From: Ruegeria arenilitoris | GTDB lineage: Bacteria; Pseudomonadota; Alphaproteobacteria; Rhodobacterales; Rhodobacteraceae | Assembly (NCBI RefSeq): GCF_013035425.1 | Contig: NZ_WQHX01000005.1 | Location: 124,001-188,000, forward strand | Length of the DNA: 64,000 nucleotides | Reading direction: 5' to 3' | Part shown: piece after piece, positions 1 through 64,000 of the stretch | Numbering within the stretch: position 1 is the stretch's first letter | How the letters are laid out: each line of letters begins with the position of its first letter | Notes under the pieces: generated by a model | Told to the model about the DNA's origin: nothing | Database searches by the model: none | What the model saw: only the letters and a program-made list of their open reading frames with translations | Translations under genes and position numbers: made by a program

Positions 1-762
1 TTTTCAAAAATTTTGGCGACTTCCGAAAAAACTGCACGGCAAATTCGCCGGCTAGGTATTCAAAACAGCAAGATCGCTGTCTCACCACCCCTTCGGATCA
101 ACCCGAACCCACGACCATGGCCTGAAGACGAGTTAATCGAAACCAACCACGCATTGGCGGGTCGCCCAGTTTGGCTGGCAGCTTGGGTTCAAGACAATGA
201 ATTCATCTCCGTTCTCACTGCGCACCGTCAGGCAATGCGAATGCTCCCGCGTTTGGCGTTGGTTCTTCATGTCGCCGACGGGTCCGAAATGGTCCAGCTT
301 ACGGACAGGCTATCATCTATGGACCTGCGTTGCGCCAATTGGGATGATGGCCAATTGATCGAAGACAGCACGCAAGTCATCCTGTTTTCGGACCCCGAAG
401 ACCTTGGCTTGTGGCATCGGATATCGTCGTTGACCTTTATGGCAAACTCGCTTGAGCGGGGCATGGGAGGACATGATCCGTTGATCTCGGTCGCTCTGGG
501 ATCCACTGTCATCCACGGGCCCCATGTGGAAAGACATCAGGATGCTTATGACAGGTTGGACAAGGCTGGCGCAGCTTTGAAGATCGCGTCTGCCTCAGAG
601 CTGGGTGACGGTATCGTCGCGTTAATGGCACCGGATCGTGCGGCGGAAATGGCGCTGGCCGGTTGGGCGGTTGTAACGGAGGGGGCGCCACAGGTCGACC
701 AGTTGACAGAATTCGTTCAAAATGAACTGGACTCGCAGAGAACCCAAGATGCGCGCACCTAA
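1..762 (+). CDS. waaA: 3-deoxy-D-manno-octulosonic acid (Kdo) transferase, C-terminal part
   Basis: The reading frame is open from the first base, so this is the 3' part of a gene that begins outside the window; about 253 residues are present. The fragment fits the C-terminal GT-B half of WaaA/KdtA, which transfers Kdo from CMP-Kdo to lipid IVA at the inner face of the cytoplasmic membrane. The [14 protein letters not shown] stretch resembles the family's linker between its two Rossmann domains, and the segment with [11 protein letters not shown] near base 455 resembles the nucleotide-binding region. lpxK follows with a 14-base overlap, the usual alphaproteobacterial order. The assignment rests on these motifs plus the lpxK neighbour. 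Confidence 0.85.
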
Positions 763-1747
763 TTTTTGGAATACCAGCCCCGACAAGCTTGACGTGTGCG
801 CCCGTCTTCTAGCCCCAATTGGGCGAGTTTATGCTGCAGCAACAGCGCGCCGGATTGCGTCTGAGCAAGGGCTAACCCCAGGCGTCCCAGTAATCTGCAT
901 TGGCAACTTGCATGCTGGCGGGACAGGCAAGACACCGACTGCGATCTGGGTACTGGAACAATTACGCGATGCCTGGCACAACCCCCATGTTGTCACCCGC
1001 GGCTACGGCGGTTCATTGAAAGGTCCCGTTCAAGTCGATCCAGCTCGTCACAGCGTCGCTGAGGTCGGCGACGAGCCGCTGTTGCTTGCGTCCTTTGCCG
1101 ACGTTTGGGTCGCCAAAGACCGTGCTGCTGGCGCTCGTGCAGCCGCAGAATCCGGTGCTTCGGTCATCGTATTGGACGACGGTTTTCAAAACCCATCTGT
1201 GAAAAAGGATTTCTCGATCATTGTAGTCGACGCCGAACGTGGTTTCGGTAACGGGCTGTGCCTTCCCGCCGGACCTTTGAGAGAACCCGTAAGTGTCGGG
1301 CTTAAAAGAGCGGACCTCTTACTGTCGTTGGGCGGGGCAAATGCTCAGGAAAAGTTTTCTGCTCAATGGGACGCTAAAGTGAAAGTTCCACGCGCTACCG
1401 GACAGTTGACTCCGTTGCAAACAGGCATGGATTGGGCCGATACTCCTGTTCTTGCCTTTGCAGGTATCGGATATCCCGAGAAATTCTTTCAGACCTTGCG
1501 CCAGCAAGGTGCGCAGTTGTTACGAGCCGAAGCGCTTGATGACCATCAACTTCTAACTCCGGCCTTGATGGGGCGGCTGGAGAATGACGCTCGAGAAATC
1601 GGCGCGCAATTAGTGACAACTGAAAAAGATGCGGTACGCCTGCCCGCCGCTTTTCGCAGTAAAGTCGTAACGCTTCCTGTCCGGCTACAGGTAGACGAAG
1701 CCGAACAGGTTAAGGAAATGTTGCTGGGTGTTGCACCGCCGCCGTAA
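749..1747 (+). CDS. lpxK: Tetraacyldisaccharide 4'-kinase LpxK
   Basis: LpxK phosphorylates the 4' position of tetraacyldisaccharide 1-phosphate to make lipid IVA at the membrane. The protein has 332 residues. Near residues 52-63 it carries the P-loop [12 protein letters not shown] typical of LpxK, with TRGYGG and DDGFQNP motifs following in the family order. I chose the ATG at 749 (MRAPNFW) rather than an upstream ATG at 722, because MRAPxFW is the family N-terminus. This start overlaps the end of waaA by 14 bases, suggesting co-translation. The next gene is on the other strand. Confidence 0.95.
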
Positions 1748-1799
1748 CGATGTCTTAGGTCGGGTGGCGACCCTTAGGTAAGGGCAGCCACTTTTGAAC

Positions 1800-2462
1800 T
1801 CAGCTGCCCAGTTCGCTTTCGATCAGCTTTTTGAATTCTTCGTAGGATTGGTTGTCAACTTTTTTGCCGTTGACGATGAATGACGGCGTTGCCCGAATGT
1901 CATCACGCTCAGCGTTTTCCTGATACCATGCAACCAACGTTTGAGCGCGCGTACCGTCTTGCAAACAAGCGTCAAGTTGCTTGTTGTCGATTCCAGCTAG
2001 GCGGCCAATTTTGCGAAGCTCATCCACGATTTCGGTCGGTCCACCTGCGCGCGTCCATTCCGACTGCCCTTCGTAAATCAAGTCTGTGATGCCAAAGAAT
2101 TTTTCAGGCCCGGCACAGCGCGCTACCATCGAGGCCCACAAACCATAGCGGTCGAAGTAAACCTCACGATAAGTGAACTTGACCTTTCCGGTGTCAATAA
2201 AATCCTTCTTGAGCTTCTTGTACGCCCCTTGGTGGAAATTCGCGCAGTGCGGACAGGTATAGGACGCATATTCGATTATCTCGACGGGCGCGTCAGCGGC
2301 CCCCTGAACCATTTCGACAATAGTCGAAGTATCCAGATCAGCCTCTTGTGCTTCAGCACTGCCAATTAACGTGGGCGCTGGTGTCGAATTCGGCAAAGTT
2401 AACCAATAGCCGCCCGCGGCTACGGCTACGACCGCACAAATTACAGTTGCAATACGGCTCAT
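1800..2462 (-). CDS. DsbA-family thiol:disulfide oxidoreductase
   Basis: A 220-residue exported thioredoxin-fold protein. The N-terminus (MSRIATVICAVVAVAAGGYW) is one hydrophobic segment, either a signal peptide or a membrane anchor. The active-site motif CPHC is at residues 70-73 and the cis-proline loop ATPSF is near the C-terminus. It most resembles the DsbA/BdbD-like thioredoxin_4 group, which catalyses disulfide formation in secreted proteins. The start at 2462 has AAGAAAGGG upstream; an in-frame start at 2543 would add a non-signal extension and overlap the next gene. It lies 13 bases after the DUF721 gene on the same strand, so the two are probably co-transcribed. Confidence 0.9.
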   Translation of the reverse strand: MSRIATVICAVVAVAAGGYWLTLPNSTPAPTLIGSAEAQEADLDTSTIVEMVQGAADAPVEIIEYASYTCPHCANFHQGAYKKLKKDFIDTGKVKFTYREVYFDRYGLWASMVARCAGPEKFFGITDLIYEGQSEWTRAGGPTEIVDELRKIGRLAGIDNKQLDACLQDGTRAQTLVAWYQENAERDDIRATPSFIVNGKKVDNQSYEEFKKLIESELGS

Positions 2463-2475
2463 TCTAAGCCCTTTC

Positions 2476-3027
2476 TTAGTGTTTCTGTTTGGATAAAACG
2501 TTCCGGCCAAGACGTTCAAGGGCCGCGCGTAAATCCACATCATTTACGTCACGCGACACTTTATCGGCCTCAGCTGCGATTTCAGGTGCGATTTCAGGAT
2601 TTTCCTGTTTCGGTTTGTGGTCGAAGCTGGCCTGCCCATCTGCGAATCCCGTCGGAGCGGTCTGGGTAATTCGGATATTGGTTATTGCGCTAAACCCATA
2701 GACCGCATTCACGCGTTCTCGAATTTGTTCCTTTTGCATATCCAGTATCGGGGCCTGAGGTCCGGTCGTAAGCACGGTCAGAGTAGCCCCAAAATTGCCA
2801 TTGCCATACCCTACTTTCACCGGTCGGGCGATCGCGGCAATGTCTTGGCCCACAATTTCAGCCCAATGGGTCAGCAAACGCGAAACGGCAAACCCGCGGC
2901 TCTCGCCAGCGCGCCGAATTTGATCGTTCAGCAAGGTTGCGGTGCGCTTGAACCCGCGGGTAGAAGAACGTCTGCTTTGCATCTGGTTTCCAACTTTTCC
3001 GCGCCTATTGTAATGGGTGATGGCCAC
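2476..3027 (-). CDS. DciA-like DUF721 protein
   Basis: A 183-residue basic protein with a DUF721 (DciA-like) domain in roughly its first 110 residues, including the typical LLTHWAEIVGQDIA segment. DciA proteins help load the replicative helicase DnaB in bacteria that lack DnaC; that role is family knowledge, not shown here. The C-terminal part is acidic and low in complexity, as in other alphaproteobacterial members. A second possible start lies at base 2982 (MQSRRSS). mutY diverges from it with only 36 bases between the start codons, so the two genes share one short promoter region. Confidence 0.8.
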   Translation of the reverse strand: MAITHYNRRGKVGNQMQSRRSSTRGFKRTATLLNDQIRRAGESRGFAVSRLLTHWAEIVGQDIAAIARPVKVGYGNGNFGATLTVLTTGPQAPILDMQKEQIRERVNAVYGFSAITNIRITQTAPTGFADGQASFDHKPKQENPEIAPEIAAEADKVSRDVNDVDLRAALERLGRNVLSKQKH

Positions 3028-3063
3028 GGCGCCAGCGAAACTCGACAGGAAGATAGATAAAAC

Positions 3064-4119
3064 TTGCGTGACTCCGCTGAATCAGACGTAAGCACCGCTT
3101 TGCTGAGGTGGTACGACGACCATGCTAGAACCATGCCGTGGCGTGTTGCGCCAATGGATCGTGTGGCAGGATGTGTACCCGACCCTTACCGGGTCTGGCT
3201 ATCCGAAGTCATGCTGCAACAGACAACCGTTGCCGCCGTTCGCGAATATTTCGTCCGCTTTACAACGCGCTGGCCAGACGTAAAGGCTCTGGCGGCTGCT
3301 CCCGACGATCAGGTCATGGCTGAATGGGCTGGTTTGGGTTACTACGCCCGCGCCCGCAACTTGTTAAAATGCGCACGGGTCATAGCGACTGTCTACGACG
3401 GGAAATTTCCAAGCAGCTATGAAGCCTTGACGAAACTACCGGGCATAGGCCCGTACACCGCTGCAGCGATTGCCGCGATAGCATTTGATCGGCCTGAAAC
3501 CGTAATGGATGGCAACATTGAGCGCGTTATGGCCAGGCTGTTTGACATTCATGACCCTTTACCAGGTTCAAAGCCCAAACTGAAGAAAAGGGCTGCCGAG
3601 CTTACACCGGATGAACGTCCGGGTGATTATGCCCAGGCCGTCATGGATTTGGGCGCCACCATTTGCTCACCTAAGTCGCCAGCTTGTGGCGTTTGCCCAG
3701 TTCGAACATGGTGCCGTGCCCAGTCTGCTGGCTCACAATTCGAGTTGCCCAAAAAGTCCCCTAAAAAACCAAAACCGACCCGGCACGGCCACCTGTACAT
3801 TGCACGGCGAAACGATGGTGCATTGCTTTTGGAACGCAGGCCGGAAAAAGGTTTGCTCGGTGGCATGCTGGGATGGCCTGGATCAGACTGGTCAGAAACC
3901 CCTGTGCCTGCGCCACCCTTTCCGGCAGATTGGACCGTGTTGAGGGGCGAGGTCCGCCACACTTTCACGCACTTTCATTTGATACTGCGCATTTGGACCG
4001 CAAACTTACCTGACGGAACCATTCCAGAAGGTTTGATCATTCTGGACAAACACAATTTTCGCCCGAATGATCTTCCTACCGTGATGCGCAAAGCCCATTC
4101 CCTTTGGCGCGGGCAATAG
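3064..4119 (+). CDS. mutY: A/G-specific adenine DNA glycosylase MutY
   Basis: MutY removes adenine mispaired with 8-oxoguanine in base-excision repair. The 351-residue protein shows EVMLQQT (catalytic Glu48), the helix-hairpin-helix LPGIGPYTAAAI at 125-136, catalytic Asp149 in VMDGN, and four cluster cysteines at 201, 208, 211 and 217 (C-x6-C-x2-C-x5-C) for a 4Fe-4S cluster. A NUDIX-like C-terminal domain that recognises 8-oxoG follows. An in-frame stop at 3058-3060 leaves the TTG at 3064 as the only start that preserves the N-terminal helix; GGAAG lies about 12 bases upstream. Confidence 0.95.
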   Translation: MRDSAESDVSTALLRWYDDHARTMPWRVAPMDRVAGCVPDPYRVWLSEVMLQQTTVAAVREYFVRFTTRWPDVKALAAAPDDQVMAEWAGLGYYARARNLLKCARVIATVYDGKFPSSYEALTKLPGIGPYTAAAIAAIAFDRPETVMDGNIERVMARLFDIHDPLPGSKPKLKKRAAELTPDERPGDYAQAVMDLGATICSPKSPACGVCPVRTWCRAQSAGSQFELPKKSPKKPKPTRHGHLYIARRNDGALLLERRPEKGLLGGMLGWPGSDWSETPVPAPPFPADWTVLRGEVRHTFTHFHLILRIWTANLPDGTIPEGLIILDKHNFRPNDLPTVMRKAHSLWRGQ

Positions 4120-4177
4120 GTCACTGCGAATTAATTGCGGCGAACTAGACTGCCCACTCCAGGTACGGAGCACCAGG

Positions 4178-5314
4178 ATGATCGAGCCGAACAAATTGTC
4201 ACGCTGGCGAACTGCATTGCCTTTCTGGGCCTCGTTCCTTCTGATTCCTGTCATCTGGATTTCGGCAATTGCTGGGGGACAGTGGATTCTTTTGGTTCCA
4301 CTGTCCACTTGGTGGGCCTATGCCGTGCTGGATCATTTTGTTGGCCTGAATCTGGATAACGCTATCCCTGAAACACCTGATGGTCAGCTACGCTGGTACA
4401 TCCTGTTAACCAACGCCTGGGCACCTGTTCAATTCATCACTCTGTACGGGCTAATCTGGTATGTGAGCGGGTCGCAAACACTGTCATCGCTGGAAAAGAT
4501 CGGTGTGTTTTTCGGCATGGGCGTGATTTCAGGCACAATTGGGATCAATTATAGCCACGAGTTGATGCATCAATCGGACAAGCTTGAACGATGGCTGGCG
4601 GATATTCTGCTCGCCATGGTACTCTATTCTCATTTCCGGTCCGAGCACCTTTTGGTTCATCATCGCTATGTTGGAACTCCACACGACCCAGTAACTGCGC
4701 GTTACAACGAAGGGTTTCACCGCTTTTACCCTCGTGTCTTGAGGCAAAGCCTTGTTTCCGCGTTCCGAGCCGAGCAACAAAAACTGGCCCGGAAAGATTT
4801 GCCTTGGACCGACAAGACTAATCCATTCTGGCGATACTGGATTCTGCAGGGCAGCATGCTTTTGTTGGCGCTTGCTGTCGGTGGCTGGGCCGGACTAGGC
4901 CTGTTTCTGGTCCAGGCTGGCACTGCAATCTGGCAACTGGAATTGGTTAACTACGTCGAACATTACGGGTTAACTCGTAAATATTTGGGCGACGGAAAGT
5001 ACGAACATGTACGCCCGCGGCATTCCTGGAATTCTTCCCAAAAAGCCTCAAACTGGCTACTGATCAATCTTCAGCGCCATTCTGACCACCACTACAAGCC
5101 GAACCGCAGATTTCCTTTGTTGCAACACCATTCACAGGACGCAGCACCGCAGCTCCCTTACGGTTATCCCGTCATGACAGTCGCTGCTATGATCCCACCA
5201 CTTTGGAGACGTGTCATGAACCCCAGGGTACAAGCCTGGAGGCAACAATATTACCCTGAGATCACGAACTGGCGCCCTTACAACAATGCTCAAAACCCGG
5301 CACCTAGGACTTAG
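4178..5314 (+). CDS. alkB: AlkB-type alkane 1-monooxygenase
   Basis: An integral-membrane non-haem di-iron hydroxylase of 378 residues. The histidine boxes are HELMH (127-131), EHLLVHHR (156-163) and LQRHSDHH (298-305), plus the alkane-hydroxylase signature NYVEHYGL (258-265). This signature separates AlkB from fatty-acid desaturases. Hydrophobic segments lie near 14-34, 36-56, 80-97, 106-124 and 222-250. The family oxidises terminal methyl groups of medium-chain alkanes with electrons from rubredoxin. No rubredoxin or rubredoxin reductase gene is adjacent, so redox partners must lie elsewhere. It starts 58 bases after mutY and ends 12 bases from the convergent cyclase. Confidence 0.92.
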   Translation: MIEPNKLSRWRTALPFWASFLLIPVIWISAIAGGQWILLVPLSTWWAYAVLDHFVGLNLDNAIPETPDGQLRWYILLTNAWAPVQFITLYGLIWYVSGSQTLSSLEKIGVFFGMGVISGTIGINYSHELMHQSDKLERWLADILLAMVLYSHFRSEHLLVHHRYVGTPHDPVTARYNEGFHRFYPRVLRQSLVSAFRAEQQKLARKDLPWTDKTNPFWRYWILQGSMLLLALAVGGWAGLGLFLVQAGTAIWQLELVNYVEHYGLTRKYLGDGKYEHVRPRHSWNSSQKASNWLLINLQRHSDHHYKPNRRFPLLQHHSQDAAPQLPYGYPVMTVAAMIPPLWRRVMNPRVQAWRQQYYPEITNWRPYNNAQNPAPRT

Positions 5315-5326
5315 GTCAAGCCCGTT

Positions 5327-6733
5327 TCACCCAGGTGGATTGTCAGCGGATCGTAAAACCCAGATATCCATCGGCAGGCTAACGCCACGGACTGTTTGTT
5401 GATTCAAGGCGACAAAACCAGACATTGTTTGTTGTGTACTGGGAGTTTCCTTAGATGATTGCAATCTAACCGCGTCGCTTATGACGACACGGGCGCTGTA
5501 CTCGCGCGTCATCGCCTCCAGCTTGGCTGCAACATTGACCGCATCGCCAATTACAGCAAATTCCAAACGGTTTGCGCCAATATCGCCCAATACTACGGAG
5601 CCATAGTGGACACCAATTCCAACGGCAATTTCAGGCTCCCCGGCGCGGACGCGCTCCAGGTTCCAGCGATCAATGACCCCTACCATAGCTTTTGCACAGG
5701 CCATAGCGTTACTGGCATCCAGAGGCGTTGGAACCGGCGTCCCGAAAGTCGCCATTAAACCATCCCCCAAATATTTGTCCAACGTACCGTGGTGACGAAA
5801 AACCTCGGTCTCCATTCTTGCGTGAAATCCGCGCAGAACTTCGATCACGTCGTAAGGATCGCGACCAGCCGCAAAGTTTGTGAACCCGACGATATCGATG
5901 AACAATACTGCCACGTTTTCTTTCCGAACCTGCTTCAGCGGTTCGTCGTTCTGACTCAGCGCATCAACCACGTTGGGTGAAAAATAGCGGGAAAGATTTG
6001 CCCGTTCGCGTTCCAGACCGGCATTGCTCATCAATAGCCGATTGAGACGTTGCATCGAAACGCCCAGCGTCACGGCCACCATCACAAAGACTATGACCTG
6101 TTGAACCCGCTGCGGCACCATAAAGCTGTTGGGGTCAAGCATCTCTGCCACGTCAGGATATCCTTGCAAAGCTTCGGCCACTCGCTCGCTGATTCCAGGA
6201 ATTGGCGACGCAACCCACCAGGCAATGACCCAGCCAATCGTCCACATTCCTGCAGTCCAGGTTCCGATGGCCACTACCGTTCGCCAGGAATAAGCCAGCG
6301 TTCCAGCCGCCAAGATGATAAAGAAGTACTGGAAATTGTCGAACCTGTACTGCATGGCCAAGGGCCGAACATCATCGCTGAACGGGTTGGGAACGATCAT
6401 GGCCGTTGTCATGATCAGAAGGTCCAGAAAGATCAACAGCAACTCTGTTCTTGATTGTCCAACCCGGCCAGCGCGGCGGATCAACCATCCATTCGCGCAA
6501 ATCAACAGAAGAATGAAGTGATACCACAACACTTCCCAATGCGGGTTTAGAAAGATCAGCAAAACACCGGTCAGACCCATTGCAATCCATCTGGCCCGCA
6601 CCGCCAGTTCCAGCCCTTCCTGCTTATGCCGTTCCAGCGCGGCCTCGGTATATTTGTTGTCCAGATCAAACTTGTCTGGCTGGGTAAGAAATATCCTATC
6701 GATACGGGATTGGCGGGCGCTTATGTCGGTCAT
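5327..6733 (-). CDS. Membrane-bound class III adenylate/guanylate cyclase
   Basis: A 468-residue protein. The N-terminal half has about six membrane segments (roughly 48-62, 68-87, 97-115, 133-150, 153-175 and 208-227). A short linker leads to a class III cyclase domain from about 272 to 440. Metal-binding Asp280 (FIDIVGFT) and Asp324 (YLGDGLMATFG) are present, as is the RLEFAVIGDAVNVAAKLE block typical of bacterial cyclases, so the enzyme looks active. It would make cAMP (less likely cGMP) in the cytoplasm in response to a membrane signal. It stands alone on the minus strand, convergent with alkB. The ligand cannot be read from the sequence. Confidence 0.9.
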   Translation of the reverse strand: MTDISARQSRIDRIFLTQPDKFDLDNKYTEAALERHKQEGLELAVRARWIAMGLTGVLLIFLNPHWEVLWYHFILLLICANGWLIRRAGRVGQSRTELLLIFLDLLIMTTAMIVPNPFSDDVRPLAMQYRFDNFQYFFIILAAGTLAYSWRTVVAIGTWTAGMWTIGWVIAWWVASPIPGISERVAEALQGYPDVAEMLDPNSFMVPQRVQQVIVFVMVAVTLGVSMQRLNRLLMSNAGLERERANLSRYFSPNVVDALSQNDEPLKQVRKENVAVLFIDIVGFTNFAAGRDPYDVIEVLRGFHARMETEVFRHHGTLDKYLGDGLMATFGTPVPTPLDASNAMACAKAMVGVIDRWNLERVRAGEPEIAVGIGVHYGSVVLGDIGANRLEFAVIGDAVNVAAKLEAMTREYSARVVISDAVRLQSSKETPSTQQTMSGFVALNQQTVRGVSLPMDIWVLRSADNPPG

Positions 6734-6790
6734 TGCCTTAATCTCCCATACGGGCTTTCAGTTACTACACTATGCAACCACCACTGGCGC

Positions 6791-6822
6791 AAAAACAAAA
6801 GACCCCGCCGTAGCCGGCGGGG
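6791..6822 (-). terminator. Rho-independent terminator of ccrM
   Basis: A perfect 8-bp GC stem (CCCCGCCG at 6803-6810, CGGCGGGG at 6815-6822) with a 4-base loop. Read on the minus strand it is followed by TCTTTTGTTTTT. It lies 51 bases after the ccrM stop and upstream of the cyclase gene on the same strand. Confidence 0.85.
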
Positions 6823-6873
6823 CAAGGCTTAGTGCCATGTGTCAGGCCACAGGCACCGGCGGTATTGGTGAAA

Positions 6874-7986
<1,113 letters not shown>

Positions 7987-8030
7987 TCAGTTCCACGGCG
8001 CTTTTGCGCTCATTTGGTTGAGACAAGGAT

Positions 8031-8069
8031 GAGTCAAAGTCGATTCGCCGTCAATTTCTTTTTTGAATC
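8031..8069 (-). promoter_or_regulatory. GANTC cluster ahead of ccrM
   Basis: Three GANTC sites occur within 39 bases: GAGTC 8031-8035, GATTC 8042-8046 and GAATC 8065-8069. They sit in the 105-base gap between rnhB and ccrM. By chance one site is expected about every 256 bases. A minus-strand TTGACG in the same gap (around 8049-8054) could be a -35 element, although the matching -10 is poor. Methylation of such sites controls the ccrM promoter in Caulobacter; a similar feedback here is inference. Confidence 0.55.
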
Positions 8070-8082
8070 AGAGACTTACAAT

Positions 8083-8700
8083 TTACTCTTGATACAATAT
8101 ATTGTGGACCGGCTTGAAAGAAACTCTATGATGTGGGGTCGCACCAAGATTTTGCAGCGCTTCGCGATGCTGTTTTGTCGGATAACCCGCGTTCGCCTCC
8201 CATCCATAACCCGGATGCTGTTGCGCCAAATCCACCATCAGCTTGTCACGCCAGTTCTTTGCGACAATTGAAGCGGCCGCAATCGAGAGTGATTGCGCAT
8301 CCCCTTTAACCACCGCCTGAGACGGAACGCGAATGTCGCGCGGAATCATGTTTCCGTCGATCAGCAGAAAATCTGGCGTCGGGGTCAACGCTTTCACAGC
8401 ACGCACCATCGCAAGATGTGACGCTTGCAAGATGTTCAACTCATCAATCTCGGTCACAGATGCCTCGGCTATGGAAATTTGGGCACGGTTGTGAAGCTCT
8501 GCGTCCAAAGCGGCCCGACGCTTGGCAGTCAGCTTCTTTGAATCATTCAAACCTTCGGGGATGTCCACCGGATTCAAAATTACAGCCGCAGCTACAACCG
8601 GGCCGGCCAAAGGGCCCCGACCTACTTCATCAACACCAGCGATCCTGACACGCCCACCCGCCAGTAGTGCTTGTTCCAGCTCGTAATTCGGTTTCATCAT
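8083..8700 (-). CDS. rnhB: Ribonuclease HII
   Basis: RNase HII cleaves RNA in RNA-DNA hybrids and starts removal of single ribonucleotides from DNA. The protein is 205 residues. Signature AGVDEVGRGPLAGPVV places catalytic Asp24 and Glu25 in the DEVGRG motif; LNDSKKL and LLIDGN follow in order, and GYxTxxH is near the C-terminus. I use MMKPNYE at 8700; the frame is open further upstream to 8814, but that extension does not look like the family. The rnhB-ccrM order is common in related genomes. Confidence 0.93.
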   Translation of the reverse strand: MMKPNYELEQALLAGGRVRIAGVDEVGRGPLAGPVVAAAVILNPVDIPEGLNDSKKLTAKRRAALDAELHNRAQISIAEASVTEIDELNILQASHLAMVRAVKALTPTPDFLLIDGNMIPRDIRVPSQAVVKGDAQSLSIAAASIVAKNWRDKLMVDLAQQHPGYGWEANAGYPTKQHREALQNLGATPHHRVSFKPVHNILYQE

Positions 8701-8743
8701 GCACCTAGGCAAATCGCGTTTTAACAAAACCTGCAAGGCGAAA

Positions 8744-8769
8744 GAGGGGATGACAACAGCCACCCCCTC
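8744..8769 (-). terminator. Hairpin between the 156-residue protein gene and rnhB
   Basis: GAGGGG (8744-8749) pairs with CCCCTC (8764-8769), extended by TG/CA after one mismatch. On the minus strand the stem is followed by TTTCGCCTT, a weak U tract. It lies after the stop of the gene at 8815-9285 and before rnhB, and is plausible as a modest terminator. Confidence 0.5.
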
Positions 8770-8814
8770 CCGACGCGACGCTTCTGCGGTGTCGCTCCTG
8801 CTCGATATTCGCAT

Positions 8815-9285
8815 TCAATAAACGACGCGATAACCGTGTTGGCGCAAGCAGGCGGGTTCGTAGGCTCGTTTTACCTTTTTCCCGTTCCAGAAGCCAACCT
8901 CGCATTGGCTCGGCAATTTTTTTGCATGCTTGTAGTATTTGCTCAGGCAATTTGGCCCCAGCAACGGCCGGGAATTCGAATAATTGTCATACGTGCGTAA
9001 GCAGCGCCGAGGTAGGTCGTATCGCGCCACACGATCCGGTAATGGGCGTACACGTGGATATCTTCTACTGGGCTTATTGTATTCAAGACGCGGGGCGCGG
9101 GTTATCGCTTGTTTGCGTTCCCGCCGTTCCTGCTTGGAATAATGGTGCAAGGCTGCTCCTACGATGGCAATGGCTGCTAATCCACCCAAAATATCCTTGG
9201 CGTCGGCAGCCCGTGCTTTGGAGGCTGAGATGCCCGTGACGATTACGGCTGTAGCGACGATCAGAGCGATGAATTTACGATGCAT
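8815..9285 (-). CDS. Secreted basic hypothetical protein
   Basis: I do not recognise a named family. The 156-residue protein has a clear signal peptide (MHRKFIALIVATAVIVTGIS, cleavage probably after ARA near residue 26). A second hydrophobic glycine/alanine segment (ILGGLAAIAIVGAALHHYS) follows. The middle is very rich in Arg and Lys, and the C-terminal ~70 residues carry four cysteines (in RCLRTY, PNCLSKY, QCEVGFW and ACLRQHGY). The cysteines suggest a small disulfide-stabilised periplasmic domain. The start at 9285 puts the signal peptide at the N-terminus; the frame is open upstream to 9321 without a better candidate. Confidence 0.7.
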   Translation of the reverse strand: MHRKFIALIVATAVIVTGISASKARAADAKDILGGLAAIAIVGAALHHYSKQERRERKQAITRAPRLEYNKPSRRYPRVRPLPDRVARYDLPRRCLRTYDNYSNSRPLLGPNCLSKYYKHAKKLPSQCEVGFWNGKKVKRAYEPACLRQHGYRVVY

Positions 9286-9460
9286 GGTGCATGTCCTTTC
9301 GGATGTTCCAGTGACCCGCAACGGGCCGTGTAAATGATGCTCTGACTCTGTGGCCGGCCCCTTTGGACACGCAATAACAGCTGATTGATATCGGATAGCC
9401 GCAGCTAAAAGTCATTGAGGATATTGAATATCGACCGGGCGCATGCGCAGGATGCAGCCT

Positions 9461-9748
9461 ATGAAACACATCCTCTCTTCTCTGGCCGCCTTGGCCTTGG
9501 TAACGCTGAGCACCGCGGCTTCTGCCGCCGACTGCTACGCGGATTACAAAGCCAAACAGGACGATCCTCTGCGCCTGCACTATGGCATTATGAAAGTGTC
9601 AGCGTGCGACAAGGGACAAGCGACAAAGGAAGTTTCCAAACGGCTTAAATCTTCGGGTTGGACCTTGCTAAACGTGATGTCTGTTTTTGGTACGGAAGGT
9701 TTGGATCAAAGGAAGGAAAATGCCGGAAAATACTATCTCCGTTACTGA
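9461..9748 (+). CDS. Small secreted hypothetical protein
   Basis: A 95-residue protein with a signal peptide (MKHILSSLAALALVTLSTAA, cleavage likely after ASA). Two cysteines (DCYADY and SACDKG) could pair in the periplasm. No family recognised. The start at 9461 places the signal peptide first; an in-frame ATG at 9443 would add MRRMQP. The 3' end overlaps the start of the membrane winged-helix gene by 29 bases and contains that gene's ribosome binding site, which suggests translational coupling. Confidence 0.72.
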   Translation: MKHILSSLAALALVTLSTAASAADCYADYKAKQDDPLRLHYGIMKVSACDKGQATKEVSKRLKSSGWTLLNVMSVFGTEGLDQRKENAGKYYLRY

Positions 9749-10421
9749 TGCGCGCAGGTCAGGTGTGAGACTGGTCGGGGTAGGTATCGCCGCGATCGTT
9801 TTGATCCTGATCACTGCGGCAGCCTTCTTATTTTGGACGCTACCTGACGCCAATGCCTTTAACGCACGGGTTGAACGACTGTTTGTAGAAAGCGACCTGA
9901 CTGCGCAGGCCGAAATCCGCCTATTGGAGATACTTGCGCAGTCCGGTACGGCATTTGCGGACACTCTGTCCAGTTATCGGATGGTGATTTTTGTTCTGTT
10001 GGTCTTTGCCAGCGCCATGCTGATTACTGCATTGGTGTTCCTTGTTATGCTGGTTCTGTTGAACCGTCGCATGGCGCATATAGAACGCACCGGTATTCAG
10101 GTGACATCGTTGTTAATTAGCCGCGAGGAAAACACGGTTTACCTGAACAACATGGATTTTCGCCTTACCCCCGCGGCGATGGAAACGCTCTCGGTTTTGG
10201 CGGAGTCTCGTATGGACGACGAAGTACTTTCTGGCGCACAAATCGAAGCCGTTATTTCAGGCCGGGACGCTGCAGATTGTGACGAAGCCGCTGGAGCCAC
10301 ACGAATAAAACGCCTGCGCGATGCGTTGGGAAACCAAATGGTCAGCGAGTTGCTGGTGAAGAACATCGCAAAGAGGGGCTATATGCTGTCGATCGAAAAA
10401 GATGTGATCCAGATGATCTGA
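9720..10421 (+). CDS. Membrane-tethered C-terminal winged-helix protein
   Basis: A 233-residue protein with two predicted membrane helices (about 18-40 and 88-114) separated by a ~45-residue, probably periplasmic, loop. The C-terminal ~90 residues look like an OmpR/PhoB-type winged helix: a strand-like VYLNNMDFRLT, the TPAAMETLSVLAE helix, RIKRLRDALG and KRGYMLS. This resembles the shape of ToxR/CadC regulators but with the order reversed, since the DNA-binding part is C-terminal here. AAGGAAGG at 9709-9716 sits just before the ATG at 9720. DNA binding is inferred from the fold pattern. The next gene encodes a DUF427-cyclase fusion, so the pair may form a signalling unit. Confidence 0.7.
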   Translation: MPENTISVTDARRSGVRLVGVGIAAIVLILITAAAFLFWTLPDANAFNARVERLFVESDLTAQAEIRLLEILAQSGTAFADTLSSYRMVIFVLLVFASAMLITALVFLVMLVLLNRRMAHIERTGIQVTSLLISREENTVYLNNMDFRLTPAAMETLSVLAESRMDDEVLSGAQIEAVISGRDAADCDEAAGATRIKRLRDALGNQMVSELLVKNIAKRGYMLSIEKDVIQMI

Positions 10422-10438
10422 GCTTGCCCGAAACGGTA

Positions 10439-10464
10439 AATTCCACGTCACGCCCCTTGGAATT
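10439..10464. repeat. Inverted repeat AATTCCA-N12-TGGAATT
   Basis: Perfect 7-bp arms at 10439-10445 and 10458-10464, in the 89-base gap between the membrane winged-helix gene and the DUF427-cyclase gene. No U tract follows, so it is a better operator candidate than a terminator. Confidence 0.4.
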
Positions 10465-10510
10465 GGTCCTGAAAGAACCCATCCTAATAATGCCCTAGCA
10501 GTGGAGGCTG

Positions 10511-12085
10511 ATGATGAACGTCCATGCCACGCCAAGGACTAAAGGCTACGGGATTTCCGTTGAAACTCTGCCAGATCGTATTGCGATCTATCGCGGAGAC
10601 GTGTTGCTGGCGGAAAGCAGCAATGCCAAAGTAATGTACGAAACTAGATTACCACCCGCGATCTATGTCCCGCGCTCAGACCTTTGTGTTGAACTAAGTG
10701 CTGAAACCGATTTACAGACTTTTTGCCCGTTCAAAGGCACTGCCACCTATCACGATATCAACTTATCGGGGGAACGGCTTACTAACTCGATTTGGGCTTA
10801 CGAGGACGCCCTGCCAGAGAGCGCAGCCATACAGGGCCATATTGGGTTCCTGCCAAGTGCCTACACACACATTGATTTGGGCGACAATACCCTGCGCGAT
10901 CCGGAAGATGGAAACATTAGCGGTCCATTGATCGATTGGTTAATGCGCGGTGCGTCCGACATAAAAACAGCGGAAGAGTTCACCAAAGCTTTATCGGAAA
11001 AAATGTTGGAACATGGCATCGCTCTCCAACGACTTAGCGTCTTGGTTTGGTCGTTGCACCCATTGATCGCCGGCAAACACCATATTTGGGAAAAGGATAC
11101 GGCAGAGATTTCGACCAATGTCCCAACATACGAAATTCATGACCATCCTGCGTTTATTAACAGCCCGTTGCGGCATGTCTCGAATGGTTTGGGTGGAGTA
11201 CGACAACGTCTTAATGTCGAGCATCCCAACAACAGCTTTCCAATCATGGAAGACTTACGCGCCAAGGGCGGTACTGATTACGTAGCGATGCCGCTGCCAT
11301 TCTCGGATGGACGCATCAATGTACTTACACTGACCAGCGACCATCCCAAGGGTTTTACCACTGAAAATCTGGGGCTAGTGTTTGAATGCTCAGCTGTTAT
11401 TGCTCGGTTCTACGAAGTGTTTATGCAGCGCGAAAACGCAAAGGTTCTGCTGGAAACATATGTCGGCAAGCGGACGGGAACGCGTGTTTTGGGTGGAGAG
11501 ATTCGCCGCGGCGACGGTGACGACATCGACGCGGCTATTATGTTTTGTGACTTGCGAAACTCGACCATTCTTGAGGAAAAACTTGGGCGGGGCGCCTACA
11601 TCAACCTATTGAATGAATTCTTCGAGACAGTATCTGGCATAGTGCACCAAAACGACGGTGAAGTTCTGAAGTTCATCGGTGATGCTGTTTTGGCTGTTTT
11701 CCCGGCCAGTGACAATCCGGCCACCGCCCGCGAGAACGCGCAACGCAGCGCCGTTGAAATCGTTGAAAAGCTAGCTGAAAACCGCCAATCAGTTATGTCC
11801 GGTGACTGCGATTGCTCAATCGGCATTGCTTATGGCCGCGTAACATATGGTAATGTCGGATCCCGCGAACGCCTGGACTTCACTGTTATAGGTCAGGCCG
11901 CCAATATCGCTGCCAGATTGGGCGAATTCAGCAAGTCCACGGGGCATAAGATTGTCGTTTCAAACGATATCGAGCCGGTCTGCAATCAAGCGATCCCGCT
12001 AGGGCAAATCAAGCTTCACAATGTATCGCAACCAGTAACTGCTTATGCATTGCAGGCCGGAAAGGGTTCTGTCGCGCTCAGCTAA
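10511..12085 (+). CDS. DUF427 domain fused to a class III nucleotide cyclase
   Basis: A 524-residue soluble protein. Residues ~20-118 match DUF427: RIAIYRGDVLLAES, a YVPRSDL motif, CPFKGTATYHDI and the closing YEDALPESAAIQGHIGFLP. Residues ~150-320 form a GAF-like region with no clear ligand motif. Residues ~338-515 are a class III cyclase with Asp347 (MFCDLRNST) and Asp391 (FIGDAVLAVFP), both metal ligands, and LDFTVIGQAANIAARL. It should therefore be catalytically competent. GGAGG at 10503-10507 supports the ATG pair at 10511/10514. The role of DUF427 is poorly known, and its use as the sensory module of a cyclase is the unusual point. Confidence 0.88.
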   Translation: MMNVHATPRTKGYGISVETLPDRIAIYRGDVLLAESSNAKVMYETRLPPAIYVPRSDLCVELSAETDLQTFCPFKGTATYHDINLSGERLTNSIWAYEDALPESAAIQGHIGFLPSAYTHIDLGDNTLRDPEDGNISGPLIDWLMRGASDIKTAEEFTKALSEKMLEHGIALQRLSVLVWSLHPLIAGKHHIWEKDTAEISTNVPTYEIHDHPAFINSPLRHVSNGLGGVRQRLNVEHPNNSFPIMEDLRAKGGTDYVAMPLPFSDGRINVLTLTSDHPKGFTTENLGLVFECSAVIARFYEVFMQRENAKVLLETYVGKRTGTRVLGGEIRRGDGDDIDAAIMFCDLRNSTILEEKLGRGAYINLLNEFFETVSGIVHQNDGEVLKFIGDAVLAVFPASDNPATARENAQRSAVEIVEKLAENRQSVMSGDCDCSIGIAYGRVTYGNVGSRERLDFTVIGQAANIAARLGEFSKSTGHKIVVSNDIEPVCNQAIPLGQIKLHNVSQPVTAYALQAGKGSVALS

Positions 12086-12140
12086 TTATCAGAGGTTTTG
12101 TTTCGCGAAATCAAACATGCGAGGGCACGAAAGCTAGTTT

Positions 12141-12932
12141 TCAACCACCCAATAGAATGAGGGCCGTTTGCGCAGGTGAAATAGTCGCCTGAATCTGCGC
12201 AATCTGATTTCGCGCCATATATGTGTCGGTCAATTTGGCGACTGCTTCGGGATCAGAGAATTGCGACATTTCGTCGGAACCTGTGACCCGTGAAAGCCTA
12301 TCCTGGAAAATGGCCACTTGGCGGTCGAGATCAAGTTGCGCAATGGACGACGACAGTCCCAATGCTGTTTCCATCATAGATCGCAATGGGGGCATTCCCA
12401 TCAGATCATACCACTTCCGCCTTTCGCTGCCCTCTTTGTTGGCAATTTCTGGCAACTCGTGCTGTGCATAAAGCGCGATGCGCATCGAGTCATCAGATTC
12501 ACCCACCGCCGCTTCGAACCGGGCGACAACGTTATCCTCTGCAACCTTCTCCATATTGGTAATCAGGCCGGTTTTGCGCACCTCCCCGGGGCCAAATCCA
12601 AACGCCTCGGAAAAGGCACGATAACGGGAATCCGCAAGGCGGTTCGCCAAGGCATCATTCGCTTTGGTACCATCCGAAAGGATCTTTTGAACAAAAAAGC
12701 GATTGTTCAAATCCGCCTCCAGACCAAAGGCGCCCAGCGCCACCTGCAGCAACCTTCGATCTGAAACCAGTTCCTCAGCGGTTTGAACTTTGCTGATGTT
12801 TTCCAGAAAATAAGCCTTTTCACGCGCATTTACGTTCGAGGCCTCGAAACTTTGAATTTGCGTGTCATAGGTACGTTGCAGAAAACGCCAGCCGGCAACG
12901 CCACCAAGTGGAACAACCGGTTGATAAGTCAT
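12141..12932 (-). CDS. DUF1217 flagellum-associated protein
   Basis: A 263-residue mostly helical protein matching the DUF1217 family, which is found next to flagellar genes in alphaproteobacteria and whose function is not established. Recognisable segments are GWRFLQRTYDTQ at the N-terminus and repeated helices around FGLEADLNNRFFVQKIL. There is no signal peptide, as expected for a protein that stays cytoplasmic or is exported by the flagellar apparatus. The ATG at 12932 overlaps the flbT stop by 4 bases (ATGA), so flaF, flbT and this gene form a translationally coupled chain. Confidence 0.85.
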   Translation of the reverse strand: MTYQPVVPLGGVAGWRFLQRTYDTQIQSFEASNVNAREKAYFLENISKVQTAEELVSDRRLLQVALGAFGLEADLNNRFFVQKILSDGTKANDALANRLADSRYRAFSEAFGFGPGEVRKTGLITNMEKVAEDNVVARFEAAVGESDDSMRIALYAQHELPEIANKEGSERRKWYDLMGMPPLRSMMETALGLSSSIAQLDLDRQVAIFQDRLSRVTGSDEMSQFSDPEAVAKLTDTYMARNQIAQIQATISPAQTALILLGG

Positions 12933-13330
12933 TGGCTGTACGCCATCAGCCGTTCTTCGCGTGGCAGCAGAGAGCGTAGCGACTTCAGGCATCTGTAATA
13001 TTGTTCGGCGACCAACGCCTCGGTTGCCTCAGTCAGAACACGCCTGCTGTCCGTATCTGTGAAAATCTGGCTCAGTTCCTCGACACGACGCAAAAGCTGT
13101 TGCCGGGCACGATCAGGTTCCGTATCCCCGGACAAAACCAATTGCGCGGCATAGCATACACGGCGTACCGGTGTGTTGGCCTCGTCGGGATGGATTGCGT
13201 CGCGCAGCCTAAGGACGTTGGCATCAGGTGTCATAATTGAAAACCTTGAACGACGATCCCCGTTCTCGATCACTACACCGTTGATCAGCACCCTTTCTTT
13301 AGGTGCCAGTTTCAGAACCAGTCCACTCAT
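12929..13330 (-). CDS. flbT: Flagellar biosynthesis repressor FlbT
   Basis: FlbT binds the 5' leader of flagellin mRNA and controls its stability when the hook is unfinished (established in Caulobacter and relatives). The 133-residue protein shows the family N-terminus MSGLVLKLAPKERVLINGVV and a helical C-terminal half with YYRCLKSLRSLLPREE. The ATG at 13330 shares one base with the TGA of flaF (TGATG). A TTG one codon upstream is in frame but is not needed. The flagellin gene, its likely target, lies upstream in the same block. Confidence 0.95.
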   Translation of the reverse strand: MSGLVLKLAPKERVLINGVVIENGDRRSRFSIMTPDANVLRLRDAIHPDEANTPVRRVCYAAQLVLSGDTEPDRARQQLLRRVEELSQIFTDTDSRRVLTEATEALVAEQYYRCLKSLRSLLPREERLMAYSQ

Positions 13331-13704
13331 CAAGTGCCCCCCATCTGACGTAAGCCTCTTAATACGGCCATGTTAATTTCCAGTAACGGCTCGACGACTG
13401 CATTGCCGTTAAGAACTTTGCTGCTGTGTTGGTCGGTGAATTCGGCCAGATAAAAGATTTTGGCGCGCAGTTCATTTGGCAGCGCGTTGTCTTTGTCTGC
13501 AACGCCATTGGCCAGAAGGTTCCAAAGGCGTCTGTTTTCATGCAGTGCCCGGACAAATTCACCAAAATCGGTTGCCTTGCGGGCCGCAGCGGCCTTGAGC
13601 CTGCGCGTGATCTGGGAAATCGCTTCGAATTCTGTGTCCCGGGGCGTCCGCGTTGGGGCCGCCGTCTGACTGTATGCCCTTTGGGCACTTAATTGCGGTG
13701 TCAC
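13330..13704 (-). CDS. flaF: Flagellar regulator FlaF
   Basis: FlaF works with FlbT and flagellin to coordinate filament synthesis and secretion in alphaproteobacteria. The protein is 124 residues, with the family's AYSQTAAPTRTPRDTEFEAI start and the helical core RRLWNLLANGVADKDNALP. I choose the GTG at 13704: GGAAGGA lies seven bases ahead of it, whereas the in-frame TTG at 13719 would place this ribosome binding site inside the gene. The stop overlaps the start of flbT. Confidence 0.93.
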   Translation of the reverse strand: MTPQLSAQRAYSQTAAPTRTPRDTEFEAISQITRRLKAAAARKATDFGEFVRALHENRRLWNLLANGVADKDNALPNELRAKIFYLAEFTDQHSSKVLNGNAVVEPLLEINMAVLRGLRQMGGT

Positions 13705-13743
13705 GTGAAATCCTTCCAATCGTCCGCTAATTCGTCATCAGAG

Positions 13744-13768
13744 CCGGGGCGCGATGGTCGCGCCCCGG
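13744..13768 (-). terminator. Strong hairpin after the flagellin gene
   Basis: A perfect 11-bp GC-rich stem (CCGGGGCGCGA at 13744-13754 with TCGCGCCCCGG at 13758-13768) and a 3-base loop, 13 bases after the flagellin stop and before flaF. No long U tract follows on the minus strand. It may act as a partial terminator or stabilise the 3' end of abundant flagellin mRNA. Confidence 0.65.
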
Positions 13769-13781
13769 TTTGGTGCCGTTA

Positions 13782-14984
13782 TTAACGGAATAGCGACAGG
13801 ATGGACTGCGGCGCCTGGTTCGCAATCGACAGCGACTGTGTCGCCAACTGCTGCTGAACCTGCAACGCCTGCAACCGGGCCGAGGTTTCTTCCATATCGG
13901 CGTCGACCAATGCGCCGATACCGGATTTGAACGAGTCGGTCAGCTTTGAAATGAACTCTTTCTGAGTCTCAAGGCGGCCTTCCACGGAACCAAATCCAGC
14001 TGCAGCGTCAGCCGCAGCATTCATAAGCCCGTGGATTACGTTTTGTGCGTTGGCCGGACCGTTGTTGCTCGTCACATCGATTGCGGCCAAAGCGCCCAAG
14101 TTACCAGAACCTGCATTCCCATACTGACCCGTAACGTTAAGATCGGTGCTACCAGCGTTGGTAAGAACGATTTGTCCTGGGGCTGCAACGTCGTAGTTTA
14201 CAGTTAAGTCCGGAACATTCAAATTTTCGATCGCCCCCTTGAGGCCGATCGCCACAACATCCTTCGTTGAGGTCGCGGCAATATCTTCGGCAGACAATGT
14301 GTAGCTTACTGTCAGTTCGCCTATTGAAACGCTAAGGGTATCTCCGGTTTGCAAAGCCGTGTCATCGATTGTGATAGTTCCAGTGCCGGCGGTATTGTTC
14401 AAAGCAAAACCGAAGGTATCACCAACAGTGGATACCCCACTTGTTGTGTCCGCAAATACGTCTTGCGCAGTATAACCCCCGGTTCCCATGTTCGCTGCGC
14501 TAACAGTAATAAATTGCGCAGCCACATTACCACTGCTGTCCCGGTCCAGAGAAGACAGAATTTGCGTGTTGCCATCGTTGTCGAGCAAATTTAGCCCATT
14601 GAACTGCGCCGCGCTGACAACATCGGTAATCTGAACCTTCAGTGCGTCGATATCCCTTTGGATTGTTGCTCGATCGACGTTTTCATTCTGCGCAGACTGG
14701 ATATGTTCATTCATATCGGTTAACAGGTCATAGACCGTTTCCGCAGCGTTGCGCGCAACGGAGACCGTCGCCTCACCCAGTGCCAGACTGTCTTTGACTG
14801 CTCCAAATCCCCTGACATCCGATTCCATCACTTTCGAGATTGCCCAGACCGCAGCGTTATCCTTGGCATTTGCGACAGTTTTACCTGTTGAGATTGCGTT
14901 TTGTGTTTCAGTCAAGCTCTTGTTGACCGATTTAAGGGTTTGCAGCGCAACCATTGCGCCGTTGTTCGTCAGAATGCTGGACAT
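13782..14984 (-). CDS. fliC: Flagellin
   Basis: The filament subunit, 400 residues. The conserved N-terminal D0/D1 region begins SSILTNNGAMVALQTLKSVNKSL and has ISTGKTVANAKDNAA. The C-terminal D0 region ends LQVQQQLATQSLSIANQAPQSILSLFR in the family manner. The middle (roughly 170-310) is rich in Thr, Gly, Asn and Val, the variable surface domain. There is no N-terminal signal, because flagellins go through the flagellar type III exporter. Start at 14984 has GGATG-type purines ahead; the frame is open to 15119, but the family starts here. The ~200-base upstream region is the expected FlbT target. Confidence 0.96.
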   Translation of the reverse strand: MSSILTNNGAMVALQTLKSVNKSLTETQNAISTGKTVANAKDNAAVWAISKVMESDVRGFGAVKDSLALGEATVSVARNAAETVYDLLTDMNEHIQSAQNENVDRATIQRDIDALKVQITDVVSAAQFNGLNLLDNDGNTQILSSLDRDSSGNVAAQFITVSAANMGTGGYTAQDVFADTTSGVSTVGDTFGFALNNTAGTGTITIDDTALQTGDTLSVSIGELTVSYTLSAEDIAATSTKDVVAIGLKGAIENLNVPDLTVNYDVAAPGQIVLTNAGSTDLNVTGQYGNAGSGNLGALAAIDVTSNNGPANAQNVIHGLMNAAADAAAGFGSVEGRLETQKEFISKLTDSFKSGIGALVDADMEETSARLQALQVQQQLATQSLSIANQAPQSILSLFR

Positions 14985-15192
14985 TTTGTCATCCTTTTTT
15001 GATCGGGCGCGTTTGACGCCCATGTTAGTCCCGCCACTTAAGCAGGCATTCTGTCGTTCTGACTTTTGCGACTTGCCTTTCAGCCGACGCGCCACCTGTT
15101 GTTTCAGGTGCAGGACCACCTTGACCTTTGATCCCCTAACGGAGTGCTAAGATGGCCTGCCCTAAAATCTAGGATTTGAATCAAACCGTGGG

Positions 15193-15540
15193 CTATGCGC
15201 GTTTTTCCAGCTTGACCTCACCACGCATCGGATAACCGCTGCGTTGTCCTGTGGCATCATAAGTCGTGAACTCTTGCCTAACGCGGCGCAGTTCGGACAT
15301 CCGGTCAGCCACCGCGCGAATCCCTTCGGCCGCGCTGTTCAACAAAGCCTGATTCCGTTCCAGTTTTTTCTGAACAGCAATCAATTCGTCGCTGTCCTGC
15401 ACTTGCAGTTCATTGATATCGTCAATCAACTTTTCTTTTTCGGGGCTCATTTTGCCCAATCGGTCAAGGTCACCTTCGACCAACGCGGCGCGTTCCAGAT
15501 CCAACATGTCTTCTAAAGACTTGATAAGGTCATTCGGCAT
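15193..15540 (-). CDS. flgN: FlgN-like flagellar export chaperone
   Basis: A 115-residue, highly helical, charged protein with a coiled-coil look: SLEDMLDLERAALVEGDLDRLGKMSPEKEKLIDDI and LIAVQKKLERNQALLNSAAEGIRAVADR. Length and pattern match FlgN, which holds hook-filament junction proteins FlgK and FlgL before export. Its ATG at 15540 lies inside the last codons of the FlgJ-like gene (11-base overlap). Sequence conservation in this family is low, so the call leans on length, helix pattern and context. Confidence 0.75.
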   Translation of the reverse strand: MPNDLIKSLEDMLDLERAALVEGDLDRLGKMSPEKEKLIDDINELQVQDSDELIAVQKKLERNQALLNSAAEGIRAVADRMSELRRVRQEFTTYDATGQRSGYPMRGEVKLEKRA

Positions 15541-15805
15541 CTGTTTTCTCCATCATTGATTTTACAAGGATTTCAGAGAGGCCAACGCCGCCAGCCTGCG
15601 CCAGTTGTCGCGCCTGATGTTGTGTCAGAAAAGATGCGAACTGATCCTCGCCCGCTCCGCCACCAAAGGAATCACTGGTTTTGCCCAATCCGGCGGATTT
15701 CAGCATTTCGGCCAGAAAAGTGGCCTCCAGCTCGACCGCGGCGGCCTGAATGCGTGAGGCTTTCGCAGGGACCTGCCCATCAGAGCCAATTGGAAGAATA
15801 TTCAT
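15530..15805 (-). CDS. FlgJ-type rod-binding protein (no muramidase domain)
   Basis: A 91-residue protein matching the rod-binding domain of FlgJ: AVELEATFLAEMLKSAG and GGGAGEDQFASFLTQHQARQLAQAGGVGLSEILVK. In enterobacteria FlgJ also carries a C-terminal peptidoglycan hydrolase; here, as in many alphaproteobacteria, only the rod-capping part exists. It overlaps the flgN-like gene by 11 bases and diverges from fliK. Confidence 0.85.
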   Translation of the reverse strand: MNILPIGSDGQVPAKASRIQAAAVELEATFLAEMLKSAGLGKTSDSFGGGAGEDQFASFLTQHQARQLAQAGGVGLSEILVKSMMEKTDAE

Positions 15806-15855
15806 CGGGTTCTCCGAAATTTGTTTCTAACTTTCTCAAGCAGACCTGAAAGCGG

Positions 15856-15871
15856 TTAAAAAAAATGTAAC
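15856..15871. promoter_or_regulatory. CtrA-like site (TTAA-N7-GTAAC)
   Basis: TTAA at 15856-15859, a 7-base A-rich spacer, then GTAAC at 15867-15871: one mismatch from the CtrA consensus TTAA-N7-TTAAC. It lies between the divergent flgJ-like gene (start 15805) and fliK (start 15918). CtrA controls motility genes in Rhodobacteraceae, so the place fits, but this is a motif match only. Confidence 0.4.
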
Positions 15872-15917
15872 CTCCTTGGGGGCAGATATCCGGCATACAA
15901 ACGGAGCCCGGAGCAAA

Positions 15918-17165
15918 ATGCCCAACCCGCTGATGAACATTATGGCCTCAATCCCGGCTGGCACTTCTGCTGGCGCACCCCAGGCTGACCAACCGGAAGG
16001 ACAGGAAGGTTCCGATTTCCTCGAGATATTGAACCTGTTCGCCCCGGTGGACCAAGCCACCCAAGACGAAACTGAGATTTCGGCATCGACGGCTGAAGAA
16101 ATCGAAGCCGAAAACGTCGAAGCGGAGCTGCCCGATCTGGATGGCGAGGTGCCGATGGTCGGAGCGCCGTTGGCCATCGACGCAGAACCGATTCGTCCAA
16201 CAGCCTCGGCCGAAACGCAGGAGCCTTCGGCAGAATCTGGCACCAAGGTACCAACGCACAGTGCCGTCGCAATCGAACAAGTGACGTCTAAGACGACTGA
16301 ACTGTTTGAGAATAATCCAGAGACGGAAGCCATTGCTTCGGGCGGTAGAGCCAACGATCCTCAGTTCAGACGTATTAATCGGTCTGCCGAATTGCCTGTT
16401 CAGAACAACAGCGCACCGAATGTCCATCGAATCAACACCATTGAGATTGCGCACAAGGCCGCCATTTTGCGCGAGACGGGTGAAATCCCAAAACAGGACA
16501 AATTTCCGACGGACATTCCGGAAAAGCTCGATCAGGCGCCGATGAATTCGAACCCTCAAGCCCGCGCGGTCAATTACGTGGCTCCATTCTCAGCCCCTGC
16601 TGTTAACACCACGCCTTTGATATTTACGCCTACGCAGGACCCGACAACAGAGTTGGGCGAGTCGATGTTCGACAGTGACCTCGGCACTGTTTCCACGGTT
16701 CGAGACGGGCCAAGTTCTTCGGTTATCCGCGACAGCTCGACCCTAGCTGCGACCGTATTTACGCGTCCTGAAACGGCGCGGGCCGTCGCGGGACAGATAG
16801 CCGCTGTCGTGACAACAAAACCCGGCTCTGGAAACGTCGAAATCGCCCTCAATCCCGAAGAGCTGGGACGTGTCTCGATATCCATGGGCGGTCGGGAGGA
16901 CGGCTTTTATCTGATGATCTCGGCAGAAAGGCCGGAAACGCTGGACTTGATGCGACGGCATATTGGCGTTCTGTCGGCCGAGTTTCAGAAACTGGGATTG
17001 GGTGACCTTTCCTTTGACCTCAGCATGGCCTGGGGCTCTCACCAAGATGCAAATGATTCACCTCAGCAGGCTCTTTTTGATGACACCGATTCAGAAGACT
17101 TGGCCGAACCCGCACCGCGACCCACACCAGCAGGCCTTGAACGCGGCCTTGATCTAAGGCTTTGA
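15918..17165 (+). CDS. fliK: Flagellar hook-length control protein FliK
   Basis: A 415-residue protein. The first ~270 residues are low in complexity, acidic and rich in Ala, Glu, Pro and Thr, the ruler part. The C-terminal hook-length domain is clear: GSGNVEIALNPEELGRVSI followed by LDLMRRHIGVLSAEFQKLGLG. FliK is exported, measures the hook and switches the export gate to filament substrates. I use the ATG at 15918 (GGAG a few bases before). A large antisense frame over this gene is a composition artefact. flgD starts three bases after the stop. Confidence 0.9.
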   Translation: MPNPLMNIMASIPAGTSAGAPQADQPEGQEGSDFLEILNLFAPVDQATQDETEISASTAEEIEAENVEAELPDLDGEVPMVGAPLAIDAEPIRPTASAETQEPSAESGTKVPTHSAVAIEQVTSKTTELFENNPETEAIASGGRANDPQFRRINRSAELPVQNNSAPNVHRINTIEIAHKAAILRETGEIPKQDKFPTDIPEKLDQAPMNSNPQARAVNYVAPFSAPAVNTTPLIFTPTQDPTTELGESMFDSDLGTVSTVRDGPSSSVIRDSSTLAATVFTRPETARAVAGQIAAVVTTKPGSGNVEIALNPEELGRVSISMGGREDGFYLMISAERPETLDLMRRHIGVLSAEFQKLGLGDLSFDLSMAWGSHQDANDSPQQALFDDTDSEDLAEPAPRPTPAGLERGLDLRL

Positions 17166-17168
17166 TCC

Positions 17169-17834
17169 ATGACTACATCAGTAAATTTCCCGTCTCAATC
17201 CACACCGGCTGTAGAAAACAACTCCAAGCCGCGCGCATCGATACTGACCTCTGATTTCGAGACTTTCATAAAGATGTTGACCACTCAGGCGCGCTATCAG
17301 GACCCATTAAAACCATTGGATTCCGCAGAATATGCGTCGCAGTTGGCCCAGTTTTCTATGGTCGAACAACAGGTGCAAGCTAACGAGCTGTTATCCGGGC
17401 TTGCTGTCGCCCTAAGTGGAAGCCAGTTGGATAAGATGTCCAACTGGGTCGGCACTGAAGTACATGCAGCAACCGCCTTTCGATACGATGGTGAACCAGT
17501 CGCAATTGAAACGCACGCAGAACCACATGCTGACAGGGCGGAACTGGTTTTCCGTGACGCTGACGGCGTTGTGGTCGCTCGCGTTCCTGTACCCGTAGAA
17601 GATGTCGAGTATGCTTGGGCAGGCGAAGACAGTGAAGGTGAGGAGTTGCCCCAAGGTGTCTATTCGGCAACGTTGGAAAGCTACAAGGGTCGCGACAAAA
17701 TCTCGAACAATCCGGCAGCGGTTTACAGTAGGGTAGTGGAAGCACAAATGCATGATGGCGAGGTCGCTTTAAAACTGGATAGCGGTGCGATTGTTTTAGC
17801 GGACTCGATCACGAGCATTCGCAAGGGCGCTTGA
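17169..17834 (+). CDS. flgD: Flagellar hook-capping protein FlgD
   Basis: FlgD forms the cap under which hook subunits assemble. The 221-residue protein has the diagnostic N-terminal block FETFIKMLTTQARYQDPLKPLDSAEYASQLAQFSMVEQ. A FlgD Ig-like/Tudor-like region follows (ELVFRDADGVVV, LPQGVYSATLESY), and the C-terminal KLDSGAIVLADSITSIRKG closes the domain in the usual way. It is three bases behind fliK, so co-transcription is likely. Confidence 0.95.
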   Translation: MTTSVNFPSQSTPAVENNSKPRASILTSDFETFIKMLTTQARYQDPLKPLDSAEYASQLAQFSMVEQQVQANELLSGLAVALSGSQLDKMSNWVGTEVHAATAFRYDGEPVAIETHAEPHADRAELVFRDADGVVVARVPVPVEDVEYAWAGEDSEGEELPQGVYSATLESYKGRDKISNNPAAVYSRVVEAQMHDGEVALKLDSGAIVLADSITSIRKGA

Positions 17835-17927
17835 TCTGGCGGTCTGGGCGGTCCATTGCTTGGGTATCCGCGACTCGCCCAATGACCTGGTACCAACCTG
17901 ACTGATCCACTTTTCCCCCCGGCCAAC

Positions 17928-18755
17928 TTGGTGGCGCAATTGGAGGCACAAGGGCTTGTCTCATCGCTGGTACGATTCGAAACACTTTTCGGCGGACGCA
18001 CTAATCGGGTTTGGAAAGTTTTGGGCGGTGACAATGATGCGGTTCTGAAACTGTACCGCGCCCCTTTTGACAATCCACTTTTCCGGAACGACGCAGAATC
18101 TGAGGCAAAAACTTTACAGGCACTCAAGTGTACTGGGTTTGTCCCCAAAATAAGGGCGACAGGAGCATTCGAGAGTTCCAATTGGGTGCTCTACGACCAT
18201 GCACCGGGTACACCTTGGCAAGAAGGTGTTCAGAAAGTTGCTCAACTTCTACGTACACTACACGAATCCAGGATTAAATTAGATGCGCCTGCAGGGTGTA
18301 ACGGTACTGGTGATCTTGAAGCGCACGCTTTGCGTATCTTGGCGAAATGTCGAACGAACTCCAAAAGCCGCATGGACCGTTACAAACCCAAAACTTATAT
18401 TGCCCCGACCCGTGATACTCGCTTGATTCACGGCGATCCGGTTCCGGGCAATATTCTGGTATCTTCATCAGGATTGACTCTAATCGATTGGCAATGCCCG
18501 GCCTGGGGCGACCCTTGCGAGGATTTGGCAATTTTTTTATCACCTGCCATGCAATACATCTACCGTGGCGCACCACTAACCACGGCAGAAACAGACATGT
18601 TCCTAACTGCTTACGGACAGCCAAAAATTGCCGAGCGCTACAACGCACTGCGTGCTTGGTTTGCTTGGCGCATGGCGGCCTATTGCCTTTGGCGAATTGA
18701 AAACGGAGCTTTGGATTACTCGGCTGGATTCGATCTGGAAATAGCGACACTCTAA
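17928..18755 (+). CDS. Choline/aminoglycoside kinase-family phosphotransferase
   Basis: A ~275-residue kinase of the APH/choline-kinase fold. Visible parts are a nucleotide-binding loop LFGGRTNRVWKV, a lysine in AVLKLYRAPF, the catalytic motif LIHGDPVPGNIL (Brenner type) and the metal motif LIDWQCPAWGDPCEDLA. The substrate cannot be read; LicA/choline or thiamine-type small alcohols are plausible, and antibiotic resistance is not implied. The start is uncertain: a TTG at 17928 and a GTG at 17931 are both weak, no good ribosome binding site is visible, and the frame is open to 17886. It ends four bases from the convergent oxidase gene. Confidence 0.8.
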   Translation: MVAQLEAQGLVSSLVRFETLFGGRTNRVWKVLGGDNDAVLKLYRAPFDNPLFRNDAESEAKTLQALKCTGFVPKIRATGAFESSNWVLYDHAPGTPWQEGVQKVAQLLRTLHESRIKLDAPAGCNGTGDLEAHALRILAKCRTNSKSRMDRYKPKTYIAPTRDTRLIHGDPVPGNILVSSSGLTLIDWQCPAWGDPCEDLAIFLSPAMQYIYRGAPLTTAETDMFLTAYGQPKIAERYNALRAWFAWRMAAYCLWRIENGALDYSAGFDLEIATL

Positions 18756-18759
18756 ACTT

Positions 18760-20061
18760 TCAGAGATCAGCCAACGCCATCAACGCGTAGGCTGGCGGCA
18801 TCAAAGCGCGGCGCCAACGACCCAGTGGAAACCGCCGAGGAGGGGTGGAAATCGGCAGGGGAATTTCCGCTGGTTGCTGCATAGCTAATCGGGCGAGTGC
18901 CTGACCGCAATACGACCCCATCGCAACGCCGTTGCCGTGGTAAGCAAACCCCGCAAAGCATCCGGGTTGATCAGGAACGGCGCCCACAAATGGTAACAAG
19001 TCCCGGGCAAGACATACGAACCCCGACCAGATATTCGTGACTTCTACCTGCGACCAAGCAGGAAACATAACATGAAAATCCCGGAGCACCTTTTTGCGAA
19101 TTTTCGCCTCGGCCTTTGGGGAGGATATCAGCCCGCCTCGCATACCAAAGAGAAATCGTTTGTCTGGCATCAGGCGAAAGTAGTGCAGAAGGTGCCGTGT
19201 GTCATAGCATATCTGGTTCGAAGACCAGCCCTGTGCCTGTAATTCAACGTCCGTCAGAGGACGCGTTACGAGAACCGTTGATTGCGCAGGCATGTATCGG
19301 CCCGCCATCCAAAGTGGAAAGTCTTCACTGGAATAACCGTTTGTGCAAAACAAAACCTTCTCCGCACGCACGCTGCCCAATGGTGTGGAAAGTTGATACC
19401 CGACGGCAGTCTTTCGAACGTCCAACGCAGCACTGCGTTGAAATAGTTCCGCACCCTGATCACGCGCCGCCGCCGCCAAACCAAAAAGGTACTTTCTGGG
19501 GTTCAGCCCAAACCCGACCGGAGTGGTATACCCCCCAAAAAAAGTGCCACCCAGCCCTAGCGCCGGCAAATCGTCTGCTTCATGCAATACACCGCCTGCT
19601 TCACCTTTCTGCCGCAGCTTTTTCATTGCCTTCGCAGAATGGGCAAGCACCGTTTCACCTTTGGAATGGGTGTCGGCTTCAATCCGATACCGCGCCAGCA
19701 ACTCGGCAACCAGGTCGACTGCATCGACTTCCGCCTGCTCATATGCCTGCGCCGCAACCTCTCCGTACCGTTTTACCAAAGTCTCGGGCTTCAGCTTGGA
19801 CCCCCCCAGACAACAAAACCCTCCATTTCGACCGGAGGCGCCCCAACCGGGTTTCTCGGCCTCAAGCACAACAACGGATCTGCCTTCTTCGGCCAGATGC
19901 AAGGCTGCGGACAGACCTGTGAATCCGCCGCCGATGACTGCGACTTCAGCGTCTGATTCGCCACTTTGGATGGGCCAATCCGGTGCTTGAGTCGTCTCAT
20001 CCCACCAACAGTTTTGTCTTGGTCCAGGACCATAGCTATAGTTTGGGAAGATGCGCTTCAT
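18760..20061 (-). CDS. FAD-dependent amine oxidoreductase (PuuB/OrdL-like)
   Basis: A 433-residue DAO-family flavoenzyme. The FAD-binding motif VIGGGFTGLSAALHLAE starts at about residue 42, with WGASGRNGGF shortly after, as in gamma-glutamylputrescine oxidase and related oxidases. The C-terminal part has GFAYHGNGVAMGSYCG, the second FAD contact. Its start overlaps the end of potC by four bases (ATGA), making it the last gene of the polyamine transport operon. This placement supports oxidation of an imported polyamine or its glutamyl derivative, but no gamma-glutamylputrescine synthetase gene is adjacent, so the exact substrate is open. Confidence 0.85.
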   Translation of the reverse strand: MKRIFPNYSYGPGPRQNCWWDETTQAPDWPIQSGESDAEVAVIGGGFTGLSAALHLAEEGRSVVVLEAEKPGWGASGRNGGFCCLGGSKLKPETLVKRYGEVAAQAYEQAEVDAVDLVAELLARYRIEADTHSKGETVLAHSAKAMKKLRQKGEAGGVLHEADDLPALGLGGTFFGGYTTPVGFGLNPRKYLFGLAAAARDQGAELFQRSAALDVRKTAVGYQLSTPLGSVRAEKVLFCTNGYSSEDFPLWMAGRYMPAQSTVLVTRPLTDVELQAQGWSSNQICYDTRHLLHYFRLMPDKRFLFGMRGGLISSPKAEAKIRKKVLRDFHVMFPAWSQVEVTNIWSGFVCLARDLLPFVGAVPDQPGCFAGFAYHGNGVAMGSYCGQALARLAMQQPAEIPLPISTPPRRFPLGRWRRALMPPAYALMALADL

Positions 20062-20876
20062 TCCACACGCGCGGCAGCCAATTCATCCTGCCGTTGCCGC
20101 ATCATCGCACGTTTCGTCACAAGTGAAGCTGTAATTACCCCAATAGTGACAACGGCAATCATAAGCGTTGAAAGCGCGTTGATCTCGGGGCTTACACCGA
20201 GGCGTACTGCCGAGAATATTTTAATTGGAAGCGTCGTTGCTGACGGGCCCGAAGTGAATGAAGCGATCACCAAATCGTCCAGCGAAAGCGTAAAGGCAAG
20301 CAACCATCCCGATATCACCGCTGGCGCTATGATTGGAAGCGTAACCAGCCGAAAAGCCTGAGCGGGTGAACACCCCAGATCCAAAGCTGCCTCTTCCAAC
20401 GAGCGATCGAATGTAACCAATCGCGAAGATACGACCACGGAAACAAAACACATCGAAAACGTCGTATGTGCTAGTACAATGGTCAAGATACCCCGATCCA
20501 AACCAATGCCGATAAAAAGCAGCAAAAGCGAAAGGCCAGTTATCACTTCGGGCATCACCAATGGCGCGTAGATCATTCCTGAAAACAAGGTGCGACCAAA
20601 AAATCGACCCCCGCGCACCAGGACGTATGCTGCGGCTGTGCCAAGGGCTGTCGCCAAGGTCGAGGAAAATACCGCGACTCGCAAAGTGACCCAAGCGGCA
20701 TCCAAAAAAGCCTCGTTCTGAGCCAGTTCCCCGTACCATTTAGTCGAGAACCCAGCCCAAACCGTCACCAACTTACTTTCGTTGAAGCTGAAGATAATCA
20801 GGATGATCATCGGAATGTATAAGAAAGCAAACCCCAGCGTCAGGGATACAGTATTGAACCAGCTTAACTTGGTCAT
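20058..20876 (-). CDS. potC: Polyamine ABC transporter permease PotC/PotI
   Basis: A 272-residue permease with six hydrophobic segments. The cytoplasmic EAA loop appears as LEEAALDLGCSPAQAFRLVTLPIIAPAV. The N-terminus FLYIPMIILIIFSFNESK and LSLDDLVIASFTSGP are typical of the spermidine/putrescine subfamily. Start at 20876 (MTKLSWF) overlaps the potB stop by four bases; longer in-frame starts would extend far into potB. With PotB it forms the inner-membrane channel driven by PotA. Confidence 0.93.
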   Translation of the reverse strand: MTKLSWFNTVSLTLGFAFLYIPMIILIIFSFNESKLVTVWAGFSTKWYGELAQNEAFLDAAWVTLRVAVFSSTLATALGTAAAYVLVRGGRFFGRTLFSGMIYAPLVMPEVITGLSLLLLFIGIGLDRGILTIVLAHTTFSMCFVSVVVSSRLVTFDRSLEEAALDLGCSPAQAFRLVTLPIIAPAVISGWLLAFTLSLDDLVIASFTSGPSATTLPIKIFSAVRLGVSPEINALSTLMIAVVTIGVITASLVTKRAMMRQRQDELAAARVE

Positions 20877-21763
20877 TGTTCTGCCTCCGTCTGCTTTTGC
20901 TGGTTTCGCTGGAACAACACGATCGGAATAACCAGAATTAGCAGAAGGACGACTGCTACAGCACTGGCTACTGGCCAGTCTCGATTCGAGAAGAACTCCT
21001 CCCATAAAACTTTGCCTATCATCAGCGTGCCGGACCCACCCAACAGCGACGGGATAACAAATTCACCAATGACTGGGATCATCACCAAAAAGCATCCTGC
21101 AATAATTCCGGGTCGCGAAAGCGGCACGGTGATAAGCCAGAACGCCTGTATGCGAGAGCACCCCAAATCTTCGGCAGCCTCGATCAACGACCCATCCAAC
21201 CTTTCGAGCGCCGAGTAAATTGGTAGGATCATAAATGGAAGATAGGTGTAGACGATCCCGATATATACCGCGGTATTGGTGTTCAAAATGGTCAATGGGG
21301 TCGAGATGATACCGGTCCAAAGCAGCAACTGGTTCAGGTAGCCTTCGTTGCTGAGAATACCCATCCACGCATAAACCCGGATCAGAAATGACGTCCAAAA
21401 AGGTAGAATCACCAGCATCATCAATGTCGGCCGCCATTCTTGCGGCGCCCGGGCCATTCCATACGCAATCGGATAGCCGACCAACAGCGTGAAAAACGTT
21501 GAAATCAGCGCAATCTTGACGCTTGATAAGTAGGCTTTCCAGTAAAGATCATCCTCGGTCAACCAGACGAAGTTTTCAAAATCCAACTGGCTGAAAAACT
21601 CTTTGATCCCTGCCCATCCTTGGCTCAGGTCAAGCGTAGGAGTGTAAGGAGGAATGGCAAGTTCGGTGTCCGACAAAGAAATCTTTAATACGATGAAGAA
21701 GGGCACCAAGAACAGTGCCAGCAACCATACATAAGGTACTGCTATCAGAAAAGCGCGCCGCAT
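20873..21763 (-). CDS. potB: Polyamine ABC transporter permease PotB/PotH
   Basis: A 296-residue permease. The N-terminus MRRAFLIAVPYVWLLALFLVP is the first membrane segment. The EAA loop reads LIEAAEDLGCSRIQAFWLITVPLSRPG, and GEFVIPSLLGGSGTLMIGKV marks the PotB type. The ATG at 21763 shares one base with the TGA of potA (TGATG), so the start is well fixed and translation is coupled. Confidence 0.94.
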   Translation of the reverse strand: MRRAFLIAVPYVWLLALFLVPFFIVLKISLSDTELAIPPYTPTLDLSQGWAGIKEFFSQLDFENFVWLTEDDLYWKAYLSSVKIALISTFFTLLVGYPIAYGMARAPQEWRPTLMMLVILPFWTSFLIRVYAWMGILSNEGYLNQLLLWTGIISTPLTILNTNTAVYIGIVYTYLPFMILPIYSALERLDGSLIEAAEDLGCSRIQAFWLITVPLSRPGIIAGCFLVMIPVIGEFVIPSLLGGSGTLMIGKVLWEEFFSNRDWPVASAVAVVLLLILVIPIVLFQRNQQKQTEAEQ

Positions 21764-22890
21764 CAGCTGGCCAACAGGACCGCGGCAGTGGCTGTCCAAG
21801 ACAACCAAACCGGGTCTTCCCAAGAAAATGAGCGCCGCGAAATTCGACGTGTGTTGGCCGTCTGCGCCTTAATTATCGTGCCATTCGGCAACTGGACGTG
21901 ATAGGTGGATAGGTTCCCTAAATAGGCAATGTCATGCACCTTACCCTGAATCGCGTTAACTGCTTCTGCGGGGCGTTCCGCCGAGATCGTCACCTTTTCT
22001 GGCCGGATCGCCAGATGACAAGTTTGCCCATTACTGAACGACGTAGCCGAGGTTGCAGTAATCGGCGCCTGCCCTTCAGCCCAATCGATTTGGTAGGCGT
22101 CATCCCCGTTCGCGGTGGCGCGTCCCGGTATAATGTTTACGTCACCAATAAAGTCAGCCACATAAACCGAAGCTGGTGTTTCGTATATTCGATCCGGTGT
22201 GGCCACCTGCATCAACTTGCCTTGATCCATTACAGCCACACGACTGGCAACAGTCATGGCTTCTTCCTGATCGTGGGTAACGATCACAAAAGTGGTGCCG
22301 GTTTTTTCTTGAATATCCATCAATTCAAACTGCGTATCCTGGCGCAGTTTTTTGTCCAACGCGCCCAGAGGCTCGTCCAGCAGTAGCAATTTAGGGGCTT
22401 TGGCTAGGGACCTCGCCAACGCCACCCGCTGACGTTGGCCACCGGAAATTTGATGCGGCTTCCGTCTTGCAAACTGTTCCAATCGGGTCAGCCGCAACAT
22501 CTCTTCGACACGATCTTCCAAATCGTGCTTGGGCACGTTGTTCCTGCGCAAACCAAAGGCGATGTTGTCCCAAACGCTGAGATGCGGAAACAACGCGTAA
22601 GACTGGAACATCATGTTGACAGCACGCTTGTTGGGCGGGATCGGATCAATGTCCTGCCCGCCCAACAAGATGTGCCCATCTGTTGGGGTTTCGAAACCGG
22701 CCAACATCCGCATCATTGTGGTTTTGCCACAGCCCGACGGGCCCAACAAAGCAAAGAATTCTTTTTCAAAAATATCCAGAGACAGATTGTCGATAGCCGT
22801 AAACTCACCAAACCTTTTGGTGACATTCTGGAATTGGATCAAAGGTTTCGCCTGTGGATCATCCCACGGCGCAAAGACGCTAGAGTTCAA
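21763..22890 (-). CDS. potA: Polyamine ABC transporter ATP-binding protein PotA/PotG
   Basis: A 375-residue ATPase. Walker A GPSGCGKTT at 50-58, Q-loop FQSYALFPH, signature SGGQRQRVAL, Walker B LLLLDEP and the switch VTHDQEEAM are present. The C-terminal ~120 residues form the TOBE regulatory domain. The N-terminus VFAPWDDPQAKPLIQF fits the family, and the only start that keeps it is a TTG at 22890. This TTG overlaps the TGA of a possible 15-codon leader frame (22887-22934). A 67-base gap with a hairpin separates the gene from potF. Confidence 0.94.
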   Translation of the reverse strand: MNSSVFAPWDDPQAKPLIQFQNVTKRFGEFTAIDNLSLDIFEKEFFALLGPSGCGKTTMMRMLAGFETPTDGHILLGGQDIDPIPPNKRAVNMMFQSYALFPHLSVWDNIAFGLRRNNVPKHDLEDRVEEMLRLTRLEQFARRKPHQISGGQRQRVALARSLAKAPKLLLLDEPLGALDKKLRQDTQFELMDIQEKTGTTFVIVTHDQEEAMTVASRVAVMDQGKLMQVATPDRIYETPASVYVADFIGDVNIIPGRATANGDDAYQIDWAEGQAPITATSATSFSNGQTCHLAIRPEKVTISAERPAEAVNAIQGKVHDIAYLGNLSTYHVQLPNGTIIKAQTANTRRISRRSFSWEDPVWLSWTATAAVLLAS

Positions 22891-22920
22891 AACGGCCCCC
22901 GTTCGTCGGTCTGGAGAAAG

Positions 22921-22945
22921 GGCAAGGCGCGCATAACGCCTTGCC
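22921..22945 (-). terminator. Attenuator-like hairpin between potF and potA
   Basis: A perfect 9-bp stem (GGCAAGGCG at 22921-22929, CGCCTTGCC at 22937-22945) with a 7-base loop, in the 67-base gap after the binding-protein gene. On the minus strand a pyrimidine-rich CCTTTCTCC follows rather than a long U tract. Partial termination or 3'-end protection here would give more binding protein than membrane components, as in many ABC operons. Confidence 0.6.
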
Positions 22946-22957
22946 TGGAAAATCGGA

Positions 22958-24043
22958 TCAGGTGCCCGATTTTATCTTGGTCCAAAGACGCGTAACAACG
23001 CGCTGGGTTTTTGCTGGATAGGGCGTCGTGATATACAAGTTCTGCATTGTACTATCATCCGGATAAATCGCCGGATCGCCAATTACGTCCTCTTCCAGAA
23101 ATTCTTGAGAGGCTTCGTTGCCGTTTGCATAGTACACATAGTTAGAAGCCGTCGCCATGTTGTTGGCGTCCAGAATAAAGTTCAGGAACTTGTGTGCGCC
23201 TTCGGGATTCGGTGCATCAGCAGGGATCGCCATCTGGTCGAACCACATCAATGACCCTTCGGCAAAAGGATGGTATTCGATCTCGACCCCGTTTTCAGCT
23301 TCGGCAGCACGGTCGCGTGCTTGCAGAATGTCACCTGACCAACCTACAGCAATACAGATATCGCCGTTTGCGAGCGCGTTGATGTATTCTGAGCTGTGAA
23401 ACTTTTGAATATGAGGACGCACACTAACCAGAATCTCTTCTGTCTTGCCAATCACGTCAGTGTCGTGGCTGTCAGGATCTTCGCCGATGTATTGCAAAAC
23501 CATCGGAATTATCTCCGAAGGCGCATCAAGGAAATGCACGCCGCAAGACGCGAGCTTCTCCATATTCTCGGGCTTCAGCACTAAGTCCATGCTGTTCAGG
23601 GCAACGTCATCACCCAGCACTTCCTTCACCTTTCCGACGTTCACACCAATGCCAGTGGTGCCCCACATGTAGTTGATCGAATAAGCGTTATTTGGGTCGT
23701 ACCCGGCCGTACGTTCTTGAATGACATCCCAAAGGTTGCCTGCATTAGACAACTGTGACATGTCCAGTTCCTGAAATGCTCCGGCCTGGATCTGACGTTG
23801 CAAAAACGTGCCCGACGGAACCACAACGTCGTAGCCCGAACCGCCTGCCAGCATTTTGGTTTCCAGAACCTCGTTACTGTCAAAAACGTCATAGATCAGG
23901 GTCAATCCTGTTTCTTCTTCAAACTTGCTTAGCAAGCTTTCATCGATGTAATCCGACCAATTGTAGACCCGCACTTCTTCAGCGAAAGCCGCCGAAGTCC
24001 CCAGTGCCATGATCGCTGTCATCGTCAGCGCTTTTAGTTTCAT
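22958..24043 (-). CDS. potF: Polyamine ABC transporter substrate-binding protein (PotF/PotD-like)
   Basis: A 361-residue periplasmic protein with a signal peptide (MKLKALTMTAIMALGTSAAFA, cleavage after AFA). The mature start EEVRVYNWSDYIDE is the family hallmark, and YNWSDYI plus the later AVGWSGDILQAR and WFDQMAIP blocks line the polyamine site of PotF. This residue pattern favours putrescine over spermidine, but that is inference. GGGAGAAG lies well placed before the ATG at 24043. It is the first gene of the minus-strand operon and diverges from the GntR gene. Confidence 0.93.
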   Translation of the reverse strand: MKLKALTMTAIMALGTSAAFAEEVRVYNWSDYIDESLLSKFEEETGLTLIYDVFDSNEVLETKMLAGGSGYDVVVPSGTFLQRQIQAGAFQELDMSQLSNAGNLWDVIQERTAGYDPNNAYSINYMWGTTGIGVNVGKVKEVLGDDVALNSMDLVLKPENMEKLASCGVHFLDAPSEIIPMVLQYIGEDPDSHDTDVIGKTEEILVSVRPHIQKFHSSEYINALANGDICIAVGWSGDILQARDRAAEAENGVEIEYHPFAEGSLMWFDQMAIPADAPNPEGAHKFLNFILDANNMATASNYVYYANGNEASQEFLEEDVIGDPAIYPDDSTMQNLYITTPYPAKTQRVVTRLWTKIKSGT

Positions 24044-24085
24044 TGTCTTCTCCCTGTAGATGTACGGGTATTTTCCCGTTTTTTA

Positions 24086-24097
24086 GGATTTGATCAA
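24086..24097. promoter_or_regulatory. TTGATCAA motif, copy 1
   Basis: GGATTTGATCAA at 24086-24097 contains the palindrome TTGATCAA (24090-24097). It lies in the 131-base gap between divergent potF and the GntR gene. The identical 12-mer recurs exactly 100 bases further on, and a close copy lies in the aminotransferase promoter. Candidate operator for the GntR protein. Confidence 0.5.
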
Positions 24098-24174
24098 GTT
24101 TTGCGTTTTTCCGAGATCGAGCTTATGGTTTCATGGGGCTTCACTGTTGACAAGTCACAGGGGCCTGAACCGGG

Positions 24175-24870
24175 ATGAACCAATTGGATTTGATCAAAAA
24201 TAAGGCAACCGCAGCTCAGATGAATAATGAGAAACAACCCGCGCACGAGCAGGTATACCAAACCCTCAAGGCACAGATTCTGTTTGGCGATCTTGTTCCA
24301 GGTCAGCCCGTTACAATTCAGGGCCTGAGTGATTCGCTGGGCGTCGGCATGACACCGGTCCGCGAAGCCATCCGCAGGTTAATCTCGGACGGCGCGTTGG
24401 TGTTTCAAGGCAACCGCAGAGTCAGCGTTCCGCTGCTGTCGGACGTTCATGTGCAAGAGTTGATATTTGCAAGAAAGGCCATAGAATCAGAGCTTTCCAA
24501 GCGAGCTATCGCAAATCTCAACGAGGCGAACATCGATCGGTTGGAGCAGTTGGACAAGCAATTGGATCGCACCATTTCGGAAGGGGACGTGGGCGGCTAC
24601 CTGCGTTTGAACCACGCCTTTCATGAAACCCTTTACTCCTTTGCCGACGCGCCGATCTTGTCCGATCTGGCTGAGCGTTTGTGGCTGAGATTCGGGCCGT
24701 CTTTACGCGTCGTCTGCGGCCGATTCGGCACCCAAAGTTTGCCGGACAGGCACAAGGATATCATCTCGGCACTTCGTAACCGGGACTCAGAAAAGGCCGC
24801 GTTGGCCACGGCGCAAGACGTCGAACAAGGCATGGATTTGATATCTGGCGCTCTGGCGACCCGCACTTAG
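24175..24870 (+). CDS. GntR/FadR-type transcriptional regulator with FCD domain
   Basis: A 231-residue regulator. The N-terminal winged helix spans about residues 22-85 (HEQVYQTLKAQILFGDLVPG, SDSLGVGMTPVREAIRRL). The all-helical FCD effector domain follows, with the metal-ligand histidine in LNHAFHETLY. Set between the polyamine transport operon and the polyamine-type aminotransferase, it is the probable local regulator. A second in-frame start at 24220 (MNNEKQPAH) would leave the second TTGATCAA motif in the leader; I keep the first ATG with reservation. Confidence 0.88.
   Translation: MNQLDLIKNKATAAQMNNEKQPAHEQVYQTLKAQILFGDLVPGQPVTIQGLSDSLGVGMTPVREAIRRLISDGALVFQGNRRVSVPLLSDVHVQELIFARKAIESELSKRAIANLNEANIDRLEQLDKQLDRTISEGDVGGYLRLNHAFHETLYSFADAPILSDLAERLWLRFGPSLRVVCGRFGTQSLPDRHKDIISALRNRDSEKAALATAQDVEQGMDLISGALATRT
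24186..24197. promoter_or_regulatory. TTGATCAA motif, copy 2
   Basis: The second exact copy of GGATTTGATCAA, 12-26 bases into the annotated GntR gene. If translation really starts at 24220 this copy is in the leader, which would suit autoregulation. Confidence 0.4.
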
Positions 24871-24882
24871 AATGCGATTCGA

Positions 24883-24910
24883 TTGACAGCAATTAATTTG
24901 ATCATATTCT
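24883..24910 (+). promoter_or_regulatory. Promoter of the aminotransferase with overlapping TTGATCA motif
   Basis: TTGACA at 24883-24888 is a perfect -35; TATTCT at 24905-24910 is a fair -10 at 16 bases. The spacer contains ATTTGATCAT (24896-24905), a near copy of the two motifs around the GntR start. A repressor bound there would block RNA polymerase. Confidence 0.55.
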
Positions 24911-24941
24911 AGCCCCGAACGCTCTTGCAGGAGATTCTTTG

Positions 24942-26339
24942 ATGTCGACCATTACCAATCACATGCCGACCGCCGAACTACAGGCCCTGGATTCGGCGCA
25001 TCACATACACCCGTTCTCGGCTAATAACTCGCTGGGGAAAGAAGGCGCGCGCGTCATCACCAGGGCAAAAGGCATCTACCTGACTGACAGCGACGGTGAG
25101 GAAATCCTCGATGCAATGGCCGGGCTGTGGTGTGTCAATATCGGCTACGGCCGGGACGAATTGGCCGAAGCAGCTGCACGGCAGATGCGGGAACTTCCCT
25201 ACTACAACACGTTTTTTAAAACGACTCACGTGCCCGCAATAGCGCTGGCCGCGAAGTTAGCGGAGTTGGCACCCGGTGATTTGAACCATGTGTTTTTTGC
25301 TGCGGGCGGGTCCGAAGCGAACGACACCAACATTCGATTGGTCCGTACCTACTGGGCTGAAAAAGGTCAGCCGGAAAAGAACATCATCATTAGCCGCAAG
25401 AATGCCTATCACGGATCATCCGTTGGGTCGGCGTCTTTGGGCGGTATGGCTGGAATGCATGCTCAGGGCGGCATCCCGATTCCCAACATCCACCACATCA
25501 ATCAACCAAACTGGTGGGCAGAAGGCGGCGACTCGCAACCCGAAGAGTTCGGTCTGGCGCGCGCTCGTGAACTGGAAGAGGCCATACTGGAACTGGGCGA
25601 AGACCGCGTTGCCGCGTTTATCGCGGAACCCGTACAAGGCGCCGGTGGCGTTATTGTTGCCCCTGATTCTTACTGGCCAGAAATCCAACGCATTTGCGAC
25701 AAGTATGACATCCTTCTGATTGCGGATGAGGTTATTTGCGGATTTGGCCGGACAGGAAATTGGTTTGGTTCCCAGACAGTTGGAATTAGGCCCGATATCA
25801 TGACGATCGCCAAAGGCCTGAGTTCGGGATACGCCCCAATCGGTGGTTCGATCGTCAGTGACGAGATTGCAGAAGTGATCGGCGGAACGGAATTCAATCA
25901 CGGCTACACTTATTCCGGCCACCCGGTCGCGGCTGCGGTCGCTTTGGAAAATCTGCGTATCCTAGAAGAAGAAAAAATCGTGGATCACGTACGGGATGTC
26001 GCCGCCCCTTATCTGAAGAAAAAGTGGGAAGCATTGGCAGATCATCCGCTGGTAGGAGAGGCTAAGATCGTCGGCATGATGGCGTCAATTGCGCTTACCC
26101 CCGACAAAGCGAGCCGCGCCAAGTTCGCGTCCGATCCCGGCACTGTAGGCTATGTCTGCCGCGATCGGTGTTTCGCGAATAACCTGATAATGCGCCATGT
26201 AGGTGACCGTATGATCATCTCACCACCATTGATCCTTACAACCGATGACATCGATGAGATGTTCGTACGCATCCATAAGTCTTTGGATGAGGCGCAGGCC
26301 GACATCATCGAAAAAGGACTTATGAAGGCAGCTTCGTAA
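24942..26339 (+). CDS. Class III aminotransferase, putrescine/polyamine type
   Basis: A 465-residue PLP enzyme. Schiff-base Lys291 sits in TIAKGLSSGYAPIGG and Asp262 in LLIADEVICGFGRTG. The N-terminus HHIHPFSANNSLGKEGARVI and GLWCVNIGYGRDEL match the omega-amino acid/putrescine-pyruvate (SpuC-like) group. The expected reaction moves an amino group from putrescine, spermidine or a similar diamine to pyruvate, giving an aminoaldehyde. AGGAG at about 24929 fixes the ATG at 24942. Linkage to pot genes and a shared promoter motif support a role in polyamine use. Confidence 0.9.
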   Translation: MSTITNHMPTAELQALDSAHHIHPFSANNSLGKEGARVITRAKGIYLTDSDGEEILDAMAGLWCVNIGYGRDELAEAAARQMRELPYYNTFFKTTHVPAIALAAKLAELAPGDLNHVFFAAGGSEANDTNIRLVRTYWAEKGQPEKNIIISRKNAYHGSSVGSASLGGMAGMHAQGGIPIPNIHHINQPNWWAEGGDSQPEEFGLARARELEEAILELGEDRVAAFIAEPVQGAGGVIVAPDSYWPEIQRICDKYDILLIADEVICGFGRTGNWFGSQTVGIRPDIMTIAKGLSSGYAPIGGSIVSDEIAEVIGGTEFNHGYTYSGHPVAAAVALENLRILEEEKIVDHVRDVAAPYLKKKWEALADHPLVGEAKIVGMMASIALTPDKASRAKFASDPGTVGYVCRDRCFANNLIMRHVGDRMIISPPLILTTDDIDEMFVRIHKSLDEAQADIIEKGLMKAAS

Positions 26340-26368
26340 GGGTTAAAATTTACTTTTCTGGTCACGCA

Positions 26369-26390
26369 GGGCGGTTGTCTGGGACCGCCC
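26369..26390 (+). terminator. Hairpin after the aminotransferase gene
   Basis: GGGCGGT (26369-26375) pairs with ACCGCCC (26384-26390) around an 8-base loop, 30 bases after the stop. It is followed by TTCC only, so it is a weak or Rho-aided terminator. Confidence 0.45.
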
Positions 26391-26464
26391 TTCCGTGATC
26401 TCAACAGCGGTAATTGTGGCCCTTTCAATTACGTTCACTTCTGACTTCCCGGAGCAAGAAATGC

Positions 26465-27373
26465 TCAGGAACGCAACCAAGGAGGCCTTTTACCAATCCT
26501 TTCGAGCAAGAAATCCATGAAAACCCGGACCTTGGCCGACAACACATTGGACTGAGGATAGATCAGCCACAGAACTGTTTCCTCGGCGATCTTGTAGTCT
26601 GGCAGCACTCGAACAAGCACACCCGACGAAAGCTCGTTGTGTACACTCCAAAGTGAGTTTGCTGAAATGCCCGCCCCAGCCAAAGTCGCCAGTTTATGGC
26701 TACGACCATCATCCAAAATCAATCGACATTTCGCTCGCCGGGGCGCAAACAGATGCTTGCCACCATTCCGGTCAATTAGCCTGAGTTCGTTGGTGTTGCC
26801 GAACGCAATAAACTGATGGTTGTTTAAATCGTCCGGGGCCTCAGGTCTTCCATGCCTTTCAAGGTATTCTGGCGAAGCACATAGTACACGTGTATCGTCA
26901 GCTAGTTTACGGCCACGAAAACTGGAATCCTCTAGAACAGCGTTACGAAGAGCAAGATCGAAGCTGCCTTCGATTAGGTTGAACTGCTGGTCCGAAAGCC
27001 TCAGGTCAAGCGTCAAATCAGGTTGCTCTGCCATGAATACCGGCAAGATTGGCGCAATGTAAAGTTGCGCAAAAGTACTTGGTGCCGTGAACCTAAGCGT
27101 GCCCGAAACGCGGGCGGTTCCTTGACCCAAAGCGGCACGCGCAGCGTTTTCCCGGGCAATAATTTCCTGAGCATATGGCAAGAACTCTGCGCCTTCTGTG
27201 GATAGCGCCACTTTACGAGTCGTTCGGTGCATCAAATCGGCACCGATACTTTTCTCTAATTTCGCCATCCAAGCGCTTGCGACAGAAGGCGCGAGGCCAA
27301 GTTCTCGGCCAGCGGCGCTAATATTCAGCCTTTCTGCTGCAAGCACAAAAAGGCGTAGGGTATCCGTGTCCAT
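26465..27373 (-). CDS. LysR-family transcriptional regulator
   Basis: A 302-residue LysR protein. The N-terminal helix-turn-helix (FVLAAERLNISAAGRELGLAPSVASAWMAKLEK) spans about residues 9-42. A substrate-binding domain follows (LRFTAPSTFAQLYIAPILPVF, then GSFDLALRN). Its DLALRN and LIYPQ segments are of the CrgA/PA-type LysR subgroup. It diverges from a four-gene oxidoreductase operon with a 108-base gap, the classic arrangement for a LysR activator and its target. The inducer is unknown. Confidence 0.9.
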   Translation of the reverse strand: MDTDTLRLFVLAAERLNISAAGRELGLAPSVASAWMAKLEKSIGADLMHRTTRKVALSTEGAEFLPYAQEIIARENAARAALGQGTARVSGTLRFTAPSTFAQLYIAPILPVFMAEQPDLTLDLRLSDQQFNLIEGSFDLALRNAVLEDSSFRGRKLADDTRVLCASPEYLERHGRPEAPDDLNNHQFIAFGNTNELRLIDRNGGKHLFAPRRAKCRLILDDGRSHKLATLAGAGISANSLWSVHNELSSGVLVRVLPDYKIAEETVLWLIYPQSNVLSAKVRVFMDFLLERIGKRPPWLRS

Positions 27374-27481
27374 ATTATATCCAAAATCCGAATTCTGATG
27401 TCAATATCGACCCGTTTATTTCGAAAAATCAATCCTGCAAATATGAACAGAACGAGGAAACCATCCTTGGAGGCGACACAA

Positions 27482-27784
27482 ATGGCCTATTATTCAGTAC
27501 TTGCCGTTACACCAACCAACGAAGACTGGATCCCAGATTATCTTCCAACGGCGAATAAACTGGTTGCAAAGCATGGCGGCAAATATCTTGCCCGAACTAC
27601 AACCCACACTCAGGTTGAAGGCCCGTCTCAGCCTGCTGCTTTACGGATCATTCTTGAATGGCCCTCGAAAGAGGCAGCGATGAGCTTCATGAATGATCTC
27701 GAATACAAACCTCATCTAGAGGCGCGGACTGCAGGTTCAGAAAGCTATCACTTCGTCATCGATGGCAATGACGATCTTAGCTAG
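27482..27784 (+). CDS. DUF1330 protein
   Basis: A 100-residue protein of the DUF1330 ferredoxin-like (dimeric alpha-beta barrel) family: YYSVLAVTPTNEDWIPDYLPTANKLVAKHGGKYLART, LRIILEWPSKEAAMSFMNDLEYKPHLEAR. The ATG at 27482 has TTGGAGG at a good distance; in-frame starts back to 27398 lack such a site. First gene of the operon facing the LysR gene. Small proteins of this fold often bind or modify quinone-like or aromatic intermediates, but the role here is unknown. Confidence 0.8.
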   Translation: MAYYSVLAVTPTNEDWIPDYLPTANKLVAKHGGKYLARTTTHTQVEGPSQPAALRIILEWPSKEAAMSFMNDLEYKPHLEARTAGSESYHFVIDGNDDLS

Positions 27785-27829
27785 GAAATTCATTCCAAAA
27801 CGAACTGACCCAGCTCAAAGAGTAGACCA

Positions 27830-28606
27830 ATGCCACGCAAAGCAATTGTAAATTATCACGTTATTGCAGATCAGCGCCAAGCGTATCACATCGACGCTGG
27901 TGGGGTTCAGGGAAAGATCATCTCTCCTCCTCATGCGGTAACAGAAGTTAACTTGTACGACGTTCGCGCAGAGACTTCTGTCAGTTTTTCGGACGACAGC
28001 ATTGGGTTTGTTACTTCGGCTTCCGAAGTGCATTCATTTGAACAAGATGACGAATGGCATCGCGTTTACGATCAGGAACTCGATACACTTCTGTCCAGAA
28101 ATCTCGGTGCCAAAGAAGTGGTGGTTTTTGATCACACTGTGCGCGTTGACGATCCGAATTCAAACAGGAAACCGGCTCGTAATGTGCACAGCGATTACAG
28201 CCCTCAAGGGGCAAAACAGCGGTTGATTGATGTCTTGGGAGAAAAAAAGGCTGCTGTTTGGGAAAAGGGGCATTACGCCTTTGTTAACGTGTGGCGCCCG
28301 ATTCAAAACCCAATCAATTCGGCACCGCTTGGGTTTGTACGACCCTCAACAGTGGCTGAAACCGACTGGCTGCAGATTGATTTGGTTTATCCCGATCGCA
28401 AAGGGCACATCATGGGTTTGGTGGCCAATCCGGATCATGAGTGGGTCTATCAATCTCGAATGACCCCGAACGAAGTTGCCATATTCAACATCTACGACAA
28501 CCATGGCAAACCCTCCATCGGACACAGCGCGCTTGATTTGATTGAAGACCTGTCTTTGACCATCCCACGCAAGAGCATCGAAAGCCGCACCCTGATCCGT
28601 TACTGA
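27830..28606 (+). CDS. CmcJ/NvfI-like oxidoreductase
   Basis: A 258-residue protein resembling the CmcJ/NvfI (GA4 desaturase-like) family, non-haem iron enzymes related to 2-oxoglutarate oxygenases. Features I can see are HSDYSPQGA with His120 and Asp122 as likely iron ligands, the block HEWVYQSRMTPNEVAIFNIYD (about 203-223), and a late histidine in GHSALDL (near 232). Family members act on cephamycin, gibberellin-like and meroterpenoid substrates in other organisms; no substrate can be inferred here. The gene is the second in the operon, 45 bases after DUF1330. Confidence 0.72.
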   Translation: MPRKAIVNYHVIADQRQAYHIDAGGVQGKIISPPHAVTEVNLYDVRAETSVSFSDDSIGFVTSASEVHSFEQDDEWHRVYDQELDTLLSRNLGAKEVVVFDHTVRVDDPNSNRKPARNVHSDYSPQGAKQRLIDVLGEKKAAVWEKGHYAFVNVWRPIQNPINSAPLGFVRPSTVAETDWLQIDLVYPDRKGHIMGLVANPDHEWVYQSRMTPNEVAIFNIYDNHGKPSIGHSALDLIEDLSLTIPRKSIESRTLIRY

Positions 28607-28634
28607 TAGACGCTCCACGCAAATAGAGGTTGCA

Positions 28635-29618
28635 ATGCCAGACGGAAACGTGATCGCTGAATTCCCTAAACTGAACCGGGGTTACAATTCGGTCTTTCGA
28701 CCTGATGCGTTGAGTATTGGTTTGGTCGCCCCTCTGGAGGCTCACCATCACAACGCGGTTCCCGACATGTCTCGCCATACGGAAAGAGCGCAACTGGCGG
28801 ACAAACTCGGTTTCGCAGCACTTTGGTTAAGGGACGTTCCGTTTAACGTTCCTAACTTTGGCGATGCCGGGCAAATATACGACCCATTTGTCTATCTCGG
28901 ATTGCTCGCCGGGCTGACAAAGGAAATTGCGCTGGGCGTGGCCAGCATCGTTTTGCCACTGCGCCATCCAGCGCATGTTGCGAAGGCCGCAGCTTCGGGG
29001 GACCAACTTTCCGGCGGGCGGTTGCTGTTGGGTGTCGCGTCCGGAGATCGGCCCGAAGAATATCCGGCACTGGGTATGACCTATTCTGACAGAGGTGCTC
29101 GGTTCCGCGAAAGCCTAGAATACATTCGTAAAATGGCCACTGAGTATCCCGATTTTTCCAATAACCACGGAGAACTGAATGGGCGGTTCGATATGTTGCC
29201 CAAACCTGTTGCCAGCCACTTTCCGATTCTGATCACCGGCGGCAGCCAACAATCTCCGGATTGGATATCTGCTAACGGAGATGGTTGGATGACATATCCG
29301 CGCGATGCCAAAGCGCAAGCGCAGCTTGTCGAAAACTATCGCGCAAAATCTTCAGCAATTGGCAAACCTCCAAAACCGGTTATGCAATCGCTGTACATTG
29401 ACCTTGTTGCAGATACCTCGGCCGATCCCAGCCCAATTCATCTCGGCTTTCGGTCTGGCACCAAATTTTTGAAATCCTACCTGCGCGATCTGCAAGACTG
29501 CGGGATCAACCATGTGGCCCTGAACCTCCGGTTTAATGGCGGCGATGTCGAAGACACCATGAAACGTCTGGCAGATGAAGTACTGACAGAGTTTCCAACG
29601 CAAGGAACAACGCAATGA
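28635..29618 (+). CDS. Luciferase-like monooxygenase (BA3436 type)
   Basis: A 327-residue TIM-barrel flavin-dependent oxidoreductase of the bacterial luciferase superfamily. The segments LADKLGFAALWLRDVPF, LGVASIVLPLRHPAHVAKAA and LLLGVASGDRPEEYPALG match the BA3436-type subgroup. Such enzymes use FMNH2 or F420; an FMN reductase is not adjacent. It starts 28 bases after the CmcJ-like gene and its stop overlaps the SDR start by four bases, so all three are probably one transcript. Confidence 0.82.
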   Translation: MPDGNVIAEFPKLNRGYNSVFRPDALSIGLVAPLEAHHHNAVPDMSRHTERAQLADKLGFAALWLRDVPFNVPNFGDAGQIYDPFVYLGLLAGLTKEIALGVASIVLPLRHPAHVAKAAASGDQLSGGRLLLGVASGDRPEEYPALGMTYSDRGARFRESLEYIRKMATEYPDFSNNHGELNGRFDMLPKPVASHFPILITGGSQQSPDWISANGDGWMTYPRDAKAQAQLVENYRAKSSAIGKPPKPVMQSLYIDLVADTSADPSPIHLGFRSGTKFLKSYLRDLQDCGINHVALNLRFNGGDVEDTMKRLADEVLTEFPTQGTTQ

Positions 29619-30376
29619 CTAAAACAATACTGGTTACCGGAGCTACGGACGGAATAGGTCTGATGACGGCAAAAACTCTGGCCAATCGTGGACACCACGT
29701 CATTTTGCATGGGCGCAGCGTGGCCAAGCTCGCATCTGCCGCTTCTGAAATTGGTCAGGGCATATCAACTTACAGGGCGGATCTATCGTCTTTGCAAGAA
29801 GCATATGACTTGGCGATGTCGATACGTACCGACCATGATTGTATTGATGTTCTGATTAACAACGCGGGTGTCTTTAAAATTGGAGACCCGATTTTGCCGA
29901 ACGGGCAGGATGTTCGATTTGTTGTGAACACACTGGCACCGTACGCTTTGACGAAAGCGTTGCTGCCAATCATCCCAAAGGCAGGCAGAATCCTCAATCT
30001 GTCATCAGCGGCCCAAGCACCTGTCGACATCGCAGCCTTAAAAGGTCAATCCCGTTTGGGCGACATGGCCGCCTATGCCCAGAGCAAGCGCGCAATCACC
30101 ATTTGGTCGCATGAATTGGCCGGTCGCCTTGCTGAAGGTCCCGTAATCATCGCCGTCAATCCCGGTTCACTTCTTGCGTCCAAGATGGTCAAAGAAGGCT
30201 TCGGCGTGGCCGGCAACGACTTGCAGATTGGGGTAGACATTCTTTGCCGCCTCGCACTGGACCAGGACTTTGCCAATGACAGCGGAAAATACTGGGACAA
30301 CGATTTTGGCGGCTTTTCACCGGTCAATTTTGGCGATTCTGAACGTGTCATGAACGCAATCGAAGAACTCGTCTGA
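29615..30376 (+). CDS. Short-chain dehydrogenase/reductase
   Basis: A 253-residue classical/retinol-dehydrogenase-like SDR. The cofactor motif TGATDGIG is at about residues 8-15 with LHGRS after the second strand, suggesting NADP(H). NNAGVF follows, and the catalytic serine region LNLSSAAQ precedes YAQSKRA (Tyr and Lys of YxxxK). It overlaps the luciferase-like gene by four bases (ATGA). Last gene of the operon, followed by a terminator-like hairpin. Confidence 0.9.
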   Translation: MTKTILVTGATDGIGLMTAKTLANRGHHVILHGRSVAKLASAASEIGQGISTYRADLSSLQEAYDLAMSIRTDHDCIDVLINNAGVFKIGDPILPNGQDVRFVVNTLAPYALTKALLPIIPKAGRILNLSSAAQAPVDIAALKGQSRLGDMAAYAQSKRAITIWSHELAGRLAEGPVIIAVNPGSLLASKMVKEGFGVAGNDLQIGVDILCRLALDQDFANDSGKYWDNDFGGFSPVNFGDSERVMNAIEELV

Positions 30377-30396
30377 AAGTGCATAAATCACGAAAT

Positions 30397-30427
30397 AACG
30401 CGGCTTAAAAAATCCCGCGTTTTCTTA
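30397..30427 (+). terminator. Terminator of the DUF1330-CmcJ-LLM-SDR operon
   Basis: AACGCGG (30397-30403) pairs with CCGCGTT (30415-30421) around an A-rich 11-base loop, 20 bases after the SDR stop, then TTCTTAT. Plausible Rho-independent terminator. Confidence 0.65.
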
Positions 30428-30462
30428 TCCCTTCTCCTGAGGTGATGGGCGGATTTGTTCGT

Positions 30463-31779
30463 TTAACGCAATGCCTCCAATAGCTTCAGAGTCGGGTATC
30501 CATCCGGTAAAAAACCTTGCGCCAATTGAAATGCGCGAACGGCATTAACCGTGTTTGGTCCAGTCAGTCCGTCAATCCCTTGCGTATCAAAACCAGCTTG
30601 GGTCAAACGCTCTTGTAACTCTTTGCGCTCAGTAAAACTAAGCGCCCGGTCGCCCCTTGGCCAAGAGGCGTCAAAAGGTCTACCACCCGCCAATCTATCG
30701 GACAGATGACCAACTCCGATGACATAGGCGTCGGCACCGTTATAGGCTTCGATCACATTGAAGTTGTCAAAGGTCATTAACGATACCCCTTTGCCGCCGG
30801 CCGGCAGAAGAATCGCTGCACGCCCATAGTCCGGAACGGGTTTGCCATTTCGCCCAACGACCCCACGCTCGGCCCAATCTGACGGCATCTGAGTGAAGTC
30901 CCGCCTTGCGGTGGAATAGTCAAAACCGTCTGGCAGTTGAACCTCGACACCCCAAGGTTGACCCATCGTCCAACCATGTCGCGAAAGATAAGCCGCGGCA
31001 GATGCCAACGCATCCGTTGGATCATCCGACCAGATGTCGCGCCTTCCGTCGCCATCGAAATCCACCGCATATTTCAGATAGGATGTTGGCATGAATTGCG
31101 TATGCCCCATGGCACCGGCCCAGCTGCCGATCATCTTTGAGGGACTGACGTCACCCGAGTGAACAATCTGGAGTGCTGCGATCAGCTGCGTTTCAAAAAA
31201 CTTGGACCGCCTTGCGTCAAAGGCCAGGGTGGCCAAAGATTGAATAGTCTGGTTGTTACCGCGAAAGCTTCCGAACGAAGTCTCGAGCCCCCAAATCGCA
31301 ACCACGATCTCTTTTTCTACGCCGTACTTTGTTTCAATACGTTCTAACGCATTTCCATACTTTTCGAGCACGGCACGCCCGTCGACCACGCGCCTGTCTG
31401 ATACTGCCGAGTCCAGATATTCCCAGATTGTCTTGGAAAACTCAGCCTGATTTCGATCCCGGCGGATAACGTCTGTGTCATAAGTTAAGCCTGCCAACGC
31501 ACTATCCAGAGTGTATGATGAAACGCCCTGGTCTAATGCCCTTTGCCTGAAGGCACCCAGCCAAGCCTGAAATCTAGCATTTCCCTTAGTCGACACGCGT
31601 TGCACCTTTTCCGATGGCCTTACAACCGGCCGGATGGAAACTGTCACATCGGCCGAAGCCAAATGGAACGCTGTATCTAACCCTTTGGGAACCCGCCATT
31701 TCACGTTTTCTGTTGTTTCCGCCTGCACGATGGATGCCCACAATGCGACGGTCATTATGCCACCTACGCATTTATGCAT
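30463..31779 (-). CDS. Lytic murein transglycosylase, MltB family
   Basis: A 438-residue exported enzyme with a short signal sequence (MHKCVGGIMTVALWASIVQA). The SLT_2/MltB catalytic domain covers about 65-365: the catalytic Glu lies in AIWGLETSFGSFRG, and GSWAGAMGHTQFMPTSY and DFDGDGRRDIW follow as in MltB. A C-terminal peptidoglycan-binding domain (LTQAGFDTQGIDGLTGPNTVNAVRAFQ) ends the protein. It cleaves glycan strands with 1,6-anhydro ends in the periplasm. The Cys in the signal is not in a clear lipobox, so it is probably soluble. Confidence 0.92.
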   Translation of the reverse strand: MHKCVGGIMTVALWASIVQAETTENVKWRVPKGLDTAFHLASADVTVSIRPVVRPSEKVQRVSTKGNARFQAWLGAFRQRALDQGVSSYTLDSALAGLTYDTDVIRRDRNQAEFSKTIWEYLDSAVSDRRVVDGRAVLEKYGNALERIETKYGVEKEIVVAIWGLETSFGSFRGNNQTIQSLATLAFDARRSKFFETQLIAALQIVHSGDVSPSKMIGSWAGAMGHTQFMPTSYLKYAVDFDGDGRRDIWSDDPTDALASAAAYLSRHGWTMGQPWGVEVQLPDGFDYSTARRDFTQMPSDWAERGVVGRNGKPVPDYGRAAILLPAGGKGVSLMTFDNFNVIEAYNGADAYVIGVGHLSDRLAGGRPFDASWPRGDRALSFTERKELQERLTQAGFDTQGIDGLTGPNTVNAVRAFQLAQGFLPDGYPTLKLLEALR

Positions 31780-31848
31780 TCCGATTTTTCCTGATTACTG
31801 CTCAGCCTCAGCATAGCGCAAAACTGAAGTTTCGCAAAATCCTCAGAT

Positions 31849-32556
31849 CTAATTTTCTTGCTCTTTTCCTTCGCGGTCTGCTCGAACACGCACTAGCGCA
31901 GCGCGTAGCAACGGAACACGGTTTGGCCGGAAACTCTGGTCTGTAACAGACATTTCGCGCATCCGATCCAAACGAAAGACCCTAAAATCTTTGCGCAAAT
32001 GACACCAACTTACCAGCATGCTGGCGCGATCCATGTAGACGATGCTTAGCGGGTTAACCCGACGATGTGTTTTATCACCCTTTTCATCGGTGTAAGCGAA
32101 ATCCACGGCGCGTTCGTCCCACGTTGCCTGCCGTAATTCAGAGACTTCGATTCCCGGTACGGCAGGCCGTTCAAAACGCGTCGCAGTTAACACCGCATGG
32201 CTGAGCCGGTGCGATTGTCGCTGCGGCAACCGACCTTGCAATTTACGCAACGCTGTACTGGCCGCTTCAGATAGGGCCGGATCTCCAATCAACTGAACTT
32301 CTCGTAAGCCCAGAACCAGCGCTTCCAATTCGTCGTCAGTGAAACCCAATGGCGGCAGCGTTGCGTCTTCGATCAAGGTAAACCCAAATCCCGCCTCACC
32401 ATCAATCACGGCTCCCAAACCCCGCAGAGTGTCGATATCTCGATGCACTGTGCGCGCTGAAACACCAAGATCTTGCGCCAATTGCGCAGAGGTCTTCGGC
32501 GACGGGCCAGAGCGCAGAGCTTGCATAAGCTGAAACAGGCGTGCGGTGCGGGACAT
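31849..32556 (-). CDS. YafY-type transcriptional regulator (HTH + WYL)
   Basis: A 235-residue regulator. The N-terminal DeoR-like helix-turn-helix (SRTARLFQLMQAL, LAQDLGVSARTVHRDIDTLRGLG) is followed by a WYL domain whose core appears in RVNPLSIVYMDRASMLVSWCHLRKDFRVFRLDRM. WYL regulators sense nucleotides or other small ligands. It diverges from a GST-like gene, with a palindrome (32580-32594) between them. The start at 32556 is favoured because the frame upstream reads into that palindrome. Confidence 0.88.
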   Translation of the reverse strand: MSRTARLFQLMQALRSGPSPKTSAQLAQDLGVSARTVHRDIDTLRGLGAVIDGEAGFGFTLIEDATLPPLGFTDDELEALVLGLREVQLIGDPALSEAASTALRKLQGRLPQRQSHRLSHAVLTATRFERPAVPGIEVSELRQATWDERAVDFAYTDEKGDKTHRRVNPLSIVYMDRASMLVSWCHLRKDFRVFRLDRMREMSVTDQSFRPNRVPLLRAALVRVRADREGKEQEN

Positions 32557-32579
32557 AACATAAAATAACCTACGCCTAG

Positions 32580-32594
32580 TGACAGAAATTGTCA
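32580..32594. promoter_or_regulatory. Palindrome TGACA-N5-TGTCA
   Basis: Perfect 5-bp arms (32580-32584 and 32590-32594) in the 83-base gap between the divergent WYL regulator and GST-like genes. Candidate operator for the regulator. Confidence 0.5.
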
Positions 32595-32639
32595 TTAGTC
32601 CAGCTTATCCCCTTGTCATCACCAAAACTGGAGCGCCCG

Positions 32640-33338
32640 ATGCTGACACTTCTGACCTACCCACCCGCCTTTGGCTTGTTCAGTGCAAGCCCGTTCTGCG
32701 TTAAGTCTGCATTGATGCTTCAACATTGCGGCCAAGATTGGCAGCGCTCTGACATGCTGGATCCTCGGAAGATGCCGCATAGAAAACTACCGGTCCTACG
32801 AACGCCTGAACGGTTGGTTCCGGACAGTGACCAAATCCGCGATTGGTTAGAGGCTCAGGGCGCAGATTTTGACCATGGTCTAACGGATGTTCAAAAGGCT
32901 CAGTCTCGGGCGTTGGTTCGAATGGCAGAGGAGCATCTGTACTTTCAGATCGTACTTGATCGTTGGGGTAATGACACTGTTTGGCCAATCCTGCGGGAGA
33001 CCTTTTTCACTGAGATACCCGCCATGTTTCGGAAACTGGTGAGTAATTCAATTCGCAAATCAGTATTGAGAGGACTTGAGGCTCAAGGGGTTTCGCGGTT
33101 TTCAAAGGCTGAGCGGACAGATCGGATCGAACGTGACCTGAGGGCAATCTCAGAGTTTTTGCGCAATTCGCAATTCTTGTTGGGAGAGAAACCGACATCG
33201 GCAGACATGAGTGTTGGGCCGATGCTGGCCGCGATGCGCGCCACGCCCGCAGAAACGTCACTGACACGTCGGATCAAACAGGATAGGCTGCTAAACAGCT
33301 ATGTATATAGGATGCAGCAGGCTATTCCCTTGTCATGA
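32640..33338 (+). CDS. Glutathione S-transferase family protein
   Basis: A 232-residue GST-fold protein. The N-terminal thioredoxin-like domain has FSASPFCVKSALMLQHC and LPVLRTPERLVPDSDQIRDWLEA with the cis-Pro and SNAIL-like Asp-Ser pair. An all-helical C-terminal domain contains LRAISEFLRNSQFLLGEKPTSADMSVGPML. The reaction is unknown. ATG at 32640 has TGGAG at 32629-32633. It overlaps the DUF1801 gene by four bases. Confidence 0.85.
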   Translation: MLTLLTYPPAFGLFSASPFCVKSALMLQHCGQDWQRSDMLDPRKMPHRKLPVLRTPERLVPDSDQIRDWLEAQGADFDHGLTDVQKAQSRALVRMAEEHLYFQIVLDRWGNDTVWPILRETFFTEIPAMFRKLVSNSIRKSVLRGLEAQGVSRFSKAERTDRIERDLRAISEFLRNSQFLLGEKPTSADMSVGPMLAAMRATPAETSLTRRIKQDRLLNSYVYRMQQAIPLS

Positions 33339-33721
33339 AACCGTTTGACGATCCTTCCGTCGCCGCCGCGTTCGACGCTTTTCCCGTCAGTACTCGTACC
33401 GGCGCTCTCTCACTGCGTGAATTAATTCTAGATACGGCACAATCCATTCCATCTGCTCTTCCCCTGCAAGAGGCGTTGCGCTGGGGGCAACCTGCATATC
33501 TTGCGCCCAAGGGATCGACAATTCGGCTGGGCAAGCACAGATCGGCGCCATTTGCCCTTTTCGTGCATTGTCAAAGCCGATTGATGCCGGAATTTACCGC
33601 CGCATTTCCCGGCGAGGACCGTATCGACGGTAATCGTGCAATTCTTTTTGACGACCCCCAACAAATCGACGAAACGCGACACGGTTGGTTGATTGCCCGC
33701 GCACTTATCTATCACCTTTGA
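33335..33721 (+). CDS. DUF1801 (YdhG-like) protein
   Basis: A 128-residue protein of the DUF1801 family: LRELILDTAQSIP near the start, the central LRWGQPAYLAPKGSTIRLG motif and a C-terminal helix ending IARALIYHL. The function is unknown; the fold is related to small-molecule-binding iron-chaperone-like proteins. Coupled to the GST-like gene by an ATGA overlap. Its last ten bases overlap the 3' end of rnr on the other strand. Confidence 0.82.
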   Translation: MKPFDDPSVAAAFDAFPVSTRTGALSLRELILDTAQSIPSALPLQEALRWGQPAYLAPKGSTIRLGKHRSAPFALFVHCQSRLMPEFTAAFPGEDRIDGNRAILFDDPQQIDETRHGWLIARALIYHL

Positions 33722-35970
33722 CGGCGCTTGCGTTCGACTTTTCGTTTAATCTTATCTTTTTTTCGTTTTGCGCTGACGGCCTTGCGTCGGGTCGACCGCC
33801 CTTTGGAACCCCCACCGCGAAGCACAGCTTTATCCTCTATTGATAACAGCTCCAGCTCCAGCCCACCGGTCACAGGCGTCGCCTCGGTCAAGCGAACTGT
33901 GACGCGCTGCCCGATACTGATCAATAGCCCCGTATCGGAACCCATCAAAGTGCCCGCCTCGCGATCAAAATGAAAGAACTCGCGCCCTAGTGAACGTACC
34001 GGTACCAACCCGTCAGCTCCGGTTTCGTCCATCTTTACGAAAGCTCCAAAACGGGCAATGCCGCTGATGCGGCCGGTGAATTCGTTGCCAACCCTCTCAC
34101 TTAGATAGGCAGCCAAGTAACGGTCGGTTGTATCGCGTTCCGCCATCATCGAACGACGCTCGGTATCCGAAATATGCGTGGCAGTTTCCTCAAGCCGGTC
34201 AATTTCATCTTCAGTCTGACCATCCTTGCCCCAACCATGTGCAGAAATCAGTGCACGGTGCACGACCAAATCTGCATAGCGGCGAATGGGCGATGTAAAA
34301 TGCGCATAATTTCTAAGCGCCAGCCCGAAATGGCCGAAATTCTCGGGGTTGTAATAGGCTTGCGCCATTGATCGCAGGGTGGTCAGATTGATCAACTCCG
34401 CATCTTCAGTTCCAGCAGCGGCATTGAGCAAATCGTTCAGATGGCGGGTTTGTAGAACTTGCCCTTTCGCAAGATTCAAACCTGCGGCCTGCGCGGTTTC
34501 CCGCAAGCTTTCCAATTTTTCAGGCGCAGGTTCTTCATGTACGCGAAACAGTAAAGGCCGACGCTTTGCTATCAGGGTTTCCGCAGCAGCAACATTGGCA
34601 AGGATCATGAATTCTTCAATCAACCTGTGCGCGTCAAGCCGCTCACGAAACGCCACACTTTCCACTTCGCCCTTATCCGAAAGGACTATCTTGCGCTCGG
34701 GGAGGTCCAGTTCCAGTGGTTGCCTAACCGCACGAGCCTTTTTCAGCGCGGCATAGGCAGCATAAAGCGGTTCAATTACCGGCTGCAACAAAGGACCTGT
34801 GCGATCATTGGTGTTGCCGTCAATTGCTTCTTGCACCTCTGCGTAGTTCAGCGAGGCCGCAGACCGCATCAGACCTCGTACAAAGCGATGGCCAATTTTG
34901 TTGCCGGTTGCGTCGATCTGTATGCGAACAGCAATACACGCTCGCGGAACGCCCTCGTGCAAGGAACAAAGGTCGCCAGATAGACGATCAGGAAGCATTG
35001 GCACGACACGGTCGGGAAAATAGCTGGAGTTCCCACGCTTTCTTGCTTCGCGATCCAGGGCGCTTCCGGGTTGTACATAGGCGGCTACATCTGCGATGGC
35101 CACCCAGATGACATGTCCTTCGGGGTTTTTGGGGTCGTCATCCGCGTGGGCGTAACAAGCGTCATCGTGGTCCCGCGCGTCCGAGGGGTCGATGGTGAGC
35201 AAAGGCAAGTCCCGCAGATCTTCACGGCCCTTAAGACCAACTGGTTTTGCCTTGTCTGCTTCTTCTATCACTTTGTTGGGAAAATCATCCGGAATCCCAT
35301 GCTGGTGGATTGCAATCAAGGACACAGCCTTGGGCGCCGAAGGATCGCCCAACCGTTCAACGACACGTGCGCGTGGCAGACCCATGCGGTTCTTTGGGCC
35401 GGCTTGTTCAGCCTCGACCAATTCACCGTCTTTTGCACCCAGCACAGAGCCGTCGTGAACCAGCCATTCGGTTTGGCCTGCTTTGTCGATTGGTACGATC
35501 CGTCCGCCTTCAGCCCCTTTACGGAAGATACCGACGATCTTGCGCGGATTGGTTCCGATGCGACGGATAAGTCGGGCTTCGTAATTGTGGTCTTCCTCGT
35601 GCACTACGGTCAGACGGGCCAGAATTCGGTCACCCTCTCCCAAAGCAGGGTCGCTGGCTCGGGAAACAATCAGCACAATGGGTTCAACGCCTTCGCCATG
35701 CCACTCCAAAGGGCGCGCGAACAAGTCACCGTCTGCATTCGGAGCCTTTACCTGCAGAACGCTGACCGGTGGCAAACGATCCGGATCACGATAGCTGCGC
35801 TTGCGCTTTTCCAGATGCCCTTCGGCCTCAAGCTCTTTGAGCAATCGCTTTAGATCAATCCGATCCGCGCCCTTGATGCCAAAGGCTTTGGCAATGTCGC
35901 GTTTTGAGGTCAGGGTGGGGTTCGCCGAGATCCAGTTTAGGACCTCCTGCTTGGTTGGTATGCGAGTCAT
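33712..35970 (-). CDS. rnr: Ribonuclease R
   Basis: A 752-residue 3'-5' exoribonuclease that degrades structured RNA. An N-terminal winged helix (about 1-60) and cold-shock-like domains precede the RNB domain, whose active-site motif LTIDPSDARDHDDACYA is clear. NYAHFTSPIRRYADLVVHR follows. Next comes an S1 domain (FTGRISGIARFGAFVKMDETGADGLVPV) and a very basic C-terminal tail (KRKKDKIKRKVERKRRQR), as in other RNase R proteins. Slightly short of E. coli RNase R because the tail is shorter. Confidence 0.96.
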   Translation of the reverse strand: MTRIPTKQEVLNWISANPTLTSKRDIAKAFGIKGADRIDLKRLLKELEAEGHLEKRKRSYRDPDRLPPVSVLQVKAPNADGDLFARPLEWHGEGVEPIVLIVSRASDPALGEGDRILARLTVVHEEDHNYEARLIRRIGTNPRKIVGIFRKGAEGGRIVPIDKAGQTEWLVHDGSVLGAKDGELVEAEQAGPKNRMGLPRARVVERLGDPSAPKAVSLIAIHQHGIPDDFPNKVIEEADKAKPVGLKGREDLRDLPLLTIDPSDARDHDDACYAHADDDPKNPEGHVIWVAIADVAAYVQPGSALDREARKRGNSSYFPDRVVPMLPDRLSGDLCSLHEGVPRACIAVRIQIDATGNKIGHRFVRGLMRSAASLNYAEVQEAIDGNTNDRTGPLLQPVIEPLYAAYAALKKARAVRQPLELDLPERKIVLSDKGEVESVAFRERLDAHRLIEEFMILANVAAAETLIAKRRPLLFRVHEEPAPEKLESLRETAQAAGLNLAKGQVLQTRHLNDLLNAAAGTEDAELINLTTLRSMAQAYYNPENFGHFGLALRNYAHFTSPIRRYADLVVHRALISAHGWGKDGQTEDEIDRLEETATHISDTERRSMMAERDTTDRYLAAYLSERVGNEFTGRISGIARFGAFVKMDETGADGLVPVRSLGREFFHFDREAGTLMGSDTGLLISIGQRVTVRLTEATPVTGGLELELLSIEDKAVLRGGGSKGRSTRRKAVSAKRKKDKIKRKVERKRRQR

Positions 35971-36028
35971 ACTTTCGGCCTAGCACGGGTGTACGACCGC
36001 GTCATGACCAAAAAAGCCCAACCGCGTT

Positions 36029-36604
36029 TTAACTAGACAAGTCCGACGCTGTATCCACGTCGCGTAATTCATCCAGCATAGCAACTCGACTACTTTTTAC
36101 TGACACCAGTGTTTCAATAAGTGCGAATTCAGTTGACCACCGCACGTTGCGGAACAGATCCCTGGGTAATGCGCAATATCGCTGTGCCCCGACAAGCCAA
36201 TAGCCGCCATCGAATGCGGGCCCAAAGACCATCTGCGCAGACCCCAGCGACCTGAATGCCGCCGAAATATGCTTGCGTGTGACCCCGGGGATGTCCGCGC
36301 CGATTAAACAAACCGGTCCTTTGGGCGCCGACTGCAGCATCCGTGTCATTCGCTGCCCCAAATCCCCGGGTCCCTGTGGCTTTTTAGGCAAGTCAGGCGG
36401 CCAGACCCGGCTGTTTGCGCCTTCACGGTCAGGAGAAACAGCAAGGACAATTTGCCAACGTGGATCTCGCAGCCGTCGGATCAAAGCGCTCGTTTGATGT
36501 CGGAACCACCAAGCAGCCCTTATCATTCCAAGATCACGGCCCAGCCGCGTTTTGACCCTTCCCGGTCGGGGTTCCTTGACCATTATAACAAGTGTGCGTT
36601 GCAT
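36029..36604 (-). CDS. TIGR04282/DUF2064 glycosyltransferase-like protein
   Basis: A 191-residue nucleotidyltransferase/GT-A-like protein: VKEPRPGRVKTRLGRDLG at the N-terminus, GDLGQRMTRML, VCLIGADIPGVTRKHISAAF and FGPAFDGGYWLVG are the family landmarks. Members are cofC/MobA-like in shape, and their substrates are mostly unknown. The gene lies three bases downstream of dapE on the minus strand and is probably its co-transcribed partner. Confidence 0.85.
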   Translation of the reverse strand: MQRTLVIMVKEPRPGRVKTRLGRDLGMIRAAWWFRHQTSALIRRLRDPRWQIVLAVSPDREGANSRVWPPDLPKKPQGPGDLGQRMTRMLQSAPKGPVCLIGADIPGVTRKHISAAFRSLGSAQMVFGPAFDGGYWLVGAQRYCALPRDLFRNVRWSTEFALIETLVSVKSSRVAMLDELRDVDTASDLSS

Positions 36605-36607
36605 TTT

Positions 36608-37747
36608 TCAGGCGAAGTAATCCGCTAGGATGCGTGTGTAGATCGCCTTGAGCTGTTCAATCTGCGCTACTTCCACGCATTCGTCGACTTGGTGCATTGT
36701 TCGGCCAACCAGACCAAATTCGACCACAGGACAATGGTCTTTTATAAAGCGCGCATCAGATGTTCCACCCGACGTCGACAACTCTGGCTTGTTGCCAGTC
36801 TCGGCCTCCACAGCGTTCGCGACCAATTTTGATAGTGGCCCCGGAGGTGTCAAAAAGCTTTCGCCAGAAATCTTGATCTGCGTATCGACATCGACGTCAA
36901 ACTCTTCCGCGACGCGGGTTGCTTGGGCGTTCAGCCATTCGCTGAGGCTAGCGCCGGAATGAAGGTCATTGAACCGAATATTTACCGCACCCTGACACTT
37001 GGCCGGGATAACATTTGTGGCAGAGTTGCCCGTATCTACGTTCACGACCGCAAGTGTGCTTGCATCAAAGTGATCGCTGCCCTGATCTAATTGGTGCGTT
37101 GCAAGACGATCCATCAAACGGACCATGGCGGGCAACGGGTTTTTTGCCCGATGGGGATAGGCTGAGTGCCCTTGAACACCTGTCACTGTAAACCACGCGG
37201 TCATCGAACCTCGGCGGCCAATTTTCATCATTTCGCCCATCGCGTTGGGACAAGTCGGTTCGCCTACCAGACAAACAGACATACGTTCACCGGCGTTCTC
37301 CATATAATCCAGCAACGCAATTGTCCCGTCCAAGGCGTCGCCTTCTTCGTCCCCGGTAATGGTCAATATAACAGCCCCGTCAGGTGGGGCATCGCGCACG
37401 AAATCCACGGCTGCGGCAGTAAAGGCAGCCACCGCCGATTTCATGTCAGTCGCGCCTCGGCCAAACATAACGCCTTTGCGGATTTCAGCACCGAACGGAG
37501 GCGCCGTCCAAGCCGTTTCATCGCCAATGGGCACAACGTCAGTGTGGCCATTGAACCCAAAACTGCGTGGGTGACCCTTTTGTCCCCAGCGTGCAAACAG
37601 GTTCGAAACACCGCCTCGGTCAGCACGAAAGCATTCAAACCCTGCCTCGGAAAGAACAGTCTCCAGCAATTCTAATGCGCCACCCTCGGCTGGTGTGACC
37701 GACGGACAACGGATCAGGTCTGCCGTCAGTCTGACGGGATCGGTCAT
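36608..37747 (-). CDS. dapE: Succinyl-diaminopimelate desuccinylase
   Basis: DapE hydrolyses N-succinyl-LL-diaminopimelate in lysine and peptidoglycan precursor synthesis. The 379-residue M20 metallopeptidase shows the metal ligands in FNGHTDVVP and [12 protein letters not shown], catalytic Glu in [18 protein letters not shown], and the final His in [11 protein letters not shown]. The dimerisation domain lies between. MTDPVRL at 37747 is the family start; the frame is open further upstream. dapD, an earlier step in the same pathway, is 3.5 kb away on the same strand. Confidence 0.95.
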
Positions 37748-37954
37748 TTGGCACCTCGCAAATTGGTTTCCTTCCAGGTTCGCGCACAGATTCAATGAAT
37801 TGATATGATTGCCAACCCCACAGCCGTAATTTTCTTTCGCGCTCTTAAAGATATTCCAGTTTGCTGGATCTGGAAAATCGAGCTAGTTGACCAAGTGTTC
37901 GACTTGCTGCCCACTGTATTATAGCGCTACAGGGCCGCAAAACAGAAAGAAACT

Positions 37955-39010
37955 ATGCGTGTAGTCTTCGCTTTGATCTTACTGGCTTTCTCGGTTCTTA
38001 CCCAGCAAAGCCAGGCCCAGACACTTACGGTTACGACCGTGACCCGCCCCCCATTTTCATATGTTGAAGATGGCGCACAGGTGGGGTTTTCCATGGACTT
38101 ATTGGAAGCACTTGCCGAGTCCTTGGACTGGGACTACTCGATCAACCGGGTGGAAACCTTCAGCGACATGCTGGGTGCCGTTCAGGACGGTACTGCCGAT
38201 CTGGCCATTGCGAACATCTCGATTACCGCTTCACGCGAAACCCAGATGGACTTCAGCCAGCCAATATTTGAGTCTGGATTGCAGATCATGGTCCCCTCGG
38301 ACGCAGTGCGCAGACCATCTCTTTTGCAGGCTCTACTGTCTGCGGAGCTATTCATCGCAATCGGACTAGCCTTCGCCATCTTGTTAGCGGGCGGAATGAC
38401 GATGTGGATTTTCGAACGCCGTGCGCAGCCCTACTTTGATCGCAAATTAGATGAGGCGTGGTTTCCATCATTTTGGTGGGCATTGAACCTCGTGGTTAAT
38501 GGCGGCTTTGAAGAAAGAATGCCACGCACAGCATTCGGACGGATTCTGGGCGTCATCCTGGTTGTTTCTTCGCTATTTATCGTATCCGTTTTCACTGCTC
38601 GTATCACATCCGTCATGACGGTGGACGCAATCAGCGGCAATGTGAACTCTGTTAATGACCTTTATGGTAAGCAGGTAGGCACGATTTCAGGCTCCACCGC
38701 CGCAAATTTTTTGAACCGGCGCGAGATTGAATTTGTCGGATTCGAGAACCTCGAAGGACTGTTAAACGCTTTTTCCGACAGTGAACTGGATGCTGTTGTA
38801 TTCGATGCGCCGATATTATCTTATTTTGCTAACCACGACGGGCGCAAAATAGCGTCTATCACCGGCGGTGTATTCATGCGCGAGAACTATGGAATAGTCT
38901 TTCCTACCGGCTCGCCTTTGGTCGAAGACGTAAATCAGGCGTTACTGGCTCTCCGGGAAGAAGGCGTTTACGACCAGATTTATCGCACTTGGTTTGGGGC
39001 TCGGAACTAA
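37955..39010 (+). CDS. Prokaryotic ionotropic glutamate receptor-like channel
   Basis: A 351-residue protein built as signal peptide (1-21), first half of a ligand-binding domain (22-120), membrane helix (129-153), re-entrant pore region (~170-187), second helix (196-218), second half of the ligand-binding domain (225-348). This is the GluR0 plan, where a split bacterial binding protein surrounds a pore. Arg94 in TASRETQMDFSQP would contact the carboxylate of an amino acid ligand and Asp285 the amine. The pore loop reads NLVVNGGFEE, lacking the potassium filter TVGYG, so ion selectivity is uncertain. It stands alone with no ABC genes. Confidence 0.8.
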   Translation: MRVVFALILLAFSVLTQQSQAQTLTVTTVTRPPFSYVEDGAQVGFSMDLLEALAESLDWDYSINRVETFSDMLGAVQDGTADLAIANISITASRETQMDFSQPIFESGLQIMVPSDAVRRPSLLQALLSAELFIAIGLAFAILLAGGMTMWIFERRAQPYFDRKLDEAWFPSFWWALNLVVNGGFEERMPRTAFGRILGVILVVSSLFIVSVFTARITSVMTVDAISGNVNSVNDLYGKQVGTISGSTAANFLNRREIEFVGFENLEGLLNAFSDSELDAVVFDAPILSYFANHDGRKIASITGGVFMRENYGIVFPTGSPLVEDVNQALLALREEGVYDQIYRTWFGARN

Positions 39011-39012
39011 GC

Positions 39013-39351
39013 CTAGTCTCCACTACCAAAAAATGGGGTCATCTGCGCGACGATTACCGCGTTTTCATCCAGTGCTCGTTGCATTAACGCACGCTCTTCG
39101 GGATCAACTTCGTGCCCCTGAGCTTCGCGTTCAGCCAAAGTGCCATAACCGGTGACGTCTAACGGTGCTGTGTCCGCCTGTTTCAGGATAGCCACTGTTT
39201 CTCGCACCGCTTCGGCCTCGTCCACGCCACTTGCAAAACACATCAGCGCGGCTCCGGTTGCACCTTCTGGCAGGCCGTCACCTTCTTTGCGACCAATCTG
39301 AACCAACAATGTGTAAACTTGCTGGCGCGAAGGCTTCTTTTTCATTTTCAT
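39013..39351 (-). CDS. Small hypothetical protein
   Basis: A 112-residue acidic protein with a basic start (MKMKKKPSRQQ), no signal peptide or membrane segment. I recognise no family. It is predicted mainly helical, with a segment GATGAALMCFASGVDEAEAVRETVAILKQA. I take the ATG at 39351; an in-frame TTG at 39375 lies inside a palindrome. It ends two bases from the convergent glutamate-receptor-like gene. Confidence 0.7.
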   Translation of the reverse strand: MKMKKKPSRQQVYTLLVQIGRKEGDGLPEGATGAALMCFASGVDEAEAVRETVAILKQADTAPLDVTGYGTLAEREAQGHEVDPEERALMQRALDENAVIVAQMTPFFGSGD

Positions 39352-39366
39352 AAAACTGCCATACGC

Positions 39367-39383
39367 ACTGACCAACCGTCAGT
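39367..39383. promoter_or_regulatory. TetR-like palindrome ACTGAC-N5-GTCAGT
   Basis: Perfect 6-bp arms (39367-39372 and 39378-39383), 16 bases before the start of the small hypothetical gene at 39013-39351. The half site GACNNNNNGTC type is common for TetR regulators, but none is encoded nearby. The rest of the gap up to 39643 shows nothing else I can support. Confidence 0.45.
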
Positions 39384-39643
39384 CAACAATCTGCTGGCAT
39401 TCCCAAGATTTTAGACCGAGGCGCAGCAATTCTATGAATTAGTTGAAAAATCTCGGTATTCCGCTACCATGAAGTGAATTTACAACTAGTGTCCTGTTTC
39501 AATGTACCGTTCACAATCCACCCCTCTGCCTTTGGAAGACGAAGCCCGGTCGCATTTGAGCAACTGCGGTGTATCGAGCAGTAGATATTTCAGAAAACAA
39601 CCCAGTTGAAATTTCTGGGGTGCGTGTCATCGGAGACCACACC

Positions 39644-41236
39644 ATGCGACAAAGCCTCGCCATTTCAACACTTTTTGCGCTGATGTTTTTTTTCTGTTTC
39701 GCTCTGTTTCACTTTCATTTCGGATACTATTTTTTTGGACAGGCTGGCTTCTCGGTTGGAAATGACGATTCCTTTATTAGCTATCGTTACGCTCAAAACT
39801 TGATCGAACATGGCGTCCTGACCTTCAATGTCTCCGACACTCCGGTGGTCGAAGGTTTTTCGAATCCGCTCTTCGTTTTGGTTAGCGCGCTGGTATATGT
39901 CGGCTCTGGACCAGATTTACTATATCCCGCTATGGCATTTCTTGGCGCCGCTTCAATTGGCCTGGCAATCGTTCTTCTTAGTCGTATTGCGCAGATACAT
40001 GGCCATAGGGAATTGGCCGTTCCATTGATGCTTGCGACGGCTTTTTGCCCGCCATTTTGGATTCACGGGACCTCTGGCCTTGAAACATCATGGGTTTTGC
40101 TCTTCCAGGTTCTGATTTGGTTGCAGTGTCTGATCGTCAAGGATAGCGAGGGCAACAAAGGTCTCTTTTGGCTGCTGGTGGCGACAGGTGCATTGGTATT
40201 GCTACGTACGGATGGTTTCGTTTTTCCTGTCTTGGCGGCCTTGTGGTTGCTAATGCAAGGGCAACGTCGAGCTGCACTCCTTGTTGTAGCCTTTGCGGCG
40301 GGACTGTTCGCTGTGCAAGTTGCAGTTCGGTACTGGTACTACGGGTTGGTCCTTCCGTTGCCCGTTTACGTCAAAGTAAGCGGTCCACTATTGGATCGGC
40401 TTGTTGTGGCTGGTCGGCTACTCGCTAGCATTTCTGTGAAGAATGGTTTGTTTCTGCCAATGCTCGGTGCATTGTCTGCAGGTCTTGTCTGGATTAGCGG
40501 TGTACTCAAAAACCGAAACAGGTCATCTGTTCTTGATCTCCCATTTGAGCTTTGGATGATCGGCGGGCTAGTTGGGTACTATCTTTATGTTGGTGGCGAC
40601 ATCTACAGGGAAAGATTCCTTGTCGTGTTGTTTCCACTCGGCTCTATGTTACTCTTTAAGTTGGTGTCGCGGAACTTTGGGAATTTTGCCCTTATTACCT
40701 CTGCTTCGCTCCTGATTTTCTGGCAGATTTCGGCGGCATTGTTGACAGATCGGCGCCTGGACTATGCATTTGAAAAACCAAAATATGATCGCTGGATAAC
40801 TCTCGGAAAATTTCTTGCCGACAAACATCCTGATGCGCTTTTGGCAACGGGGGCTGCCGGCAAGTTGCCATATTTCAGCGGACTGAACACGATCGACATG
40901 CTGGGCCTTAACACACGTGAAATCGCTTTTAGCGAAGCGCATAGCTTTGTCCCAGGACACAACAAGTTTGATCCTGACTTTGTTTTTTCACGGTCTCCCG
41001 ACATTATCTGCGCGCATTTATTCGGTTCCGGGTCAATGACTTGGGGCATTGAGCAAGATCGTTACACCGATGAAGGTTACCACCTAGTTTACCTTGTCCG
41101 TGATCGCGATGTGCCTGGGGACGAAATCTTAGACATGCGCAACGCAACCAAGTCCGAAGTAGCGGACCTGATTGCGGCTGGATACACATACGGCTGTATT
41201 CTAAACGGCACCTATCTTGCTTCACTTGCAAGCTAG
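39644..41236 (+). CDS. GT-C-type membrane glycosyltransferase-like protein
   Basis: A 530-residue polytopic protein with about ten hydrophobic segments and a soluble C-terminal domain of ~130 residues. NDDSFISYRYAQNLIEHG at 40-57 puts an Asp pair (41-42) in the first external loop, the place of the catalytic acid in GT-C enzymes such as AftB and O-mannosyltransferases, which use polyprenyl-phosphate sugars. GLETSW and RTDGFVFP follow in the expected loops. ATG at 39644 with GGAG eight bases before is better than a GTG at 39569. No sugar or polysaccharide genes are adjacent, so substrate is unknown. Confidence 0.7.
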   Translation: MRQSLAISTLFALMFFFCFALFHFHFGYYFFGQAGFSVGNDDSFISYRYAQNLIEHGVLTFNVSDTPVVEGFSNPLFVLVSALVYVGSGPDLLYPAMAFLGAASIGLAIVLLSRIAQIHGHRELAVPLMLATAFCPPFWIHGTSGLETSWVLLFQVLIWLQCLIVKDSEGNKGLFWLLVATGALVLLRTDGFVFPVLAALWLLMQGQRRAALLVVAFAAGLFAVQVAVRYWYYGLVLPLPVYVKVSGPLLDRLVVAGRLLASISVKNGLFLPMLGALSAGLVWISGVLKNRNRSSVLDLPFELWMIGGLVGYYLYVGGDIYRERFLVVLFPLGSMLLFKLVSRNFGNFALITSASLLIFWQISAALLTDRRLDYAFEKPKYDRWITLGKFLADKHPDALLATGAAGKLPYFSGLNTIDMLGLNTREIAFSEAHSFVPGHNKFDPDFVFSRSPDIICAHLFGSGSMTWGIEQDRYTDEGYHLVYLVRDRDVPGDEILDMRNATKSEVADLIAAGYTYGCILNGTYLASLAS

Positions 41237-41328
41237 GCTCATTAGTAAATCAAGACCACAATTTATGAGAACAGCCCTGATAGAATTTGTCGGCGCAATA
41301 AAATGTTCGATTGCAAGGCCCTGAAAAA

Positions 41329-42156
41329 TCAGTCTCGCAACAATTCGTTAATGCCTGTTTTCGAGCGGGTCTTTTCATCGACCCTCTTCACAATCACAGC
41401 GCAGTAAAGGCTGATGTTGTTCTTAGATGGCATCGAACCTGAAACTACCACCGAATACGGTGGTATCTCTCCATAAGTGACTTCGCCTGTCTCGCGGTCA
41501 ACAATCTTGGTGGATTTACCGATATAGACGCCCATTCCCAGGACCGAACCTTCGCGAACTATGCAGCCCTCGACCACTTCGGAGCGGGCCCCAATAAAGC
41601 AATTGTCCTCGATGATTGTGGGACCCGCTTGCATTGGCTCCAAAACACCGCCGATGCCAACGCCTCCGGATAAATGGACGTTCTTTCCGATTTGCGCGCA
41701 AGAGCCGACTGTGGCCCATGTGTCGACCATAGTGCCCTCATCAACAAAGGCACCCAGGTTCACGAATGAAGGCATCAACACTACACCCGGAGCGATGTAG
41801 GCCGATTTGCGAACCACACAGTTGGGCACGGCGCGGAACCCTGCAGCGCGCCAATTGTTTTCGCCCCATCCGGCGAACTTGCTGTCCACCTTATCCCACC
41901 AACCGCCGTCTTGCGGACCACCAGACTGGATTTCCATATCCTTGATACGAAAGCCCAAAAGCACCGCTTTTTTTGCCCACTGGTTCACATGCCAGCTGCC
42001 ATCCTCTAGCTTTTCCGCCACACGGAGCGAGCCGCTGTCGAGCGCATTCAGAGTATCCTCGATCGCTTCGCGCTGCTCCCCTTTGGTGGTGGGGGTTATG
42101 CTGTCGCGCGCCTCCCACGCGGCTTCGATGGCGGCTTCCAGTTGGGCGTTGGACAT
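41329..42156 (-). CDS. dapD: Tetrahydrodipicolinate N-succinyltransferase
   Basis: DapD transfers succinyl from succinyl-CoA to tetrahydrodipicolinate in the diaminopimelate pathway. The 275-residue protein starts with the helical domain and has the left-handed beta-helix hexapeptide region from about 105 ([24 protein letters not shown], then [22 protein letters not shown]). The end [12 protein letters not shown] is typical. It stands alone, on the same strand as dapE further downstream. Confidence 0.96.
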
Positions 42157-42263
42157 AGGGTCGCTCCCTGCAGACTTTGTTCACGTTGGACTTGCCTATA
42201 CGCAAGCGCACGATCCGCTGCAATGCGATGCAGAGCCAAAGTTTACAGCGAAGTAGCATATAT

Positions 42264-43181
42264 TCAGGACGCAAGCGGGTCAGGCGATATGTTCCCCCCA
42301 CAGATCAGAACCGCAACACGTTCTTCCGGCTCGGGCTTGTAGGCGCCCGATATTAGTGCCGCCAAAGCGGTCGCACCCGCCGGTTCGACTAGGATGCGAT
42401 GCGAATACCACAACATCTGCTGGGCTCGGGTAATCGCCTCGTCCGGAACCAGTACCGATGAAATTCCTTGGGCCAGTTCAAAACAAATTGATCCGATTCG
42501 GCGCGCGCCCAGAGCGTTTGCCGCTATTCCTGAGACAGTAACATCCACCGGATGGCCTGCCTTCAAAGCTGCGTTAAGTGCACATGAAGTTTCAGGCTCG
42601 ACCGCCACAACTTTCCTCGCGCCTTGATACCAAGCTAATGCCCCGGCAATCAGACCGCCCCCGCCAACCGCGATCAGTACTGTGTCGGCTTCCAATCCCT
42701 GCCGGTCCCATTCGGCAAAGCACGTGCCCTGCCCGGCCACAGTAGCCGGCGCATCATAGGCGTGGATCTGCATTGCACCGGTCGCCTCTTCATAAGCCTG
42801 CGCCTCGGTCAATGCGTTAGCGTACTCTCCGGACACGACGCTCAGGTCCGCACCTGTCTTTCTGATCAATGAAATTTTTGACGGCCCAGCGAGTTCCGGA
42901 ACAAAAATTTTGGCCGGATATCCCAGCGACTGGGCAGCATAAGCCGCTGCTGCACCGTGATTGCCACCTGACGCTGCCACCACGCCTGCCGCAGGAACGT
43001 TCATACTTAGCAACGTATTGAAAGCCCCCCGGGCTTTGAAACTACCTGTGTGCTGCATATGCTCAAGCTTCATTTCGATAGGGTAACCAAGCTCGAACGC
43101 AGCACTCTGCATTACGGGCGTTATCTGAGCATGTCCCGCAATTCGATCCGACGCTGCCGAAATATCGTTCTTCCAATTCAT
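42264..43181 (-). CDS. Threonine dehydratase/serine racemase-like PLP enzyme
   Basis: A 305-residue fold-type II PLP enzyme. The Schiff-base Lys49 is in HTGSFKARGAFN; ASGGNHGAAAAYAA binds the carboxylate and VGGGGLIAGAL the phosphate. There is no C-terminal ACT-like regulatory domain, so it is the short catabolic type: threonine/serine dehydratase, hydroxyaspartate dehydratase or serine racemase cannot be told apart by eye. The start at 43181 fits the family; the frame runs further upstream into the divergent gene's promoter. The LOG gene diverges 78 bases away. Confidence 0.85.
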   Translation of the reverse strand: MNWKNDISAASDRIAGHAQITPVMQSAAFELGYPIEMKLEHMQHTGSFKARGAFNTLLSMNVPAAGVVAASGGNHGAAAAYAAQSLGYPAKIFVPELAGPSKISLIRKTGADLSVVSGEYANALTEAQAYEEATGAMQIHAYDAPATVAGQGTCFAEWDRQGLEADTVLIAVGGGGLIAGALAWYQGARKVVAVEPETSCALNAALKAGHPVDVTVSGIAANALGARRIGSICFELAQGISSVLVPDEAITRAQQMLWYSHRILVEPAGATALAALISGAYKPEPEERVAVLICGGNISPDPLAS

Positions 43182-43259
43182 TCTTGTCTTTCCATGACTG
43201 GCACTCTGTCCGCGAACCCTATAGCTGTTTGGAAAACACGCAAGCAGGGATCGTTCAAA

Positions 43260-44102
43260 ATGAGAGAAGACCGCCTCAGCCCCTTTCGCGACGCGCAAAC
43301 CGACCGCTCGACAGCGCGCGAGGTGCCGGAAACGCCGCAGACCCGCTCGCCTTCTTATCGCCTAGCCTTTGCCGACGATGATTTCCTGTGCCGGGACGAA
43401 CTGCGTCCAGTGCGTCTGCAACTGGAGCTTCTGAAACCCGAGATGATCATGTCCGAACGACAGATCACCTCAACCATCGTTATGTTTGGCGGAGCCCGCA
43501 TTCCGGAACCTTCGCAAAAACATACAGCTCGGACGCAAACACTGGCTGGTCTTTCGACTTACTACGACGAAGCACGGGAATTTGCCCGGTTGATGACCGA
43601 GAAGTCAAACCAGACCGGATGCCGCGAAAACGTTATTGTCACAGGAGGCGGACCAGGCGTAATGGAAGCTGGAAACCGTGGTGCTCAGGATGCGGGTGGA
43701 TGCTCGATCGGGTTGAACATCGTTCTGCCGCATGAACAGGCCCCCAATCTATTCGTAACGCCTGATCTCAGCTTCAATTTCCACTACTTCGCGATCCGCA
43801 AGATGCATTTCCTGATGCGCGCCCGTGCTATTACAATTTTCCCTGGCGGCTTTGGAACAATGGATGAGCTGTTTGAGTCTCTGACATTGATTCAGACCGG
43901 AAGGATGGAGCGAGTGCCATTTTTGCTGTTTGGCCGGGAATTCTGGGAAAGAGTAATCAATTGGAATGCCCTCGCAGACGCCGGTACGATCTCGGACGAG
44001 GATTTGGACCTTTTCAGGTTTGTCGACACCGCGCAACAGGCTGTCGATATCATTGAGAACTGGGAGCCAGCTCCGCCCCGCGATCAAATTCCGGGACGCT
44101 GA
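43260..44102 (+). CDS. LOG-family (lysine decarboxylase-like) protein
   Basis: A 280-residue protein with the LOG motifs VTGGGPGVMEAGNRGA and FPGGFGTMDELFE, which form the nucleotide/phosphate site of cytokinin-activating nucleoside 5'-monophosphate phosphoribohydrolases. Family members were once misnamed lysine decarboxylases. The N-terminal ~75 residues (before STIVMFGGARI) are an extension typical of the larger type. Substrate is probably a nucleotide monophosphate. The gene for the cystathionine lyase-like enzyme starts three bases after the stop. Confidence 0.88.
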   Translation: MREDRLSPFRDAQTDRSTAREVPETPQTRSPSYRLAFADDDFLCRDELRPVRLQLELLKPEMIMSERQITSTIVMFGGARIPEPSQKHTARTQTLAGLSTYYDEAREFARLMTEKSNQTGCRENVIVTGGGPGVMEAGNRGAQDAGGCSIGLNIVLPHEQAPNLFVTPDLSFNFHYFAIRKMHFLMRARAITIFPGGFGTMDELFESLTLIQTGRMERVPFLLFGREFWERVINWNALADAGTISDEDLDLFRFVDTAQQAVDIIENWEPAPPRDQIPGR

Positions 44103-44105
44103 GTT

Positions 44106-45206
44106 ATGAAGACCCCTAAGATTGGCCAGATGCTCCACCTGCGTGGGAATTCCTTGAACAAGGGTGAACCCGTAGCCCTTCCCTTGACCCAGAGCAGCAT
44201 GTTTCACCTTCCCGGTTCCCCCGAAGGTCATGACACTTATGGCCGCGTGAACAACCCGACATGGGAGCATTTGGAAAGTCTGCTGGCACATTTGGAAGAT
44301 GCACCTTGCCTGACTTTTCCGTCTGGCATGGCGGCGATCACGGCCGCTCTGTTTGCAACGCTGGCAGCTGGTTCGCGGGTGTTGATCCCAGCTGATGGAT
44401 ACTATGTGACTCGTTTGCTTTCGGATCGCTTCCTATCAAAATTCGGCATAATTGTGGAAAAACGTCCAACCATCGCGTTTACGAAAGGCGGTTTCGATGG
44501 ATTCGATGTGGTTTTTGTCGAAAGCCCCTCGAACCCTGGTTTGGACATGATCGATTTGGCCTCTGTGGCCCAGCAGGTGCGAAACGCGGGCGGCCTGACC
44601 ATCGCCGATAACACAACTATGACCCCTTTAGGCCAGCGACCGCTGGATTTAGGCGTCGACGTGGTCATATCGTCGGATACCAAGGCAGTTGGTGGCCATT
44701 CAGATTTGCTGATGGGACATGTTGCCTGCCGCAACGCGCAGATCATGGAACAGATCGAAGAGTGGCGCCGTGTTTCTGGTTCAATCCCAGGTCCGCAAGA
44801 GGCTTGGTTGCTGCATCGCGGATTAGAGACGCTTGACGTCAGGTTCAATCGTATGTGTGAAACGGCTCAGGTTCTGGCGGAACGGCTGTCCGAGCACCAG
44901 GCGATCAGGCAAATCCGCTATCCGGGCTTACCAAATGATCCCTCTCATGCATTGGCTGGTGCGCAGACCGCGCGCTTTGGGTTTCTTCTTTCGATAACAC
45001 TTGGAAGCGAAGAACAGGCTGAACGCTTCATAAATACGTGTCCATTGCTGCGACCTGCGACGTCTTTTGGCGGCGTCCACAGCTCAGCAGAGCGACGTGC
45101 CCGCTGGGGTGACGACGTCGACCCAGCCTTTATCCGTATTTCAGTTGGTTGCGAACCTGTCGAAGAACTTTGGCAAGCTATCGAGGCCAGCCTGAATTCG
45201 TCGTGA
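44106..45206 (+). CDS. Cys/Met metabolism PLP enzyme (cystathionine gamma-lyase-like)
   Basis: A 366-residue fold-type I PLP enzyme. The Schiff-base Lys193 is in ISSDTKAVGGHSDLLMG; YGRVNNPTWEHLE near 45-57 and LTFPSGMAAITAAL bind the cofactor; VESPSNPGLDMIDL and ADNTTMTP follow. The C-terminal SFGGVHSSAERR is as in cystathionine lyases and synthases. Which of these reactions (gamma-lyase, beta-lyase or synthase) cannot be decided by eye. It is three bases behind the LOG gene and ends against the holin-like gene without any gap. Confidence 0.87.
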   Translation: MKTPKIGQMLHLRGNSLNKGEPVALPLTQSSMFHLPGSPEGHDTYGRVNNPTWEHLESLLAHLEDAPCLTFPSGMAAITAALFATLAAGSRVLIPADGYYVTRLLSDRFLSKFGIIVEKRPTIAFTKGGFDGFDVVFVESPSNPGLDMIDLASVAQQVRNAGGLTIADNTTMTPLGQRPLDLGVDVVISSDTKAVGGHSDLLMGHVACRNAQIMEQIEEWRRVSGSIPGPQEAWLLHRGLETLDVRFNRMCETAQVLAERLSEHQAIRQIRYPGLPNDPSHALAGAQTARFGFLLSITLGSEEQAERFINTCPLLRPATSFGGVHSSAERRARWGDDVDPAFIRISVGCEPVEELWQAIEASLNSS

Positions 45207-45590
45207 CTATTTCTTGGGCTCACGCAATTCTTTGAACACATAGATCGGCAAAACTACACTGGCTACCAATGCGCCCAACCAGACTAACAGTGTAGCGGCC
45301 AACAGGTTGGAAAGCCCGCCAACGGTCAGCCCTGCAGCGATCAAGTCAGTTGCCAGCAAGCCGACAAACGTCACTATCAATGCTATACCACCCTTGAGCG
45401 CCGGAGCTTTCTTTTCGCCAAGCTTCAATATCAAAGGTTCAGCCACAACCTGAACAAGTGTAAAAACAATTACCACCACGATAAATGATATCGGTTGGAT
45501 TGAGAAACCAGTCAGCAGCACCGAGGCCAGCAGCAATCCAATTGCATTACCGGCCAGCAAGGCCAGAGCGGACTTAATTCTGCGCGACAT
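45207..45590 (-). CDS. Phage holin family IV-like membrane protein
   Basis: A 127-residue protein with four hydrophobic helices (about 8-27, 30-50, 67-86 and 94-118). It matches the four-helix holin superfamily IV found widely in bacterial chromosomes. Despite the name there is no phage gene near it, so it is probably a cellular membrane protein of unknown role. It is convergent with the preceding PLP enzyme gene. Confidence 0.75.
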   Translation of the reverse strand: MSRRIKSALALLAGNAIGLLLASVLLTGFSIQPISFIVVVIVFTLVQVVAEPLILKLGEKKAPALKGGIALIVTFVGLLATDLIAAGLTVGGLSNLLAATLLVWLGALVASVVLPIYVFKELREPKK

Positions 45591-45757
45591 TTCGAGGACC
45601 TCTTTCGTTTCAACGTCTCAAGTTATGCAGATATTATCAATCAATTCGAATTTAGCGAGGAATTTCAGGGCTCCACTAACTTTGACCTGTTGAAATCACG
45701 TGATAAAACACCTTCATTAAAACCTGCCTTGCCCTGACCCTGATGCGCGAGAGTGAG

Positions 45758-46684
45758 ATGAGCGACGATCCCTACTCTGTTCTTGGTGTCTCGAAAGATG
45801 CCAGTGACGCCGAAATTAAAAAAGCATATCGGCGTATTGCTAAGGATTGCCACCCCGATCTCAAACCCGGTGATGCAGAGGCTGAGGCGAAATTCAAAGC
45901 TGCTGCAGCGGCCTACGATCTGCTGAAAGACCCCGAAACACGCGCGCGTTATGATAACGGCGAGATCGATGCTTCTGGACAGGAACGCCCGCAGCAGCAG
46001 TATTACCGCGATTACGCCGAGGCTGCGGGAAATCCCTATCGTTCTGGTGCCCACTATGGCGATCCAGACGACATGTCTGACATTTTTGCCGAATTTATGC
46101 GTGGGCAAGGAGGCTATGGCCAGCAAAGGACACATGAATTCCACGCCCCCGGACACAATCGCAGTTATACTCTGCAGATCAGCTTTTTAGATGCGGTCTT
46201 CGGCGCAAGCCAAAAACTGACTTTACCAGACGGCGACCGAATTGAGGTTAAGATCCCCGCCGGGATCACCAGCGGACAAGCAATTCGACTGCGTGGCAAG
46301 GGTGCCCCCGGTTTTGGCGAAGGCCCTCCCGGAGATGCACTGGTAACCATTTCCGTGACCGAGCATCCGGTTTTTGACCGCCAGGGCGACGATATCCATA
46401 TCACTTTGCCCATCACAATTGATGAAGCGGTTCTAGGCGGAAAGGTGCAAGCACCCACGATAGATGGGGGTGTCAACGTTACTGTCCCGGCCGGCACAAG
46501 CAGTGGTAAAACCCTGCGGTTGCGCGGCAAAGGCGTGAAGAAACGCGGATCTTCCGACCGTGGCGATCAGCTTATAGAACTTACTGTCGCCATGCCGGAG
46601 AAAATCGACGACGCGCTGAAACAATTCATGGAAACATGGCGTGAATCCCACCGCTATGATCCACGCAAGGGGATGCCATCATGA
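45758..46684 (+). CDS. cbpA: DnaJ-class co-chaperone CbpA
   Basis: A 308-residue J protein. The J domain (about 1-70) has the HPD motif at 32-34, which stimulates DnaK ATPase. A glycine-rich linker and two C-terminal peptide-binding domains follow (LQISFLDAVFGASQKLTLPDG, LRGKGAPGFGEGPPGD). There is no zinc-finger region, which separates CbpA from DnaJ. The ATG at 45758 (MSDDPYSVLGV) fits the family; an upstream in-frame ATG at 45743 would add five residues. The cbpM gene overlaps its stop by four bases. Confidence 0.93.
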   Translation: MSDDPYSVLGVSKDASDAEIKKAYRRIAKDCHPDLKPGDAEAEAKFKAAAAAYDLLKDPETRARYDNGEIDASGQERPQQQYYRDYAEAAGNPYRSGAHYGDPDDMSDIFAEFMRGQGGYGQQRTHEFHAPGHNRSYTLQISFLDAVFGASQKLTLPDGDRIEVKIPAGITSGQAIRLRGKGAPGFGEGPPGDALVTISVTEHPVFDRQGDDIHITLPITIDEAVLGGKVQAPTIDGGVNVTVPAGTSSGKTLRLRGKGVKKRGSSDRGDQLIELTVAMPEKIDDALKQFMETWRESHRYDPRKGMPS

Positions 46685-47025
46685 CCCGCAAGCTGACAGA
46701 GGACGAATTGCTTGGGGCCATCGCGCGCCTGACGTCGGACCGGTTAAGTGAATATTTAGCAGCCGAGATTGTAATCCCGGAACAGTCTGAACAAGGGCTG
46801 GTTTACCAAACTATCGACGTGGCACGTTTAGAGCTGGCCTGCGAGTTGCATGACCAATACGACATGGAATCAGACGCCTTGTCGATGATGATCTCGCTAA
46901 TCGACCAAATGCACTGTTTGCGCGCAGAATTGCGCGAAGTTCTGAATGCTGTCGATGCGCAGCCAGAGCCGGTACGCAAAAAAATGATCGAAATTATAGG
47001 CACTGCACGGTTCCAGCAAAGATAA
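46681..47025 (+). CDS. cbpM: Chaperone modulator CbpM
   Basis: A 114-residue helical protein of the CbpM/MerR-like HTH type: a short N-terminal part VIPEQSEQGLVYQTIDVARLELACELHDQYDMESDALSMMISLIDQM matches the family. CbpM binds the J domain of CbpA and inhibits it. The ATGA overlap with cbpA indicates coupled expression and supports the call. Confidence 0.88.
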   Translation: MTRKLTEDELLGAIARLTSDRLSEYLAAEIVIPEQSEQGLVYQTIDVARLELACELHDQYDMESDALSMMISLIDQMHCLRAELREVLNAVDAQPEPVRKKMIEIIGTARFQQR

Positions 47026-47119
47026 TCCGAGCTAAAAAATTCTTCAAAGTAAACACAAAGACGAACTTCGACCGCGCGGCGAAGCCGTCATCCAAGCAAC
47101 CTTTTCAAATGAGCCTGGA

Positions 47120-47728
47120 TCAGTTGCCGACACGGTATTCTTCGGGCACGTAAAAAGTGTAGTCTCGGTCGGCGACTGCTTCATGGCAATCATGGCAATA
47201 AGCCACCGCTTCGGCGCGGCTTCCCATCGTGTCACCGAATAACGACCCGTCCGGCATTACCATGATGTATCTCCAATCCGCAGTGTCCGGGCTGGCCCCT
47301 GCCGCCAATTTCTCCATCACAAACATTGCTCCGGGGTGGACATGGCCTTCGTCTGTTACAGTCATGCTGTCCTTGGCCAATACGGATCCCACGGGCAAAA
47401 CCTCGCCCTCCTGCAAAGTACTATAGTTGTGCGCCATGCGGTTTGCGTAGCTGTTTACATATCTCTGCCCATGCGTAGCCGAGATATAAGGCGCATCGTT
47501 GAAAAGTGGCCATGCCTGATAATTTAAGAGCAAGTCCAGCTGTGCCGCCGCATATCCCCGGTCCATCCGGCGGGACAATGACATATAATGCTCAAGAGCG
47601 TCTTCCTTGGATAAATCCGCAGGATTCTCGATAGCCAAATGCGCATCTTGATCTGTTGTCTGCGCAACACCAACCGTCAAGAACAGGGTGCAGAGCGTCA
47701 ACCCACCTATGGCCCCTATAAATCGCAT
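47120..47728 (-). CDS. Cytochrome P460-family protein
   Basis: A 202-residue exported protein. The signal peptide is MRFIGAIGGLTLCTLFLTVGVA. The c-type haem motif CHDCH is at 178-182 near the C-terminus, as in cytochrome P460, preceded by the family block WRYIMVMPDGS and GHVHPGAMFVMEK. P460 enzymes oxidise hydroxylamine or nitric oxide with a lysine- or methionine-modified haem; the cross-linking residue cannot be proved here. No ammonia-oxidation genes are near, so detoxification of reactive nitrogen is one possibility. I start at 47728; an ATG at 47743 is also in frame. Confidence 0.82.
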   Translation of the reverse strand: MRFIGAIGGLTLCTLFLTVGVAQTTDQDAHLAIENPADLSKEDALEHYMSLSRRMDRGYAAAQLDLLLNYQAWPLFNDAPYISATHGQRYVNSYANRMAHNYSTLQEGEVLPVGSVLAKDSMTVTDEGHVHPGAMFVMEKLAAGASPDTADWRYIMVMPDGSLFGDTMGSRAEAVAYCHDCHEAVADRDYTFYVPEEYRVGN

Positions 47729-47960
47729 GTGTCTCGTAATCATTGTGCTGGCCCACCTGAATGATCAGTTTGCCTAAACGCCGCTTTCTTACAAAAATGG
47801 CAGCGGCCTTGAATAAATTCGCCAGACTCTTTCTGGCAGGTCAGCAACCTTGGGCATAAAGTTACTCAACATTACCAGAGGTCAAGTTTGTTCATACATA
47901 ACAAATTTTGCATGCAAAAACACCAACCAAATATTAAAGTTTGACGACTTTCGTGAAGGT

Positions 47961-49148
47961 CTAACCGTTCATTCCTGCCTCAGCCTCGATCTGCTTTCGC
48001 GATTTACGCGCCCGTTCAGTCGCCGACTTCAACTGGCCGCAGGCTGCCATGATATCCTCGCCACGGGTTTTGCGGATAGGTGACGCATAGCCCGCCTGAT
48101 AAATTATGTTGGCGAAGGCCCGAATGCGGTTATTCGAGCTTCGCTTGTAAGGGGCACCGGGCCATTCGTTAAACGGGATTAAGTTTATTTTGGCAGGGAT
48201 GTCATGGCGTCTGATATGATCAATCAGACGATGAGCGTCCTCATCGCTATCATTGACGCCATCCAGCATCACGTATTCAAAAGTGATCCGTTCCGAATTC
48301 GATGCATTTGGATAACTCGCCAATGCTTGCAGTAATTCTTCGATATTCCAGCGCTTGTTGATCGGGACCAGTACGTCGCGTGTTTCATCTGTAGTAGCGT
48401 GAAACGAGATCGCCAGCAGGCAACCTATTTCTTCCGCAGTACGTGCTATTTCAGGCACAACGCCCGAGGTTGAAAGAGTGATCCGGCGGCGGGACAGAGA
48501 AATCCCCTCGGGGTCCATTGCAATCTTCATTGCGTCGCGGACGTTTTCGAAGTTGTAAAGTGGTTCACCCATCCCCATCAAAACGATATTCGAAAGCAGA
48601 CGCGTTTCATCCTTTGGCGCGCCGGGGGTTGGCCATTCCTGAAGATCATCGCGCGCCATCATTACCTGACCGACGATTTCGGCCGCCGTCAGGTTGCGTA
48701 CCAGCTTCTGCGTTCCGGTATGGCAAAAGGAACATGTTAGCGTGCAGCCCACTTGGGACGAAATGCACAACGTACCCCTATCTTCCTCCGGGATATAGAC
48801 AACCTCGACTTCGTGCCCACCGGCAATACGAACCAAGTATTTGCGGGTGCCATCCTCGGAGATCTGCCGCGTAACAACTTCTGGAATTTCAATGACGAAG
48901 TTTTCTGCCAGTTGCGCCCGATATGATTTGGCGAGGTTTGTCATTTCGGCAAAATTGCGCACGCCCCATTGATATATCCACTGCCAGATTTGGCCCGTGC
49001 GCATCTTGGCTTGTTTTTCTGGTGTACCATGCTCAATCAGTACCTCGCGTAAACGTGCTCGGGTCAGACCAACGAGGTTGATCTTTCCCTCAGGCAGTTT
49101 GCGAGGGATTGTCATAACGTCTTGAGTGATCGGCGCTTTGGGCGACAT
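47961..49148 (-). CDS. rlmN: Dual-specificity rRNA/tRNA adenine-C2 methyltransferase RlmN
   Basis: A 395-residue radical SAM enzyme that methylates C2 of A2503 in 23S rRNA and A37 in some tRNAs. The cluster motif is in [16 protein letters not shown] (C-x3-C-x2-C), followed by [12 protein letters not shown] and [14 protein letters not shown]. The second catalytic Cys that forms the methyl-enzyme thioether is in MAACGQLKS near the C-terminus. The N-terminal domain ([33 protein letters not shown]) is typical. The ~230-base gap downstream (to 47728) holds no gene I can support. Confidence 0.96.
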
Positions 49149-49226
49149 GGGCGTATCTCAGGTATTCTGGATCGGGATGCGCCTCTATATAGGAACATTC
49201 TCAAAGATCAAAAGAATTCGTTCGCC

Positions 49227-49604
49227 CTAGTTCGCGAAACGCAGCAATTCGTCCACTCGCGCTCGGCCTAGATCGATCCGGCAGGATGTAATCGCTATGC
49301 CGGTGCCTGATCCGCCTCCATACGATGCTCCTACGGCGTCGCACTGAGCATCCCGGTAACCAGCCCAAGCGCTTTGTGAAGCTTCCAATGCTGGCTGGGC
49401 TTCAACACGACCTGTTACGTCGTCCAACTCTTTAGCCGCCTGGATAGCAAGTCCATAACTAGCTTCCATCGCTTGGTTGACACGTTCTTCCGTCTCTCCA
49501 ACGCAAGACCCGATTTCGACCTGCGAACTTGCGTCTGCACATTCTAAGGTGGGGTCAGCCAACGCAGGTGACGTAATAAGCAATACCAAAAAAACGTGCC
49601 GCAT
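49227..49604 (-). CDS. LprI/DUF1311-like secreted protein
   Basis: A 125-residue exported protein: signal peptide MRHVFLVLLITSPALA, then four cysteines (LECADA, GSCVGE, AQCDAV, TSCRIDLG) and the helical pattern of LprI/DUF1311 lysozyme-inhibitor-like domains (ASQSAWAGYRDAQCDA is the typical W-x2-YR-x2-C block). Members protect peptidoglycan from lysozyme in a few bacteria, but most are uncharacterised. Confidence 0.82.
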   Translation of the reverse strand: MRHVFLVLLITSPALADPTLECADASSQVEIGSCVGETEERVNQAMEASYGLAIQAAKELDDVTGRVEAQPALEASQSAWAGYRDAQCDAVGASYGGGSGTGIAITSCRIDLGRARVDELLRFAN

Positions 49605-49678
49605 TTTCTATACCTGCTAAAAGACGCTTGAATCAAATCTACGATAGCACGCGTTAATCCATAATCCCAATTGAAGTT

Positions 49679-49707
49679 CGGTCGCAAGGATTGCTCCTTT
49701 GCGACCG
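49679..49707. terminator. Hairpin between the lipoprotein and LprI-like genes
   Basis: CGGTCGCAA (49679-49687) pairs with TTGCGACCG (49699-49707), with a short inner stem GGA/TCC. It lies 47 bases after the lipoprotein stop. No long U tract on the minus strand, so the terminating strength is doubtful. Confidence 0.45.
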
Positions 49708-49753
49708 GGATTTTCTGCACTCTCCGGTCAGAGACGTGTGATAAGGTTGCTGA

Positions 49754-49921
49754 TCAGACGCCTGCTGGCAGGATATCACAGTCTGCAGCGTCCAGGGTCT
49801 GTACGGGGTCTTCCGGCCCGCATTGCTCGCCGGTGACAGGGTAAGTTTCACTTTCTTTTTCGCAAGCGCCCAGCAATAGAGCAGAAATCATTAATAACGC
49901 AGCAAGAGTTTTGTTCAGCAT
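49754..49921 (-). CDS. Small lipoprotein, 55 residues
   Basis: An open frame of 55 codons with a strong lipoprotein signal: MLNKTLAALLMISALLLGAC, where LLGAC is a lipobox and Cys20 the lipidation site. The short mature part, EKESETYPVTGEQCGPEDPV and then about 15 residues, is acidic and has two further cysteines (34 and 48) that could pair. GGAAGGAG ends 7 bases before the ATG at 49921. I recognise no family. The good ribosome binding site, the signal and the lack of a competing frame make it a real small gene. Confidence 0.75.
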   Translation of the reverse strand: MLNKTLAALLMISALLLGACEKESETYPVTGEQCGPEDPVQTLDAADCDILPAGV

Positions 49922-50088
49922 TTGCAAGCTCCTTCCCAGCTCTTGAACCGATTAGTTCAGACAATAGGACCACTTGCTTTGACGAGGATCAAATTTGACG
50001 TCGGACGTACCTAAAAGTGGAAGCGTGCTCAAACCATACCCAATAGGCCCCAAAAAGTGGCTGGACTGTGTTTAGCTGAAGTTGATCA

Positions 50089-50622
50089 TTAGTTGGTGCA
50101 GCGCTTCTCGGCATCTTCAATCGCAGCGGTGAAGCCCAACAGAGAGAAGGTGTCCTTGGTCTGCGTTCCGCGTTCTGAACGCGCGGTCAACACCGCTTCG
50201 GTCCCACGCTTCATTGCCGTGACAATCTTGGCATCATCGGCAGCGGTTGCCGGCCAAGCCCATTCACCGTCAGTGAATAGCTCGAATTCGCTACCGTCGA
50301 CAACCAGGTTAACGGTGGAACCGGATGCGAAAGGATAACCGCCGGTAAAAGTCACTTGACCTTTGACCTCGGCATTGGGGCGGTAGAACACGAACAAAAG
50401 TATGTCGCTGCGACGCACTGAAACAACCCGACCGCCACGGGTGTTAACAGTTTCCTTGGGGGCTGAAACGCTCCAGCATTCCGTTGGATCATCCTCTACA
50501 AAAACGCTCCAATCAGTCTTTGCCGCAACTCGATTGGTGCTCGTTGCTTGTTGCGCAATGGCCGTTGTCGCCATCCCTGCCATGCACAATCCCGCAAATA
50601 CAAAGGCGAGTTTTGATCCCAT
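50089..50622 (-). CDS. Invasion-associated locus B (IalB)-like protein
   Basis: A 177-residue exported protein with a signal peptide (MGSKLAFVFAGLCMAGMATTAIAQ). The mature part has the IalB-like pattern: WSVFVEDDPTECWSVSAPK, RSDILLFVFYRP, VTFTGGYPF and the basic patch IVTAMKRGTEAVLTARSERGTQTKDTFSLLGF. Named after a Bartonella invasion locus, the family is widespread in free-living alphaproteobacteria, where its function is unknown. AGGAGG lies before the ATG at 50622. Confidence 0.85.
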   Translation of the reverse strand: MGSKLAFVFAGLCMAGMATTAIAQQATSTNRVAAKTDWSVFVEDDPTECWSVSAPKETVNTRGGRVVSVRRSDILLFVFYRPNAEVKGQVTFTGGYPFASGSTVNLVVDGSEFELFTDGEWAWPATAADDAKIVTAMKRGTEAVLTARSERGTQTKDTFSLLGFTAAIEDAEKRCTN

Positions 50623-50673
50623 CTGTCCAGCCTCCTAGCTCGACCAATACCCCACGTACATCTAAGATGGCTG

Positions 50674-50761
50674 CGAACCCTTTCGGTTCGTCTGTACTAC
50701 GTTGCGCATCCCGATGATTGCCGACATACACACACTAACGCAGGTTTCGCCACAGGCGAAA
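50674..50761 (+). repeat. Two short hairpins ahead of the asparaginase gene
   Basis: CGAACC-CTTTC-GGTTCG (50674-50690) and TTTCGCC-ACA-GGCGAAA (50745-50761) are perfect stems of 6 and 7 bp in the 180-base gap between the divergent ialB-like and asparaginase genes. Neither has a U tract. They could be leader structures or protein sites; I see nothing else in the gap. Confidence 0.4.
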
Positions 50762-50802
50762 GGGCGATTGGCAGAATTTTGCGCATTATTCCGGAGGTCC
50801 AG

Positions 50803-51801
50803 ATGACGCAACCCGTACCGATGACCGAACTTTGGCGCGGACCGATGTTGGAAAGTCTGCACTTGGGCCACGCAGTGATTTGTGATGACGTTGGTCGGAT
50901 CGTGCGTAGTTGGGGAAATCCCGAGGCTGTTGTCTATCCTAGGTCCTCTGCGAAGATGATACAGGCATTGCCCCTGATCACGTCAGGGGCTGCGGCAAAG
51001 TTCGGATTGACCAGCGAACATCTTGCGTTGGCTTGCGCGTCGCACAGCGGGGCTGCCATTCACACAGATCGTGTATATGCTTGGTTGGATCATTTGGGTC
51101 TGGCTGAGCCCGATCTGCGCTGCGGACCGCAAGAGCCGCAGGATATGGCGGCAAGAGATGGGTTAATCTTAGCCGACGATACCCCCTGTCAAATTCACAA
51201 CAATTGCTCGGGAAAGCACTGTGGGTTTCTTACACTGTCCCAACACATGGGTGCAGGACCGGAATACCTTGAAATTGATCATCCGGTACAGCAGGCCTGT
51301 TTGTCAGCCTTGGAAGAGACTGCCGGCGAAACGAGCCGGGGTTACGGAATTGATGGTTGTTCTGCACCGAATTTTTCTGTTTCGCTGGCTGGATTGGCAC
51401 GATCAATGGCTTGGTTTGCCTCGGCCGCAGATCGGTCAGACCGGGCAAGCGATGCAGCGCTGCAATTAACCGCAGCCATGGTGAAACACCCTGAATTGGT
51501 AGCGGGCGAGACACGCGCATGCACAGAACTGATGCGCGCAATGGACGGGCGCGCGGCCATTAAAACAGGGGCTGAAGCCGTTTTTGTGGCCATTATCCCG
51601 GAAAGACGATTGGGCGTGGCCTTGAAGATCGCCGATGGAGCCACACGCGCCAGCGAATGCGCCATCGCTGCCATTTTAGTGAACCTCGGGGTGCTGGAGG
51701 CCGATCACCCGGCCACCCGCAAATTTATGAATGCTACGCAGTACAGCCGACGAGGGCTGGAATGCGGTATACTTAAACCCGCTCCGGGTTTCCCCGACTG
51801 A
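50803..51801 (+). CDS. L-asparaginase II family protein
   Basis: A 332-residue enzyme of the asparaginase II family (the Rhizobium-type thermolabile asparaginase, unrelated to E. coli AnsB). Signature segments are YPRSSAKMIQALPL, CASHSGAAIHTDRV, NNCSGKHCGFL and YGIDGCSAPNFSVSL. GGAGG at 50793-50797 supports the ATG at 50803, not the one at 50779. No signal peptide, so it acts in the cytoplasm on asparagine. Confidence 0.88.
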   Translation: MTQPVPMTELWRGPMLESLHLGHAVICDDVGRIVRSWGNPEAVVYPRSSAKMIQALPLITSGAAAKFGLTSEHLALACASHSGAAIHTDRVYAWLDHLGLAEPDLRCGPQEPQDMAARDGLILADDTPCQIHNNCSGKHCGFLTLSQHMGAGPEYLEIDHPVQQACLSALEETAGETSRGYGIDGCSAPNFSVSLAGLARSMAWFASAADRSDRASDAALQLTAAMVKHPELVAGETRACTELMRAMDGRAAIKTGAEAVFVAIIPERRLGVALKIADGATRASECAIAAILVNLGVLEADHPATRKFMNATQYSRRGLECGILKPAPGFPD

Positions 51802-51808
51802 CCGGGTT

Positions 51809-52123
51809 TTACATTTCGTGTACTTCCGCTACTTCGACAGAGCCTGAACCGTTCACAACCATCGGACAGCCTTTTGCCATTTCGGTCGCAGCATCAATGC
51901 TATCGGCTTTGATGACAGTGAAGCCTGAGGCCGGGTTTGCACCTCCGTTGTCGATGACACCTCCAGAGCTAACGGTATAGGATTGGCCTACTGGGTTACC
52001 AGGGATTTCTAACGCATCGCCCATTCCTTGGAACCATGCGCCCCACGCGGCCATGGTCGCTTCTATTTCTGCAGGGTCGGTTGGGGTGTGACCACCATGA
52101 TATACAAATAAATATTGGGGCAT
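51809..52123 (-). CDS. YCII-related (DGPF) protein
   Basis: A 104-residue protein of the YciI-like fold: MPQYLFVYHGGHTPTDPAEIEATMAAWGAWFQGMGDAL, then PVGQSYTVSSGG and ADSIDAATEMAKGCPMV. Family function is unknown. Last gene of the ArsR-AHSA1-YciI operon (22 bases after the AHSA1 gene). The start at 52123 has a GGGAGGA site; longer frames read into the preceding gene. Confidence 0.85.
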   Translation of the reverse strand: MPQYLFVYHGGHTPTDPAEIEATMAAWGAWFQGMGDALEIPGNPVGQSYTVSSGGVIDNGGANPASGFTVIKADSIDAATEMAKGCPMVVNGSGSVEVAEVHEM

Positions 52124-52145
52124 TTTGCTCCTCCCTAATGAAAAT

Positions 52146-52574
52146 CTATTTACAACGCGCTTCGAGTTTGCGCAGCGAAGACGTCCAGCCTTGTTCATGG
52201 TTCGTTGCAGATTCGGCATCTGCCAACTCACGATGATCCAGAACCAGCCGTGATCCACTAGCTGTTGTCGTGACAGTAAAAATTACGTGGCTTTCATTCC
52301 CGCGTGTGTCTTCATCATCATGCCAAGCCCAAGTGAAGCCAACCGAATTGGGTACATCAATATGTGTTACATGACCTGAAACTTTGTACTTCTGTCCTTC
52401 GCTATTCTCGATGACCGAGTACCAAGGTCCAAGGCGCGAGAAGTCCAGCTTATTCTCGGTCACGTGCATTCCTTCGGGTCCCCACCACTGCAAAAGCTTT
52501 GCTCCGTCGGTGAGCCATGCGAACAAGGTATCCGCATTTACGGGAAATTCCCGTTCGAGCTTTAGGTCGGCCAT
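52146..52574 (-). CDS. AHSA1/SRPBCC-family protein
   Basis: A 142-residue START-like protein, with the family pattern LEREFPVNADTLFAWLTDGAKLLQWWGPEGM at the N-terminus and VIFTVTTTASGSRLVLDHREL then EQGWTSSLRKLEA at the end. Such proteins bind hydrophobic ligands in a helix-grip cavity. Its start lies inside the last 13 bases of the ArsR gene, so translation is coupled. ArsR-AHSA1-YciI operons recur in many bacteria, function unknown. Confidence 0.87.
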   Translation of the reverse strand: MADLKLEREFPVNADTLFAWLTDGAKLLQWWGPEGMHVTENKLDFSRLGPWYSVIENSEGQKYKVSGHVTHIDVPNSVGFTWAWHDDEDTRGNESHVIFTVTTTASGSRLVLDHRELADAESATNHEQGWTSSLRKLEARCK

Positions 52575-52891
52575 GAATTCTCCCTTTCAAGAATATCGCC
52601 AAGGCGGTCTAAACTGCCTTCCCAGAACTGACGTTTCGATATGGTCCATTCGGCAATTGCACGCAGTCCCTCAGGCTGAATCGAATACATCCTTTGGGTG
52701 CCATGTACGCGCTGTTGCACCAGACCTGCCTCGCGCAGCACCTTCAGGTGGCGCGAGATTGCAGCGCCCGACATGCCGCGACCTAGGATCAGGTCACCTG
52801 CCGGCAGCTCTCCGTCTTGCATCAGTTGCTCAACAATCGAGAACCGAGTGGAATCGGATAAAGCAGAAAAAGCATTAATAACTGTGTTCAT
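52562..52891 (-). CDS. ArsR-family transcriptional regulator
   Basis: A 109-residue winged-helix repressor: FSALSDSTRFSIVEQLMQDGELPAGDLILGRGMSGAAISRHLKVLREAGLVQQRVHGTQRMYSI. The metal-binding ELCVC-type motif of arsenic sensors is absent (LPAGDLI instead), so this is not a metal sensor but the ligand-free or small-molecule type seen beside AHSA1 genes. A perfect 11-bp inverted repeat lies directly before its start. Confidence 0.9.
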   Translation of the reverse strand: MNTVINAFSALSDSTRFSIVEQLMQDGELPAGDLILGRGMSGAAISRHLKVLREAGLVQQRVHGTQRMYSIQPEGLRAIAEWTISKRQFWEGSLDRLGDILERENSWPT

Positions 52892-52895
52892 GTCA

Positions 52896-52923
52896 CTTTA
52901 TTTAACACAAAAGTTAAATAAAG
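52896..52923. promoter_or_regulatory. Operator palindrome of the ArsR operon
   Basis: CTTTATTTAAC (52896-52906) and GTTAAATAAAG (52913-52923) are exact inverted repeats of 11 bp with a 6-base spacer, 5-32 bases before the ArsR start. AT-rich twofold sites of this kind are typical ArsR operators, so autorepression is likely. Confidence 0.75.
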
Positions 52924-52932
52924 GAAAGACCT

Positions 52933-53811
52933 TTAGGCGACCGCAAATTCCGAACGACTATAGCCCTGAATATACAATAAGGCCGTCAGGTCTCCGTGAT
53001 TGACCCTAATACTGCATTTTTCCGCGACCGAGGGTTTGGCGTGCAAGGCCACGCCTGTCCCGGCTCTGCCTAGCATTCCCAGATCGTTGGCGCCGTCGCC
53101 TACTGCAATCACGTCTGCTTCTGAAATCCCCAGACGATTGGTAATGCTTTCCAAAGCCTCGATTTTGGCCTGACGACCAAGGATTGGTCTTTTGACATCG
53201 CCAGTCAGTTTTCCTCGTTCAGCCAACAAGGTATTGGCGCGGTTCTCATCAAACCCAAGCATTTCCGCCACCCGCTCAGTAAACGCAGTGAAGCCACCAG
53301 AAACCAAAACTGCATACGCGCCATTAGTGCGCATCGTGTTCAATAGTTCCCTGCCGCCTGGCATCAATTTGATCCGTTCATTCAAGACTTTGCTTATCAC
53401 GCCTTCGTCTAAACCTTTTAAAAGGCCCACCCTTTCAACCAGTGCGCCCTCAAAGTCCAGTTCGCCGTTCATTGCACGTGCGGTTATGTCTTTCACCCGC
53501 TCGCCAACCCCGGCCTCATCCGCAAGCTCGTCAATGCATTCTTGCTGTATCATTGTGCTGTCCATATCAGCCAACAGCATCTTTTTACGCCGCGTTTCAA
53601 CAGGTTGCACAATCAGGTCTACTTCCATTGCTTGCAATTCAGCCCAAACACTCCACAGATTGTCGGGAGCTTCCCGCAGGGTAAACTCAGCAGCCTCATC
53701 GGAACCAAGCCAAACGATCTCGCCCCCACCCCATGCGTTACGCAAGGAGTCAACCAGCGACAGTTCCAGCGTTGGCGCTGCAGGGTTAGTCAGCAGGGTG
53801 GCAACATACAT
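52933..53811 (-). CDS. serB: Phosphoserine phosphatase
   Basis: SerB releases serine from O-phosphoserine, the last step of serine synthesis. The 292-residue HAD enzyme has an N-terminal ACT-like region (about 1-70), then the nucleophile motif DMDST at 82-86, the VSGGFTAF motif with the second phosphate-binding serine, and GDGANDLGML. Its start at 53811 (MYVATLL) is the family's. serA, earlier in the pathway, sits at the right edge of the window. Confidence 0.95.
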   Translation of the reverse strand: MYVATLLTNPAAPTLELSLVDSLRNAWGGGEIVWLGSDEAAEFTLREAPDNLWSVWAELQAMEVDLIVQPVETRRKKMLLADMDSTMIQQECIDELADEAGVGERVKDITARAMNGELDFEGALVERVGLLKGLDEGVISKVLNERIKLMPGGRELLNTMRTNGAYAVLVSGGFTAFTERVAEMLGFDENRANTLLAERGKLTGDVKRPILGRQAKIEALESITNRLGISEADVIAVGDGANDLGMLGRAGTGVALHAKPSVAEKCSIRVNHGDLTALLYIQGYSRSEFAVA

Positions 53812-53883
53812 ATTTGGTCTCCGACAAGTTGAACTGCGCATATCGCAGGCGCAGCATTTTCGCCAGAGCCAGTTTGATCCGTT

Positions 53884-55566
53884 TCAGCCTAGAATACCTG
53901 GAAGGCGCAAACCATATTCGTTCGCACAATCTTTGGCGATCTCATAACCCGCATCGGCGTGGCGCCAAACGCCCGAGGCCGGATCGTTCCATAAAACTCG
54001 CTCAAGTCGCCGTGCTGCATCCTCGGTTCCGTCCGCGCAGATTACGACGCCCGCATGCTGACTAAATCCCATCCCAACCCCACCGCCATGGTGTAGAGAT
54101 ACCCATGTCGCGCCACTTGCAGTGTTGATCAAGGCGTTCAAAAGTGGCCAGTCAGAAACTGCATCCGACCCATCCAACATCGCCTCAGTCTCGCGGTTGG
54201 GGCTGGCGACCGAGCCGGAATCTAAATGATCACGCCCAATGACCACAGGTGCCTTTAACTCTCCGTTTGCGACCATCTCGTTGAACGCAAGCCCTGCACG
54301 ATGTCTGTCGCCCAATCCGATCCAGCAAATACGGGCAGGCAATCCCTGAAATGCTATACGCTCTTGCGCCATGTCCAGCCAGCGGTGCAGGTGCTCATTC
54401 TCGGGGAAAAGTTCCTTCATCTTTGCGTCGGTTTTGTAGATGTCCTCGGGATCACCCGATAGTGCGCACCAACGGAACGGACCAATACCTTTGCAGAACA
54501 ACGGACGGATATAAGCCGGGACGAAACCGGGAAAGGCAAAGGCGTTTTCAAGCCCTTCATCCTGCGCCACCTGTCGGATATTGTTTCCGTAGTCCAGCGT
54601 TGGAACCCCTGCGTTCCAGAAGTCCACCATGGCTGCAACGTGCTGTTTCATTGAAGAGCGGGCGGCCTTTTCGACAGATTTAGGCTCTGATTCCCGCTTT
54701 GCGCGCCACTCAGCCATTGACCAACCAAGCGGAAGATATCCATTGATAGGATCATGTGCGCTGGTCTGATCAGTAACAATATCTGGGCGCATTCCTCCGG
54801 CCTGCATGCGCCTGTAAATCGCAGGGAACACCTCAGCTGCATTACCCAGTAAACCAACTGACTTCGCTTGTCCTGCTTTGGTCCAGCGATCAATCATCGC
54901 AAGCGCTTCATCGAGCGTTTCAGCCTTTTCATCCAGATATTTCGTCCGCAATCGAAAGTCGATACTGTCAGGGTTGCATTCAACGGCCAGACAGCAGGCC
55001 CCGGCGAACACGGCGGCAAGTGGCTGCGCGCCGCCCATGCCACCCAAGCCTCCAGTTAGAATCCATTTACCGGTAAGATCACCGCCATAGTGCTGACGAC
55101 CTGCTTCGGCAAATGTCTCATAAGTGCCCTGAACAATGCCCTGCGTACCAATATAAATCCACGAACCCGCTGTCATCTGGCCGTACATCATTAAGCCCTT
55201 TCTATCGAGTTCATTAAAATGATCCCAGGTCGCCCAATGCGGAACAAGGTTCGAGTTTGCAATCAACACCCGGGGCGCATCCTTGTGGGTGCGAATGATC
55301 GCAACCGGCTTACCCGACTGAACGATCAGCGTTTCGTCCTCCTCCAAGTCCTTCAAACTGGCAACAATAGTGTCGAAATCTTTCCACGTCCGCGCAGCGC
55401 GCCCAATTCCACCGTAGACCACTAACTCGTGCGGGTTCTCTGCTACATCGGGGTGCAGATTATTCATGAGCATTCGCAAAGGCGCTTCGGTCACCCAACT
55501 TTTAGCGTTCAGTCCGGGGCCAGTTGGCGGATAAATATCTCGAGTATTCTTGCGTGGATCGGTCAT
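53884..55566 (-). CDS. hutU: Urocanate hydratase
   Basis: HutU converts urocanate to imidazolonepropionate with bound NAD+. The 560-residue protein shows [40 protein letters not shown] (NAD-binding glycine-rich loop), the catalytic Cys region [11 protein letters not shown], and [25 protein letters not shown] near the end. The ATG at 55566 overlaps the hutG stop by four bases. End of the minus-strand hut operon. Confidence 0.97.
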
Positions 55567-56360
55567 TGTACCAGCTCCAATACGGTATCTTCGATAGCTT
55601 CCAACATGTCTTTCAGCCACTTGCGCAACCGTCTTGCCTTCTTGTTGTCATAGTCCCAAGGCGGTGTTTGAGAGGACAGATAGGTGGACTGGGCCAATTC
55701 CATCTGAATTGCATGTATGCCATCTGAAGGGTGGCCATAGTGACGCGTCGTCCAACCGCCTCGAAAACGCCCGTTCAACACAGCGGAAAAGGGCGACGAA
55801 TCAGCAAATTCATGGGCAATAGCCTGGATTTCCGGGGCGCAAGTTACGCCACCATTCGTACCAAGGTTCATGTCCGGCAGTATTCCATCAAATAGAAAGG
55901 GGATGCGGCTGCGGATTGAATGGCAGTCGTACAGTAATGCAACCCCATGCCTTGCCTTTACGCGGTCAAGCTCTTTGACCAGTGCTTCGTGATAGGGCGC
56001 ATGATACAGTTTCCGCCTATTTTCTATCTCATCCACAGACGGCTCCTGACCGTCCAACCAAATAGATCGACCATCGAAGTCCGTCGTTGGCACTAGGGTC
56101 GTAGTGTTTTGTCCGGGATACAATGACACTCCGCTTGGGTCGCGGTTGGCATCGATCACGTATCGGTGGACGTTCGATTTAACCACCGTTGCATTCTGCA
56201 ATAGTCCAGAATAGAGCCTGTTTATCTCCCAATCCGTGTCCGCCAATACCTTGCCATTGTCATTCAGGCGATCTGCAACAGATTTGGGCAGGAATGTTCC
56301 TCCATGAGGTTGCGCCAGAACAATCGGGCCGTATCCTTGGCAGACATCAACAACCTGCAT
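55563..56360 (-). CDS. hutG: N-formylglutamate deformylase
   Basis: A 265-residue amidohydrolase of the N-formylglutamate amidohydrolase family: [14 protein letters not shown] at the N-terminus, [40 protein letters not shown] and GGWTTRHYG follow. It removes formate from N-formylglutamate, giving glutamate, after HutF has removed ammonia from formiminoglutamate. It overlaps hutH by one base and hutU by four. Confidence 0.93.
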
Positions 56361-57895
56361 CAGATCAACTCCGGCATTTTAACCTTGACCGCGCGCAGTA
56401 TCTCGCCCCCTGCTACAAGATCTTTTGCAGTCTCAAGCTCGGGTGCCAGATAGCGATCTTGAACCAAAGGCGGAACGGATTCACGCAGGCGGGTGATTAC
56501 CTGTTGCAGCGGCTTGCTGGATTTCAAAGGTTTGCGGAACTCGATTCCCTGAGCAGCACACAACAACTCAATCCCCAGGATATGGTTCAGGTTTTTAACC
56601 ATCCGGATCAAACGCCGTGCACCATGGGCCGCCATTGACACGTGATCCTCCTGGTTCGCCGAGGTAGGAGTGCTGTCAGTTACGCAAGGGTTGGCAAGGT
56701 GTTTGTTTTCGCTCATTAGCGCCGCAGTCGTCACTTCGGCAATCATTAGACCCGAATTCAACCCGGGCTCAGGCGTCAGAAACGGTGGCAGATCAAAACT
56801 GAGAACCGGGTCGACCATCAAAGCCGTGCGTCTTTGTGAAATGGCACCAATCTCAGAGACAGCCAGCGCAATCATGTCTGCAGCAAATCCAACTGGCTCG
56901 GCGTGGAAATTCCCACCCGAAACCACCGCGCCCGTTTCGTTTAAAATCAACGGATTATCAGTTGCGGCGTTCGCTTCGATCTCCAAAGTCCCTGCAGCTT
57001 GCCGGATTACATCCATGGCTGCGCCAGTGACCTGTGGCTGACATCGGATGCAGTAAGGGTCTTGGACACGCGTGTCACCATCTCGGTGGCTTTCCCGAAT
57101 TTCTGAACCTTGCAGGACCTCGCGCATGGCACTGGCAGCTTCGATTTGCCCACGGTGTCCACGCAAGCCGTGAATGCCCGGTTGCAGGGGGGCCGTCGAT
57201 CCCATTATCGCGTCCGTCGAAGCAGCCGAAATAACCAAAGCATTCTGAGCGGCGCGCCAGCTTTCAAACAAACCAGCAAGGGCATAAGCAGTTGAGAACT
57301 GCGTTCCGTTGATAAAGGCCAGGCCTTCCTTCGGGCCCAACTGAACAGGCTCTAACCCTACCGATTTTAGCGAATCGACACCCTTTTGCACGACGCCGTT
57401 CACCTCGGCCAAGCCTTCTCCGATGATCACTGCAGTCATATGAGCCAACGGCGCGAGGTCACCGGACGCTCCGACCGAACCTTGCGCAGGGATCACTGGC
57501 GTGACCCCTCGGGATAGCATCTGCTCCAAAAGGCTGATTAACGCCCACCTGACGCCCGAAGCACCGCGACCAAAGGAAAGAAGTTTCAATGACATCATGA
57601 GCCTTGCCAGACGACGCGGAACTGCGGGACCAACCCCACAACAATGACTGAGGATCAAATTGCGCTGAAGCGATGATGTATCCTGGGGCTCAATCTTATG
57701 GCTGGCCAGTTTTCCAAAACCTGTGTTCACACCGTAGACAGGATCAGCCCCCTGAGCCACCTGCACGATCCGAGCCGCGGCACCTTCGACCTGAGGGCGG
57801 CATATCTGATCAAGTTCCACATCGGTTTCGTCCCAATAAATGCTAGACAATTCATTTAACGAAACCTTGCCCGGGACTAGGGAAAGAACCGTCAT
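56360..57895 (-). CDS. hutH: Histidine ammonia-lyase
   Basis: The first enzyme of histidine degradation, forming urocanate and ammonia. The 511-residue protein carries the Ala143-Ser144-Gly145 triad ([14 protein letters not shown]) that cyclises into the MIO cofactor, with [15 protein letters not shown] at 54-68. It overlaps hutG by one base and hutI by four, so hutI, hutH, hutG and hutU form a compact operon. Confidence 0.97.
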
Positions 57896-59097
57896 CCGTA
57901 GCCTCCAAAAATTCGTTTGTGCAGAGGGTTAAATCCAACGCGATAGGAAAGTTCTGCCGGATCAGTTACATCCCAGACCGCCAGATCAGCGCGGTTCCCT
58001 GGTGCAATGACCCCCGTATCCATTATACCTAAACCCAGCGCGGCGTTTCTTGTAACTGCAGCCATGGCCTCGCTTGGTGTCATACGAAACAGAGTGCACC
58101 CCATATTCATGACAAGCAGCAAGGATGTCAGAGGAGATGAACCCGGATTGCAGTCCGTGGCCAAAGCCATTGGCACCTTATATTTTCGAAATAACTCCAC
58201 CGGCGGGTATTGTGTTTCACGCAATGTGTAAAAAGCTCCGGGCAACAGCATCGCAACCGTTCCTGCCCGCGCCATGGCGGAAACGCCGTCCTCATCCAGA
58301 TACTCGAGATGATCAGCGGACAAGGCACCGTAGGACGCCGCCAGTGTTGCGCCCCCCAGATTTGACAACTGTTCAGCGTGCAACTTGATCGGTAATCCAA
58401 TTTTTGACGCCTCTTCGAATACATGTGTAATTTGCTCTGGCGTAAAAGCTATAGTTTCACAAAATCCGTCAACGGCATCGACAAGACCTTCGTCGTAGGC
58501 TTCGTGCATCGCCGGAATACAACTCTCGGCAATATAGGCGTCGCCATTGCCGGAGTATTCAGGTGGAATCGCATGAGCCCCAAGGAACGTGGTCTTAATG
58601 CGAACCGGCCTGACCTGTTGGATCCGCCGTGCGGCCCGAAGCATTCGCAATTCGGTTTCTTTATCTAACCCGTAACCGGACTTGACCTCGATACAGGTCA
58701 CGCCCTCTGCGATCAGCGCGTCGACCCGCGGTAACGCGTCGGTCAGCAAATCGTCCTCAGTCGCCGACCGTGTCGCCTTGACTGTCGACAATATGCCGCC
58801 ACCTGCGCGCGCCACCTCTTCATAAGTTGCACCGTTCAGACGCATTTCGAACTCGCGCGCTCGGTTCCCCCCATAGATGACATGGGTGTGCGCATCGATC
58901 AGCCCTGGTGAGATCAGCCGCTCTCCAAAATCATCGCGAGGCCAGTCTCGATATTGTTTCGGCTCGTCCGTTGTTTCTCCGACCCAGACTATCTGTTCGC
59001 CTTCGATGGTGATCGATCCGCTTCGAATTAGACCATATGGCTTGCCGTCTTGCATGGTCGCAATGTTCGCACTTTGGAGAACAAGTTTTTTCGTCAT
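57892..59097 (-). CDS. hutI: Imidazolonepropionase
   Basis: HutI hydrolyses imidazolonepropionate to formiminoglutamate. The 401-residue metal-dependent amidohydrolase has [24 protein letters not shown] (metal-binding HxH), a [19 protein letters not shown] block, [12 protein letters not shown] and [13 protein letters not shown] take the start at 59097 (MTKKLVLQ); in-frame upstream codons run into the divergent hutF promoter. First gene of the minus-strand operon. Confidence 0.95.
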
Positions 59098-59136
59098 GGC
59101 GAATCTTTTTGGTTCCCTCCGAGATCTTTTTTTTCG

Positions 59137-59146
59137 TATATGTATA
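59137..59146. promoter_or_regulatory. Candidate HutC operator in the hutI-hutF gap
   Basis: TATA-TG-TATA at 59137-59146 (within CGTATATGTATAACG) is an imperfect palindrome in the 81-base gap between divergent hutI and hutF. GntR-type HutC proteins in other proteobacteria bind TGTATATACA-like sequences. A motif match only. Confidence 0.4.
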
Positions 59147-59178
59147 ACGTGTTCATGTCTACACAAATTGGAAACTTG

Positions 59179-60528
59179 ATGCTGATCTATGCGAAAAAGG
59201 CTTTGTTAGGCTCTAGGCTCGAAAGCAACTTGCGGGTGGAGATCGAAGGCACGCGGATATCAGGACTGCAATTCGCAGCCGATGCGCAACCTGAAGACAT
59301 TTGTGTCGATTTGTTACTGCCGGCATTAGGAAACCTGCATAGCCATTCATTCCAACGCGCGATGGCTGGCAGAACCGAGTTTCGCGCCGCTGGCAAAGAA
59401 AGCTTCTGGACCTGGCGGAAACTCATGTACCAGTTTCTGAATCTAATGACACCAGAACAAATTCAGTCCGTCGCGGCATTAGCTTTTATGGAAATGCAAG
59501 AAGCCGGGTACGCTTCGGTAGGAGAGTTTCACTATGTCCACCATCAACCAGGAGGCCAACCCTACGAGGACCGGGCGGAATTAAGCAGACGTATTTGTGC
59601 AGCAGCTGACCAAACCGGCATTGGTCTGACTCTATTACCTGTTCTATACACGTACGGCGGTGTCGCTCAGGAAAAATTGACTGGCGGCCAAATGCGATTT
59701 GGCAATGACGTCGAAAGTTATTTGCGCCTGCAGGACGAGTGTCGCAGATTATTGCCGCACATGGACTCGATTTTGGGAACCGCACCGCATTCACTTCGGG
59801 CAACGACACCAGAAGACTTGAATGGACTGTTGGGCCATTGCAAAGCCGGTCCGTTCCATATGCACATTGCAGAGCAACTCGAAGAAGTTGCTCAAGTCAA
59901 AGACGCCTTTGGGCAGCGTCCCGTTGACTGGCTGCTTAACAACGTGAATGTCACAGAGCGCTGGTGCCTCATCCACGCCACGCATATGACCCACAACGAA
60001 ACAAAGGCACTGGCGCGTTCCGGCGCGGTCGCCGGCTTGTGTCCCATAACCGAGGCTAATTTGGGCGATGGAATATTTGATGGCGCCACCTATGTCGACG
60101 CTGGCGGGGCATTTGGAGTTGGATCAGACTCTAATGTAAGGATTTCATTACCCGAAGAATTGCGGACGCTGGAGTATTCTCAGAGATTGCGAGACATGGC
60201 TCGCAATGTGATGGTAAGCGGCGAAGTATCCGTTGGTCTATCGCTATACACTGGCGCCGCACGCGGTGGTGCACAAGCTCTGGGTCGCGACGCCGGGAAG
60301 ATCGAGGTGGGCAAGTTGGCCGACTTGGTTGCGATCGATTGCTCGCACACGACTTTGTCGACCTTGCATGACAATCATCTCTTGGACGGCTTCTGTTTTT
60401 CCGCCCCTGATGGCTTGGTATCTGAGCTTTGGTCCGCTGGGCGTCATGTCGTACGAGATGGAAGGCATGTTGCCCGCGACCGGATTGTTCCAGCCTACGA
60501 AGTCGCAATGGCAACATTGATTGCATAA
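59179..60528 (+). CDS. hutF: Formimidoylglutamate deiminase
   Basis: HutF hydrolyses N-formimino-L-glutamate to N-formyl-L-glutamate and ammonia. The 449-residue amidohydrolase has LPALGNLHSHSFQRAMAGR with HxH metal ligands, GEFHYVHHQPGG, MHIAEQLEEVAQVKD, and the late GVGSDSNVRISLPEEL. The ATG at 59179 (MLIYAKKALL) suits the family; one at 59155 would add eight residues. Its presence means that the pathway runs through formylglutamate rather than through formamide-releasing formiminoglutamase. Confidence 0.93.
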   Translation: MLIYAKKALLGSRLESNLRVEIEGTRISGLQFAADAQPEDICVDLLLPALGNLHSHSFQRAMAGRTEFRAAGKESFWTWRKLMYQFLNLMTPEQIQSVAALAFMEMQEAGYASVGEFHYVHHQPGGQPYEDRAELSRRICAAADQTGIGLTLLPVLYTYGGVAQEKLTGGQMRFGNDVESYLRLQDECRRLLPHMDSILGTAPHSLRATTPEDLNGLLGHCKAGPFHMHIAEQLEEVAQVKDAFGQRPVDWLLNNVNVTERWCLIHATHMTHNETKALARSGAVAGLCPITEANLGDGIFDGATYVDAGGAFGVGSDSNVRISLPEELRTLEYSQRLRDMARNVMVSGEVSVGLSLYTGAARGGAQALGRDAGKIEVGKLADLVAIDCSHTTLSTLHDNHLLDGFCFSAPDGLVSELWSAGRHVVRDGRHVARDRIVPAYEVAMATLIA

Positions 60529-60560
60529 ATTCAGCGTGGAAAATCAGGATTAGAGACGAA

Positions 60561-61265
60561 ATGACAAAATCCAACGACGCCATGGGATACAGGTACATCA
60601 AACAGACCGTACTGGACCGTATCCAGTCGGGCGAGTGGCAACCTGATACTCTCTTGCCCAGCGAACAAGACCTTGCCCTCGAATTCTCGTGCACCAGAAC
60701 CACTGTGAACCGGGCCATGCGAGAACTGGCCGAGGAAGGGTACTTGCAACGTCGGCGTAAGGCGGGAACGCGTGTACTGAGTGCGCCTCAACGTAAGGCC
60801 AATTTCACTATACCCATGGTCCGGGATGAGGTTGAAGCATCGGGCGGTGCTTATAGATATGCGCTGGTTTCTGCACAAACCGTTCCCTCACCAGACTGGC
60901 TTGTTGCACGGCTCGCACTGCGCCCTGGTCAGGCCGCGACCCACGTGCGTTGTATGCACTATTCGACAAATACACCTTATCAATACGAAGATCGCTGGAT
61001 TATCGTGGAAAGCGTTCCAGAGGTCGAACAGGCCGATTTCAAGAGCATCGGCCCAAACGAATGGCTGGTGCAAACAGTGCCTTTTACCAATGTCGAGCTA
61101 ACGTTCATGGCCAGTCGCGCTGACGAAACAGTGGCTGGTTTCCTTGATCTTCCAAAAGACGAACCCGTCTTCACGGCCGAACGTATTACATGGCTGCAAG
61201 GCCAACCGGTCACTTTTGCCAAGATGTATTTTGCCGCCGGGTATCGAATGACGACACAGTTCTAG
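60561..61265 (+). CDS. hutC: Histidine utilization repressor HutC (GntR family)
   Basis: A 234-residue repressor. The N-terminal GntR winged helix (about 10-75: DRIQSGEWQPDTLLPSEQDLALEFSCTRTTVNRAMRELAEEGYL) is followed by a UTRA ligand domain ending TFAKMYFAAGYRMTTQF. HutC proteins are released from DNA by urocanate. The ATG at 60561 is 32 bases after hutF, so the two are likely one transcript. Confidence 0.92.
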   Translation: MTKSNDAMGYRYIKQTVLDRIQSGEWQPDTLLPSEQDLALEFSCTRTTVNRAMRELAEEGYLQRRRKAGTRVLSAPQRKANFTIPMVRDEVEASGGAYRYALVSAQTVPSPDWLVARLALRPGQAATHVRCMHYSTNTPYQYEDRWIIVESVPEVEQADFKSIGPNEWLVQTVPFTNVELTFMASRADETVAGFLDLPKDEPVFTAERITWLQGQPVTFAKMYFAAGYRMTTQF

Positions 61266-61350
61266 ATTTGTCAGTTCAAGGGCTTTACCCACCGGGCAAT
61301 CCAATACAGATTTCAAAGCTGGGCAGCAGTTCGGATTGGAAGGATAGAAA

Positions 61351-62868
61351 ATGGGCAACCCGCTCTATGACCGCTTGTTCGGAAGGCACTTGGGTAAGCA
61401 AACGCCATTTTTGCTTCTTCCGAATGGGCAGACCCTGACACATGCTGACTTTCTCGACATCGCTGCTCGTCTCGCCAATGCACTGACGGGATTAGGACTA
61501 AATCCCGGTGATCGCGTTGCAGTGCAGGTCAAAAAATCCCCCGAGGCGCTAGCGGTGTATGCTGCGTGCGCCCAGGCCGGGATAGTCTTTTTGCCACTTA
61601 ACACAGCCTATACAACGTCTGAGTTGAGTTACTTTATCGAAAACAGCGCCGCGTCTTTGGTCGTGTGTGACGAAACACAAAGAGAGAATTTGAAGCCGAT
61701 CGCACAAGCCCAAAACGCAAAGGTCGAGACCCTGAACAGCGACGGCACCGGCAGCCTAATGCGACGGGCACTTGGCATGCTGCCCGCTTTTGCACCCGTA
61801 AATCGCGACCCAGACGATCTTGCCGCGCTGCTTTATACTTCGGGCACCACAGGACGTTCAAAAGGCGCGATGTTGACGCATGCAAATCTGCTGTCAAATG
61901 CCGAAACCTTAAAGAATGAGTGGAGGTTTACCCCAAATGACGTATTGCTGCATGCTCTGCCAATATTTCATACTCACGGATTGTTTGTAGCGACAAATGT
62001 TGTTCTGGCTTCCGGCGGCGCGATGATTTTTCTGCCTAAATTTGATTTGGACGACATTTTGCGGCTAATGCCCCAAGCGACGGCTATGATGGGTGTACCG
62101 ACCTTCTACACCAGGCTTCTTGGGGATGATCGGTTCACGCGCGATCTGGCCAAAGATATGAGGCTGTTTATTTCAGGTTCCGCACCATTGTTAGCCGAGA
62201 CTCATGAAAGGTTTGAGGATCGAACCGGGCATAGAATACTTGAACGATATGGTATGACCGAAACCAACATGAATACTTCTAATCCTTATGATGGCGAGCG
62301 TAGAGCCGGCACTGTTGGCTTTGCGCTGCCGGATGTCGAACTGAAGGTCACCGATCCCGAAACAGGCACAATACTCCCTCAAGGGGAAATCGGCGTGATC
62401 GAGGTGCGGGGTCCAAATGTTTTTCAGGGTTACTGGGAAATGCCGGATAAGACTGCAGCCGAATTGCGCGAAGATGGCTTTTTCATTACCGGAGATATGG
62501 GCCGCGTGGATGACGACGGTTATGTTCACATTGTCGGTCGGGGAAAAGATCTGATCATCTCGGGAGGCTTCAATATATATCCAAAGGAAATCGAGCTATT
62601 ATTGGACGATCAACCGGGTGTTTTGGAAAGTGCCGTAATAGGAGTTCCTCATCCCGACTTCGGTGAGACCCCCGTCGGCGTTCTAGTCCCAGAACCAGGC
62701 AAGTCACCTGATCTTACCTCTGTCCTGGCTGCCGTAAAAAATCAGCTAGCTCGCTTTAAACATCCGCGCAAATTAGTCCTGCTGGATGCTTTGCCCCGTA
62801 ACACAATGGGCAAGGTGCAAAAAAATGTTCTGCGTGACGACTTTAAGGAACTGTTTAAACAGGACTAG
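61351..62868 (+). CDS. matB: Malonyl-CoA synthetase MatB
   Basis: MatB makes malonyl-CoA from malonate, CoA and ATP. The 505-residue acyl-adenylating enzyme has the AMP motif YTSGTTGRSKGA at 162-173 and the malonate-specific region RYGMTETNMNTSNPYDGERRAG, whose arginines bind the second carboxylate. GDMGRVDDDGY and MGKVQKN with the catalytic lysine close the C-terminal domain. No malonyl-CoA decarboxylase is next to it. GGAAGGAT lies before the ATG. The last 14 bases overlap the convergent phosphatase gene. Confidence 0.94.
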   Translation: MGNPLYDRLFGRHLGKQTPFLLLPNGQTLTHADFLDIAARLANALTGLGLNPGDRVAVQVKKSPEALAVYAACAQAGIVFLPLNTAYTTSELSYFIENSAASLVVCDETQRENLKPIAQAQNAKVETLNSDGTGSLMRRALGMLPAFAPVNRDPDDLAALLYTSGTTGRSKGAMLTHANLLSNAETLKNEWRFTPNDVLLHALPIFHTHGLFVATNVVLASGGAMIFLPKFDLDDILRLMPQATAMMGVPTFYTRLLGDDRFTRDLAKDMRLFISGSAPLLAETHERFEDRTGHRILERYGMTETNMNTSNPYDGERRAGTVGFALPDVELKVTDPETGTILPQGEIGVIEVRGPNVFQGYWEMPDKTAAELREDGFFITGDMGRVDDDGYVHIVGRGKDLIISGGFNIYPKEIELLLDDQPGVLESAVIGVPHPDFGETPVGVLVPEPGKSPDLTSVLAAVKNQLARFKHPRKLVLLDALPRNTMGKVQKNVLRDDFKELFKQD

Positions 62869-63592
62869 GCTCTAACGGCACCCGCCCTGCTTCTGTAAGA
62901 AGCCAGCATTTTCGCCCCTCGAACACTGCTGTAGCAAGCAACCGTCCATAGCCCGCCCCGGCGTCCAGATTGACACGGTTTCCGTAGTGCTCGGCCGTTT
63001 GAACCGGTGTGTGCCCATGTACAACCAGCCATGGATAGGAGCGGGCATTGGCCAAAAACTCTTGGCGGATCCAAACTAAGTCCTCCTCCGACTGATCGGC
63101 AAGCTCCACGCCAGGGCGGATTCCTGCGTGAACGAACAACAACTCATCTTCTCGATGATAAAGAGGCAGATCTCTTAGAAATGCTACGTGATCTTGCGGT
63201 ACTGTCTTAACGGCTCGGGCGTGAACCTCGTACAGACGATCCTGATCCGAGACGCTAATGCCGTAGGATTCCATTGTTTGGATGCCGCCCAGTCGTTCAT
63301 GAAACCAATGATAGCCAACCAGAAGATGCGCGTCGTGTACGGGGTAATCACACATGAAATACGAAAACATGCGATCATGGTTGCCTAACAACATGACCCA
63401 GTTCCGCCCCTCGCGCTTTCCCTCAATCAAAAGGTCTAGAACACCTCGGCTGTCCGGTCCGCGATCCACGTAATCGCCAAGGAACACGACCCGTGCATCT
63501 GGGCCGCCGTCCAATTCAATCTTATTCAATGCATCCCGCAACATGTCCAATTGGCCGTGAATGTCGCCAATCGCATAAATTGGGCTGGTCAT
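62855..63592 (-). CDS. Serine/threonine-type metallophosphatase (ApaH-like)
   Basis: A 245-residue calcineurin-like phosphatase: IYAIGDIHGQLDML (GDxHG), VFLGDYVDRGPDSRG (GDxxDRG), VMLLGNHDRMF (GNHD) and LVVHGHTPVQ (HGH) give the di-metal site in order. This could be a protein phosphatase of PrpA/B type or a diadenosine polyphosphatase; the motifs do not separate them. I begin at MTSPIY (63592); an ATG four codons upstream (63604) is also possible. Confidence 0.88.
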   Translation of the reverse strand: MTSPIYAIGDIHGQLDMLRDALNKIELDGGPDARVVFLGDYVDRGPDSRGVLDLLIEGKREGRNWVMLLGNHDRMFSYFMCDYPVHDAHLLVGYHWFHERLGGIQTMESYGISVSDQDRLYEVHARAVKTVPQDHVAFLRDLPLYHREDELLFVHAGIRPGVELADQSEEDLVWIRQEFLANARSYPWLVVHGHTPVQTAEHYGNRVNLDAGAGYGRLLATAVFEGRKCWLLTEAGRVPLEPSPV

Positions 63593-63712
63593 ATCAGTAC
63601 CCATCGGTTCGTGCTTGCCGCTCTTTTGTCCCAAAGGGGCGAAACAAAAAAGCCAAAGCCCACGCCATTGCTGACGCAGGCCCTGAACTGTCTCCCAAAT
63701 TCAACAAGGCGT

Positions 63713-64000
63713 TTATGCCACATCGAACTCCAACGGCTTGATTTGTGTAAACAAACCGGTTTCAGCCAGCTTTGCCCGAGCCTCGGCCGGAACTGGCTCG
63801 TCGACGTAAAGTAAGGCGATAGCTTCGCCCCCGGCTTCTTTACGTCCCAAGGTAAAGTTCGCGATGTTAACGCCGTGCGCACCCATCGTTTGCCCCAACG
63901 CTCCGATAATACCGGGCACATCCTCGTTGGTGGTGTAAAGCATATGCGCGCCCACCTCGGCATCGATGTTGATCCCCTTGATTTGGATAAACCGCGGCTT
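63713..64000 (-). CDS. serA: D-3-phosphoglycerate dehydrogenase, C-terminal end
   Basis: The frame is open to the right edge, so only the last 95 residues are present; the gene starts beyond the window. It matches the C-terminal ACT domain of SerA: GINIDAEVGAHMLYTTNEDVPGIIGALGQTMGAHGVNIANFTLGR with the final ALLYVDEPVP block. The enzyme oxidises 3-phosphoglycerate in serine synthesis. The 120 bases between it and the phosphatase gene hold only a weak TTTTGT/ACAAAA repeat (63624-63649). Confidence 0.88.
   Translation of the reverse strand, partial: KPRFIQIKGINIDAEVGAHMLYTTNEDVPGIIGALGQTMGAHGVNIANFTLGRKEAGGEAIALLYVDEPVPAEARAKLAETGLFTQIKPLEFDVA

Follow-up and report, generated by a model that had tools for sequence, protein, structure and literature searches.

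A modular operon with a conserved LysR-CmcJ-SDR core in Ruegeria arenilitoris and its possible role in oxidative breakdown of outside compounds

Results

Organization of the locus

The window analysed here (a stretch of 64,000 nucleotides from Ruegeria arenilitoris) contains four co-directional genes that face a divergent LysR-type regulator across a spacer of 108 bases. The features of the locus are as follows:

26465..27373, minus strand: LysR-type regulator (PF00126 and PF03466), divergent from the operon
27374..27481, no strand: spacer shared by LysR and the operon, 38% GC
27380..27392, no strand: candidate T-N11-A LysR-type box, within the conserved stretch 27374-27398 (coordinates counted on the window sequence)
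27482..27784, plus strand: DUF1330 protein, 100 aa (PF07045), optional module
27830..28606, plus strand: CmcJ/NvfI-family oxygenase (CmcJ in gene orders), 258 aa (NF041278), core enzyme
28635..29618, plus strand: luciferase-like monooxygenase (LLM), 327 aa (TIGR03571), frequent module
29615..30376, plus strand: short-chain dehydrogenase/reductase (SDR), 253 aa (PF00106), core enzyme
30392..30424, plus strand: likely intrinsic terminator, from fold energy

The gene order, strands and spacing of the original prediction are exact to the base by open reading frame coordinates, with gaps of 108, 45 and 28 bases along LysR-DUF1330-CmcJ-LLM-SDR and a final 4-base overlap between LLM and SDR. The hairpin that it placed after the SDR gene does fold, at about 30392-30424 and next to U-rich sequence, with an energy of -9.6 kcal/mol (z -2.73) that 2 of 200 shuffles equalled or bettered. 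A simple terminator scan did not list this hairpin, the loop of which has 11 bases versus the 3-8 permitted by the scan, and a sigma-70 scan of 27374-30480 returned a single match, located outside the LysR/operon spacer.

The longest DUF1330 reading frame begins at 27398, and an ATG immediately preceded by GGAGG lies at 27482; translation from this ATG matches PF07045 across residues 4-95 of 100 (60.8 bits, cut-off 23). For LysR, the best NCBIfam match is YafC, at 187.9 bits and well below its cut-off of 470. The LLM scores 393.1 bits for TIGR03571, over the cut-off of 303.9, and also matches PF00296. Classical SDR enzymes carry the motifs TGxxxGIG, NNAG and YxxxK, and all three are found in the SDR translation, as TGATDGIG, NNAG and YAQSK. 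The host genome holds six DUF1330 stretches; the LLM matches it once in full and three times weakly, at 30-34% identity. The genes flanking the operon, as annotated with Pfam across 24175-33338, are a GntR regulator, a class-III aminotransferase, a lytic transglycosylase, a WYL regulator and a GST.

The oxygenase and its characterised relatives

The oxygenase matches no Pfam family at an E value of 0.01, and reaches 245 bits for NF041278, versus a curated cut-off of 80. Sequence searches with phmmer retrieved the fungal enzyme NvfI at 7.2e-12 (W199F entry) and at 1.2e-11, in an alignment that pairs the HxD and H positions, and PDB entry 7eus, which is CTB9, at 1.9e-10. The predicted structure (pLDDT 84.5, pTM 0.85, built from 13 sequences) adopts an NvfI-type fold in the model, and its ten best PDB matches in Foldseek are all NvfI or CTB9 chains. 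Residues H120, D122, H232 and R247, corresponding to a likely HxD...H iron triad and a C-terminal arginine, are identical in all 13 oxygenases of an alignment from which one homologue (L006) was excluded because of a stop within the gene. By hand count on the phmmer alignment, H120/D122/H232 face H155/D157/H270 of the NvfI chain, and these are the published residues 135/137/250 at an offset of 20. The triad is printed as His135-His137-Asp250 in a passage of PMC8292354, at odds with the letters of the chain, and the assignment given here is thus our own. Taken with the predicted fold, the conserved residues indicate that the oxygenase is likely Fe(II)/2-oxoglutarate-dependent.

These relatives are close in fold and distant in sequence. 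NvfI superimposes on the model with a TM score of 0.84 (E 1e-20), but it is only 23% identical to the window oxygenase and acts in a fungal meroterpenoid pathway, as the Fe(II)/2-oxoglutarate endoperoxidase of novofumigatonin biosynthesis; its endoperoxide chemistry is not to be assumed for the window enzyme. CTB9 shares the same fold (TM 0.82-0.85), but at 23-24% identity, and is a fungal enzyme that forms the methylenedioxy bridge of cercosporin; the portion of PMC11026467 concerned with CTB9 gives its substrates as perylenequinones. The third relative is CmcJ of cephamycin clusters, after which NF041278, the NCBI subfamily common to both proteins, is named. As stated in a section of PMC6097109, CmcJ was assigned as the cephamycin 7-alpha-hydroxylase on the basis of cluster sequencing, and the same section reports no biochemical study of recombinant CmcJ as of its writing. 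Unlike cephamycin clusters, neither the operon nor the five annotated flanking genes include a CmcI-type methyltransferase, and no beta-lactam core genes occur among the genes annotated in 24175-33338. The phrase NvfI family is also used in PMC11273597, a paper on scallop peptides by its title.

Of 385 genomes from the class, 83 encode proteins above the NF041278 cut-off, versus none of 14 control genomes. A tblastn search with the window proteins around 20 of the 30 listed class loci, blind to homologues much under 30% identity, found LLM at 0, SDR at 2 and LysR at 2 of the 20; with partners so nearly absent, the operon as a general trait of the NF041278 family is unsupported. For the LLM, PDB entry 2b81 is a TIGR03571 protein (phmmer E 6.2e-66), but it was deposited under the family name alone and hence lends no function to the window enzyme; we take it to come from Bacillus cereus. 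The LLM passage of PMC9769649 deals with LLM-like genes of two other strains.

A conserved core with exchangeable modules

The comparison covered 67 loci, with longer stretches substituted for short search loci and seven loci left out as duplicates (L002, L003, L005, L009, L012, L086 and L147). At 49 of the 67, the window included, the oxygenase is at least 50% identical across more than 90% of its length, with an internal stop in two cases (L006 and L074). A divergent LysR homologue of at least 50% identity accompanies it at 43 of these 49 loci and a downstream SDR at 46, while the LLM is found at 31 and a DUF1330 gene upstream of CmcJ at 8. LysR went uncounted where this search found none (L007, L011, L150 and L153), where it was 28% identical (L008) and where it was present in a rearranged locus (L048); SDR went uncounted at L007, L011 and L048, the last having it on the opposite strand. 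From these counts, LysR, CmcJ and SDR are the core of the system, the LLM is a frequent module and DUF1330 a rare one. Other modules at the 49 loci are a crotonase (26), an MDR protein (15), a second 2-oxoglutarate oxygenase (7), a sigma-54 regulator (7) and a nitroreductase (5). The crotonase belongs to PF00378, and what we take to be both of its catalytic glutamates can be read in the sequence; the best NCBIfam match of the MDR protein is the PIG3 quinone oxidoreductase family, at 215.1 bits and below the cut-off of 296.8. Where the LLM is missing, the SDR match starts 31-143 bases past the oxygenase match; where it is present, the two successive distances are 16-67 and 0-32 bases.

The original prediction had read the oxygenase, LLM and SDR together as one oxidation pathway, with DUF1330 as a possible accessory. 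What stands of the gene set is the association of LysR, CmcJ and SDR; a single fixed four-gene pathway is ruled out by the 18 loci without LLM, and DUF1330 as a fixed partner by the 41 without it upstream of CmcJ. The exact gene set of the window occurs at five loci (the window, Tateyamaria, G007, G002 and G508), which cluster together with a support of 0.84 in the oxygenase tree and 1.0 in the SDR tree. Pairwise distances of LysR, CmcJ, SDR and LLM are strongly correlated (Mantel r 0.79-0.94, n 28-44, 0 of 999 permutations as high), a correlation compatible with co-transfer and with vertical co-inheritance alike.

Among 50 genomes of the same genus (G001-G050), 31 matched the oxygenase, 29 of them with a near full-length copy and two with fragments only (G003 and G041), and 19 had no match. 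One near full-length locus has an in-frame stop (G019), and two genomes carry a second, incomplete locus, at a contig end in G013 and decayed in G048. A divergent LysR and a downstream SDR accompany all 29 near full-length copies, so that the predicted gene order holds for LysR-CmcJ-SDR in every one of them, and the scattering of genes in relatives that would have refuted the original prediction is not seen for these three. The LLM is present at 24 of the 29, a crotonase at 22 and an upstream DUF1330 at 4. Further afield, the family yields matches in 14 of 295 genomes when the window's genome is counted: 12 reach at least 56% identity, one is distant at 33% and one is truncated. In the phylum, 10 of 398 genomes match at 1e-30, three of them, again counting the window's genome, at about 50% identity or above. 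In Paraglaciecola and Alteromonas the oxygenase occurs without the partner genes. On plasmids of Variovorax and Caballeronia, distant relatives (about 33% identity) have TauD-type, LLM and transporter genes in their vicinity; since they are so distant, the sulfonate substrate that TauD-type neighbours might evoke was set aside.

A conserved box in the LysR/operon spacer

The original prediction had suggested looking for a LysR box (T-N11-A) within 27374-27481, and a T-N11-A box is indeed conserved there. All 47 spacers compared share a stretch like ATTATATCCAAAATCCGAATTCTGA directly outside the LysR start, and the next gene after the spacer is DUF1330, CmcJ, nitroreductase or crotonase. The column pair corresponding to T27380 and A27392, which has the T-N11-A spacing, shows both bases in 41 of the 47 spacers, versus 26 of 47 for the next best column pair, and its conservation is independent of which gene follows. 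The pattern TTAT[AGC]N5-9CGAA occurs in 34 of 47 spacers (shuffles, 200 rounds: mean 0.8, maximum 4), but this count is descriptive only, since the pattern was picked post hoc from the alignment and the set of spacers includes a few near duplicates (L092 and L155). Conservation thus supports 27380-27392 as a candidate box, at which LysR would bind and mediate induction.

Insertion site and spread

The site occupied by the operon was traced by searching for the MltB-like lytic transglycosylase in 50 same-genus relatives, from which 29 loci were compared. In 27 of them the class-III aminotransferase directly adjoins the transglycosylase, with a spacer of 45-105 bases in 11 relatives and 383-1358 in 16, and at the other two (L192 and L197) no aminotransferase turned up near the transglycosylase. 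In the window, this pair is split by the operon, which hence forms a discrete insertion about 4 kb long. None of the operon genes found a match in the 29 short transglycosylase loci, and several such genomes carry the operon elsewhere; in G002 and G007, the full-length oxygenases of which are the closest in the genus (71% identity), it lies on contigs other than that of the transglycosylase. The closest copy seen belongs to another genus, Tateyamaria, with 76% identity for the oxygenase and 81% for LysR. Plasmid copies were found in Phaeobacter porticola (pP97_b), Ruegeria sp. SCSIO 43209 and Roseibium aggregatum S1616, and Alisedimentitalea has a damaged copy near two transposase genes. Across carriers, the unit is found at different sites and in different orders. 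A strongly foreign base composition was considered and the signal proved weak only (50.9% GC versus a mean of 52.7% for window stretches of the same length, 4.3% of which are as low).

Discussion

The comparative analysis bears out the notion of a single, co-inherited oxidoreductase unit with a conserved divergent LysR, which recurs in dozens of genomes and is therefore not due to chance. That unrelated genes merely happen to point in the same direction could still be entertained for DUF1330, given its presence upstream of CmcJ at only 8 loci. For LysR, CmcJ and SDR it is already refuted by an order that is kept across genera and orders at CmcJ identities of 53-76%, and as an account of the whole operon it is hardly credible.

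On balance, we lean towards the view that the locus is a modular operon, spread horizontally and switched by LysR, through which a single class of organic compounds of outside origin is oxidatively degraded or detoxified. In such a system, the compound or its product would bind LysR at the T-N11-A box and turn on the operon. The CmcJ/NvfI enzyme, using Fe(II), O2 and 2-oxoglutarate, would then oxidise a carbon of the compound, as its predicted fold and invariant residues suggest, and the SDR may convert the new alcohol into a ketone or reduce a carbonyl. Where present, the LLM might add a flavin-dependent oxidation, possibly an oxygen insertion of the Baeyer-Villiger type, with reduced flavin presumably supplied by a reductase encoded elsewhere, whereas DUF1330 would be an accessory in a few lineages. 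Elsewhere, steps would be added or replaced by a crotonase, an MDR protein resembling quinone reductases, a nitroreductase or a second 2-oxoglutarate oxygenase, of which the first three could handle enones, quinones or CoA esters. The constant pair of oxygenase and SDR points to a hydroxylation followed by oxidation of the alcohol, and exchangeable modules are to be expected if different strains process variants of the substrate.

The main rival to this catabolic reading is biosynthetic tailoring, in which the operon would modify a scaffold made elsewhere in the genome to yield a signal or defensive metabolite, much as in the NvfI and CTB9 pathways. The nearest solved structures are precisely these two biosynthetic enzymes, the CmcJ assignment discussed above has the same import, and both LLM and SDR proteins are common tailoring enzymes. 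Against it, the five annotated flanking genes include no scaffold gene (PKS, NRPS and terpene cyclase are named neither among them nor in the incomplete gene tables of the three plasmid copies), and the different sites and orders in which the unit occurs would demand that the scaffold pathway be present each time. The lack of a scaffold gene among the neighbours examined, together with patchy, transferred and partly decayed copies, tips our preference towards degradation or detoxification, and we regard tailoring of an own product as rather doubtful. On the other hand, the catabolic reading has to contend with the biosynthetic roles of all the named relatives of the oxygenase (CmcJ, NvfI and CTB9), with its solitary occurrence in Paraglaciecola and Alteromonas, and with an operon that includes no transporter and no evident ring-cleavage enzyme and hence offers no visible route to central metabolism. 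The PIG3-like MDR protein and the nitroreductase would also suit a response to stress, in which LysR senses a quinone or another electrophile that SDR, LLM, MDR and nitroreductase scavenge as reductive enzymes, with a minor part for the oxygenase. The constant enzymes are nonetheless the oxygenase and the SDR, while the MDR protein (15 of 49 loci) and the nitroreductase (5 of 49) are both missing from the window operon, making this explanation quite unlikely. For the catabolic operon that we prefer, damaged copies fit a trait that is useful only at times.

LysR-switched catabolic operons are a known general kind, and the locus resembles them in its divergent LysR, its conserved T-N11-A box and its combination of an oxygenase with a dehydrogenase. 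It departs from them in that its oxygenase family is named after biosynthetic enzymes and in that other modules are swapped between strains. What is new is therefore not a LysR-switched oxidative operon as such, but the gene combination and its modular spread; our search of the literature outside subscription papers met no earlier account of these genes as a set. More than half of the same-genus genomes searched (29 of 50) carry the unit, which also occurs on plasmids, and its characterised relatives give the core no substrate. With one regulator, one box and three or four enzymes, it provides a compact and testable case for asking what natural compound gives the set its value to a carrier, and whether oxygenases of a family familiar from biosynthetic pathways have turned to degradation. 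Tentatively, and as a conjecture that we hold with little confidence, a bacterial clade of this family, which is named after antibiotic and fungal metabolite biosynthesis, could have become the core enzyme of a transferable cassette, catabolic or for counter-defence, that enables marine surface bacteria to attack the natural products of hosts or competitors, exchangeable modules adapting the cassette to different products. The stated sources of the three plasmid carriers, namely a barnacle site, a coral and a marine biofilm, would fit a compound from marine surfaces, a thin strand of evidence drawn from three records.

Insertion site

In the window, the operon has a class-III aminotransferase gene on one side and a lytic transglycosylase gene on the other, with the following flanks:

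26340-26464, flank preceding the operon
30377-30462, flank following the operon

These two genes are directly adjacent in 27 of the 29 same-genus relatives compared at the lytic transglycosylase locus. Since the spacer separating the adjoining pair reaches 383-1358 bases in 16 of those 27 relatives, it may be a frequent acceptor of DNA.

Composition of related loci

The pool of genes from which the operon is assembled extends outside the class of the window, because a locus (L206) in a genome of the same phylum but a different class (G1053) encodes an oxygenase of about 50% identity near a LysR regulator (41%), an MDR protein (65%) and the second 2OG oxygenase (56%). A rearranged version of the operon is found in another genus (L048), with the oxygenase on the opposite strand from the SDR and luciferase-like monooxygenase (LLM) genes, and with crotonase and MDR genes at the locus edges. 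No operon partners were found near the Paraglaciecola and Alteromonas oxygenases (L007 and L011; 55 and 51% identity).

The oxygenase gene is decayed or truncated at seven loci: L006, L074 (G019), L078 (G041), L079 (G003), L083 (G048), L092 and L155. At the last two, which are 86% alike, just the first ~100 residues are left and the iron triad is gone; LysR, LLM and SDR genes are still detected next to the shortened oxygenase.

Distant oxygenase relatives reside on Variovorax and Caballeronia plasmids (L090 and L093), where they adjoin genes for TauD-type and LLM proteins and where ABC transporters or solute-binding proteins are encoded as well. L090 additionally carries a family 2A encapsulin and its cysteine desulfurase. 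These plasmid gene sets possibly serve organosulfur use.
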